From assembly GCF_000189635.1 (NCBI RefSeq), contig NW_002476355.1:390557-454556 (forward strand): a stretch of DNA of 64,000 bases, in the 5' to 3' direction. Position numbers and translations under genes: made by a program. Under the pieces are notes generated by a model. That model made no database searches and was not told where the DNA came from. It saw nothing but the letters and a program-made list of their open reading frames with translations. Source of the DNA: Tetrahymena thermophila SB210 (lineage: Eukaryota; Ciliophora; Oligohymenophorea; Hymenostomatida; Tetrahymenidae). This document shows positions 1-64,000 of the stretch, one piece after another. The stretch's first letter is position 1. Each line of letters begins with the position of its first letter.

Positions 1-437
1 AATATTTATTTTTATTAAAAATAATAGATCATTTAGTAAGAAAATTAATTATTTATTATCAAAAGGCTAAAATCAAATATAAAAACTAATTTCAATTAAC
101 AATAATGAAATGATTTAAATATATTTGAATTTTTATTTCTGAGCATTTAGAATTATAGGTTGCTCTTCCAACTTTTTAATATTAAAAAAGCTAGCCTTAA
201 TCTACTTATTTAATATCTAAGCAAGAAATTTTTAAATTAATTAATTAATTATTTCGTTTTTTCAAATAGAAAATAAAAATTACTTTTAGAAACAATAAGC
301 ACACAATATAATAATTATAAAACTTTTATTTGAAAATTTAACTCAATTTGTTTATATGGTTACAAAAAGATAAGTGAAGTACATAAAAAAATTTCATCAT
401 ATCTTTGTCAACTTACATATGAATTAAGTTTTATTCA
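1..437. other. AT-rich left edge, no gene seen
   Basis: Very AT-rich sequence with short homopolymers and no convincing exon. It may hold upstream exons or introns of the LRR gene that becomes readable from about 438, because that gene's start was not found. Confidence 0.4.
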
Positions 438-2898
438 TAATCTGAAATAACTTAGTTAATTTATGAATATCTAAGAAAATAGTATTTTCAACATTGAATT
501 TAAGAACTTAATGATTAGTAAAATAAAATAAAAAACAAATATCATACAATTTGCTAATAAATAACTTATTTAAGTAATCTTAATATAAACATCTAGCTTA
601 TTTTTATTCAAAATTTCTAACTTTAAACATTTTTACAAAATTGAAATGATTTAAAATATTTTTAATCTTAGAATTAGTATAACAGTAAGTAATTTCAATT
701 TAAACATGATAAAACAATACTTATGAATAAATTGAATATTTTATTTGATTTCTTGAAACAGGGATTAACTTAGAAGTTTTTTTAAATTCAATTATTATAA
801 AATTTAATTTAATTTGTAGTATTTTCTAAAATATTTTATTTCTTAATACTTTTTAAAAGTAAAATAAAAAATTATTTAAAGATTAATGCTTTTTAAAAAA
901 ATTCATTCTCTTAAAATTATAAAAATAAATTGCTTAAACATAATTCGAAGAATTAGTAAAAATTTAAATAAGATAAAAAGAAGACATTGTATTTTAATAA
1001 ATATAAAGAGTAATTAAAAAATATTTAATATTTAGATAAGTTTTAGTTTGAAAATATTTATTTTAATATAAAATATCAGATTGCTTGCTTATGGGGAACT
1101 GCCATTAAAATTCAATCATTCCTAGTATTTGTTAACATGATCAAATTAAACATGAATATTGTAAATTTTAAATTAATGATTTAGAAATTGCAAAAATGTA
1201 TTCATAATTAATTAATAAATAAATAAAGACAGTTAATTTACATCATATAGAAAATAGATTTCCTTAGTTATTAAGTAAATAAATTAATTTTCAGTTAATA
1301 GCTTATACATCATTTAAAAGATATTATTTTTTACATATTAAGTAAATCTAAAGGAAGCACTCAAAGCTTAATAGAGGAATTATCATAAAAAATGATATAG
1401 TATTAATAAATAACTCATTATTATATCTCTTTTGAGTAATTCAATATTTAATTATATATAACTATTTTAACTATTATTTCTTTTATGATAAAAAATAAAT
1501 ATAGAAGTGAAGATTTTATATATCATCTTGAAAATTTAAATAACGCGTTTAATTAGTCTAATTAAATTATTGAACTCAGTCTCAATTTCCAGTAATTAAA
1601 TTTATTGAGCTATTTTTAAATATTAATTTTTTTATTTTTCTGAAAAAAGGAGGCTTTCAATAAAAAATAATGGATTATAGAAAATAGGGTAATGCTTGTC
1701 ACATTGCTAGAAAGTTAAAAGATTAGAATTATGTTTAGGGTATTTATAAATCAAATTCTCTTATATTATAATAAAATAAATAAATCATATCAAACAAAAA
1801 TATATAATTATAATTAGGTCAAATTAATTCACTTATTAAGGAATCTAGTTATTATGTAACAATATTACAAAATTGAAGCTGCTAGAAAGAATCTTTCTTG
1901 AATTATAGTACTTTTTTTTATTTATATACTGATATTTGACTTCTTAAAGTATAAATTAATTAGAGTCTGACTCAGTTGTTGACATAGGGGATGCTGTTGC
2001 TGAACTTCCTTGCTTATTTTCTTTAAAATTAGATTTTTCGTAATACCATAAATTAATTGTTTTGTTAAATTAATCAACATATGATATATAAATAGTTTTA
2101 ATAATGTATAATTTGATGGGATTTAAAAATTTGTAAACTCAATTAATAAATCAGACAAGCTTTAATATTTGGACTTAACTTTAGAGTAAAATTAATTTCT
2201 CATTAAAAGCTATTTATTTCCCCTTAAATAAATAATTTTGGTTATAATAGTGTAAATAACATATTAGACATTGGATCTTTAGCCTTTAAATAGATAGAAT
2301 AAAAAACACAATTAACTTAACTCTCACTTTCTCTTTGGTAAAAAAATATTATTTATTTATTTTTATACATTTTATATGTTAAACTAATTTTAAATCCTAA
2401 AATTATTTTATATAGTTCAAATAATATTACAAATGTTGATCAGCTGATAGATTCTATTTCTTAACTCTTTAACTTATATAATTTAGTTATAGATTTATCG
2501 TAAATATTTATTTAGATCTTTTTATGCAATTTTAAATACAAATCAATACAGATATTTCATCAAAAGTAAGTACCTACCTCTACTAAATTTTTTATTTTTA
2601 AAAATAATAAAAAGATAAAAAAATAGTATAGGTTACTTTCATTTAAAAATCTTTAGTTTTTATCTTAAATTTATTTTTTGAGTAAAAATATTAAATTTTA
2701 ATTTGATAATTTATTAAATATAGATATAATCCTGTTAGCTCAAGTGTGGATTAACTAGAAATTGTAAAAAAACTTAATAATTTAAAAAAGCTATTAATTT
2801 TTAAATTTAAGATGAGAATCACAGCAAATCATAGATTTGCTAAAAAATATATACAATCAAATTTTAAAAAACTAGTAATCATGTAGTTTAATAGCTGA
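438..2898 (+). CDS. Leucine-rich-repeat protein, multi-exon, start not located
   Basis: Short exons each encode one LRR and are followed by a GTAA/GTAT donor. The readable ones are near 1350-1410 (GSTQSLIEELSQ), 1505-1590 (LENLNNAFNQ then IIELSLNF), 1655-1745 (GLQKIGQCLSHCQKVKRLEL), 1962-2038 (DIGDAVAELPCLFSLKLDF), 2117-2208 (GIQKFVNSINKSDKLQYLDL) and 2420-2500 (QLIDSISQLFNLYNLVIDL). A possible earlier repeat lies at 438-505. The last exon (about 2727-2898) ends in a basic stretch (KKLVIMQFNS) and TGA. The pattern is the same as in the LRR gene at 31229-35148, including a basic C-terminal exon. LRRs are protein-binding surfaces; the partner is unknown. The weak 438-505 exon sets only a provisional left limit, so the gene may start left of the window or be partly degenerate. 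The family call is fairly safe; exon borders are not. Confidence 0.55.
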
Positions 2899-3184
2899 TT
2901 TAGTAAATAAATATTTATAATATTAAGCAAGAAATAAGTATAATTTTAAATATGTAAATATGGATTGAATAAATAATTGATTGATTGATTGATAAACTGG
3001 CTGGCTGGTCTAACTATTTCAATTTAGTAAATTTATTTTGAAGTACGATTTATATAATTATATAGTCTCAATATTTAATTTAATTTATTCAATCACAATA
3101 AATTATTAGAAAAACAATAATATATATTATTTACTTATTTACTTATTTATTTATTTACATTTTATAGTATTTAATTTTCTGTAA

Positions 3185-5155
3185 TCAATTATTCATATTA
3201 AAAACTGTATCTTTGCCATCGTTTTCTATATTTTAATTGCTGATGTTGTTATTTTCAGTATTGTTGTACTCATATTATGGAGTTTGAAATGCATTTCCAT
3301 AATCTCCATAAGGTGCATAAGCTCCACCAAGATCATAGCCTGGAGTGATGCCATAATCAATAGCTCCTTATGAAGGAGTTTAATTTAAATCGACTTTAAC
3401 TTCTCCTAGATCAATTGCACCATATTAGTTTCCTTCAGAAGGAGCATTTGAAACATTGTTTTTATTCTCTCCAGAAAGATTATTATGACCTCCTTCTTCA
3501 TCTTTATGATCTTTTATTGGATTATTATCTACTCTCAAGTTATCTTGTTGAGCTTCATTCTTATCCTAACTATCAAGTCCTTGTAATTGTTCTAATTTAT
3601 CTTTCATGTACTCACTCTTAATAAATTTATCATCTCCTTTGCTCATAACATTTTCGTCTAACAAAAAATACAAATTTCTTTATAAAAAATATAAACATTA
3701 AATTTATTATTTATTTATTACTTATATGAAGGGTAACAGGAGGATTTTAAGCAGAAGGAGGATTTGTGTTGATGGTAATAGAGATCTTACCATTTGAATA
3801 GCTAGTAATTTTTTCACCCTTAATTATTATAATAACAAAATTTAATATTAAGGATTTAAGTTAAAATATTATTTTTACTCCAATAGGAAGACACCAATCG
3901 TAAATGTAATCCCATTCATAATTTTCACGATAGAAAAGTTCTTTGAACATCTTACGTAAATACAAGTAATCAGGTTTATCTTCAAATCTCAAAGAGCGAC
4001 AATAATTCAAATAGGTAGAGAATTCAACTAGTTTATAATAATAAAAATAAATAATCAGAATGAGAGAGGAATAAAAGTGGCCAATAAATTATATCAAACT
4101 CATAGTATTTTTGAATAAATAAATATATTACTAGGTAATCCTTTGCATAGAATTTCTACTGGAGTAGACATTTTCTTTTCCATAATTTTGTTGTATTTTT
4201 CTTACTTATTGTTTGCTTTAATACCTTGCCATGGTAGGTAACCTTTCAAGAAATAAACTAACACATAGCCTATAGCTTCTAAGTCATCTCTTCTAGACTA
4301 TTCTATACCTAAATGAGCATTTATAGAAGCATAACGAGCGGTACCAGTCAAGTTTTTATTTTCACGATAAGGAATATGCTAATGAGTCTTTGAATCTCTA
4401 AACTTTTTACCTAGACCATAGTCAATCACATAAATTGTATTTGATTTTTTACCTAAACCTATTAAAAAGTTATCTGGCTTGATATCTCTATGAATATAAC
4501 TCTTATAATGTACACTTTCTACTCTTTAAATCTAATTAATAAATATTAAGATGAATTTTGATAGAATTTATCTCATATAAATCTAAATGTTTATTCAATT
4601 TTAAAGCTGATTTGAAATCTAAAAATTTTATTTATACCATTTAATCGCATATCATGATAGTTGTTTTCAATGAAAATTTTCTTTTGCACAAATTGAAAAG
4701 ATCTTCAAGTGAGGGTCCTAGCAGATCAAGTACCATAACATTACAGCCTGCCTCTTGACCGAACCAATATAATTTAGGGATACCAACTAAAATATTTAAG
4801 TTAGCTATTTAATTTTTATTACTATTTGAAAAAAAAATACCTCTATCCTGTAATGCTTTCATTATTTTTGCTTCAAAAAGAAGCTATGGGTGCTTAGATT
4901 TGCTATCTTCCTATTTTTATAAAAGAGTGGCTTATATCGATCTGCTAAAATATTATTTATTTAATAAGTTACAAGCTTGACGGCAACAATTTCTTTTGTT
5001 TCTGTGTTAGTGGCTTTACATCAAAGAATAATTTTATAAAAGCTATTTTAAAAGAAATTGAAGTTACCTAAATAAATATCACCAAAAGAACCAGAACCAA
5101 GTTTTTAACCAATAAGAAATTTTCCATTGATTTTTGTGTCTTTAAGGTCAGACAT
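3185..5155 (-). CDS. Casein kinase 1 family serine/threonine kinase
   Basis: Reads from ATG at 5155 to TGA at 3187-3185 through several short introns (for example about 3658-3728). The N-terminus has the glycine loop [14 protein letters not shown], then the VAVKL lysine strand. Next comes [19 protein letters not shown] with IPKLYWFG, typical of CK1. The catalytic loop is [12 protein letters not shown], the metal-binding motif is the CK1-type [11 protein letters not shown], and the activation segment carries [20 protein letters not shown] followed by RDDLE. All catalytic residues are present, so it should be an active kinase. The C-terminal tail after the kinase fold is Asn/Gln/Tyr/Gly-rich and ends in NMNN; such tails vary among ciliate CK1 paralogues and may set localisation. 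In-frame TAA/TAG codons are read as Gln. The subtype among the many ciliate CK1 copies cannot be assigned by eye. Confidence 0.93.
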
Positions 5156-6356
5156 TTTGTATAAAAAGAATTAAAATGAGGATTGAAGGTTTTTTCTACT
5201 TTGGTTTTTTAATTCAATTAAATTCTTTAAATGACTAAATAAATAAATAGATTAAATTTCTTGAAGTTTTTATAATTATGTTTATAGCAAAAGCCAACTA
5301 ATAAAACAAACTATTAAAAGAAATTTTTTAATAGTTAAAAATTTTCATGCAATTTTGAATGTTGTTTAAAGTTGTTTTGTTTTAATAATTGCTAGGTTTA
5401 AATAATTCAATAAGAAATTCAAATAAATTACAGTACAGTAAATACATACATACATACATACAACAGAGATCTCTACCTACCTATCTGTCTTAGTAAATTT
5501 TTTATTAATTAATTAACTAACTAACTACCTAATAAAATAAATATAATTACTATTTTAAACAAAATTTAAAAGAACATTTGTATTAGCTGTTTAAAAATTA
5601 AAAGAAAAAATTTAGTAGAAATAAATAGGCATGCAGATTTTGTATTGAGAAAGAAAGAAAGAAAAAAAGAAGAAGAAGAGATTTTTGAAAGAATAAATTA
5701 AAAAATAGAATGAATGCAAATATAAAAAAGTACATATTTATTTTGATAATTTAAGATATGGAATTAAAAAGAATTATAAGTAAATGTAAATGATTAATAT
5801 TTAGTAGACGACACACACTTTTAACATATTAATCCTTATTAAAAACAAAAGTTATTTTGAATTGGTATTATTTTTTTTTATAATATTTTTCTGAATTAGT
5901 TGCAATAATTGAATAAGTTAGTTCTGCGGTTTATTCTTTTTTTAAATATTTATGCTCTAATTTTAATTTCTTTGATTTTCATTTTAAAGTTCAAGCCAAA
6001 CAAGTAATAATAGATAGTTTGAAAGGTATTTTGATTTTATTATTAATTTATTTATTTATTGATAGATAGATAGTCTATGTAAATTTAATAGATTTTATTT
6101 TGATTAAACTAATTTCATTGATTGATTTATTTATTTATTATAGCTTTATCAAGTAGTTGTTTATTTTTTTATAAGATAAATAAACAAAGGATTATTTATT
6201 GAAATATTGCGATTAATTAATTTGAAGATATATAGATAGATATCTATTTATCAATCTATCTTTCTTTCTTTGTATTTAATGTGTTAATTTTAAAGAGGGA
6301 TTTATTTTTTTGTCTAATTCATGGCAAAATTAAAATCATTTGAGGTCATTTTTTGT
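5156..6356. other. Intergenic spacer with microsatellites
   Basis: AT-rich spacer between two minus-strand genes. It holds an ATAC run (about 5442-5461), a GAAA/GAAG purine run (about 5648-5680) and GATA/TATC-like runs near 6059-6075 and 6228-6262. The left part must contain the CK1 promoter and the right part the 3' UTR of the Gln-rich gene. No exon seen. Confidence 0.5.
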
Positions 6357-9300
6357 TCAGACGAAGTTGTATCTGAATCTCCATGATTTGATTTCTGTGA
6401 AATTTTAACAGATGTAGATAAAATTCTATAGTGCTCTCAAGTGAGATGCTTTATCTTTCATTCTGCCTTGCATGATCCAATTATGCGCTTTGTTTTGGAG
6501 AAAATGCAAGAACAACTTCCTGTATCCAACAATGAAAACAAACTCTTTTAGGAGAGCTCTGTTAAACTTTTTGTTTTTAAAGAATTACTTGAGAATATTT
6601 TTATATTCATTAAGCTCAGAGGCATCATTTATGCCTAACAACTCCATAATTTGTTACTCCTCTTCTTCTGATTAGACAAAAGTCAAAAATTAATTTAAAA
6701 AGTTTTTAACAAGATTTTTTGTATCAAACTTGCTCTTAGACTGACTGCCATCAGAGCATTTTGCAAATTATTCAGCAGAGCCAGCGCTGCTTTCGTCATC
6801 GATTTAATCATCATGATTTTCGTCTGTATTTTTACTTGATTTTCTTTTTTATTTGGTTTAAATTGCACTTTCATCATCGTCATCATAGAAAACTTATTCA
6901 ATATTTTAAGTTAGTTTATTCTTCTTTTTCAAAGCTGCTTTTTTCTAAGCCTTTGATTGAATTTAATATTATTATTGCTGTTGTAACTATTATTAATCGA
7001 ATTATTTTTATTATAAATCTTCTTCGTTCACAGAAAAGGAACTTTAGTTAGAATTTTGTTTGGAAAGGACAGCAGGATACAATGGCTGTGTAGTTTGCGA
7101 GCACATTGTGCCACTTCTTGATATGCCACCAACTTGAGCAAGGTACTGCTCATATTTTTCTGGCATAATAATTTCTGCCAAATGCGTAGTTTTAGGAGAG
7201 GGAGCAGGCCCTCCATAAATTATTTTTGAGTTTTTCACTTTTTTTTAATTTTTTTCAATTTTATTTTTAATTTTTGTATTAATTAAATTATTTTGCATTT
7301 GTTGTTGTGAATAAGATTATTCACTCAGTTCGCTTGAATGTTATTTATCTTCAGCATGTCCTTCTTATTATGAACATTCTTCGTTTTAAAGTTAATTCTC
7401 AAAAATTTAGTCACAGTCTCTCGATGATGATGGTAGTTACTAACGGTCTTCAAGAAGTTGCTGTTGCAAGGACTGCTTTTACTTTCTTTCCATAATTCTT
7501 TTTGATCTGTGTCTTAAATTAAGTTTATCAAATTTTTCCTTTGATTTAAATTCCTTAGCAATAGAATTTTGTTGTATTGAAGGTGAATTTTACTTTTCCT
7601 TTTTATTATTTATTTGCGAACTATTGATTATAATTTATTTTTTATCTTTTAAATTATTCGTATTACTGTTATTATTGTTGTTGTTATTGTTGATTATTTT
7701 TCCTTAATCAAAACTTTATTCTGAAATTAATTAATTTAAATATTCTTCTAATGATTGCTTGTTTTATTATAAACATTAGTTGTTAACTTTTAAATTACTA
7801 AGTACTTCATCTAATTCATTTTAGGCATTTTCCTAATCCAGTTTCGAAATAACACTCGACTACTAACTTGATTTTTCAGGCTACAAACTTGCGATTACAT
7901 TATGATTAAACGATGCAATTTGATTTATCAGCTAAATAGACTGCATAATATTATCTTCGTTTGTTTAAATTTAATTATTTTCTTTATTCTTTATATCACT
8001 AATTATACTTTATGGAGATCCTAAAGGTGATTCTTCCAAAATTTGCTCATCAGACTAATTTTTTTATTGTGCTTCTACGCTACTGCTTAAACCTAATATT
8101 TGACTTAAACATATTATATTTTTAAGTTAGCTATCCTATTCTTACATATTTAATTACTATTATGATTTATTGATTTATTTAAAAAATTTTTTTTTTTTTT
8201 GAATAAGATCTGTTTAGGTGTTTTGAATATTATTGATTATTATTTAATCCCCAAATTTGATAATAAATTATCTTTATTTATCACACTATATATTAGGGTT
8301 AGATAAGCTATTTGCGTTATCAATCAAGCATTCATATTATTTTGAATTAGATTTTTATTCTTATTAAGCTTTCACTTATTCTTCTTACTTTGAGTCTACT
8401 TTTCTTAGACACTAGATTGGAATTTTAGAGACTGCTTTGTCTTTGATTATGCTTGAATTCTAAATTTCAATTTCAGATATAATGTGCTCATTCCATTAAA
8501 TTTAATTGTTCACTTTTATTTGCTTATTTAATTCTTCTATTTCTTCTTCACTTTCATCGTACTTTTCTTCTTCTTCCAAGCGAAGCGCCCTTAAGTCGAT
8601 CACTTAAATTTACTGCTTGTGATTTGAAGATATAGCTTTATATTTTACCTGTAAAGCGGTTTAGTCTTTATAAGCCCAAGGATTTGATTAGTTTGTTAAA
8701 ACTTCTACTGCGCAATTGTTATTAGGTGATATTTTTTTATATTTGCAAATATCACTTATTTTTCTCTTTTTAATGTTATTTTTGGTCTATTAAAAGAGCT
8801 ACTTCTTTGATTTATCAGGAGTGGAGTAAATAAACGCATCTTAAAATTTATTTTATTAAGGAAGAGTGTCTTGAGAATCTTTGAGAGTTACTGCATTTTG
8901 GTTCTAATTTTAAAGTATTTAAGTAGAAGAAAATTTACTCTACTTTTTATCACTTGCTATTTGATTATTATTATTAATCAAAGAATCAGATTACTTAAGC
9001 TAAATTAAGAGAGATTTATTGAGACTGATTGTTTCTCTTATCTGAATACCTCTTTTCTATTGATAATAAAAAGATTTAGTATCTTACAAAATAAATTTGT
9101 TTCAATTACAAATATTGAAACTCTTTATTTTTATAAATTTTTTAATTAAACACAAATTATTTAAGCTAAATTCACAAATTCTTTGATTTCATTTTCATAT
9201 TTCTTTCTTTATTAATTTATTGTTAATTATCTTGTTTGTTTGTTTGTTTGTTTGTTTGTTTGTGTGTTTGTTTTTTTGATAGTCGGTTGGTTCTTTTTAA

Positions 9301-11188
9301 TTTTTTTGCAAAAAATACTATAAAATAAATTAGATACTGAATTGAGATGACTGGCTGATAATTAAAATCCCTTCTTATTCGATTACTCTGAATTTATTTT
9401 TTATTTCAAATCTTCTTTTTGCTTGTCTTAGCAAGACTGAATTAAATTTTCGAGACTTATTTTAAGTTTATCCTATGCATCTTTACACTCTTATGCTTAT
9501 TAATATTTTTTATTATTTGAATAAAAAAGTTTCTAGTTTAAATTGTCTTCTTTTTCTGGGCTTTTTTCTTAAAACTCTATATTTGCTTTCATTGATGAAA
9601 AATCATTAGAATTAAGGCTTAAGACAAGATTTAGCTTTTAATTATCTACTTCTTTTTCATTGTTTTTCTCAAATGATAAAATTTATTCTCCTCCAGCAAT
9701 ATCTTGATCTAAGCTATCTTGCTATTCTTCTTAATCAAAGCTGGTATATTCCTCATCTTATCTATCTTCTAAAATTAAATAAAATGCCACACTTTATAAT
9801 TTAAATTTTATAAATATTTATTTACCTGTCTATTCATGGCTAATCTCATTTTCAGATGATTATTTTGATTGCTTTTTGCAAAGCTCATTAAAGATATCCT
9901 GCTTTAAAGAGCCATCTTCCAGCTTAGAGAAATCCAATTAATTTAATTCTTCTATTATTTTTTCTGTAGTAAAATTAATTCCTTGCTCATTTTATAGAGG
10001 ATTTTATTACTAAATTTGCGACGCAAAGCTTTTACTGTGCATCAAAAGAGTGAATGCCATATAAACGCGATCACTATCATATTCTAGAGATTATTTGTTA
10101 CTATCTTAATTGTTAATTGTTTGTTCTTAAATATCTTTAGGTTTATCAAAACTTTAATCTTCTTCATATTAAATTTATTAGTTGCTGTTTTTGTTTGCCA
10201 AAGTAGAATTAAAATTTTTTTGGAAATTTTAGAACAGTTATTCACCACGAGCAGTAGAGTTTAGTTAGTAACAACAATTCATTTCATTTTCATTTGAATT
10301 TTCACTTTCATCTTTGGAATTAGTTTGAGACACTCCTGAAGTAGATTAATTAATTTAAAATATATTACTTGTATTAGATTTTTAATTAGTATTTTCCTTT
10401 GAAGATAAAAACGAAGAAGGTTTTTATATTAAAATTATTTTCTCCTTAGAATTCTTAATTGAGCTTGAGTTTGAAGGTGAAGTCTAAACATAGTCATCAA
10501 ATGAATTTTTTTATTAGGGTGACTGTACTCTTTCATTATCGTTTCCTATTTCTGAATTTTGTTTTTGGCAATTAGTAGAATTAGCAAATAGATTCTTTTT
10601 TAGTTTATTTAAAGAATCGTCTTGTTATGAATTACTTGAACTCTTCTCATTTTCTTAGGTATTACTGCTATTATTGACAGCCTTTGATGAGTCGCTTTGG
10701 TTTGAGTAAAGACTCAATGCCGTTGATTTTCTAGAATAATGCATTTAATCAGAGTAACTAAAAGGAGAAGAATTTCGTAAAGCATAACTCTCCTTGCATA
10801 GCTCTAATTTCTCACTAAAAGAACTCTTTTCTTATTTGCTTTTAAGATTTAAAAACTCTTCTTATTGCATTTGTTCATTTGATACAGAACATGCATTTTA
10901 TCTTGTATAGTAGTCTTCGTTTGATAAGTTATTTCTGATTGGAGACTCTGAGTTGCTCTAGTTATCTTCAATTTATCTTTACTACTCAAAAGATTAGCTT
11001 TCTTATAAAATTTTCTAGCCTTATTGTTATTAATTTACTTAAGAAATTGAGTGCTTAGCAAGAGACTAAGAAACCTCTTTATCAACTAACAGCTTCTCAA
11101 TAAACTAATTAGTAGAAGAGCTGATGTCATTTTCACTTTAAATGTTAGATTAGAGGTATGTATCTTCCCTCTTTTTGACTGATATCAT
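6357..11188 (-). CDS. Large Gln/Asn/Ser-rich protein of unknown function
   Basis: Open under code 6 from ATG at 11188 (MISVKKREDTYLQSN) to TGA at 6359-6357, with at least two introns (about 9776-9827 and about 9070-9346; the second contains a TGTT microsatellite). The product is roughly 1,450-1,550 residues, mostly low complexity: Ser/Asn/Gln-rich at the N-terminus, acidic in the middle (for example EEEEKYDESEEEIEELNKQ), then basic and Gln-rich. The last ~110 residues differ: a compact, hydrophobic, probably helical segment starting IMELLGINDASELNEYK and running through KEFVFIVGYRKLFLHFL to the end. That segment is the best candidate for a folded domain; I do not recognise it. No signal peptide or membrane segment. 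I treat it as one gene because the frame stays open across 6357-9060, but a split into two genes cannot be ruled out. Many glutamines are TAA/TAG. Confidence 0.7.
9232..9271. repeat. TGTT tetranucleotide microsatellite in an intron
   Basis: About ten tandem TGTT units with one TGTG interruption, inside the proposed intron of the Gln-rich minus-strand gene. Confidence 0.85.
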
Positions 11189-13485
11189 TTTAAATATTGA
11201 AGTATAAAGACAATTGATCTTGTCAAATTATGATTGAGCTTATTATAATTATTATATTCTTAGTAAGTCTTTTAATTTAATTTTTTCTGTTTGTTTTTCT
11301 ATTTATTATTACTATAGCTTTTTATCTTTATGATCATAAGTTTTTTTTTTTTTGATGTGAAATCTAAATTTGAAGAAATATGAATCCTCCATAGTAATTT
11401 GTTATCAAATAAACATTGAAAAATAGTGAGTAAAACACAAATAAAACAAAAATTTCTGTGACAATGTGTGAAATCAGTATCAAAAATAAATGATTAACAA
11501 TTTTTATATAAAAAATTTATTGTCAAGTCTTCATATTTAACTCAACGAGCATTCATTTTTTTGTGATTGGTGCAAGAATGTTTATGAATTTATTTATTTA
11601 TTTATTCATTATTTCATTCTATCTTTTGTGTCTTTATATGCAGAATATTAAAAATTTTAATTATTTATTGTAAATACTATTATGTTTGCTTGAGTGGTAT
11701 CTGTTAAAGAAAAGTGAGAGGAAGTAAATGTTGAATGAGTGCATAATTTAAAATAAATATTTAAATCTGAATGGTATTTAATCATAATTTATTTATGACT
11801 CTACTTCTACTTATTTATTATGAATCTCCAGTAGCTTTCTAATAGAAGACTTAATGAACTAAATTAAACAAAATGAGATTGATTATTCCTAATAAAAATT
11901 TTAAAATTTAGAATCAAGTTTATAAATGATTTTTGAATTTTAAGTGTTCCTAAAGAGTGTTTTTGTTTTGTTTTTTTTCCTTTTAATCAATATTTTCTAT
12001 TTACTATATTAATAATATTGTAATATTATCTTATTATCAATTGATTGACTAATAAATAATCTTGAACAATACTGAAAGAATTTGAAAATAATCAAAAACA
12101 AACATGAAATGAGCATAAACAACAGTTCAATTAATTTTATAAATACAATAAATATGTCAAGCAAAATAATTAACTTCCAATTGTTTGTTAACAAATTATA
12201 AAAAATATCAGTACAGTTTTCAGTTTTATTTTTATTCAGGTTGTAATAATTGGCAATCAATTAATTTAGGCTCTTTGTTAGTTTTTGTTTGATAAATTTC
12301 ATGCTATTTAAATTTTAGCGTTTTTTCTTAATTTTATTTTTATCAAATAAATGTTAGGATTATTGTATACATATTTGAATTTTCTATTCCTACTTCTTTG
12401 TTTTTCTCAACTTTAATAAAATTTAGTCACATACAATAATTAGTAATTTTATAATATAAATTCTTCTTTTTATTTGTTTAAAACCCTTAGATTAATTAAC
12501 TAACACAAAAGACTTCTAATAGTTAAAAAAAAGCAGAATAAATTTTTTTCCCTATTTAAAATATTAAATACAACTTTAAAAAATTCAAATGTAAATCAAA
12601 TATTGATTAATTTAATCATATTAAAAAAAACTAATGTTAGCAGATAATTTAAAATAACAAATAATGGTATATTAAATTGCTTTGTCTATTATTTTTATAT
12701 TAGGCGATTGATTACATTTAAATATTCATATATTCTTTATAAATTTGTTTTTATTATAATAAAACTAAATATAAACTAAAAAAAGTAGAAGTTTTTAACC
12801 AATTTATCAGCACATAAAATTGTATTAGTAAGCTTTTAAGTACTAATAATTAATATAATTGCATAAAATTCAAGTATTTGCTTTAAATAATTAAAGGAGC
12901 TCTATAAAATAATGTAGTGAATAATCAACTGGCTGAATAAATATGATGAATGAAAGATTAAATTATTTAGATAATCTATATATACACACATTTTTATTTT
13001 TTTTGAAGTTACAGTTGCTATAAATATAAAGAAATAAAATTTGATATATATTTGTAAATTTAATTATTTGGTTAAAGTGTTAAATTTTTATAACTATTTG
13101 CACTTACTTACATATTCATTCTAAAGAAATTATTATCTAAGTGATTTACTCATTTTTATTTAGAGTAGATCAAATATGTAACTGATTGATATTCTGTCCT
13201 CTTCTTTATTATTTATTTTTATTATTATTAAGGAAAAAGTTATGTTTAGAGAAAATTATTTGAGTCCTTTACTACCCAAAGCTAGAAATATATATATTCA
13301 ATAAATTATGAGATTTCAAGGCTTATTTAGCTTTATATAAAAATTTGAATGAAACTTATTCAGGCATTAAGATTACTACTACCACTACTAGTATAATTTA
13401 ATCAAAAAAAGAATTTGAATCGATTTCTCTCTTTTGATAACAAAATCTGATTTGTTTGTTTGGTTGTTAAATATATTCAACTTTT
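11189..13485. other. Intergenic region, 2.3 kb
   Basis: AT-rich spacer that must contain the 5' region of the Gln-rich gene at its left and the 3' UTR of the next minus-strand gene at its right. A short upstream ORF starts at an ATG near 11393 (MEDSYFFKF...) and stops just before the main ATG in another frame. A long code-6 open frame at 11553-12260 (-) is discussed under rejected items. Nothing else convincing. Confidence 0.4.
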
Positions 13486-16400
13486 TCAATTAGAATCCAT
13501 TAATGTACAGCTTATATCTTAAGGAGAAGGCTACTTAAAATTGTTTGAATTTCCTGAGGCTGTACTACCATTCCTCATTGATTCATACTATTATTACCAT
13601 TTAGTTTCCTAATTGATTATAAAAAATAATATTCATTCAATTTGTAGAAATTAATTTAATTTACCATGACTTTAATGGTTTTTTCTTAATTTAAAAGCAT
13701 CATACTGGTTTATTCCTCTGTTTTCAATCTTGCTTTTTTCTCTTGATCTATTCTTTCAAGCAGCTTTTCCTAGATAAATCTTATTTTTAATTAAAAAAAA
13801 TACATTCATTCGAGTGCACTTTTAAATAAATTAATTTCTATATATAGTAAATGAAAATATAATTTGTTTTTTTACTTTTAAATTGAAAGGAGCTCTTGTA
13901 ATGAAATCTTTTCTTATCTTATGCTTAGATATTTTTTTTGCTGATTTGTTTATGTTTAGTAATATTCTCTAACTAGCTTGAAAAGTTCATCCTAATTTAT
14001 ATCTACATAATTTACAAGAAGTACCTTTTGCTCCAAACTTACTCTCTCCTCTTGCTTCAAAAACTCTTCTCTTTCTTTTTCTTCTTAGGCTGTTATTTTT
14101 AAAAATTTCATTTAAAATTCTTTTTATTTAGATTTTTAAAATAACAAATAAAGTATTACTTTTTTTATTCTTGACTGAAGATCCTTGCAAATCATCCAAA
14201 GAGGAAGTAGAAGTCGAATCGTTTCCATTTGAAGTTTGATATTATTTGTTAATACTTTAGGTTTAAATTTGTACTTGTTGCTCTTATTTTTTTTAATTTT
14301 ATGGTTTTTAATCCTCCAAATGCTTTTCAGTTTAATAAAAAAAATTATAAATTTTGCTGAGATAAATGTTAAAAAAATGATATTACAAATATTTAAGAGT
14401 AAAGATTAGTCAACTCCTGCAAGAGATTTTATTGATCTTAGATTTAGAGTGTGGAAAGAATCTTTTAAAACTGCTGTTTAGCTTCTTCTTAGCTAGGAGG
14501 TACTAGAGCTAACTCGTGTTGATTATTTTAATTGCTTTTATTTATATTATCTATTTATTATGGTAATTTTGGAGGAGAAGTGGTTATAAATTGCTATTGA
14601 GACCTCTCCAAATTAGGTTTAGAGGGATAAGGCTATTTAACTATTTGTAATTATTAATTAGTGTTAGTCTCAGTATCACTCAATTCACTTCTTGAAGACA
14701 TTAAATTAACACTTTTGCTGTAAGAGTGTCCACTTGGTTCAGTTTATAGCTATAAATATGAATTTTGATTTTTAATAGGTTACATTTTTTCATAGTGAAT
14801 AACATTATTTGGTTCACATATTTTAACTTTTGTTGGCTTTATGCTTTATTTGTATGGTGAATTAAACTATGAAGTTTATATTTACTGCAACTAGGTTGAG
14901 TTCATGCTTTGATTCTTTTAAATTTATGCAGAAAGAGGTACGATACCATCTCCAAAAAAGAAGTTATTGATAGGAGAATTGTTTTAAGATTTATGATCAG
15001 AAATTCTTTTTTCTTACTTATTTGTTAATTCTTAAAAGTTTGCTTATTCATTTTGTATGACAGAGCTACTCTTTTAAAAATGTTAAGGAATTTCATTAGA
15101 CTAAGTCTTGGCAGCAGTTTTAGCCAAATTTAAGAAAAATCTCCCTCCATCGTTGGGATCTCTATTTGGTGTCAGTTGTAGAGGAGATGAAAAGTGATTA
15201 TTATTATTATTAGAAAGAATTTGTTAAGCACATAAAAAAGGGGAGTTTTAATTTTAACCAGATCTTGATGAAACTTAAGGTGAGACAATAAGTTAAATAT
15301 CATTTTAAATATTATCTTCCATTTTTGTGTGATTTGAGTAGTATTGTTAATGCATTTCTGTTTTATTTTTTGAGGACTTTAAGCCAGTCATTGATTATGA
15401 AACTGTTATACTTGGCCCTCCAGAACTAATTTAACTGGTAGTTGTCTGCAATTGAAGGTTGCTATCGTCAGTGGTTTCTGGAAAAACAAAATTATTATCA
15501 CCTTTCTTCTATGATGAGACATTAGTGGAAAAAGAGTTGAGATTTTAATCTAATTAATTTAAAAGAACGATTTAGCTAGGCTATAAATTATATCTTGATT
15601 AATAATTTAATTGTTGGTGAAAAAAATAATTGATTTATCAATATCAATTGACGCATGCATGAATTGCATGAATGAATAAAAAAATTAATAAAAATCATGA
15701 AAATTAATCATTTCAATAAGAAAAGAGATTAAATGACAGATAAATTTAATTTAAAAGCATGAAAAATCAAAAATAATTAAAAGATAGAAAGAAAGAAATA
15801 TTATATTAAATTATCTATCTTTATTTAAAGCCAGAAACTCACTATTGAGATTATTAAAATAGCTATTAAAAAGCAACTAAATAATAAATAAATAATTAAA
15901 ATCAATAGTGGTGTAGTAAATAACAGAATATTTTATAATATCTATTGCGTTATTTTATTCTAAATATTGATTGATTTATCAAATTAATTTTCTATCTTTT
16001 TCACTCAAAATTAATTAAAATTCAAATATTTTTCAAGGATCTTTCACTTTTACTAATTTAATTAGTTAGGATTCGAACTTATCCTTATTTTTCTTCTTAT
16101 ATATTTTTTTATTTATTAACAAGAAAATGTATTCGAGTTTTACATTTTTAATATTTTACTAGAAATGATGTTTGTAATTTGTTACATAGTTCTTTTGTGG
16201 TTTAAAGCTAATAATAATAATAATATTAACTGTGTTAGAAAAATGAATTAATTTGACTCGAACTTACTTCATCTAAAATATTAAATTATGTTCTATAAAT
16301 TATTATATATTTGCTAAGTCATTTATTTACACTTTTTTAGTAGATATACTATTTTCGCTTTAAAAATGAATGAATGAGTTAATTAGAACAATTTTAGGAA

Positions 16401-17020
16401 TGTTTCGATCTAAACATAGCAAATATTATTCGTAAAGCAAAAAAATGTAAAATTAAATATTTTATTTAATTACTCATATATGCAAGTTTGGTAGATTCTG
16501 CCCTTCTATGTTGCTAACTTAGCATTTTTTTCTGGAGAAGAGACTAAATGTCTTTTGGGATTTCAAACTGTTATTATTGACTAAGTTATTTTTGAGCACT
16601 GCTATTACCTTTCCCTATACCTGTATAAACATTTTATTGCTAACTGATTAGATTTGCTGTTTTTAGATTGCTCAAATTTGTCTAGGAATTATTTTTTTTT
16701 CCAGATGATAGATTTGCTGAAAAAGCTAAAGCCTAATTAAATGCCTATCCTTGTTAGGTTTCTAAAGCCAAGCTTTAGTTATTGCTAGAGTGTAAGCTTC
16801 CGTTTGTTTTAACTCTTGGTTTTTCAGCAGATTGGTGATATAAACTATTTTACTTAATTTGATTTATAGTTTGAGGATTGTAAATGCTGACGTTAATGCC
16901 TTTTTGACTAAGCTATTAAGAGAGAGAGCCTAATTTGTTAAAATTACATAATTAAAATATCAAATCAACCAAAAAAATAAATAAATGTAGATAATTTTTA
17001 AAGAGGATAATACTTTTCAT
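13486..17020 (-). CDS. Low-complexity Gln/Asn/Ser-rich protein with Glu-rich coiled coil
   Basis: Proposed gene with ATG at 17020 and TGA at 13488-13486. The first exon (about 16490-17020) begins with a hydrophobic stretch (KSIILFKNYLHLFIFLVDLI) and then Gln/Ser-rich sequence. A large exon (about 14400-15590) encodes Pro/Gln/Ser-rich disordered sequence (for example MEDNIQNDIQLIVSPQ). A later exon is rich in Glu, Lys and Gln (ITAQEEKEREEFLKQEE) and should form a coiled coil. The final exon, after a clean intron at about 13610-13665, ends in SCTLMDSN. The join between the 16.5-17.0 kb exon and the 15.6 kb exon is inferred from strand and composition only; an in-frame TGA lies upstream of the 15.6 kb exon, so an intron is required there or the gene is two genes. 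Function unknown. The hydrophobic N-terminus could be a signal anchor or a mis-chosen start. Confidence 0.5.
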
Positions 17021-17649
17021 TTATCGTTGCGAGATTATATTTAAATTTTGAATTGAGTTTTATCAATTTTAAAATGAGAACTAACTAACTAAGTGTGCTT
17101 GCTTGCTTGCTACTTTGCTATATTTGTTTTACTGATATCTAAAAAATATTGGTCTAAATATGTTTCTTTATTTGTATATTTATTTGCTTTTGTATTGATT
17201 GTGAATGTAAGTCAAACAAACTCTTGACTTTCTTTTTTCTTGAAAAAAATCAATTAATTATTTTTTGTAATTTTTTAATAATTTCAATTTAGTAAGGTTT
17301 TTTATTTTTTTTTCTTCTTGTTTTTATGTTCATTAATTAATAACTTTATGTGCCAGCTGCTACTGCTTAGAGAAATGTTAAATAGTAATATAAAATATAA
17401 TATTAAAGATTGATTGGCTAAATTATTGACTGAATTATTTGTTTCTCATATTATTTTATAAATGCAAAACTTTCCCCTAAATAGCACATTAAGTTTACAA
17501 TATCTATTAATTTTAAAGCAATATCTTATTTCTTGCTGGATTTTACTGAATTTCTTATTCTCTCAAACTAATGTTATCTATCTATACATCATTATTTCTC
17601 ACATTTATTTACAATCACATATATAATTTAGACTAATCTAAATGATCTA
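17021..17649. other. Intergenic spacer
   Basis: AT-rich, with a short GCTT run near 17098-17110. Holds the 5' region of the preceding minus-strand gene. No exon recognised. Confidence 0.4.
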
Positions 17650-17955
17650 TCAAAAATCAGAAATTTATTCTTTGATCCACTCAAATTCAATTAAAAATAA
17701 AAAAATACATTTATCCTCACTCTAATTAATGTAATTAATCTTTAGGCAATCCTGAATCATTAAATTTACTTACTCATCCTCATCATCTTCCACAAAATTA
17801 AATCCTTTTATAATCAAATCTATTCTGCTAAATACCAAATACTTTACTTAAATTTATTTAAAATATCAATTATATCAATCAAAATAAATTTATTTACCAT
17901 TATTTCTTAAGTAAAAGGGCTTTTCTCTTTTAAATTAATATTGTATTTCACTCAT
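17650..17955 (-). CDS. Small acidic hypothetical protein (tentative two-exon model)
   Basis: From ATG at 17955 the frame reads MSEIQYQFKREKPFYLRNN. A GTAAAT donor then opens an intron of about 75 bases that ends in AATAG. The frame resumes as IIKGFNFVEDDEDEQVNLM and runs to TGA at 17652-17650, giving about 75 residues. The run of five acidic residues and the local rise in GC support coding. An alternative donor, GTAAGTAAAT, directly after the acidic run would give a different C-terminus. No family recognised. Confidence 0.3.
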
Positions 17956-18853
17956 CTATAAAATTCTAATTTAGTAATAGCGTTACAACGATACGATTTT
18001 TTTATATTTAAATATAGATTCAGTAAATTCATAATAAAAAGCATGCATATATTAAAGTAAAAATTAGTAATAACAAAATTTTTTATAATTTTTGAATTTA
18101 ATTTTACGATTAAATTGTTTTACAAGTAAATTTGGCTACAAATAATTTATTAAATTATTTAAAAATTATAAATAAAAATAATTCTTATTAAATAAATAAC
18201 TTATAACTATTTAAAGAAAAAAGTGTTATTATTAAATAAAGTTTAAATGCACTTACATCATAGATTTAAATCAAACTATAATTTGAAAATCTCTTAAATA
18301 CTCAAAATATATATATAATAATTAATGTATAAAATTGTTTGCTTTTGATAGATTTCAAATAAATATTTTATATTCTTACTTTTAAAATATTTGATAACAT
18401 TTTCTGAAAATAATTATAATTCATTTTGCAATTCTTTTTATTTAATTAAAAATATTGCAAATTATATAAATTAGTTATTCACCGTTTAATAGTTTTATAT
18501 GATTTTAATATATCAAAATTTATATTCAGAGTTATAAATAAAATAGAGAAAATAAAATAGTGTTATTAACTTTAACACATTTATCATAATTAATATGAGA
18601 AATATTTAATCTATTTAATAAAATGTAATTATTCATTTAAATATCTTAATTTTACATATTTCCTTTTAATAATATTTTAAGTAATCAAAAATACTTTTAG
18701 ATTAACAAATGGAATAATTTCTGCTTGCTTATAATTTATACAATCCCATTTATCTTCTTAATACCTTGTGACACAAAAAATTTATTTACCCAACTTATAA
18801 AGAAAGACGTTTTTCAAAGGTACCTGATATAAAAAGGTACATAAAATACTCAA
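17956..18853. other. AT-rich intergenic region
   Basis: No clear exon. The plus-strand frame of the next candidate stays open leftward to at least 18660 without an ATG, so part of this stretch might be an upstream exon of it. Confidence 0.3.
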
Positions 18854-19770
18854 ATGCTATTCAAAAAAAAGTATTTTGAGCAAAAATATTTAACCCAAAC
18901 TAGAGAGGTAGTTCCCACTATAAAAAGATGTAAAAACTTTGAATTTAAAAAAATAAATGATATCTTATTTGCTCCAAGAAATGACACAAATAATAAGATT
19001 AAGGCTTTATCTAATACACAGATAAAATATTTCAGGTAAAATAAATTAAATCAGATTGATTAAATTTTATTATTTAAAAACTCTTTAAATTTTATAATGC
19101 TAATTAATAATTTTAAAGTTTTATAAAATGAATAAGAAATGAGAAAAGTAACATGAAATAATTTTTTTTTAATTAGTTAGATTTAAATAAGATAAGAAAG
19201 CATTTAAAAAGTAAAAAAAATAAACAATCGATCGATTGATATATATTTAACAAATAAATAATGTTCAAAATAATTTTTTGATAAAATATGAGGACTGTTT
19301 TATAAATTTTAAATAAATAAAAAACTAGTTTGTTTTGGTTGTTATCAAGTTTTTTTTTGTTAGAAAAAATAATCTAGAATTTAAGTAAATAAATGCGAAA
19401 TTTTTTAAGGAAAAAAAGAGAAGTTTCTCTATTCTATTTCAAATACAAAAAAAATGAAAGGATATTTGGAAATAAAAGTATGTGTGTTATGTGCATAATT
19501 TGTTTAAAGTTTATTTTTAAGTTAATAAAATTGCAAAAATCTTATTTAGTTAGTATCAAACATCTATCTAGATAACAGCCAATAAATAATAAATACTAAC
19601 AAAATACAGAGATTAATTTATCAAAAATAAACAATTTGTTTTTCAATATTGAAAAAGGGTATCAAACATTTCAGAAAATAATTAGCAAATACTACGTTTT
19701 TAGTTCCTCTTTCATATAAATAGTGAATTAGCTTTCGTTTTAGTTAGAGAAATTTATATCAGCTTTCTGA
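18854..19770 (+). CDS. Candidate two-exon hypothetical gene
   Basis: Exon 1 from ATG at 18854 reads MLFKKKYFEQKYLTQTREVV and on to TQIKYF, followed by a GTAAAAT donor at about 19037. Removing an intron that ends at the AAG near 19384 keeps phase with an open frame containing ATG at 19393 (MRNFLRKKREVSLFY, then a Cys-rich MCVMCIICLKF). That frame runs to TGA at 19768-19770. The matching phase and coding-like exon 1 are the support. Against it, the stop lies only 18 bases before the next ATG on the same strand, leaving almost no room for untranslated sequence. No domain recognised. Confidence 0.22.
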
Positions 19771-19788
19771 AAATTACATCATTGAAAC

Positions 19789-20772
19789 ATGAAATTTAAA
19801 ATATTTGAATTCATTAATAGAATTAGACCTAAGCCTTTCAAGTGGCTTTAGAAATATTTAGAGATAGAAGACGAGTGGGCACTGTTTAAAACTAGCATGC
19901 GTCCTCACCGTGGAAAATTCATTTTGATGGGAGGAGTTCTAATGTTCCCTATTTATAAACCCATTTTGGTTAATGGTTATCATTCAATGTTAAAATAACT
20001 TTCAAAAAATTTGGATAAAAATGAACCTTTACCTAAAATAGCTGAGAGCTTTGGCAAGCAGCTGATAACAGGAGTGTTTTAAGATACTGAAGTATAAAGA
20101 GAAAGTGGGATTTTTGTATAGGATTTAGTAAAGAGACAATTAGTTTTAGATGCTGTATTATAATTACTTGTATAGAGCATAAAAAATCCTATATTTTTGG
20201 AAGAAAGTAAAGTGTTCGGTAAAGAACTCGTTATAGATGTATTAAAAGACGAAGAAACCCTTAAACATACTTTAGATTTGCTCCTAAAAGTAGTAAGGGA
20301 TTAAGAGTTTAAATAAGAATTGATTGAAACACTTAAATACACCTTTTCTCAGCCAGAGGTAACTGAAGTAATAGTTGAGCTTTTTAAGAATGCAATAGCT
20401 GACGAGAGATGTAAAAGTCAACTAACTGCTACCTTGGGCTCTACAGTAAATGATGTTTTAATGGATAAAGAAACTCTAGAAAAGCTTAAATTATTTACAT
20501 ATTTCTTACTTGAAAGTGAAAGCAAGAGCCAGAATGGCTCAATTAAGTAAATGATTGATATGGTTGTAGATAATGTAATGAAAAAAAAATAAGAAAATTC
20601 AAAAGAAAACGAATTCAATAGAATATTCAAAGAAGCATCAAAAGATTTAGATTTAAAGCAATCATACGAAGAGCGCTTAAAAGACCTTAAGGACAAAAAT
20701 TAGTAAAACTTAGAAGATTTATATTAACAGTTTAATGCTGATAAGAATAAAAAGAAATTTTTCTTCTTATGA
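19789..20772 (+). CDS. 327-residue single-pass membrane protein, possibly mitochondrial
   Basis: Single uninterrupted code-6 frame, ATG at 19789 to TGA at 20770-20772 (328 codons, frame checked). The N-terminus is basic (KFKIFEFINRIRPKPFKWL). A hydrophobic segment follows at about residues 44-62 (GKFILMGGVLMFPIYKPIL). The remaining ~260 residues are helical and rich in Lys, Glu, Leu and Val, with repeated patterns such as VIDVLKDEETLKHTLDLLLK, and a charged C-terminus ending KKKFFFL. Codon use includes many C/G-ending codons, which in ciliates usually marks a genuinely expressed gene. The basic N-terminus plus one membrane span suggests a mitochondrial inner-membrane protein, but that is inference; I recognise no named family. 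Confidence 0.85.
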
Positions 20773-21760
20773 GATAGGAAAACAATATGAGAATAGATAT
20801 ATAGATAAATAGATAGATAAACTAAAAAAGTTCATAAATAGGCAAATCTTTATTTGTTGCCTGTCTAGTTTATACATACATACATAAATTCATTCATTCA
20901 TTAATTATTTTTGGAATAAATTATTTATGAGGGAAACAATAAAACGAAAAACAATTAAATACTTTAAATATAAACAATTAATTCTCAACTTGATTCATAT
21001 GCAATCCTCATTTCTAATTTTTAATTAAATCGATTGATTGCTGGTATAGTATGAAAACAACAGCTAAATAGTTGAAACTAAAATAAATAAATAAAAAAAT
21101 ACTAATAAAATTTCAATAGTTTTTCTAATATGAATTTTATAACATTTTAAACAAATAAGCATTAATTAAGCGTAACATTATTTATATTGCAATAAATTTC
21201 TATATTTTTGTATTTATAAATCTATTTTTTATTTCTCACAAATAAAAATTTAATTCCTTGTTTTGCTTGAATACATGCATACTTAATTGCTTGTTTAATT
21301 ACTTAAATTCCTTTGCTTTGATTTTGATTTTTTTGATCAGATAGATAGGTAGGTAGATAGATATTTCTAAATTTTAAATACAAACTTTTTTTAATTTCTG
21401 TCTAAAAAAAAATTATTTTGCTTGGAATATTTTTATTTTATGCAATTTTATGATGAAATTCTGAAAAACTTAAAATGAAAAAATTAAAACCATTTTTATG
21501 AAATAATTTATCAAGTGCATTTTTATAAAGTTATTGAAAATTAAATGTAAATAAATTTGGAATTAACACGTAATCAAATTGAAAGATATCCATAATATCA
21601 AATTAAAAACAATAATATTTATAAGTATTAATTGAAAATTATTATTAATATTCATTTAAGTGTTTCTTTGTATAAACAACAAGCAAGCAATCAAGTAAAT
21701 AAGGACTCGCAAAAGAGAGACATATAAAAGCAATTAATTTTTAGTGTTTAATTTGATAAA
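20773..21760. other. Intergenic spacer
   Basis: AT-rich spacer with short ATAG (about 20796-20816), ATAC (about 20873-20885) and GATAG (about 21341-21361) runs. It must contain the terminator of the 327-residue gene and the promoter of SPC3. No exon seen. Confidence 0.5.
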
Positions 21761-23236
21761 ATGTACAATATGTCAAATAGATTAAACCAAATCACCTTCT
21801 TTACAGGAATGGTGTTGTGTAATAATTACTAATACTTTATTTAATAAATCAAAATATCTCAAATAAATTAATAAATATGAAAACAGTGGTTTTTTCAGGA
21901 TTAAATCTCTTTATTGGATAGTTCCACTTGAAAGGAGAACCCGTAGTTAACTTTAATGTAAACTAAGTTAGGAGATTGTAAAATAAATATTTGCAGACAC
22001 AAAAACTCAAAGACTATTTTTTTTTTTTTTTCAATATTAGATTTAATAGTCAATAAAGAGGATGGCAAGAATGCTGGATTAATTTTGAAATAGGAGTTGG
22101 TATGATTGAAAAGATATTTTGCTAATATTAAAAATTTATAAAAAAATAATTTTAGATTTAACAAATTACTTAACTTGGAACTCAAAATTCGCTTATGTTT
22201 ACCTTAACGTATAATTTAAGAGCAAAGATGGAAAGGTAATTTACCAAAAAGTTTAAAATATCTTTTTTATTACTCATAAAAAATTTAAATAATAAATTCT
22301 TAAAAACGAAAAAAAAGTGAATCTATTGATTTCTTATTGAATAAAAATATTTTATCATAATTATATCTTGCTTAATTATTAATTTGGAATATCTGAAAAT
22401 AAATAAAATATTAAATATGCAACAGAGTTAACATATAAAGATATTAAGCAAATGTTAAATTATAAATATTTATTTATTTGATAACAAAATAAAAAATATG
22501 AAATAACTAAAAACAAACTCAATAAATAAGCAATGTGATATTGTATTTATAGCTTATTCAATATAATTTTAAAGTTTATTTATTTAGTTTTTTTATGAAG
22601 TTGTTTCTGAGAGTTTATCACATCCCTTATTTTTATTGAGCATGATATATGCTTTGATAAGTTCTCTACTGATTAAAAAATAACAAAGAGTTTAATAAAA
22701 AAATTAGCTTCTTAGAAATGAATAATTAAAATAGAAATTCTAATTGATATTTTATAAAAATAATATGAATAGTATTTATCTGAAAACATAATTTGGGATT
22801 CTCACATTTAAAGATAATTGTAACCTACTGTCTTCGATGGCCCTCTTTAAAAATATGTATAACATTTTTATTAGTTAAATGCTTTGTATAATTTCAAATA
22901 TTTATTAAATAATAGTATGAAAAAGTTAATTTACCTTCAAACAAGCTTAACATTAAAAACTCAAGACATGAATATGCTCTTAGAGATGTCTACAGCAATT
23001 TATTAGGCTAAGAAGTAACCTTCTAAGTATGGGTTGAAATTACTCCTATTATCGGAAATATCTTTAGAGTAATTTTTTAGATTGTTTTGTTCAAAAATAT
23101 TCTAATAAATACATATATATGTTTTAATTTATCATCAATATTTATTTATTTATTTACTTTTTATTCTAAATTTTAGGAAAAGATCTATGAAGCTCCTTAC
23201 ACTCTTCCTAACTAATTAGTCTTAAGAGATCCTTGA
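21761..23236 (+). CDS. SPC3: Signal peptidase complex subunit 3 (SPC22/23)
   Basis: Accessory subunit of the ER signal peptidase, a single-pass membrane protein with a lumenal domain. Seven proposed exons: 21761-21818, 21887-21977, 22041-22099, 22156-22235, 22773-22856, 22946-23068 and 23177-23236. They sum to 555 bases, giving 184 residues (human about 180), and every intron is GT-AG. The N-terminus carries one membrane segment (ITFFTGMVLLVFSGLNLFIG). Family landmarks follow in order: CWINFEIGVDLTNYLTWN, where human SPC3 has F-I-T-F-D-I-T-A-D-L...W-N; FAYVYLNVQF, matching the L-F-L-Y-L-S-A-E-Y strand; an IIWD motif matching VVLWD; a strand VTFQVWVEITPIIGNIF, matching the conserved S-W-N-V-V-P-N-A-G; and a terminal YEAPYTLP. 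Intron 2 (21978-22040) is a multiple of three and stop-free; I spliced it out because this fits the family better and it ends in a 15-T tract plus CAATATTAG. Confidence 0.9.
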
Positions 23237-23702
23237 AAATTTTTTCTATAAATAAAAACTATTTTAAATAAATATTGTAAAAAAAAAAACTTTTTATTTA
23301 CTGCTTTCTTTTAAGTTTTTGATTATTCTGAATTTAAATTATCTGCAAACATTAATTTTGAATTCTCTTGCAAAAAATATTTTTTTAATTTTGGAAATAT
23401 TTTAATTTTAAATGTGAAAATGCTAATTTAAAAATTTGTTGAAAATTGAATAAATTTTTGGATTAATTCGTTTTTCATCACCTTAATTAGATATTTATTT
23501 AATATTTTATGATTGAAAAGCAATCAATTAAAAAACAAAAAAAAACAAATTTTTTAATTAATTCATTCAATCTTTTGTATTTAATAGCACTAATTTGAAT
23601 GCATAATACTATCTTATTAAAACTATTAAAAACGATAAATCTCAAAACATAATTAATACAAATAGAATTATTAATTAATTGCTAAGTCTTTATTAAAACA
23701 AA
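23237..23702. other. Intergenic spacer
   Basis: AT-rich, no exon recognised. Contains the 3' region of SPC3 and the promoter of the secreted protein gene. Confidence 0.5.
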
Positions 23703-25172
23703 ATGAAAATAAGCACAATTACAATAGCAAAAATTTTTGTGCTTTTAGCACTTTTATGCTTTACAAATGTTTAAGCAGCATAAAATCCTAGCTAGAAACT
23801 AAACAAACTTAGCGGATCTATAAAAGCATGTAAATTAATTAATTATTAATTGAATTATTTTAATAAATAATTTATGATTTAGTGGCTATTATCATAAATG
23901 ATGCATTCAACAGTAGAGTAAAATTAGGAAATCTTGCTATCCTAAAGTAGTTAAAAAAATAACTTGTTGAAATAAGATAGGAGAGTGATTCTTCTTAAGA
24001 AGCAGGTAATTTAGTTATCAATACAAAAACACTTTTTTTACTATTTCTGTATAAAAAAATAAAATGTAAAGCTGCTAAAATAATAAATATGAACAAGGAT
24101 ACTCTCATTTAAGGATAAATGATCGTAAAAAAAGACTCTAAAATTGATAAAGTTATTGCAAAAGATAATATTTTAGTAATCAATTTCTCATGCATAATAC
24201 AAAATCTAATTATTTTACTTAAATTTTATAAATAAAGATATCTGAAAATTTATACAGCAAAACTACTGAATCTACTCGCATATAAACTAATGATCTTTAT
24301 ATTAATTCTATTCATTCATTAAACTCAGAAGATTCTATTATTATTGCTGGAAAAATTGTCACAAAGAAGCTTACTGCAGGTGATAAAGCTAATATTGCTG
24401 CTCTTAAAGTCAATGGTATAGCTTTATGTTTTCATTATTTTGAATTCCTACATGCAATTATTTTTATACCATAAAGAAAAAAATATTTAATTTATGGTAA
24501 CAGTCTACATACAGCTTTTATAATAATTTAATAGTTATCAATTAGGTTTTCACTGCATTTTTAATTAATTAATTATTTTTTTAAATATTGCAAACTAGGC
24601 TAAACTTAATGGTCACTTATTGAACATGAAGATTTTGAATCTCATAATGCAAATCAAAGTGGATAATGGAGTTTATTGTAGCAAAACAGCTGCTAAAACT
24701 TAATTTAAAATAAATTTAATGGTGGTTATTGTAAAGTTTCCTCTTAGTAAATTACAAAAGTTTTTAAAGATTTGCCAGAACACACTCAGATAAAATTAAG
24801 TGGAACTCTTCATGCTTTTGATAATTGGGAAGGAGAAAAGCTTTATGTTTAGGTTAATGGCAAGCAAAGTATTTAAATTTTAATTGTGTGAAATAAATTG
24901 AAATAAAATTTTTATTAATTAATAAGTTTGGAGCAAAAGCATAGATAACTCAAGAGGAGTATCAGTGTGTGGAAATGATTAATTTGATTAAATAAATATG
25001 TAAATTTATTTTATTTTAGTTTTTTCAATATTAAATTTTTTGCTAAAGTAAATTTGAAAAGATTCTTCTAAACAGTGATAATGAAATAGAAGTTACTTTT
25101 GGCTCTGAATTAAAAAAAGACTCTTGTGATGCTAGTTATGCAATTGATGATATAATTTTAAGTGTTCGTTGA
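23703..25172 (+). CDS. Secreted ciliate ectodomain protein
   Basis: Seven proposed exons, all phases consistent. ATG at 23703 starts a clear signal peptide (TIAKIFVLLALLCFTNVQAA). The next exons encode a polar region of about 180 residues with repeated hydrophobic-charged segments (for example DTLIQGQMIVKKDSKIDKVI; SEDSIIIAGKIVTKK). A C-terminal domain begins WSLIEHEDFES. It contains LSGTLHAFDNWEGEKLYVQV, then an IWSKSIDNSRG segment, VSVCGN, and ends CDASYAIDDIILSVR before TGA. This last domain (strand, aromatic-acidic W-E-G-E-K-L loop, single CG, then S/Y-x-I-D-D-I) is common in ciliate secreted and surface proteins and also occurs in the Cys-rich gene at 44509-50242. No membrane anchor follows, so the protein should be secreted or held by partners. 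Ligand unknown. Confidence 0.8.
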
Positions 25173-25757
25173 ATTTAATTGTATTTCTCTTCATTTATTT
25201 TAGTGTAAAAATAATAAATTAAATATTTCAATTTCAAAATTCCTTTTTTAACTATTTTCATTTTTTAACATTTTTAAATCACAAATTAATTTACAAGGAT
25301 GGATTTGGAGTATTATTTATTTATTTATTTTAAACATAATTGATTCTTTTTATTTTAAATGAATTTCATTTAATTTTAATAAAAAGTTTTATTTGTTTTT
25401 ATTAAAAAATTAAAAATATAAATTATTCAAAAATATATTTTTGTTGTAATTTTTTATAGCATTTAAATTTGTAGAATGGTTGGTATACTGATTTTAATAT
25501 TAAAAGATAAAACAAATAGAGTTAGTAAATTCATTGAATTATATTTTTTGATATAATAAAATTTGTATGGATATAGACACATTATTAATTAAAAATTAAA
25601 TAATATACCTTTGCAAATCTTATTTGATCTCAAAAATATTTACTGCTTTATATAGTATTAAATAAGTTAAAGATTTTAATAAAAAGAAATTTAATTAATA
25701 AAAATAATTTGAATATATATATATATAAGATTAATATATTCTTAAAGAATAAAAAAA
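25173..25757. other. Intergenic spacer
   Basis: AT-rich with a short (AT)n run near 25716-25727. No exon. Contains the 3' region of the secreted gene and the promoter of the kinase-TPR gene. Confidence 0.5.
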
Positions 25758-28700
25758 ATGTCGAAATAAACAGAGAAATAAATCTAAAATTAATCTTTAA
25801 ACTCTGCAACCAGTGGGTAGATAGATGAGGGAAAAAAATCTGATTTTAATTTTAAACATGAAAGTAGCTATAGTTCAAACGAGAGTAAATAACTTTATTT
25901 ATTTCAAAGTAGAAGTTTTATGAATAAGCTAAAAAGTGCAAATAAACATAATATAATTAATAATCATGATTAGGCAATTATTAGCTTTCATTTTCTTATT
26001 TATTTATATTTATAAACTATCAATTTAAGTATACTAAAAATTATTTTTCTGAATGAATTTTTATCAGTCAAAAAACGAACAAAATAAACCTTTTTCTATA
26101 TTTTTATCTTCCATAATTTATAAAAAAAATATATTTTTAATATCAAAAGAAGATTTAAAATAACTCTTGGAAATATCAGATATTTTGAATAAAAAGAAAT
26201 AGCCTAGAAGTAATAAATGGGAATTAGTAAACTCTGTTATGAACAATTTGAAAGATGACTCTGATAAATATTTAAATTAGCGCTTTATTGTTTTGGAAGA
26301 AAATTGTTCTTAAAATTTTTTTAAAGATAAAACAGTTTCAAAGGGATCTAAAAGCTAAAATAATTCCTCAGCTGATTAATTAAGCAATTTATCTGACAAA
26401 ACAATTTAAAAAGCAAATTTTGCTTAATCTAAAAATGACAGTAGCTTAGGAAATACATTTTAAAGTTAAGAAGAATCAAATTACATTACTATTCACAAAA
26501 AATCTTCAAAAGGATCAAATCAGAGCAATAAAATATAGGAAGAAATTAAATCTAATAAACTAGCAAGTAATTAAATAATATAAGCTCAATCAAGTCAAGA
26601 AGTTTCTGCAAATGCAAACTCAAAAGATTATTCTGTAGTATAAAAAGTAAATTCAGAATCCTATGAAATTGAACAAAAACTTAGTACTTAATCAATTGGC
26701 AAAATTACTTCGTCTTCTTAGTCTGATGGAAAGGACTATACTTAAGAATATTCAATATCTTCTAAATCAAATAGTTTATCTTTATCATCTAAAGAATAAT
26801 ATAATTCTTCCAATCAATCAGATACAATATCTTCCAAATAATCATATACTTCTTCAAATAAATCGTATACTTCTTCAAATCAATCATAGACTTCTTCTTA
26901 TCCATCATAAACTAATTCCAAGGAATAAAATGCTTTATCTAAAGATTCTTGCAACTCTTCAAACGAATCAAAATATTAACCAAAAGATTCATTCACTTCT
27001 TCAAACGAATCAAATAATTAATCAAAAGAATAATTTAATTCTTCTTAATAAATGCTTAGTTAGCCAAAGGAATCATTCACTTAGACATCAATAAAACATT
27101 AAAAAAAAATTAATTAATATTAAAATTAAGAAAAGCTAGCACAAAATATGCAAGATGACTTGACAAAAATTGATATTGAAGAAGACAGTGAAAATTTTGA
27201 TGAAGTCATAAATGATTAAAATATTGATATTTTAAAAGAAGATACTTATATGAAAATTGATTAAGTTATAACAATAGATAGGAATAAGGCATATTTGGCA
27301 ATTAGCAAGAGTATTATGAAGTTTAACGAGTATTTAAATCAAAATAAACTTAGAATGCTGTCGAAATAGACTAAAATCAATTAGGTAGATTAATTAGAAG
27401 AGGCAATTGAAAATTTAAAGTAATCCGAATAAAATCATTACAATAAATAATTAATTCAATAAATAAGCGATGAGTTGAAGAAAAAATTTATTGAAGAGGA
27501 TTTAAAAGATGAAGAAATAATAATTAAAAACAAATTTCTTATTGAGTAAATAAAAAATTAAGTAAAATGTACTAACAAGAAGTACATAGAAAGAATCTTT
27601 GTTGCAATATATAGACGAAGATACAAAATAACTAAATATCTTACATCTGGAGGACAAGCAGACATTCTTATTGGAACATATTTAGATGATACAAATTAAG
27701 AAAAGGAATACGTGTTAAGAATAGTTTCTTCAGATTAAGATACTTACGATTACATAAGGGAAGAATTTGAGCTTGTTAACAAATTTTAAAAAGCATCAAA
27801 TATTATCAAATATTATGATTCAATCTATTTAGAAGATATATACACTGGGGTTTTTATTGTAGAAAAATGCTCTGGAAGTCTTACAGATACACTTAGAAGC
27901 AAAAGAAATAACAATGTTAATTTCACTGAGTAAGAAATATTCAAAATAGTTTTTGATTTAGTGTAAGGATTGGTAGAAATGAGATCATATAATATACTTC
28001 ATTAGGATATTAAACCAGATAATATTTTAATCAATCGAAAAGGAAATTATATATATTCTGATTTTGGTTGTTCTAGTAAGTTCTTAGACGGTCTTGCAGA
28101 GAATAAGGGTTTCACGATGAAATACTGTGCTCCTGAGCAGTTGATTGAGGAATACTTTACAAACTATAAAGCAGACATATATTAATTGGGTAGAACTATT
28201 TAACAGGTATTAGAGCTATATGAGAAGTTTAGAGGAGTATAAACAAAATTCATAAAGGACCTAAATAATATTATATTTTGTAATATGTTACAGGATTAAC
28301 AAGATAATAGAAAAGAATGTGTGGATATTTTAATTCTTTTATCTGATTCAATAGTAGAATCGCAACAAAAAAGCTACGCAGATAAATTTATTGTGTGGAT
28401 TGAAGAGCAAACAAATAAATAGCAGATTATTTAAGAAAGAGAAACTAACTTCAGCTTAAAATCTTTGATCACATTTCATTTTATTTGGTTTTAATTAAAG
28501 CTTTTTTAAGGAGGATATCAGCTCCTTATTTAAAAAAAATCAGAATAACAGCTTTTAAATGAAATAATTGAAAAAATTTACACTGATTTTTCTGCACTCA
28601 AAAATACTCAAGGAAATATTTAATTTTCATAGCATTTAACTTCTCTTTTAGAAATTTTATACAGCTTGGTAGAAGTCTTCAATTAATAAAATAATTGTGA

Positions 28701-30540
28701 GACTGTTTACAAAATCGCTAGCTTTTTAATGAAGATATCGGAAGAAATAGATCATCAAAATGAAGAACTGTTTGAAAATGCAATTAGATATTTATAATAA
28801 TAGATGTTTAAAAAAGTAGATTTTTCTAAGTATTTAGATTAAATTGAAGATAGAGCAGAATCTTAGAATAATTGTTAACTATACACTTTTTTAGCCTATG
28901 AATATTTTCATAATGATATAAGTAAATCCTTTTACTACTCTTTGAAAGTCCATGCTTAGAATTATTAAAAATATGTTGAATATAGTTAAACTTAAAACCT
29001 AAATAAAAGTGATTTTTTCACACTTGGCTATTATTATTTATAATCATTGTTCTTTATTACTCAAATATTTACTGAAATAAACTTGGATTCAATTGTTATA
29101 AATCATATCTAATTTATAAGAACAATATCTAATAATTTAAAATTAGGAAAATTATTTGAACGATAGTGGGCTAATTTGGGATTATCCTTTTATAATATGA
29201 AATAATACAAGAAAGCTTTGGTATTTTTTCAAGAAGATATCAAACAATAATCTTCAGAAAATCGTAATTAAAGTTTTAATTTTGCTTACTCTAAGTTCAA
29301 AATTGCTTGTTGCTATTTCGAATTAGGATAGTTTGAATCAGCAGAAAAGGAATTCTTAGAGCTTGAGGAATTTTTTGAAAAGCAACTTAAAAATAACTAA
29401 TACTTTTACACTTGTTTTATAAAAATAAAAACTTTTTCATATTTAGGTGTTAATTTTGATAATAAAGGTTAATTTAAATAATCTATAATTTACCACTCAA
29501 AGGCTCTTTAAGAATTAGAAAATCTAAATAATAAAAAACATACACTCTATCAGGCTTTTTACCCATACTGTTTGTTTAAGCTTGGTATGTGCTATTGCTA
29601 GCCTGACACTTATGATTAAAGTCAATCAATAATCTACTTTACTAAATTTTTAGAAACTACGAAAGAAAAAGACTTATGTGAATTAGATATAGATTAAAGA
29701 TAGGCAGTAATAGTTTCCTTAAATGGTTTGGCTTATTTTTACTTTATATCAAACAAATTCTAGGAAAGTGAGTTATATTATACATAACTTATAAGGGTAT
29801 TTATATAATTTAGTGATTATGGAAATTAAATTTTCGAAATAGGCATTAATAATTTGATGACAACGATGATTCAATTAGATTAAACTGAAAATAATTTTTA
29901 TCTTAAATTTATAGACTTAGTAATTGAAGTCGTTTAAGGTAAAAAAATTACAGATGATTAATAAAAAAATAATATAATAGAAGATATATAAACAGCCTTT
30001 TAATATAGTAAGGAGTTAGAATAAGAGGATATGTTTTTAAAAAATAACCAATTAATCTCTCTTTTAGAGCATTTTAATTTAAAAGAAGAAATTTATATAA
30101 CAATACTAAACTACCAAGCTTAAGTTTTGTTTGAAAGTGCATAATATGATCAAGCTATTATTTTTTATGAAAAATCCCTTCCTACTATGATAAATATTTA
30201 CAGTCATCCAAACGAATTTGTAGCAATTGTTTAAAGCGGTTTAGGTATGGCTTATCACTAAATTAGATAATTTTAGGTTGCCATCAACTATTACAACTCT
30301 GCTTTAAAAACCATGAAGGATTTAGACTATTATGAAAACGAAGAAACACATTAAGACATGATAGATTGCATTGACAGAATTTTAATCTGCTTTCAAGGAT
30401 TTGGAAATACACCTTTAGCCCTTGAATTTTATTAAAATTTTGAAGATATAATGCCATTTTTATATGAATAATCTCATCCCTCAATAATTAAGTTCAATTC
30501 TTAATATGAAACTTGCAAGAAAAAATTAAATTCTTTATGA
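25758..30540 (+). CDS. Divergent protein kinase fused to TPR-like repeats
   Basis: ATG at 25758 opens a short exon (about 43 codons, donor GTAAATAAC). An intron of about 260 bases follows, then one long exon to TGA at 30538-30540, for about 1,500 residues. Order: Ser/Asn/Gln-rich disordered region with degenerate repeats near 26800-27060; an acidic helical linker; a kinase domain at roughly residues 530-800 (27600-28430); then several hundred residues of TPR-like helical pairs, for example ACCYFELGQFESAEKEFLEL, GLAYFYFISNKFQESELYY and GLGMAYHQIRQFQVAINYY. The kinase fold shows a weak loop (GGQADILIG), VLRI where VAIK is expected (Lys replaced by Arg), HQDIKPDNIL for HRD..N, SDFG, and CAPEQ for APE. 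Catalytic Asp, Asn and DFG remain, so activity is uncertain rather than excluded. Kinase-TPR fusions resemble signalling scaffolds. The next two genes on the same strand are LRR and NACHT proteins. Confidence 0.87.
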
Positions 30541-30564
30541 TAAAATAAAATTAAATTAAAAATG

Positions 30565-30602
<38 letters not shown>

Positions 30603-31228
30603 TAAGTATCTTTCTGATTTCTTAAGTTGTTTGTTTGTTTGTCTTTACATGTTTGTAAGAAAATTAAAAATAAAATTTTATAAAAAATTTTTTTCTTTTG
30701 ATGAACTCATTTAATAATAAAATATATCTAATAGAAAAGATTTGTTTATTATTAGGATATTATTATCTAAAAAATAACTATAAATAAATAAAAACATAAT
30801 TTAAAATTTATAAATTAATGAAAATAAATATTTGCTTTCTCTATTTATCTTATAATTTTTTAATTTAATTGCGTTGTAATAATTAAATATTTTCATTATT
30901 TCAATTACACAAAAAAAAAAATGATATAACAAAGATAGCAATATTACAAAACTCTTTAGGAAGTGATTAATAAATTTATCTTTTTAGTATTCAAATTTTT
31001 AATTTATATAAATAAAAGTTTCTAAGCTCCTCATAATATGATTGCACTTTCCTAAAAATTAATCTATAGTAAATTTTATACACTTAATTAGTTTGTTTTT
31101 AATTAAAATTTTAAATATATTTAATTCAAAAATTACTGTATTGCTAGTAAAGTATTTGATAATTAACTGTAATTTATTTTTTGATCAAATTATTATCAAT
31201 TTTTTGAAATAAAGTACTCTAATTTTTA
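30541..31228. other. Intergenic spacer after the kinase-TPR gene
   Basis: Starts with a GTAA microsatellite, then AT-rich sequence without a clear exon. A code-6 open frame from ATG at 30921 runs to about 31200 but looks compositionally intergenic. Confidence 0.4.
30566..30601. repeat. GTAA tetranucleotide microsatellite
   Basis: About nine tandem GTAA units 26 bases after the kinase-TPR stop codon. Each unit resembles the ciliate 5' splice donor GTAAGTAA, though no exon lies around it. Confidence 0.9.
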
Positions 31229-34200
31229 TGGAAGTTAGAGGAAATACATATGTACATTGATTCATTTTTGAAATAGATACTTTTCAAATTTAACTTTTAA
31301 TTTTTTTTAATTATTATTTTTTTCAAGACAACCTTCATTAGATTAATAAGAAGGATCCAATTTAGGTGAAGGAATACAAAAATATACTAATCTTTAAAGA
31401 GCCGTGTTTAATTTATAGTAAGCTTAATAGTTTATTGAATTTATTAGTTATCAAATATGTATTAAAAATAGATTTTTAATGTAAATAAGTAAGGAATTTA
31501 CAATTTGTATGCATTTAAAAATATTTTTATTTGAATAATACCTTTAAAATAGATCATTTAACAATGGCCTTATTAATTAATTTATCAAATAAAATAAAAT
31601 AGAGAAAGATATATTGGTGATGAAGGTATTTCACTTTTTGCTTCTGGATTAGCAACATGTGCTAGTATTTAAATATTAACTCTGAATTTAGTGTAAATTT
31701 TTTATTATTTATTTATTATTTATATTTTTTACAATCAATCAAAGCAGCTAAAATTATTTATTATTTTAAATTAATTTATTTTATAAAGAATTCATAAAAA
31801 ATAATATTCCAATATTTTATAAAAGATACAATAACATTAGCAATTTAGGTTCCACAAATTTAGGCTCTGCATTATCTAAATTGGTCAATCTTTCAAATCT
31901 TTTATTAATGTTAGAGTACAATTAGTTTAATAAAATAAATAATCCAATTAATTTTTAATAAAAATCATTCAAAATATGTAAAAGCTTAGTAATTTTTTTA
32001 ATTAGAAAGAAATTACTTTGAATTTTTATTTAATCTTATAGAATTAATCTTTCATTTAATTTTAATTTTACTATTAGTTAAAATGAAATCAGCGATTAAG
32101 GTATATCATGTTTAGCCCAAAGATTAGGAGAGTGTACAAATCTATCAAATTTGAGATTGTATTTAATGTAAATCTATCTTTTTAATTTGTTCAATTGAAA
32201 AGAAATCATTTAAATAAATGTAATTATCATCTTCAAACCTAAATTTACAAAATAAAGATACCTTTTTTATTATTTAAGCAATACATTATCTTTTTTATTT
32301 GTAAATTTTATTTAAAGGGATAATTAAATTGGGGATTAGGGTTTATCGTGCTTAGGAAATAATTTAGCTAAATGCCAAAAGCTCACTATTTTGAAAGTTT
32401 TTTTATAGTAAATAAAAATTAGTTTAATTAAAAAATTTATTCTTTAACAATCAAATATTTAATAAATTAATTAATTAAATAAATAAATAAATAAAAGGTA
32501 CAATAAAATTAGTTCTCATGGCATATCAAGCATGGTTTCAGGATTAGCTAAACTTAATTAAATTTCAACTTTAAAACTTGATTTTAAGTAGATTAATTTA
32601 ATATTTTAAAAATATTTTATGAATGATTGATTGATTACTCATTATAAACAAAATAAAAAAATTAAATAAACAAATTTTTAAATTTATTTATGAGTTTTTT
32701 TTTCTGTTTTTATTTTTGAATAAAATCAAAAAATGTTTTATTTGTTCATGTAACTTTATCTATTATAAACTACATACAACTTAACTAAAATTAAAGTAGA
32801 GTGTTATTTGATGATTAAGGTTTACAAGATTTAGCCTAAGAATTATCCAAATGCACTAACCTCTCTACTTTGAAGCTCTTATTTGGGTAAATATAATTTA
32901 ATTGAAAACTTTGCTTGCTTAATTTAAGAAATTAATAAAATTAATTTTGATTGAAAAAAGTCAAATTATAATTTTTTAACAGCTGTTTAATAAATTAATT
33001 GTAAAAAGTTGGGCTTAAATTCGTTGTAAAGGGGTATCATGCTTAATTGAAGGATTATCAAGATGCAATAAACTCAATTCTTTGACTCTAGGTTTAGAGT
33101 AAATTAAATTTATTATTCAATCTTAATAAAATAACAAAAGTAATAATTTTAGAGTTAAATGATTTATTTAAAGTAAATTGTAGTTATATAAGTTTATTAT
33201 TTTTTATCGATCACTTTTTAGTTTATTTGCGTTTGAACTGTTTATTATTACTATTTTTAATTATTTTTAAATAAAATTTAAAAGATGCAATAAAATTGGG
33301 GATTAGGATACATCTAGCTTACTCTTTGGATTAATTTAGAACATTAATCTTTAAGTCTTAGATTTAAATTTAGTGTATTTTTATATTCAAATTTTTTAAA
33401 TTTTTTAGAATTGAAGGGTTTTTTATCATATTTATTCTCTTACTTATTTATTATAGTAAGATTCTTTACTTTTTTATGCTTAAAATATGTTGTGTTATTT
33501 ATTTAAGATCTTTCTTTATTTTTCTAGTCACAATAAAATTGGTGATGATAGAATATAATAGCTAAGTTCTGAATTAGCAAGTTGCGCTAATCTCTCAACT
33601 TTGATTCTTAATTTAAAGTTAATTTTGTTTATATTTTTATTAAAATTAAAAAAAATTTTGTAAAATAATTTAATTATTGTTGCTTTTTAATGAGTTATTC
33701 TTTAATTTTAAATCTCTTAATTTTTAGTGGAAATGAAATTAGTAGCAAAGGAGTATCAGACTTAGGTATAGATTTATCTAGATGTAACAGTCTCTAATGC
33801 TTGAGTATCGAGTTATGGTAACTTAGTTTTTTTGGTTTATATTACCAGGAAAAAAATTTCAATTTGTTAATTATTCTAAATCAATATTCAACTTTATTTT
33901 TTTATTATGGCTTATTTTTAAAATATTTTTTATTAATTTTCAAGAAATATTTATTTATTAAATTATATTTTTATTTATAGTGAAAATTTAATTAATGGAT
34001 AGGGTTTATTGAATTTAGTAATTGGATTACAAAAATGTTCTCAACTCTCAAACTTATCATTTGATTTTTCGTATTCTAATATTTTATTTTAATTTATCAT
34101 TTTAGAAAACTTTCAAATTTTCTTTACATAATATTTAATACTCAATCTATTCAAAATTATTTAAATTGATTGTATGACCACTTTCATTTTCTATTTTTAA

Positions 34201-35148
34201 ATTTATTAAAAGATAAAATTAAATTAGTGATCTAAGTGGATAAGATTTTGGTTAAGCTTTGGCATAGTGTAGAAATCTCTCAACTTTGAAGCTTACATTA
34301 GAGTAAAATTATCATTTATAAAAATATTATTTTATTGAAAAAATCTATAAAATTTTTTGCAACTATTTCAAATACATTTTTTGCATTTTATTTTAAATGA
34401 GAAGTGAAATATTTGTTTGATTGTATTCAATTTTTATTTATTCTTTTAACTAAAATTTATAAATTATTTCAAAAGTAAAACTAATATTAGTCATCTCAGT
34501 GCATAAGAATTAGGATTTGGATTAGCAAAATGCTCTAAGCTCTCTTTTTTAACACTTTATTTATGGTAAATTTAATTTATTTATTTTTTATCATATATTT
34601 TTTTAAAAAATTTATTTAGATTTAATTAAAAAATAATTTCAAACTAACATAGCTCTCTCTATCTATCTATTTTATTGATTAATTATTTAACAAAACAATT
34701 TATAAAACACTTTTAATTTTTTATATTTATTTATTTATTTTAAAGTAGCAATACAATTGGCGAATAAGGCTTCAAAGATTTAATTTCAAAATTAACAAAA
34801 TCAACTAGCATTCTAATTTTGAAGCTTTTTTTATGGTAAATTTATAATAGTTTTCAATATTCATTTTATAAAAAAAGTAAAAGTTTATAAACCATTATCT
34901 AAACAATAAATAAATTTGTGTTTTATCTATCTGATTTCTATTTTTTTAATTTTAATAAATATAATTTTTTTTTTAATAAAAGGGAATTATATATAAAAAA
35001 AGCTTATTTTTAAAAGTTAAACCTTTAAATCCATAAAATGAAAAGACTAGTTCAATTCAATCTTATTAATAGTTTTTCAAATTATTTTTAAACATAAGAT
35101 AGTGATGAAGAAGATATTAAATTAGAAGAAAATGAAAGTGAATTTTGA
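31229..35148 (+). CDS. Leucine-rich-repeat protein, about one repeat per exon
   Basis: About 15 short exons, each of roughly 80-100 bases, encode single LRRs of the RNI-like type with consensus N-x-I-G-D-x-G-(I/L)-x-x-L-x-x-x-L-x-x-C-x-x-L-x-x-L-x-L-x-L. Examples are IGDQGLSCLGNNLAKCQKLT (about 32320), ISDQGISCLAQRLGECTNLS (about 32085), FDDQGLQDLAQELSKCTNLS (about 32805), ISSKGVSDLGIDLSRCNSLQ (about 33730) and IGEQGFKDLISKLTKSTSIL (about 34755). Nearly every repeat ends at a GTAAA-type donor right after the L-x-L strand. The last exon (about 34979-35148) is basic and then acidic (DSDEEDIKLEENESEF) before TGA. No signal peptide, membrane span, NTPase or effector domain is visible, so it should be a solenoid binding protein. 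The start is uncertain: ATG at 31229 (MEVRGNTY plus a donor) is my choice, with 30921 as the alternative. Neighbours are the kinase-TPR and NACHT genes on the same strand. Confidence 0.82.
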
Positions 35149-35775
35149 ATTTATCTTTTATGATTTATAAATTACTTGTGTAATAAATAAATAAATAACT
35201 ATGATGTTTTTTTATACTGAGTTAGTTAATTCATGTGTAAATATATTTATATATACCTTATCTTAGATTTATTTTTTAATTTTAATTTGAATTTAATAAG
35301 AGTATATAAAAAGTACTTTAAATCAAAAAGTTAAAATTTTTTTAAATATTGTTAAAATAATTTATTTATGAACTAAATTTAATGAAATGAATAAAATTTT
35401 TAATAAAAATTTAATTATGAACTAAATAAATTTAATTAAAAGAATAAAATTATTTTTAATTTTTTATTTGAATTATTATATTATTTTTTTTAATAAAAAA
35501 TTAAAATGCTTAGTAAATGACTTAATCGAGTAAAACAGTGCTTTTGAGCAAATTAGATGATCAAATTATAATAATAACTAAATCAGATTAAATTTTAAGA
35601 AAATATTCTTATTACAAATAATTAAAAAATATATGCATCATTTATAAAAAACTAATTAAATTTAAAAATTAGTAAGAATATTTAATAACAAACAAATATT
35701 ATAAAAATATAATTAGAATATAAATAATCTAAAGAAAAAAGGAGATTAGCTTAAATTAAAGTTTATTTATAATTA
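35149..35775. other. Intergenic spacer before the NACHT gene
   Basis: Extremely AT-rich, with two similar segments around 35370-35460 built on ATGAACTAAAT and a flanking TTTAAT. No exon. Holds the promoter of the NACHT gene. Confidence 0.4.
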
Positions 35776-38700
35776 ATGAATAACAAAGAAGTAAAAATTC
35801 AAAAAGATTCACAAATATAAAAATAAATATGCTAATAGAACTTTGCAACTAAACAGGAGAAAAGTTTTTTAAAATCTGAAATGTATGAAAAAAGAATAAG
35901 CATGTTCGATTATGATGAAAATAAGGTAATTTAAAAAGAGGAATTCTCAAATCCTTTGAAATAAATACCTTATTTAGAAAATGCTATACCATGCTTACAA
36001 GAAAATTTTTTAAAAAGTTCTTAAAAAGAGTTATAATCCCTTTATTTTAGCTTGGAAGATGCTATATTTGATGACAATTCTCATCATAAGTCAGGATATC
36101 TTGACTAGTTTAGAACTCAAAATTAATATTATACAGTTGATGATATTTTTTGTATGCTTGAGCAAAGTTATTAATGCAAGATACTCATACAAGGCTAAGC
36201 AGGAGCTGGTAAAACAACACTAATATAATACATTGCGCATTAATGGAGCCAAAAAAATATACTTAGTGACAGGTTTAGTGAAATTTATTTCATATCCCTT
36301 AAAACTCTTTTGAATTAAACATGGGCTGAACAGTATATAATTGATTAAAAATATTCTAAGGAGTTTTAAATAAATCCTCTCAAATTTCTTATCCATACAA
36401 ATGTTTCTTTAATGATTAATAATTAAGGTCAATAGAAATAAATACAACCTGAAGATATCAAGCTGTACAATGATAAAATTTTACTTTTGATAGATGGTTT
36501 TAATGAGATTACTTCTGTTTAAGAAGATCATATAGTTTGCTTGATTTTGAAGTAAATATTTGATTAACAGAATATCATTTTGACTTCAAGGACCAACACA
36601 CTTTCAATTTACTGGAAAAATAAATTTGATATAATTTTAGAGAATATCGGTTTTAATAAGCTTTAAATACATTAATACATTGAAAACCACATAGATTAAT
36701 AAATACTTTAAGCTTAACTATACAAAATAATCATAGAAAATAAACAATTGTACAAAATATCTTAGATACCTGCTAACTTGGCAATGCTTTGCTAAATAGT
36801 CTCTTTAATTAAAGATAATTTATAATCTTTAAAAATAGATGGATTATATTAGCTCTATAGACTATTTTTCCAAATGTTATTTGAAAAATTAGATTAATGT
36901 TTAAAAAATTAATCATAAAATGAATAAAAGCTATCTCAAATCGATTTAATTCGGCAGTTGGCGTATTCATGCTAAACAGAATAAATTTTAGAAATTGAAA
37001 GTCAAATTGATAAAGATGACGCAATTACAATAAATCATAATGAAAATGAGCAAAATGAGAGTTATTTAATTAAAAATTTAGATCAATTTGTTAATTTTGG
37101 ATTAATTAAATAAGTCTTTTATGATAAAAAAGTATATCGCTTTACTCATTTGCTGTTTTAAGAATTTTTAGCGGCTGAATATCTTGTAGAAAAACTCTAG
37201 AGTGGAAATAAGTAAAAAAAAAAAAATGTTATTAGTTATATTTCTCAGCACAGAAATGAAGAGAGAATGCGGCAAGTTCTAAAATTTATGAGTTAAATTA
37301 TTATAAATCTGGGAAATTAATCAATTTTAGACGAATTTTGGTATTCAATGAGTTGCAATATAGAAGGAATGCTTGAGTTCGATATTATCTAAAAAGTTAA
37401 GCTGTTGATGCAATTGATTGGAAATATAAATAACTCATCAGAAAACGAAATTAGAATTATCGATAGTACGATTCCTAACATAAACTAAATTAAAATTTTT
37501 ATTGATTTGATTGTTTTATTCAACTTGAATGAATTCAAATATGAACTAATGCATTCAGGTTATAAAAGCCAAATAATATCTTCGAAAATATAGTCTCTGC
37601 TTGAGGGATTTGATAACACCTCAGATTTGTTAAGAGAAATTAAAATTTAGATAATAAATTATAATTTTGCAATAGACGTTGATTCTGTCGAAAGATATTA
37701 TAATAGTTAAAAAGATATTTAATGCTGTATAAATTTTAATTAAAAAAGTTAATCAAAAAAGGATTAAAAAATATAAAATTAGAATGACTAATAAGAAGAA
37801 TAATTCAAGTGTATTCAACAAGTTGATTAATTTTTAAAGGTTAATTAATCACATGAAGCATAGAATGATAAGTTTGTCTAAGAAATGATAAATAAGTCAT
37901 TAGGCTTAAATATGGCTAATTTTTATTCCTATATTGATCAGAATATTTTAGAGTAAAGTATCTTAGATATACTAAACAAAAAGGAGACAGAGACTTATAC
38001 AAAAAGTATTGCATTAAAAATAATTATAAAATAATTACAAAATTAGTTTGATTTTAACAATAAATATTATTAAAAAATATTTGATTGGATTATTGAAACA
38101 GAAATAAGTTATTAAAGTAATTTACAAAAAATTACTAAATCTAAAAGAAACTCTGATGAATTTAAGAATACTCAAGACAGAAATGTTGAATCAGAAGATA
38201 TGAATTAGCAAGCAGACTGCTTTTATTGCTAAAATTATGAATTAATTATGAGATAAAATGAAGAAGTTTTACATGAATAAATGATTTTAATTCTTAAATA
38301 TTTAAATAGCTTCAATTTAAGTAGCTTCTATCAATGCTTGAATAGCATGACAAAGTATTTGCTTCATTACTAAAAAAATTTACTTCCTTTAGCCTTTGAG
38401 ATAATTATTTAAGCAAGGTAACTTAACAGTCAAAATTATATCCACATAAAACAAGGCTAGGCAACTCTGCATGAACTGGTAAAAATAGTTGCTAATCACG
38501 TATTAGATTTTCCAAATTTTTTGCAAATTTGGAGAACTTTTACAGATGAAATGAAGAATATCCTTTTAGATAATTTGGAATGCAGTCAATGTCTAAAAAA
38601 AGAAGCTAAAGAATACCCAAATTATATAAACTTAATTATTTAGTATGCAAACAATTAAACCCATAGAGATTAGTTAATTTATAAGTTTTACAAATTAAAT

Positions 38701-41700
38701 TGCCAAACAATTAAAACACCATTCCTAATGGAACTACTGACAAATATTTCTGACTAATAATTAAAAGAACAAATCCTCATCGCTTAGACAGATATTTTAA
38801 TTAAAAAATAATAATAACAATTTAACTGCGAGCTATTTACCGATATAATCTAATTGATTAAATAATATGGAAACCATCAGGTTTAAATTCAACATCTTGA
38901 ATAGCTAATAACATATTATTTTAGCTTATTAAATGTCTTTCCTAGGTATTTTTAAAGCGATATTATAAAATAAATTTAAAAAATACCTTCGATAGAAGAA
39001 ATCAAACATAATTTATTATTTTCTTTTATTCAATTTATGAAAAATCATACAAATTTAGAATATCAAAAAACTGATTAGACAGATGTTTATTAAATACTAG
39101 AAAATAACGCTGAAAACTTAATAAGCTATTTAGACTCTCTCTTTCACTAAGATGGAAGGTTCCATTACTTTTCTCTAGATCTCTTTATATAAATTCTTTT
39201 AATATAAAATTCTAAAAACTTAGTCAATTCTTTGAAATTTCTCCTGAAAAATTTTTTCTCATACTATTTTGATTAAGAATAAAAAATAATTTAAAATCGT
39301 CACGATGAAATATTCTAGATAATTAGTAGCATTTCGTTACCTTATTCTCTTTTGATCCAAACCATAGATTTCTTCATACCTCTTTTCAAAATAGATAAAT
39401 ACTTTGAATTTTAGAAGCGCTTTGTTTTAAATTCTTCCTTTGAAGACTAACAAAATTCATGTCAAATACTTGAAAACTTGATCATTAAAAAATATCAAAG
39501 TGAAAAAGAAACACTTAGTGATTCAATAAAAGAATAATTAATCGATGATATTGTTTTAATAAAGTTAAAGAAAGATCAAATAACTTATCTTAAGAATAAA
39601 ATATTTTCTTTTATTGATGGGGAAATAAAAAACCTATGTTAAAATTAGCTTTCTAACGATTAAATAACCAAGAATGTTCATGTAATTATAAATTATATTA
39701 GCATATTTTAAAGGTCAAAAGTGAGTTAATTTGATCCTCAATAAATAATATTGCTCTTTAATCATTTACTTGATTTGCCTTTTAATTTGAAGTTATTTGA
39801 TTTAATTTTCAACTATATTGATGAAATTATTTAAAACATTGAAGATGTTTCACTTAAGATTTACATATCAAATGAATTATTTTAGCATCTTTATAAAGTA
39901 GACCCTCAAACTTTATAAAAATTGAGTATTTTGTAGTATAGCAAATTAAGATATGCTGATTGTCAATGCTTTTAATAGGAAATCATATAAAAATGTGCAA
40001 GTGATATAGGAAAATGGAGCTCTTTACAAAATAGATAATTTTAATACTCATTAATGGATTTGATAAAAGCTTCCAATAAAATTTAAAACTTATTTATCAA
40101 AAATAATATTTAAAAAAAGATAATCAACTCAATTAAAACTGAAGAAAAAAATTTTTTACTACAGAATGTTCAATCTGATCCCACATTTTGTGTTTAACTA
40201 AAGATGAAAATATATTCTGAATTAGCTAAAATGAGTTAAATATTTTCAAATATGCAACAATAAGCGTCTGATTTGTGCAAAGATTTATAAGGATTAATAA
40301 AAGATATTATGAATAAATCTAAATAAGATGTAAATATATTTATTAAGATAGAAACTGATTACATATATTCTTTGCTTATAAGCTGCCACAGCCAATAAAC
40401 ATTTTAACTCATTGCTGAGCACCTAGTATCATCAATCGATCTTATTAGCAAAAATGAAAAATTAAAAAGTAAAATCATCGAAAAATGCAACCTTTAAATT
40501 GACTGCATAAATAATAAAATGTTTCAAGAAATGATAATAAAATAAACAGTGGAATTATTAATAAATGTTGTCAATTAAAATGAATGTAAATTTGAAAAGA
40601 TTAAATTTCATATTGCAGAGATTATAATTCTAATTAAAAAACATCAACATTTTTAAAGTATTCCTTCATTAATAATTTAATTCATAAACTGTCTCTTAAA
40701 ACATTAAGATTAGGAAGCAATTTAATATATTATTTCTGTTTAAGACTTTTGTCTGCTATAACTAATACCAGAAAACGAAGCGTTAGAAATTAGAGAAAAT
40801 GTTTAAAAACTATTTCAGAGTATTTTGAAAGAAGTAATATAAAAAGAGTGGAGAATTCAAATTGAATATCACAAGTAAATGTGCTCTCTTCAAATTCCTT
40901 TTTTATCATAAATTTCATTTGATTTGCTTGTTCTAAAAACAGAACTGGATTATAAATACCGTTTAAAAGCATTTCAATGGATTGTAAGTAGAAATAATAA
41001 CATAAAATATTATTTTGACTAGGTTTTAACAGAAACATCAGCTGAATTTATATTCAAATTTTTTGACCATTTTTATGAATATGTAAGTGAAACAAACAAG
41101 GTTTTTGTTTTGATAGAACTAATTGAAAAGTATTAAAGTCACTTTACTAATCAGCAAAGCTTAATTTCTTAATTTAACACATAGCTTAAAAAAATGAAAT
41201 ACTAGAATAAATTTTACAGATTTAAGTTAAATTTAAAAGATCTTGAAATTCAAGGCTAAAATTTTGTGAGTCAATTAAAAAGCTTATTAAATGAAGAGTT
41301 TTCCACATAAAAACAGATAGAAATAGGATTGATACTAATTTAGTACCTGAAATAAGATCACATTGATTTAGTAAAGGAATGCAAAGTACTCTTAAAAAAT
41401 ATAGCCTTGCATTTAAATGAAGCATAAAAAAGTTGGATTCTTCAAAATTTTAATTATCTTTAACACCTTTCAAGCTACTCAAAACATTTTATTAGTCTAA
41501 TTACTCCTGTGCTATTATCAAAAGAAGATTTTCATTCCAATTAAAATGATATCCTTTATGAACCAATTGTTAAAGATTTCTAAGGATTATCAAAAATCCT
41601 CTGCAACAGTGAAAATTACTACTTAGATAATAAAGGAAACATATTTATTGATAATATTAAATTTAAAATTAACAATTTTTATGTATAAAAGTTAAAAATA

Positions 41701-43245
41701 GATAGAAAAATTTTAAAGATTTTAAGCTAGAAAAAAAATTTTTTTACTTAACAATACATTAACTACACTCCACTTTTTTAGAATATGAGTTAGCTTTAGA
41801 AATCATCTCTAGACAAACAAAAATATTCAATTATTGCCAATAAGAGAATTTTAGAAATTTAAAATAAGGAATAAATTATGATTGATTCACATTGGAATTT
41901 AGTAGAGCTTGTTGATTATTATGGAGATACTATTTGCTTCTTTGAAAAAAGAGATGCCTTTGGTAAAAGAATAATTATCAAAATAAATTAAGAAACTGAA
42001 GAAAATATGATAAAATTTGATGTTATCTTCAATAATTTCAAATAAAGAATATTTGGAGATTAAGAAAAATCTATGCTTTACATAGGTAGTATATATACTA
42101 ATCCATTCAATTAAAATGACTTAAGAAGAATTTAGTTAAATAAAACACAAATAAAATAGAGAGATGTTGCCGACTTCAAGCATGTAAATTGTGCAATCTG
42201 CTCATAAGTTAGTTTATAAGAAAACAAGTCAAAGACATATCAATTTGATGGATATTTAATAATAAAACCTTTATATTTGATTAAAAGTACTCAAATAAAG
42301 TTGTGTAATTGCCTAGTTAATTGGGATGATATCCAAAATAATAATACAACTTAAAATTGTTATTAATAGTTTTAATTCTTTAAGAGAATATATGCTTATC
42401 ACAACTCTTTCGAAATATATTAATAGATAACCACTAATTAGGAAACTAGTCATTCTGCTATTAAAAGTATTTTATTTTATTAACAAACAGAGTCTCAGAA
42501 ATAGTATGAATAGCTTCTAATTGATAATGTCCAATTACATTTTCCAAATGATGAAAAAATGCAATCATCATTCGTTTAGTATTTTAGAGGATTTGTTAAA
42601 ACTTTTACTACTAGCTATCTCTAAGCTGTAAGAATTGCTAATAAGAATATTTAGATCGATAACAACATTGATGATATTTCAATAATTTTGATAGTTATCT
42701 CAATTACTCCTTTAGTTCTTCATGAAAACCTTAAAAAATATTAAACAATAAATGGACTTTTAAGCGATGAATAAATTATTCAAAATTCATAAAATTTTAC
42801 GAAATTTCTTTCTGATAGTCTATATTTAAGTTCAAGAGCATGCAGATTAGCTTTATCAATAATCCTAAAATATTAAAATTAGCTATTTACAAATGAACCT
42901 ATTGGTATATTCAAGAAAAATTTAGATAGTAATAACATAAAAAAACATTAATCAAGCAACTCCAAATAGTAACCAGCAATAAAACTAAAAGAAAAAATAT
43001 ATAAAATAATATCATCAATAGATTAATGTGATATTAAAATAGATACTTAACTTATAAATACTTTGTTTAGAGGAGAAAAGGAAATTTTAGGAAGTAATCA
43101 TGCTTGTTAATTCATTTAGTTAATGCTCAAAAATTAATATGAAAATAACAATTACTTGAAAATGATGTAAATTTTAGATATTGAATTCTTAGGTTAGAAT
43201 TTAAATAAACTCAATTAATCACTCTTCAAAAACAGATTGTTTTGA
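35776..43245 (+). CDS. Giant NACHT-type STAND NTPase, single exon
   Basis: One uninterrupted code-6 frame from ATG at 35776 to TGA at 43243-43245: 2,490 codons, 2,489 residues, no intron needed. The NTPase module sits near the N-terminus. Walker A is ILIQGQAGAGKTT (residues about 136-148), where the second Gln is a TAA codon. The NACHT-style Walker B is ILLLIDGFNEI (about residue 235; D-x-x-x-x-E spacing), and sensor 1 is NIILTSRTN (about residue 265). A LTHLLFQEFLAAEYL-like segment (FTHLLFQEFLAAEYLVEKL, about residue 456) is typical of the helical region following NACHT. The remaining ~2,000 residues are helical and low in recognisable motifs, with a more globular C-terminus (for example HWNLVELVDYYGDTICFF; HVNCAICSQ). 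No LRR, WD or ankyrin repeats seen. STAND NTPases are switch proteins that oligomerise on sensing a ligand; the role here is unknown. Confidence 0.88.
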
Positions 43246-44508
43246 AGATTGTTTGCTTTTTTTTATATGAAATAAAAAAATTATTTTTAATTAAAATTGC
43301 ATTTATATATATATTAGATGCTTAATAAATTTTTGAAAAATGTCTGTCTGTATTCTTTATAGTTTCAACTACTTACTGTAATAAAATATATCAAAAAACA
43401 AATTCTATTTTTATTATAAAATATCTTAATTTATAAATCAAAATAATATCATATGAATCTATTAGAATGTAATTATAGCATGTTCCCTTTGGAGATTTAT
43501 TTAGTTTTTTTATATATTCTCATATTTAGTATAGCTAGATTGAATTATCTTTTAATTAACTATAATATTTCTTTAACTAATTGATTTCATTTGTTTCATC
43601 GTTTCATTTAAGTAAGGATAGTTTTTTTAAAGCTACTGTTACCGTAAACTTTTAAACCTCTAGACTCGTAATTGTATTTCGAGGAAACCAAACAAGGTTT
43701 CAGAAATTTTTAATTATGTTCTATTTATAATTAAAAACTGACTTTCAAATTCGACTTAAAACTTGGTAATTATACTTAATTTAAATGAAAAACTATTTAT
43801 TTCTTGTTAAAAATAAAACAATTTAAAAGTAATAAAAAAAAATTGAAATAATCAAAAATCAAACATTTAATCTTGAATTTATTTTTTTTATGAATTAAAA
43901 AATTTTTAATTATTTTCTTCTATACTGTTTATCTGCTTTATTTTAATTCCTTGTTAATAATATATGTCTGACTTTCGAGAAATCACTAAATTTAAGCGTT
44001 TAATTTACAAAAATATCTATTTGGCATGAAACGGACACCAAAATAGTAAGAATATGTAAAAAATTAAAATATTTTAAATAAAAATATTTAATAAGATTTA
44101 AGAAAATAATAATAATATATTTTTGTTTATGTAATTAAAGTGAATACCGTAGAATTTTTTATAAAAAATAATAAAATATTTTTAAATAATAAACAAATAT
44201 GTTACTAAAAATATTAAAATTTCACATTTCGATTTAGGAAATCCGAATATCTGATATCCAAAAAAAATTATGATATAATTTTTTAACTATCAAAAAAGGA
44301 ATAAAGAGATTTAATAATTTTATATTAACTATGAATAGAAAAATAAAATATTTAAATTATAATGCTTTACTTTGAAAATAAATAGAATATAAAATTAGAA
44401 AAATGTTTGACAAGTTGAAAAAAACTCTTTATTTATTTAATGAATATTTTTTAATTAAAATATGTTGTTATTTATTTAAAATACATAAATAAATATATAT
44501 TAAATTTT
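43246..44508. other. Convergent intergenic region
   Basis: Lies between two genes that point toward each other, so it holds two 3' ends. AT-rich apart from a moderately GC-richer patch at about 43640-43705 that could fold into a short imperfect hairpin (CTCG...CGAG). No exon recognised. Confidence 0.45.
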
Positions 44509-47500
44509 TCATGATACTAATTGCTTCTTTAACTTAGATAGTGATTAGTGATTTAAATTTTTCTAAGAATTGCTTAGATTTTATTTAAACTAACGAGAGT
44601 ATAAGAGATTAGATTCTTATAGTATACTTTAATCTATTTTAGATTAATTTTTTTAATTGTTATCTTACATATCTGATTATTTTAATTAATCTAAATTATT
44701 TCTATCAGTATTCTAATTGTCTAAATGCTACATTTACTCAAAATTATTTTTATTTTCAATTATGTCTCTAGGTTACAAGGATAATGAATTATTCAAGCTG
44801 TTTTCCTCATCTTTTTTTAATAAATAACTCTTTTGATTTTAGTTATTTATAGAATTTTAATTATCAGCATCCAAAACATTCTTTTTTTAGATTAACACAT
44901 CATCCTAGTTATTTTACCCTTGAGAATTTAGAAGGTGATCTACCATCTGTTAATCTTTACTTTATTTTATTTGTTTTTTTTGGATTCTTTACTAATATTT
45001 TTCTCTTTCTTTTCGAAATTCAGATGGATGTTTTAGCTTTTCCCTTTTACTTTCTAATATTTCTTGCTTTTTCCTACTTGAGGCAAATACATATATTTAT
45101 TTACAGATAATTGGTATTACCCCAGCTAAAAATAGAAACAAAAATATATAAAAAATGTAAATATTTGGAAAATCAAAATATGTGGCTACTTTGACTTCTA
45201 AACAAATTAATTTTTAGTTCAAATCACTTGTTAGTACAAAACCATCATTGCATTTTTCACATTTATCTTCAATAGCACAATAACTACAATTTTGCAAAGA
45301 GCATGGTTAGCAATATGTTTAGCCCTTTTAAGTTATTTAATAGAATCCATTAATGCATACGCATTTATTATCTATTAGAACTCTATTGTCTTAGCACTAC
45401 AAACAAGTGTTTTTATAACACATTTTACAGTATTAAACTATACAATTTTAATTCTAATTATTTTCATTTCCAGGATTATTACTGTCATCTTATACACAAA
45501 TAGAATTCTTCATCACAAAAGAAGTCTTGCAAACACATAAACCATTATCCTCGTAGGCATTTACATCACAAACACAGATACCATTGTCAGATTTTTAATA
45601 TGATTCTTTACATTAAATACAATTCATGGGACCAGGACCAAAACAACCTTAACAAGTTTTATAGCATTCTTTTTTTATAATATTAAATGTATTTAAATTT
45701 TATAATATTTCATATTTACGTTAGCAATTAACATTGATCCCATCATCGAAAGTATTGCCTTAGCAGAGACAGTCATGCTATAAGCTTCTATCCCCTTTGC
45801 AAGTTATACATTTCATAGTAATTTAATCACAAGAAAGACATTTAAATGGACACTACAAGCAATTCGGTTAATTAATCTCAAAAGAATTTTAAGGACAATC
45901 ACAATTTGGTAAACTAACTCTGTTAGCTGCGCATTATGTACAAACACTAAAGCTATTGCACGTTAAGCATTTGTAGCTACACTATAAGCAATCTTATGAA
46001 AAATTATCATCATAATAACCATATTTACAAATACATTAGTTTCCACCACTAAGCTATCTATTATTTGTGCAGCTAATACATTAATTTTATAAAGCCCCAA
46101 AGCAAGAAGTGCATCCTCTATAGCACGAAGGACATACAGCAGTTCCTGAATCGTATGTTTATGGAGGACAGTTACATTGAGGATTCTAAAGTAAATAAGT
46201 AATAAAATAATGTAAATAAATTGAATAAAAGTTAATTTACATTTATTCTATTTCCTAAACAAGTTAAACATTAGCTCTGCAAATTACCAGTGCATGTTGC
46301 ACAATTAGTATAACACTCTTTTATATCAAAATTGAATTTTGCAAAAAAAATATTTTGAATAAATTACATAAACAAGTTTATGAAATAGGGTCTTCATAAT
46401 AACCTGGTGAGCAGCCACAAGCTGGGGGATTTGATCTATTTAATCCACAGACAGTACAGTTAGTTGAACTAGTAACACATTATTGGCATTTGCTAGAACA
46501 TACTTGAGTTAATATTAATTTTATTATCAATGAAATTAGGCTTAAAAAAATAATATTGGCAATAGAAATTTAGCTAATAAAATATTTCTTATTTTTTAAT
46601 AAATTTATTAAATCAATTAAGAAATTTATTTTTAAATTTCAAATTTTATTTTAAGAATTTAAAATCTTTTGATAAATTTATGTTTTAATTTAAATCTTTT
46701 GTAGAATAAATTATAAAATGTAATATACTTTAACAGTCAGCTACACCTGAATCAAAGTAACCAGTTGGACATACACAATTAGGTAAGTTTGTTCTTATAG
46801 AAGAACACTAAGTGCAAATACCTGCTATATTACAATTAGCACATTAATAGGGACATGCTTTATGTTTTTTTTAATATCAAATTATAAAAATGTTATTTAT
46901 TAAAAAATAACTAAAAATTTTTACGAACACAAAAAGGCTAATTATTATCATAGTAATATTGGGGACATGAGCAATCTGGTGGAAGTCTATTTCCAGCACA
47001 GTTGCCATTGCAGTTATCTTAAGTGTTTGAACATGTTTTGCATTTGACACTACATTCTTTTTTATTAGGTAAAATGGGTTTTTTTTTGCTTGTTTTTATT
47101 ATTAAATTTTTTAAATATATGATACAAATGCAATCATTTTAGTATGTTTCCATCATTCCAGGTTTACAATGGCAATCAGTACCTGTTCTAGTTGTTGATG
47201 AACAGCCACTACAATTACTTGCTATGATAGAACAAGATATGCATCCGGGATTGCATACTGTTTTAAAATTTTTATTAAATAATTTTTTTATTAATATTAA
47301 AATTTACATGGACATATTAATGAACTTCCATTTTCTAGAGTATTTGGAGGGCAGCTACATCCTGGAAAAATTCTATTTCCCTAGCAAGCTATACAATCAT
47401 TAACACTGGGACCTGTGCAGCCATTGCAAAAATAATTGCATTCTATTACAATAAATAAATAAATTATTTATTTAATTATCATCCTATAATAATTTTACAT

Positions 47501-50242
47501 GCACATATTGCTTAGTTGTTATCGTAAGTGTTAGTTGGACAAGTACAAAGAGGAGTAACTCTATTACCTTAGCAAGAACTGCATTGATTGTATGATGTAC
47601 ATTCAATGCAAAATGGCCTGCATGCTTTTTAAAAATTTTTAAAATAGTTTAATTTTTCGTCATTTAAAAATTTAAAAGATAAATAAATAAATACCTTAAC
47701 AATTCTTGTTGATCCCATCGTCATAGAATCCTTTATAGCATCCACAGTATGGAGGATTATTAACTCTACTATTTTAACATGTTAAGCAATTATTTCCATT
47801 TTAAATGGCAGGATCGCATGTTGCACAAGCTGGGTTGCAAGCTAAATCAAATTTAAAATTGTAATTTTAAATAATATTTTATAATTTTACCAACACAGGT
47901 TGCTCCGTTGAAGTAAAGACTATCTGGACATTTTTGATAGCATTCTTATTTTAAAATATACAATTAATTACATATTTTTGTTAAAAATTAGTTACATTAA
48001 TTGTAATAGATCATGCCTGGCATACATTAAGTACATTGTGTTGCAGTACACACTTAGCAAAACTATGGACAAGCGCTAACAATCACATAAAGGTCTTTAA
48101 TTCCAAAGCTTTTAATATCAGGGTTTGAATCAAGAATACTTTAAATCGTTAAAGATAAAGTAGAGGAAGTATGATTAATTTATGTATCAAATTCATAAAT
48201 TTAATCATTAACAGTAGCTAAACCGCATATATTTGAACCTTATTATGAGCCATCTAGATTATTGAAAGAAACATTTGTTTAGTTTCCATCAATTATTACT
48301 TAAAGTTACTCATTATTCCAATTATCTATTTGATTATTTTTATAAAATCATTAAAATTATTTGCTATCTAATCTTTTAAAACAAACAATAAAAAGCATTT
48401 TAATAATAAAAATAAATTTAAAAGTCTTTTATAAAATTATGTTTTGTTCAGGAAAATAGAAATAGAAAATGATAAAAATAAATATTACCAATTATGAATG
48501 CTTTAAAATATATTCTAGCTTTAGAATGAGCAGGAATATTTGTAAATGTTTGTTGTATAGAATATGATGATAGAGTTAAATAGCCTCCAAGTATTTTATT
48601 TGGTCCACAATAACTAAATTAAATATCATTTTGGTATGTTGTAGCAGATGGACCTAATTTAGTAATAGTATAACCAAGACTATTTATGTATTACTAATTA
48701 AAATATAAGTTATTAAATGCTGCCGCTAAAGTGACCCCATCTATTTATATTAGTTTATGATTTATTTTATATTTTTAACTTTGATATTTATTTACTAGCA
48801 TATACAGATGATAGCTATTAGCATATTCCTCCTGTCTTTTACATATATCCAGCTGAACAGATACTAACACATTAACCACTTTAAAGTAGCATTGGGAGTT
48901 TACATGAAGTACACGTTGTCTAATTTGAACATGCTAAACAATTTATAGGGTCGCATATTTATACACATGATCCATTTTAGGCAACTGTATTTTGTGGACA
49001 TGAGGCAACACATAATCTAAAATTAAAATGAAAAACATTTTTTATAATCATTAAAACGTAAGATAAAAATATGGTTTTTAAAAAAGTTAAAAAACCAATC
49101 TATTGTAAAATAAATTGTAAACAACATAAGGAATATTTGCATTTATTAAAGTAAATATTTAAACATATTTTGAATTCTTATTTATTTTTTTTACTCATAG
49201 AGTATTTGTTAAAAAGTTATTTAGATAAATAAAAAATGTTTTTTGAAAAGTTATGAATAAACATGTTAATATTTATAATAAAGAACATACGTGTTACTCA
49301 TATAATATCCAGTCGGACACACACATTTTTGAGATGTTGGATCAAGATAGGCACCTGTAAAATAAGAACACGAACTACAAATATTAGGGGTTGTATTTTG
49401 ACATGATACACATGATGAGTCACACAAATTTAAGAATATTTTAAAATCTCTTATTGTGAATTTGCTTTATGTTAAGGCATTTTAGTTAAAGTTATTTCTA
49501 ATACTAACTTGTAAAGATGGATTGTTATGAATCAAATAACTACTTGCAACATAGTCTATGCTTTCATAAATACTTGTGCAAACAGGGTTAGTGATCCAAC
49601 CAGATAAATTTTTATATCCTGATAAATTAATTTAATTGAATAATTCATATATATATCTTTGTAGGAAATTTGATATGTCAAAAATTAATTAAGAATGTTT
49701 TCAAAAAAAATAAAATTTGAAAAAGCAAACAAGTTTAATTAGTTGAATCTTTTATGTATTAATTATAATTTAATGATATATAAATTGATAGTTTTACCTT
49801 TTTTGTATACAACTGAACCATCAACAATAACTTAAATTTAATCTTGAAGGTTAGCAGGTAAGGGAGGGGCAGCTGTATTTTAAAATAGTATTGAAAGATC
49901 AATGATTACTGCTGCATGAGGAGGAAGGTTATCGTATCTTTTATAAGGATACTGATTTTATCCAATTTAACCAAAACCTTATTGTGTACAGTATTCTTAA
50001 GCTCCTGTTAGTAAAGTGCACTAATATAATGAAGGAGTCAAGTTCCAAGAACTCAGATCAGTTGCTGTCACACTATTAGTTAAGGCTTAATCATATAACT
50101 GCCATTCTGATAAAAAATTTATGATTAATTAAATTAATTAATTATCTAAAAATAATAAAATCATACATGAAAACACATTCTTTAAAAAAAATGCGAAGAA
50201 AATAAACCAGTTTGCTTAAATTAGCTTAGTTTTACTACCCAT
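44509..50242 (-). CDS. Cysteine-rich type I membrane protein with repeated CxxC modules
   Basis: ATG at 50242 starts a signal peptide (IQANWFIFFAFFLKNVFSQ), split from the next exon by a short intron. The first ectodomain region (PPHAAVIIDLS...VIVDGSVVYKKG, later a single ICG and SFGIKDLYVIV) matches the fold at the C-terminus of the secreted protein at 23703-25172. After it come about 15 short exons with furin/GCC-like cysteine repeats, for example CVCPTGYFDSGVADC near 46740; many start at an acceptor directly before the repeat. A membrane helix (NIYIFYIFLFLFLAGVIPII) lies at about 45110-45160. It is followed by a Gln/Asn/Lys-rich cytoplasmic tail of about 200 residues ending SKLKKQLVS before TGA at 44511-44509. 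Proteins of this type are abundant on ciliate surfaces; ligand unknown. Introns are many and only approximately placed; total length perhaps 1,300 residues. Confidence 0.8.
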
Positions 50243-50948
50243 ACTAATACTGACTAATTAAAGATAGAAATCAGTAAAAATAAGTTATTATTTTGAATGA
50301 AAGAAGGTAAAATATTCACACTTTATATCAAAAAAATAATTGAATTTATATTTATCTGATTCTTATCTTAATTTATAATCTTTGGCTATTATTTATTATC
50401 AAATTTATGGCTATTAATTATCTTATAATTCATAAATAATTTATCTATCTATCAATCTGAAAAAGATTTAAAAGAAGATATTTTTAAATACTTTTTAGAT
50501 TTTATAATGTTCTTTTTTACTTAAAAATAATAAAATAATAACATTTATTTTAATATTTTAAAATTTTTATATCAATCAATAATCAATAATTATTAAATAT
50601 GCAAATTTAATCATTAATTTATTCATTTATTAACTTATTTATTGTTGAAGATTTTTAATTAAAATATTGATAATTTCAAATTTAATGTAAATTCATATAA
50701 GACCTGAAACATTAAAAAAATTTGGAAAACAAAGATCTAAATTAATAGGAAAAACTAAAATTAATTTGTATATTTTATTTGAAATATATTAAATTAATTA
50801 ATTACAGATAATATAAAATATGAGACATTTTTTAGAGAAATAAATAAATAATTTTTTAATATGATTTTTTTTATAATTTAATTTATTTTTTTGATGTTTA
50901 ATTTAGCAAAATTTAATATTATATTTAGTAGAAAAATTTATAATTCAA
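50243..50948. other. Intergenic spacer between two minus-strand genes
   Basis: AT-rich. Holds the promoter of the Cys-rich membrane protein gene at its left and the 3' region of the EF-hand gene at its right. No exon recognised. Confidence 0.5.
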
Positions 50949-53314
50949 TCATTATTTGTTAGAGAGCATTTAAGAAAATTAAATTTTATAAGTTTCCATG
51001 TTAGATTTTTGTTCGAGTTAGTGTTTTAGTAAACTTTTATTTTCAAGCAAATTGTATTTGTTAAGTTGTTATTATTCAGATTGTTTAATTTATTATTTTT
51101 AGAAAGTCATCATTTTTTATTAAAAGTTTTGTTATTCTGAATAAGGATAGTGAATATCATTAAACATGTAACCAGTGAGAGATGCAATCATATCATAAAC
51201 AATTTTGGGAGCTTCAGTCCTAAATATTTCACAAAAGTGCTGAAAATTTAGATTAAAGTCACCAGTCAATTTATTATATTAAACTTTTTTACAGACTATA
51301 GATTTTTCTATATGTTTATAATTGCCTATTTCATCAAGAATTAGTCTTTAGTTAGAATAGTGCTCTTGCACTTAAAAGCTTTTTAAATAGTAAGTGTATT
51401 ATCTTGATTAAATCTCAGGTATATTCATAGATTTTTTGCTTTTTAACTGTCTATATCTCTGGAGAGAGATGTGTTTGTTTCCTTTAACGATAGAATTTTC
51501 TAATTCAAATGCTTCATTGTCTTCGTTTTAATCGCTAGCAAACTCATCCAAATCCTACTTAACTATTTATTGTTATCTAAGAAGCTTAATAGTCTGATTA
51601 GCCTATTCACGGTTGTTAAGTTAATACTGTGCATATCTAACTATATGATTCACATCTTCTTACCCCATTTAATTGTCTGAGGCTTTCCATCTGTTATAGA
51701 GATCTTGGTTGCAAATATATCCATCATTATTAATGTCATATCTAATATATTAAATTTAAGTTACTTAAAAAGTTAAAAAAGACTAAATTCTTTTGTCTTT
51801 ATTGATAATTAAAATTTGCGTTTAGTCTTTGAGATAAAAAAATGTTTACAATTAGTCTAAAAAAATAGAAAAAATTAATTGTAAGTTAAGATTAACCAAT
51901 AAACAAATTAATTAATTTTTGATTTTAGATTAAAAAATTTTGATAAATTTAAAAATATTTTGAATGGGATTATTTAATTAAATTAAAACTGTAAGGTAAA
52001 AAATAAAAATATTTACATTAAAAAAGCAAAGAGACAAAATTCTTGATTAGAACAGTTAGCGAATTATTCAATTTTGCTAATTAAGTTTTAAAAGGAAATA
52101 ATTTAAGGTAAATCAACAAAGCTCATTAGTAGTTCTGCAGAGTGGCTATCGTAAATATTGCAAAGATATTATTTTATTTAATTTCTATTTATTCTGATAA
52201 ATTATAAATGCTAAGAATCCTCTTTGCCAGAAATAAGCTTAAAATATTCTTATGCAACAAAACTGTTTTCTTCAATCTTAATTCCTTATTTAATAAGCTT
52301 TCTGTTTGAATCTCCTCTGTTAGGTGTTTAATACTTACTTTAACTGCGTAGCTTTTAGGGAGAATTGAATTATATTTGATTTATTGATGAGTTGGAGTCT
52401 TGCTCTTCCAAAAAACTGCAAGATATTTATTTTTGTTATGAATTGTATTTGACTATTTAAGGTGAGCTGTTCTTTTTTTAATTAAAAATATGAGGATCTC
52501 TTACTTTGACATTATTCTGTGTCTTGATCTAGGGTAATTTAGCTGATGCTAGAACTGATTTTGATCTAAATTACTTTTCTTTTACTTCAGCTTAAGGCAG
52601 TGGGGGATTTTGTTTTAAAGATTAATATTCTGATATGTTAGATACTTAATTATCATGTGATTAATCTCCAGTAATGCAACCAGTGCTACAGTCGCTGCTA
52701 CCTTAACTTGAGCGATCACAATATTCATTGAGCTATGAAGATCTAACTTAATTTTTAGATTTATATTTTAATTATCTGTCTCTTTAAGATGAGCCGTTTG
52801 TTCCATAAATATCTTCAAATCTCTATTTAGAATTAAGTTTATTCTTTATGATGTGAAGAAAAGCATCATCCTATTAGTTATTTTAGTTAATAGCATTATT
52901 TTCAATGAAATTATCTATTTAATTCATTATAACACTATTTTATTATGCATAAACTCTTTTAGTATTAGTACTTTCTGTAAAGTTGCAACTATCAATGTCA
53001 CTTTGTGATAGAATTTATTTATAGTTTTTCTATCTTATGAGATTAGTTTAAATAGATGTTCTACGAGTCATTGAAGTAGCAAGTGTGCTCTAGCTAGCAA
53101 TACTCATATTTAAGGATCTACCAATATACATAGCGCTTGATTTGCGAGCATTGATGTTTATAGCATCCCTGTTTAAGTTATTGAAATTAACAGAATTTTA
53201 TAGAACAAAGCAAGGGTATTTGTCTTTGGCTTTTACGTTTTTTAGATTATAATTTAAAGACGTATCTGTTTCAGATGTTATAAGCTCTGTGTCTTGGATG
53301 TACTAATCAGACAT
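50949..53314 (-). CDS. Disordered protein with one EF-hand calcium-binding loop
   Basis: ATG at 53314 (MSDQYIQDTELITSETDTSL) to TGA at 50951-50949. The first exon (about 52024-53314) encodes some 430 residues of Ser/Asn/Gln/Lys-rich, presumably disordered sequence with many potential phosphosites. Just before the first intron the sequence becomes globular (LLMSFVDLPQIISFQNLISK; CLFAFLI). It continues in the next exon as YDINNDGYICNQDLYNRW, a canonical EF-hand loop (D-x-N-x-D-G-x-x-x-x-x-D) preceded by the A-F-x-I-Y-D helix pattern of calcineurin-B-like proteins. A second, weaker EF-like half may lie in the acidic DLDEFASD region. The C-terminus is again helical (HFCEIFRTEAPKIVYDMI) and then Gln/Lys-rich. 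The role is probably as a calcium-responsive regulator. The frame stays open upstream to another ATG at 53638, so a longer N-terminus is possible. Confidence 0.82.
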
Positions 53315-54896
53315 TAAAGATAATTATTTATCCAAAATAGTAATAATATTTAGTATTTATTTGAGTGTTTATTTATATATTAAGAGAGAGATTTAGTTTA
53401 ACTTTTAGTATGATTTGTTTGTTTGTTTGCTTTTGATTATTTATTTATTAATTTATTTACTGATATTATAATTATAATTATTAAATATTGATTGATTTAT
53501 TATGTTTTCTCTTTAAAAGTATTGTAAGCTATTACTTCTTTCTATTAAAAGATTATAATTATTGATAATGGCATTTCTATCTTTATCTTTTATATATTCA
53601 TCCTTCAGCGTAACATAGTTCTACTGATATACTCTCATTACTGAATTTCAAATTATAGTAAAGAATTAATATATTCTAAATTTAGATTAAATATATTTAT
53701 TCTTTTATCCTATAATATATAAAAGGATATTTTTATTACAAATAGATTAATTTTATTTCAAGTTACTACTCCACAGAGTCTTTTTATAAAATATTTTTAA
53801 TTCTTTAAATGCATAAAATAAATAAATTAATAAAAATAGCCATCGCTTGTATCGAACTAATAATTTCGAAAGTTAATCACTGTAAACAAATAATCAATTA
53901 TTTGAATTTCTAAGTGATTTTTATAAAAATTAATTAAATTAAAAGATCAGTTGAGATAGACAAATTAAAAATTCTTATAAAATTGTTTTTTTGCTTTTTT
54001 ACAAGCCTTTTCTAGTAAGCAAATATTAATATTTGATCTATTTATCTATAATTCTTTCTTATAGAATTTATTTCTATATATAGATTTATATAAAGTAGTT
54101 CAATTTAAAATTATGTTTGTGCCAACATACATTCAAATTTCTGTAAATTTAAATTAAAATAAAAAAATTCGAATACTTTTTTAAGATTTACCTTATCTTA
54201 CTCTGCAGCCTAACAAAAAGAAGAAATCAATAATTTAAATTTTAGCATTTTTACTCCTATAAATAAATTAAAATTTCAGAAATATCTTTTAAAAGTAATC
54301 AGCAAATTATAATTAAAATCTAATTCCTTTATTTGACTTTATATGAGTGAGGATTATTAATAACTTTATAATTTAATATTAGTATTCTTTAAAAATTTGA
54401 TTAATTAACATATCCAAGCAAAAAGAATATGACAAAATACTCTTTTTTAAAATCAACAATTTAATTAATAAAATAATTTTATTATTTCAGATTTAAATTT
54501 AAAAACAATTTTTTTGGTTGAAATTTTCAATTAATTATCATTAATTAATATTTGAAATTAAATCAAATTTAATAGTCAAAATAAATTGATTAAATCTTAA
54601 TTTATTATTTTAAATGAAGAAGTTTGTGATAAATTTTGATTTTTAAAAATTATAATTTATAATTCTATTGCATAAAGATACATACATACTTATATTTTTC
54701 GTATCTTTTAGTGTTTAGAAGGATATATATTTATTTATATGTTAAACAGGATGAGAGTGAAGGATAGATTGAAATTCTTAAGTTTGATTATTTTATGCCC
54801 TTTGATTTTTTATTAAGGTTTAAATAAAGTGAAAAATTAAAGACAAAGAAAGACTTATTTCATTTAGAAAAATAAGAAGGTAGAAATAGGTGAGAA
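53315..54896. other. Divergent intergenic region, about 1.6 kb
   Basis: Promoter region between the EF-hand gene (-) and the 182-residue gene (+). The part 53315-53638 is an open upstream extension of the EF-hand frame; codons near 53520-53638 (NYVTLKDEYIKDKDR) look more coding-like than the rest. A small upstream ORF lies at 54739-54900. Otherwise AT-rich with nothing recognised. Confidence 0.45.
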
Positions 54897-54900
54897 ATGA
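54739..54900 (+). other. Upstream ORF overlapping the next start codon
   Basis: A 53-codon frame (MLNRMRVKDRLKFLSLIILC and on) ending in TGA at 54898-54900, which overlaps the downstream ATG as ATGA. It contains a hydrophobic stretch (LKFLSLIILCPLIFY). It could regulate translation of the downstream gene, or be untranslated leader sequence that is open by chance. No conservation evidence is available here. Confidence 0.3.
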
Positions 54901-55445
54901 GACAATTAGTCAAGACATAATTATTAAAGAGTAATATTTAGGAACTTAGAAGCTCAATCGATATTCGCAAAGTGCTTAACAATAAGTACAGAGATTCAGA
55001 ATCCAGCGACTTCTATAAAAAGAATCGTGAATAATTAGTTTCTAGAATAAAGTAAGACATGGATGTTGATTCATACACTGGAGCCACTACAAGAAGAACA
55101 TAATTCTAACAATATTATTAGGACTAACCTTCTTTAGGATTTGTATATCCCATGAATCCAGGAAGAGGTGCCTTTATGGAACCTGACTGCAGATTTACTG
55201 GAAATGATTTTATGGAAAAGATTAACACTCACTTCGCTACTGCAATCACTTCATCTTACTAGGATTTAGATAAAGTTGTTAAGATTTAAGTTAACGATAG
55301 CAAGAAAAACATCGAATAAAATTTAGAAAAGCTTTTCAGAGAGAAGAATCCCAACAAGGAATTCAACTTCGATAAGGAATATGCTCGTTATTTAAAATTA
55401 GACTCCAAGAAATTTAAAAAGGAATATGGATACGAAACAGACTGA
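54897..55445 (+). CDS. 182-residue conserved-looking hypothetical protein
   Basis: Single frame, ATG at 54897 to TGA at 55443-55445 (183 codons, frame checked), no intron. Codon use is strongly biased toward C-ending codons (AAC, TTC, GAC, ATC), the signature of highly expressed Tetrahymena genes. The N-terminus is basic and free of acidic residues over about 15 residues (MRQLVKTQLLKSNIQ), compatible with mitochondrial targeting. The middle has a Gly/Pro-rich aromatic stretch (SLGFVYPMNPGRGAFMEPDC) and the C-terminus is Lys-rich and helical, ending KKFKKEYGYETD. No family recognised. An abundant mitochondrial-complex subunit is a reasonable guess but only a guess. Confidence 0.85.
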
Positions 55446-56167
55446 TTCATTATAAAGTGCAGATAATCAATCAACTATTAAGCAAATAAATAAATAGTGC
55501 TTGCTTTATTTTATCATTCTTTGTATAAAAAACTTAGCTATTTTTAAGGGAATTTTTAAAGGCTGTTAAACTATGTATGGCAGTCAATTTACTATTGTAT
55601 ATTTTTTTATAAAACAATTTATCTAACTTAAAATGAAAATTAATAAAATAGATTTATTATGCAAATACAATACAAATTATTTTATAGAAAATCTTTTTAA
55701 AAAAAAGCATTTTAGTCATTGAAAAAGTTTTATTTGAATTATTTTCATTAATCAAATTCCAAAGATAATTCTAAATTAAACATTTTATTAAATGAAAATT
55801 AATTAATTAAAATAATTTTTTTTGAGAAATTTTTATCCATTTTTGATTTAAAAGAATTATTGTGTCTTTTTAAGTAAATTCTAATCAATAATATGTAGAA
55901 TTTGCCAACTTACTAATTGAATAAATTTTGAATTACTTAAGAATATCTATCAAAAATTAAATAAAAATTCTGCCAAAATAATTTTCAATTTCAAAATTTG
56001 AGATTTGTTTGTTTGCTTGTTTATATTCAGTAATTGTTAATTTATATTTTGCTTTTCAGCTAATATTTCGAATTAATATAGCATATTTAGAAGCAAGCTA
56101 ATTGAAAGTAGGTGATAACGCATATACAAATTATTGAGTTAATTCTTCGACTTTACAGTTGCTTTTG
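55446..56167. other. Intergenic spacer
   Basis: AT-rich; contains the 3' region of the 182-residue gene and the promoter of the CENP-C candidate. No exon recognised. Confidence 0.5.
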
Positions 56168-59100
56168 ATGAATAGGTCAAACAGTAGAATTAAGCAACAA
56201 AAAAAGTCCACTAATAGCCAAAGCAGGAACAATAGTCGCTAAATTCTTGAAAAGTCTAAAACATAAACTAGGAATATCAAGATTGATAAATAAGATAAAT
56301 TAATTGTAAATGCTAAAAAAGGAGTTAACGTTGGCAAGTATTTTAAATTGAAAATATTATTAAGTTTTATTTATTTTTTAAATGGTTATAGGAGAACTGG
56401 ATAGCAGATAAAGAAGAAAGAAACAGGTTTAAATTACGATGGAACTGAAAGGTTGAGTGATTATTTCGCTCAATAGGATGGACTATCAATTGATAGCGAT
56501 TAAAATGAAATTGTCTCAGATAATTTTGAATAACAAAAGGGGGACTTAAAAGTTAGTAGCATCAGTGATTTATAAGATGATTCTTAAATTATTTAGCTCT
56601 TCAATAATAAGAGAGATAGTCTTGAATTCAATCTTAGTCCAGAATAAAGTCTTTATGATAGAAAGAGTATTGATGGCAATTAATAATCTAAAAAATTACG
56701 TAACTAACAAAACTAAATCTAAGCTGAAAATAACAATTTGTTTGAAACGAGTAAAAAAAATGTTAACAAGTCAGACCGTAGGAAGGAATCTAGTTTAGGG
56801 TTAAAATCTTTTACAAGTAATTTACTTGAAATCCCTTCCACGAACAATCGAAAAACAAGCTCTTTTCGTCTCTAAAGGTCTTAGAATTCAAAGTATAGAA
56901 ATTCTATAGCACTTTCTTCAATACCTAAAATAAGTAGATTTAGTGGGAGAATTAATGATAATGGCAGTGATGTAAGCTCAGACAGGTTAGATGATTTCGA
57001 ATTACTTGGATAACTCTCTAATTTACCTCCAGAATTAGTAGCTAAGAGTATATAGCAAGGTACCTCGTTGGATGATACACCTTTTACTAAAAATATTGAA
57101 GACTTCGAAATCACTCTCTCAGAGAGTGAAATCAGTCAATAAAATTAATAAAGCAACTCAATATTTAGAGATGATAGAAGAAAATCTGAAAATTAGAACA
57201 ATAGATAAAAGAATTTTAATGAATAAAATATTGGTTTAGATGATGAAGAGGAAGAAGAAGAAGAGATATAGCAACTACTGAAATAAAACAAACAAATAAT
57301 AAGCTAAATATCACAAAGAAAGAAAATGAATAATTCTAATAGTTTTAATAGCTATTTGCTAGACATAAGTGAATCAAAGATTTACAATAAAAGTGATAAA
57401 AAAAGTAATAATGTTTATGATTTTGGTAAAATAAGTCCAATCCAAGAAATCAACACATAACAATCGAATAAAAATGAAGACTCGTTTAGAAAAAATAAAA
57501 ATGAAATGGCAAATAAATCTTTAGACAACTTTATGGAAATTGTTAATCCTAATAAATAAAATTTAAATGAAAAAAAATAAATGTAATCAGAGTAATATAA
57601 CGAAGTTCGAGGTTAGTAAAATGAAAATGAAGATTTTATTTTATCTAAAAATGTTCCAAATAAAAATAATTAGAAATAGGAGAATTAATAAAATCTTAAA
57701 ATGCTAAAGCCAAACCAAATGTTAGATGAAAAAGAAGAAATTAATTAAAATTTTTAATATAAAAAAAACTAAAGAAATAATAAAAAAAAATAACTACAAG
57801 AAACTCAGGATATGAGTGTAGAAGATCAAGTAGATATTTAAATTTAAGCAAAAAATAAGTAATAAAAGATTAAATAGCTTAAAAAAAATAGAGTGAGCTT
57901 AGATTCTAGTGATATTTCTTTGTAGATAAAAGAACAAAGTGATAGTGCAAATTAAAGTAAAAACTTAGAAACTAATGAGGAATTATAAAAAAAACTACTC
58001 ATAGATCAATACATTAAATAAAAAAGGGGTTCAACTGACTTTCAATTCTCAAATCAACAAGAAAATAATCAAAAAAGAATTTCTGGATTTAATAATTAGT
58101 AAAAAATTACCTTAAACTAATAAGAAAATCAGCTTAATTAAAATGAGAATAATGATTTAAAATAATTAGAAAAAAATGAAATTACCTAAAATGTTTAAAA
58201 TACAAAGTTAAAAAATGCTAATTTAGAATAAAATAAAAATAATTAAGAAAAAAATAATTCAAATTAAAATGAAATTAATGTAAATTAAAGAGAGAAAAAT
58301 TCAAATTAAAAAGAAAAAAATTCAGATTTATTAGACAACTGTATAGTTTAATAGGTTAATAACGAAAACATAAATGTAGAAAATAAACTTTCTCTTCCTC
58401 CTACTATGAAAGTTGACTCAGATCAAAAATAAAATTATGAATATGATTTGAATTCTCATAGCTATAATGTTGATAATGATCTTAATATGGAAGTAATGTA
58501 AAATTAGAGTTATTTTGAATAATAAGGAAGTCATTTATAGATAGTTGAGTAAGAAATTAGTTTTGAGAAAAATAAATAATCATCCTAAAATAAGAAAATG
58601 GATGTAGAAAATGAGGGAGTTATTGATTAATTTAATTTACCTGAAGAAAATTTAATCCGTCGTAAAGCAGGAAGGCCAAAAAGAAAACGAATAACTCCTT
58701 AAAAACTTAGAAATAATTCTTAATCAGCTCAGGAATCAGATGTTGAAACCGAAGTAAGCAATGACAGTATTTAAGGAAAATAAAATAATAAAAAGTAAAA
58801 GAAAAAATCTCAAAATAACTCATAAGTGAGCTCTGTCAGTTCTCAAACATCAACTTCTAAGTAGCTTAAAAAAATAATCAGGAAATAATCTTAAAAGAAT
58901 AATTCTAAGTAGATATTATAACAGTATGAAGATTTTTATGCAAAAGGGTTCTAAAATAAAATTGAAGTTGAAGTTAAAGCAGAAACTTCATCTTTTGGGA
59001 AAGATGGAAGATATCCGGTTAGAAATAGAATAAGGCCACTTGTTAGTTGGAGAGAAAGGGCTGTGTATGGAAAAGAAGGTTTACTTTATATTATCACGGA

Positions 59101-60153
59101 TTAAAGCTTAGAAAAACTTGATTATGTTAACTATACTGTACCTGGTTTTTCAGATGTACGTGAACCAAGACTCCACAAAAAAAACAATAAAAAAGCTATT
59201 AATAAAAATACAAGCTAGTCATACAAAAGCCTTGATTAAATTAAAGAAGAAGAAGCTGATGACACAGAAATGCTCAAAAATACTGAATCTTAAAAATATG
59301 AAAAAAATGAGAAAGAATCAGCAGGTACTAAAAAGCTTTCTAATAGAAACTCAAATTTTTCAAGTGATAAAAGAATAAAATCTAAAAGTTAATAAAGGAA
59401 ATCTCTAGAAAGAGGTCGAAGTGAAGACGACGATGATGATGATGATGAAATACCATCATAGAAGAAAAATTAAAAAAATAAAAACACTAAAAATCACTAA
59501 AACAATATACCAGAAAAATCAAAATCGTAATCACCACTATCAAAAGCACAACTAAAATCTCCTTTGGATTAAAAAAATTAAAATTTTAAGGATAAAAAAA
59601 ATTAACCACGATAGAGATCAAGTGAGTCTTCTGTAGACAATAATGATTCCAAATTGCAAAAGTAAGATTAAAAGAATAAACAATAAACCCAAAGAAAAGA
59701 AAAACATGTTGAAGAAAAATTTAATAAAAGAGATTAAGTTGATTTAGATTTTATTTAAAATCTTTTTAGTTTAGAGAAAATAAGTTAATATAATATAAAA
59801 ATATTTGAATCCTCCACTAATATTCTAAAGTTTAGTCTGGCTTTAAACCCAGGCTTAGAGATACAGTGCTAGAAAACTAAATATGCAATTGTAATTAATT
59901 ATATTATTTTAAATAAAAAATATTTATTTTAAAATTAAATAATTAGGAAGTCAAAGTTATAGAATGTTCATGGAAAAAGCTGTTAATCTGTATAGAAGAT
60001 TCAACTAATTATTTGAAACAGGATGACAAAAAGCTAATTAAGAAGGACTAATACTTTTCCCTAAAATACAAAGAGAAAGAAAATAGTAAAAATTGTTAAT
60101 TATTAATAACTATCTTTAAAAATTAATTAAATTCTAAATCCTCCAAGTCTTGA
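56168..60153 (+). CDS. Candidate CENP-C (inner kinetochore protein)
   Basis: Three exons: 56168-56337, 56392-59890 and 59947-60153. Phases are checked and total 1,292 codons, giving 1,291 residues; in-frame TAA/TAG are read as Gln. Most of the protein is Gln/Asn/Lys/Ser-rich and disordered. At residues about 813-823 is an AT-hook (RRKAGRPKRKR). At about 930 is RYPVRNRIRPLVSW followed by RERAVYG. This aligns exactly with the CENP-C motif R-R-S-x-R-x(4)-P-x-x-Y/F-W: R1, R5, P10 and W14 are kept; R2, S3 and Y13 are replaced. CENP-C uses this motif to bind CENP-A nucleosomes. The last ~120 residues look like the C-terminal cupin dimerisation fold: a strand FSLALNPGLEIQCQKTKYAI, then VKVIECSWKKLLICIED, then a LIKKDQYFSLKY hairpin and LLITIF. 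The order (disorder, motif, cupin-like end) is that of CENP-C. The remaining doubt is that motif and cupin were judged by eye. Confidence 0.75.
58658..58690 (+). other. AT-hook within the CENP-C candidate
   Basis: Encodes RRKAGRPKRKR. The G-R-P core flanked by basic residues is the classic minor-groove AT-hook, which suits binding to very AT-rich ciliate DNA. Confidence 0.75.
59009..59050 (+). other. CENP-C signature motif
   Basis: Encodes 14 residues, R-Y-P-V-R-N-R-I-R-P-L-V-S-W, with the spacing of the family motif. The first Arg, the fifth-position Arg, Pro at 10 and Trp at 14 are the expected anchor residues. Confidence 0.7.
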
Positions 60154-60246
60154 TTGATTGATTAATTAATTAATTGATTGATTGAATAACCAACTAATCA
60201 ATTCATTTCCTAATGTCTCATTAAAATTAAAAAAAATTTCATTATT

Positions 60247-60274
60247 TACCTACCTACCTACCTACCTACCTACC
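60247..60274. repeat. TACC tetranucleotide microsatellite
   Basis: Seven perfect tandem TACC units between the CENP-C candidate and SLX9. Confidence 0.9.
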
Positions 60275-60599
60275 ATCTTTTCAAGTCAAATATTTATAAA
60301 TAAATAAATTTCAAAAACATATTTTTAATAATTTATAACTATAGTTTTTTCCAACAAAAACTACTAAACCAACTAATAAATATATAATTAATTAATCAAT
60401 ATTGAGTATTTAACAAAACAAACACCTAAATAATTAATTATTAAAATATATTACTAAATAATAAAGCTTATTAAAATTGTGTTTATAAATTACTTTTAAA
60501 ATAAAATAATTAATTTTCCTTATTTTTATTAATGATGCTAATAAACTAACTAATAAATGCTAGTAAAACTATAATATTAGGTAAAATATAGTAAATATA

Positions 60600-61045
60600 A
60601 ATGTAACGCTTTTAATATATATATTTAAATTATTTATACAACTGTTAGATAACTAAATGTAAAATAAAAACTATTTTTGAAAGTTTTTACTGTATAATTT
60701 ATATCTTAAAATCATATTATTTGTGTTTTGATTATATATATATATAGACTTACGTAAATTAAATATATTTTTTATTTTTTCAAATTAATAGATAACTAAA
60801 TGTAAAATAAAAAATATTTTTCATGGTTATAACTTTTTTATGCCTTAAAATTCTATTTTTACTTTTTTAATTATATTTTGGCTAACATAAATTAAATAAA
60901 TTATTTATTTATATAAATTGCTAAATGTAAAATAAAAACTATTTTTAATGGTTTTAACTAAATTATTCCTTAAAATTATATTATTAGCGTTTTAACTATA
61001 TATATCTATTTACTTACAGATATTAAATAAATTATTTAACTATTT
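60600..61045. repeat. Diverged tandem repeat, about 125-143 bp units
   Basis: The block CTAAATGTAAAATAAAAA recurs at 60653, 60796 and 60921. Each copy is followed by TATTTTT, a GGTTTTAACT-like segment, CTTAAAAT, a TATATATA-type run and ATAAATTATTTA. A partial copy precedes the first. Units are diverged and of unequal length, so this is an old local duplication in subtelomeric non-coding DNA. Confidence 0.7.
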
Positions 61046-61118
61046 TAATATGAATTTTAATTTTATTATCCTGTATTTATAAATTAATTTATTAATTTCT
61101 CAATTTAGCTTTTCAAGT

Positions 61119-62001
61119 TCACATTTTCTTTTGCATTTTTAAAGTATTTTAAATGTGTTCCTTCATGGCTTTAAGAGGGTCGTTAAGGAAAGGCTTAAAT
61201 TACAAGATCTATTAAACTTGTTAGATATCACGGTTGCTGTGATAATTATTAAAAAATATTTAGATTTAAAATAAAAATTCTAAATAATATACCTAGTTTT
61301 TAGTTTTTTCTTATTTGAAACACCCCTTGTTAAATCTTATTTTTTCTCTTAGGTTTTTTGGCCTTTTGAATTTTTTTCTATTCCTTCTAAGTCATACTTC
61401 AAAGCATCTAAATCAATATCAGCTATTTATTTATTTAAAGTAAATTAATAAAATATAAAATGTAAAATATAAGTTTATTTACTTTCTCCCTTACTTTCTA
61501 CTGTTTTGTTCAAATATTCATTAAAGAGCTATTGATAATATTATAATTTTGAATATTTTTTAAAATATATTTTAACTAAATTACATTTTTTTTCAAAATC
61601 TTCTTTTTATTTTCAGCTCTTTTTCTTTAACCTCTTGACAGGACTGCTTTCTTTTAAACTGCTGTTGCTGCATTTTTAGACTTATCTTATCCTTTAAAAC
61701 TTTCTACTAAATGAGTCAAGCTAGGATTACTTTCAACTTTTTCTATAAATTTTTTGTATAACTCAGGGTTTCTGATAACTTATTATTAATTGGTTGCTTT
61801 TTATAATCCTTTAAATTTATTTTCATTCTTTTTTTCAGTATCCATTCTTTCTTACAAAGATTGGTTTTTGGTTTTCTCTTTCTGAATAATCTTAGATTTT
61901 TTTACTTTCTGAAGAGCAACCTTCTACTTTTTTGATGGCTTTTGCTCTTCAACTTCGATTTCATTATCAGATTAATCGCTTTCTATTTCAATTTTACCCA
62001 T
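61119..62001 (-). CDS. SLX9: Probable ribosome-biogenesis factor SLX9
   Basis: Four proposed exons from ATG at 62001 to TGA at 61121-61119; total about 250 residues. The N-terminus is acidic then Lys-rich with nuclear-localisation-like clusters (KPSKKQKVALQKVKKSK). A basic motif LSRGQRKRAENKKK is followed by helical, charged sequence (DIDLDALKYDLEGIEK). The last exon ends VQQILQFKPFLNDPLKAMKE followed by HIQNTL. That ending fits the SLX9 family C-terminus as I know it (F-x-x-x-L-x-x-x-x-F-x-x-D-P-F/L-x-A-I/M-x-E-H-I-x-N-T-L), and the S-R-x-Q-R-K-R motif fits its centre. SLX9 acts in export and maturation of the pre-40S subunit, in nucleolus and nucleus. The gene is divergent from the gene at 62555. 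Exon joins are by eye, so the middle could shift by a few residues. Confidence 0.7.
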
Positions 62002-62554
62002 TTTTATTTAACTGTTTACTTTTTTAATATTTCTACTTTGATTAATAAATAATTTGTTTTTTATAAAGATACTTTATTAATTAATTTTGATTATTATCAC
62101 TAATTCTTCATAACCTATTTTTGTCTTATAAAGCTCATTAATATCTCCAAAGTAGCATTTTCACTGAATTTAGACCTATATAAATTATTTTATTTAACAA
62201 CATATTCTTCGTTTTTCACATAATTATTGGCAGCTTTATAATAAAATAAATAATATAAATTCAATTAAATATTTAATAGGAATAGAATTAAATAATATTA
62301 TTAATAATATTTTGAATGGTTTCTAACTAAATTAAATAGTAAGAATAACATATCATGCATGTATTTTTATTTGATAATTTTATTTTAATTACTTAAATAA
62401 AGTACAATTTTTAAAATTATTTACGATTAAAATCTTCTTTATCTTTAAATAATCAAAAAATTTGTTATTAATAAGTAGAAAAGCTTAGGATAGTAAGTAT
62501 ATTTAAGATTTTCTATCATAAATTTTTAATATTTTTCATATTGGATCAATTAGT
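62002..62554. promoter_or_regulatory. Divergent promoter region between SLX9 and the membrane gene
   Basis: A 553-base AT-rich spacer separating two divergent start codons, so both promoters must lie here. No specific factor site is recognisable by eye. Confidence 0.4.
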
Positions 62555-63448
62555 ATGTTAAGGATAGCACTTTTAATAATAACAATAGGGTAAGTACTTT
62601 CCGATTCATGTGTCTATGATGTAGCTAACTTCATTGACATTTATCAAATACTTAAGACAAAATAAATGATTGGTTTATCTTAATATTCAAATAACCAATC
62701 CTAAACAGTTATGAGAATACTTTAAAATCCAAATCAAAACCCACAAACACCTCCTCCAAATCTATATGATAATTATAGAGTCAGCAATTTATTTGTTCCT
62801 CTTCAAGTAATAGACATGACTTCTTTACTAACAAGTAATCCTTAGTCTTTATTTACAATCGATTTGATCAAAAATTGGGAGAAAAATTTTGGAAAAATAC
62901 CATCTGATTCAATTATTTTTGTTCGTACTAACTAAAATACCAAAGTCTTTAATGGATGGGAAACCGATGCCTTAGACTTCATGTTTAATAGTAGAAATGT
63001 AATTGGTATTGGGCACGATTAATAGTTAGATAATATTCCTGAAAATCAATTGCAATACTTTTATAATAAATTATATATCTCCAATGCAGCTTCTTTGACA
63101 TAAAATAATGAGTATTCAAACCTTGTTTAAATTAGAAAACTAAGTGTAACTAAGGATGGCTGGTTCGTAGATATTTAATCAATAATACCTTAAAATGTGT
63201 GTTCTACTCCAAAAAGACTTGTAAACCAGTGGTGGTCTGTAATTATCATTTTAGTTATTCTCCTACTGATTATTTACTTGATCTACTACTGTTGTCTCAA
63301 AAGATTTGATAAATATAACAAAGAAGATTTCAAGCCTTTAGATTGGGAAAAAAGAAACTAAGATGGCATCTATTTTAATTAAGAAGAACTTCATGTTCCT
63401 TTATAAGAAATGCATGAAAGCTAGTAATAATAACAAAAGCAATAATGA
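62555..63448 (+). CDS. Membrane-anchored protein with degenerate cyclase-like ectodomain
   Basis: Single frame, ATG at 62555 to TGA at 63446-63448 (298 codons, frame checked). It starts with a signal peptide (MLRIALLIITIGQVLS). The ectodomain resembles the bacterial-type cyclase/kynurenine formamidase fold: LFVPLQVIDMTSLL (family: V-G-P-A-V-V-I-D-V-S), then TIDLIKNWEKNFGKIPSDSI plus IFVRT (family: L-T-x-E-D-L-x-A-W-E-x-x-H-G-x-I-P-x-G-D-x-V-L-L-R-T), then RNVIGIG (family: V-x-x-I-G-I-D) and an ISNAASL strand. The N-terminal H-x-G-T-H-x-D metal-binding motif of active enzymes is missing; no histidine appears before the VIDM strand. It is therefore probably a pseudoenzyme or binding domain. A strong membrane helix follows (WWSVIIILVILLLIIYLIYY), then a short cytoplasmic tail ending in a Gln run. 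This is the last gene before the telomere. Confidence 0.82.
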
Positions 63449-63819
63449 TGATAAATATTTCGTGTATATGGATATGTATTTATTTAGTAGAATTCATATT
63501 TTATTAATATAATTACTTACTTATTTACAATTTCAATATAATTTATTTAATTGCAATCAATATAACCTCATTACAAATTTCATTTTTATTATAGAAAATA
63601 TAAATAAAAATACATTAAATATTAAAAAAATGTCTTTTAAAATTAGATGTTATTATTCAATACCCTTTATTTCTTGTATTTTTTATTATATAATCTAATT
63701 TTTTTAAATAAATTAAAAACAAGCATTAAAAAATGTAATAATTACAAAAGCTAATGTTCTAATTGAGTTATTAGGTTGCTAATCTCTGTTTTTTATCAGT
63801 AAAAAAAATAAGATTTTAG
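63449..63819. other. Subtelomeric spacer
   Basis: 371 bases of AT-rich sequence between the last stop codon and the first telomeric repeat. It contains the 3' region of the membrane protein gene and no recognisable gene. No intact chromosome-breakage element is seen, as expected because it is removed when the somatic chromosome forms. Confidence 0.6.
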
Positions 63820-64000
63820 GGGGTTGGGGTTGGGGTTGGGGTTGGGGTTGGGGTTGGGGTTGGGGTTGGGGTTGGGGTTGGGGTTGGGGTTGGGGTTGGG
63901 GTTGGGGTTGGGGTTGGGGTTGGGGTTGGGGTTGGGGTTGGGGTTGGGGTTGGGGTTGGGGTTGGGGTTGGGGTTGGGGTTGGGGTTGGGGTTGGGGTTG
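63820..64000 (+). repeat. Telomere, (GGGGTT)n
   Basis: About 30 perfect tandem GGGGTT repeats running to the window edge, directly after the boundary sequence TTTTAG. This is the Tetrahymena-type telomere with the G-rich strand running 5' to 3' toward the end, so the right side of the window is a natural chromosome end. The G-runs can form G-quadruplexes. The true length is cut by the window. Confidence 0.98.

Follow-up and report, generated by a model that had tools for sequence, protein, structure and literature searches.

A candidate divergent CENP-C gene in Tetrahymena thermophila

The 64,000-nucleotide stretch of Tetrahymena thermophila DNA analysed here (the window) carries a gene for a 1291-amino-acid protein that is a candidate CENP-C. 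Elsewhere in the window, Pfam recognized a DUF4441 frame at 6357-8147 on the reverse strand (2e-19) and, on the forward strand, a 1495-aa frame in which TPR repeats come after a protein kinase domain (26053-30540), a NACHT domain in a 2562-aa frame (35557-43245, 6.4e-14) and a putative cyclase domain in a 297-aa frame (62555-63448, 3e-08). Six further frames (317-804 aa), of the ten scanned at a threshold of 0.001, had no match. The features of the candidate gene are the following:

56168..56337, 56392..59890 and 59947..60153 joined, forward strand: whole candidate CENP-C gene, genetic code 6, 1291 aa
56338..56391, forward strand: inferred intron 1, 54 nt, GT..AG; the reading frame survives its retention
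59891..59946, forward strand: inferred intron 2, 56 nt, GT..AG; its excision unites both halves of the C-terminal domain
56318..56467, forward strand: N-terminal island, about aa 51-82, GKRTGQQIKKKETGLNYDGTERLSDYF, across intron 1; Mif2-like by eye
56777..57127, forward strand: island of ordinary composition, aa 186-302, delimited by composition windows and without assigned likeness
58658..58690, forward strand: AT hook RRKAGRPKRKR, aa 813-823, recognized from sequence
59009..59068, forward strand: CENP-C motif RYPVRNRIRPLVSWRERAVY, aa 930-949, from its spacing and a profile of PDB motifs
59792..60150, forward strand: C-terminal region aa 1191-1291, made up of a cupin-like domain and a tail and interrupted in the DNA by intron 2, from profile and human alignment

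Once the two introns are removed the protein is open throughout, and its stop codon at 60151-60153 ends the gene precisely where the original prediction had placed it (56168..60153). Both introns were called from the DNA by their GT..AG ends and their A+T content, 48 of 54 bases in intron 1 and 54 of 56 in intron 2 being A or T. The unspliced ciliate-code frame spans 1292 codons without a stop (56138-60016). Simple repeats of TTGA/TTAA and TACC units lie at 60151-60275, directly after the stop of the candidate gene.

Lysine, asparagine, glutamine and serine make up 628 of the 1291 residues. Five main islands of more ordinary composition, defined as windows in which N/K/Q/S/D/E account for at most half of the residues, interrupt this background at about aa 30-98, 186-302, 789-845, 897-1001 and 1173-1254, with an extra short stretch at aa 702-732. 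The CENP-C-like features fall in four of the five; the exception is aa 186-302, another sizeable island, which could be a ciliate-specific partner site.

The clearest feature is RYPVRNRIRPLVSW at aa 930-943, where R1, R5, P10 and W14 stand in the exact CENP-C spacing claimed by the original prediction. The vertebrate consensus is given as RxxRxxxxPLxYWxGERxxY, with the core RxxxxPxxYW (PMC4830207). The candidate reads R930-YPV-R934-NRIR-PL-VS-W943-R-ERAVY and keeps R1, R5, P10, L11, W14 and ERxxY; position 13 is a serine in place of the usual aromatic residue (Tyr), and ERxxY is preceded by one residue fewer. No second site in the protein has R-x4-P followed by an aromatic residue at +8 or a tryptophan at +9, and W943 is one of only two tryptophans in the whole protein. 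The predicted AT hook is likewise present, at aa 813-823.

A profile built from four CENP-C motifs of PDB chains gave the 60-aa motif stretch 8.4 bits. Of 5000 shuffles 11 did as well or better, as did 1 of 6033 ORF pieces; 38 pieces from elsewhere in the protein all scored lower. For a 105-aa stretch the corresponding counts were 8 of 5000, 2 of 2226 and 0 of 19. The motif stretch ranks in the top 0.02% of background pieces, and its score is significant against shuffles as well as ORF pieces. These tests compared pieces of equal length with the HMMER composition correction switched off. As background ORFs we used those of the window and of 42 loci, a set biased against our claim, because 39 of these loci had been retrieved with DNA patterns (in 18 cases the right motif pattern); the single 60-aa piece that outscored the motif belongs to one of them (L034). 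When the correction was applied and the entire protein served as target, scores were near zero (cupin 2.3, motif 0.0 and N-terminus 0.3 bits), and several short window ORFs outscored the candidate protein.

The C-terminal island, complete only once the 56-nt intron 2 is spliced, shows 19% identity to the human CENP-C cupin in an alignment that runs along the domain. Scored against a profile of four PDB CENP-C cupins, the last 130 residues were equalled or exceeded by 29 of 5000 shuffles and 1 of 477 ORF pieces; with more background pieces the counts were 17 of 5000 and 4 of 1362, which places the C-terminus within roughly the highest 0.3% of the background. None of the 12 invariant cupin columns is kept. 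AlphaFold2 modelled exon 3 alone, one part of the intron-spanning domain, poorly (pLDDT 55.5). A hydrophobic-moment test was dropped, known cupins themselves not being separated from shuffles. Thus, the CENP-C cupin end of the original prediction survives as a weak sequence likeness, visible in the profile score and the human alignment but not in Pfam or the invariant columns.

The N-terminal stretch GKRTGQQIKKKETGLNYDGTERLSDYF resembles by eye the Mtw1-binding start of fungal Mif2, and when hand-picked it scored against Saccharomyces cerevisiae and Kluyveromyces lactis at levels reached by 6 and 9 of 1000 shuffles, respectively, the K. lactis alignment being out of register. In profile tests the likeness fell short of significance, its score being reached by 274 of 5000 shuffles and by 52 of 6033 pieces (in a second test, 410 of 5000 and 56 of 3867). 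In the composition-corrected run on the whole protein, the best place of the N-terminal profile was aa 1251, not the N-terminus, and Pfam Mif2_N had no match in the N-terminus. The likeness having failed these profile tests, we set it aside as a result and keep a Mif2-like N-terminus only as a lead.

An HMM search had been proposed as a check of the original prediction, and here Pfam went against it: searched in four pieces, the protein had no match over cut-off anywhere, SANTA included, while the positive controls gave matches. One piece had five sub-threshold matches, the best being FMN_bind (E 0.078, 14.1 bits, cut-off 22), and all of exon 2 (aa 58-1223) matched zero families at E 10. Against PDB, phmmer returned a single chance match for the motif island (Endoplasmin, E 0.94) and none for the C-terminus. 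No relatives were found in viral_contigs or genome_contigs.

Rival motif carriers were sought in the 101.0-Mb assembly (445 contigs). The DNA form of R5-x4-P-[LF]-x2-W-[RS] had 19 matches against 14 for the backwards pattern, and only two of the 19 have arginine at both R1 and R5: the candidate gene, in an 831-aa open frame, and L023, in a 54-aa frame. The core R-x4-P-x2-Y-W matched 66 times (61 backwards). Forty-six of these matches were opened, the remaining 20 beginning with a serine codon at R5; 29 of the 46 have arginine at R5 and a stop-free core, and two of the 29 have arginine at R1, in frames of 23 and 30 aa. For a Phe/Trp-Trp core, the pattern for which also admits Cys and Leu, there were 145 matches against 160 backwards; among the 100 listed of these 145, four CENP-C-like matches were opened and none has arginine at R1. 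The backwards controls have a similar number of matches, so meeting the core by itself is nothing unusual in an assembly of 101 Mb. Among the matches opened, the full motif was not seen in a second long frame. The genome holds a single copy of the 189-aa segment that surrounds the motif. When the genome was searched with the CENP-C_C, SANTA, Mif2_N and Mis12 families, none was found; matching went exon by exon, which is weak for such proteins, no control genome came over any cut-off, and for SANTA and Mif2_N the controls were blind.

We regard this gene as probably a divergent CENP-C orthologue of T. thermophila, a conclusion drawn from weak sequence likeness at the expected places, no one test being proof by itself. 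Motif and cupin-like C-terminal end follow each other in the expected order, with an AT hook besides, in what is apparently a single gene, and an organism that has CENP-A should have one such protein. The best reading is a further member of the known CENP-C family. The identity originally proposed is thus upheld by the motif, the AT hook, some cupin likeness and the lack of a better candidate among the genome matches examined, while Pfam, position 13 and the cupin invariants speak against it. The Pfam and cupin-invariant results would also fit a likeness that arose by chance in both motif and C-terminus, as would the K/N/Q/S-rich composition and the frequency of the backwards patterns. We consider chance unlikely, given the ranks of the two segments among background pieces, their order, which is that of CENP-C, and the absence of another long frame with R1 and R5 among the opened matches.

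Two other explanations appear less probable still. The gene model could be wrong, with intron 2 unspliced, the protein ending at 60016 and the cupin-like end created by the join. Intron 2 is called from DNA alone, and codon usage has little power in exon 3, where it scarcely tells the three forward frames apart (-0.036, -0.104 and -0.061). The spliced frame nevertheless ranks best among the six, whereas reading through gives -0.302 for 59891-60013 in the frame concerned (intron included); the intron has GT..AG ends and is almost entirely A or T, and the end of the spliced frame aligns with the last strands of the human cupin, all of which makes a wrong model improbable. A CENP-A deposition factor of the KNL2/M18BP1 type could also bear such a motif, as reported for M18BP1 of non-mammalian vertebrates (PMC4830207) and, as CENPC-k, for plant KNL2 (PMC11879092). 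SANTA was matched neither in the protein nor in the genome, where its control was blind. The C-terminal island, moreover, resembles the CENP-C cupin, a domain that KNL2 is not known to have; we judge this the least credible of the alternatives and very improbable.

A CENP-C would find candidate partners in this genome. The CENP-A gene CNA1 (L082 991-1668, reverse strand; G000:C65) encodes a protein with the hydrophobic tail RIRGQKNVTGIFIPTKK. In other species the CENP-C motif reads the hydrophobic CENP-A tail, and CNA1 is a testable candidate partner for the motif. Of the 19 letters in a published T. thermophila Cna1 peptide (PMC7725606), the first 18 occur exactly in this histone gene. A telomerase reverse transcriptase fragment, 102 of whose 103 letters were taken from locus L044, is identical to PDB chain 2r4g_A from T. 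thermophila; both comparisons point to T. thermophila or a very close relative as the source. NDC80 is encoded as well (PF03801, E 2.8e-12); a second, sub-threshold NDC80-like match (G000:C91:1827610-1827765, L043, E 0.017) is perhaps a paralogue or due to chance. PMC5579357 counts T. thermophila with the species for which few kinetochore proteins are predicted, and a 2022 review names CENP-A and Ndc80 as the only ones identified (PMC9252888). No ciliate CENP-C is described in the literature titles and abstract openings searched, and an earlier identification is possible.

If the gene encodes CENP-C, then during division of the micronucleus its motif would dock on centromeric nucleosomes, R934 anchoring on the nucleosome acidic patch and W943 packing against the hydrophobic tail of CNA1. 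The AT hook and the long basic disordered stretches would hold AT-rich DNA, the cupin-like domain would dimerize the protein, and the N-terminal part would provide the link onward to the outer kinetochore (MIS12/NDC80); we infer all of these binding steps from CENP-C biology. A further proposal, possible although rather doubtful, is that ciliates retain a full classical CENP-C, with a MIS12-type N-terminus, a motif re-tuned to a CNA1 tail whose last residues are VTGIFIPTKK and a degenerate cupin dimer; hence the germline nucleus alone would run the conventional CENP-A - CENP-C - NDC80 chain and the macronucleus of the same cell would divide without it. A Tetrahymena CENP-C would tie centromeres to the chromosome-pulling machinery, the missing link in the known kinetochore, and would provide a bait for the remaining ciliate kinetochore and a marker that may tell the centromere-bearing nucleus from the centromere-less one.

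Compared with CENP-C/Mif2/Cnp3 of vertebrates and of budding and fission yeast, the candidate shares the Arg-rich R1/R5/P10/L11/W14 motif, ERxxY in its vertebrate form, an AT hook (GRPRGRP in Mif2), a cupin-like extreme C-terminus and a long dissimilar rest. It differs in Ser at position 13, the shorter spacing before ERxxY, an AT hook that precedes the motif whereas theirs follows it, a motif-cupin distance of 247 aa, the loss of all cupin invariants and the lack of a Pfam match. KNL2/M18BP1 is alike in being able to carry a CENP-C-like motif and unlike in its SANTA domain, which was not found in the candidate. The Drosophila CENP-C cupin (6o2k) is likewise too divergent to be conspicuous by sequence (E 0.69 with the same profile), but at 13.3 bits it scores above the candidate, and a crystal structure proves it (PMC7110144). 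In Plasmodium CENP-C the dimerization domain is reported to be far closer to those of yeast (50% similarity) and human (46%); like our candidate, this protein belongs to an alveolate, has a long dissimilar rest and is recognized by its motif and C-terminal dimerization domain (PMC4295259).
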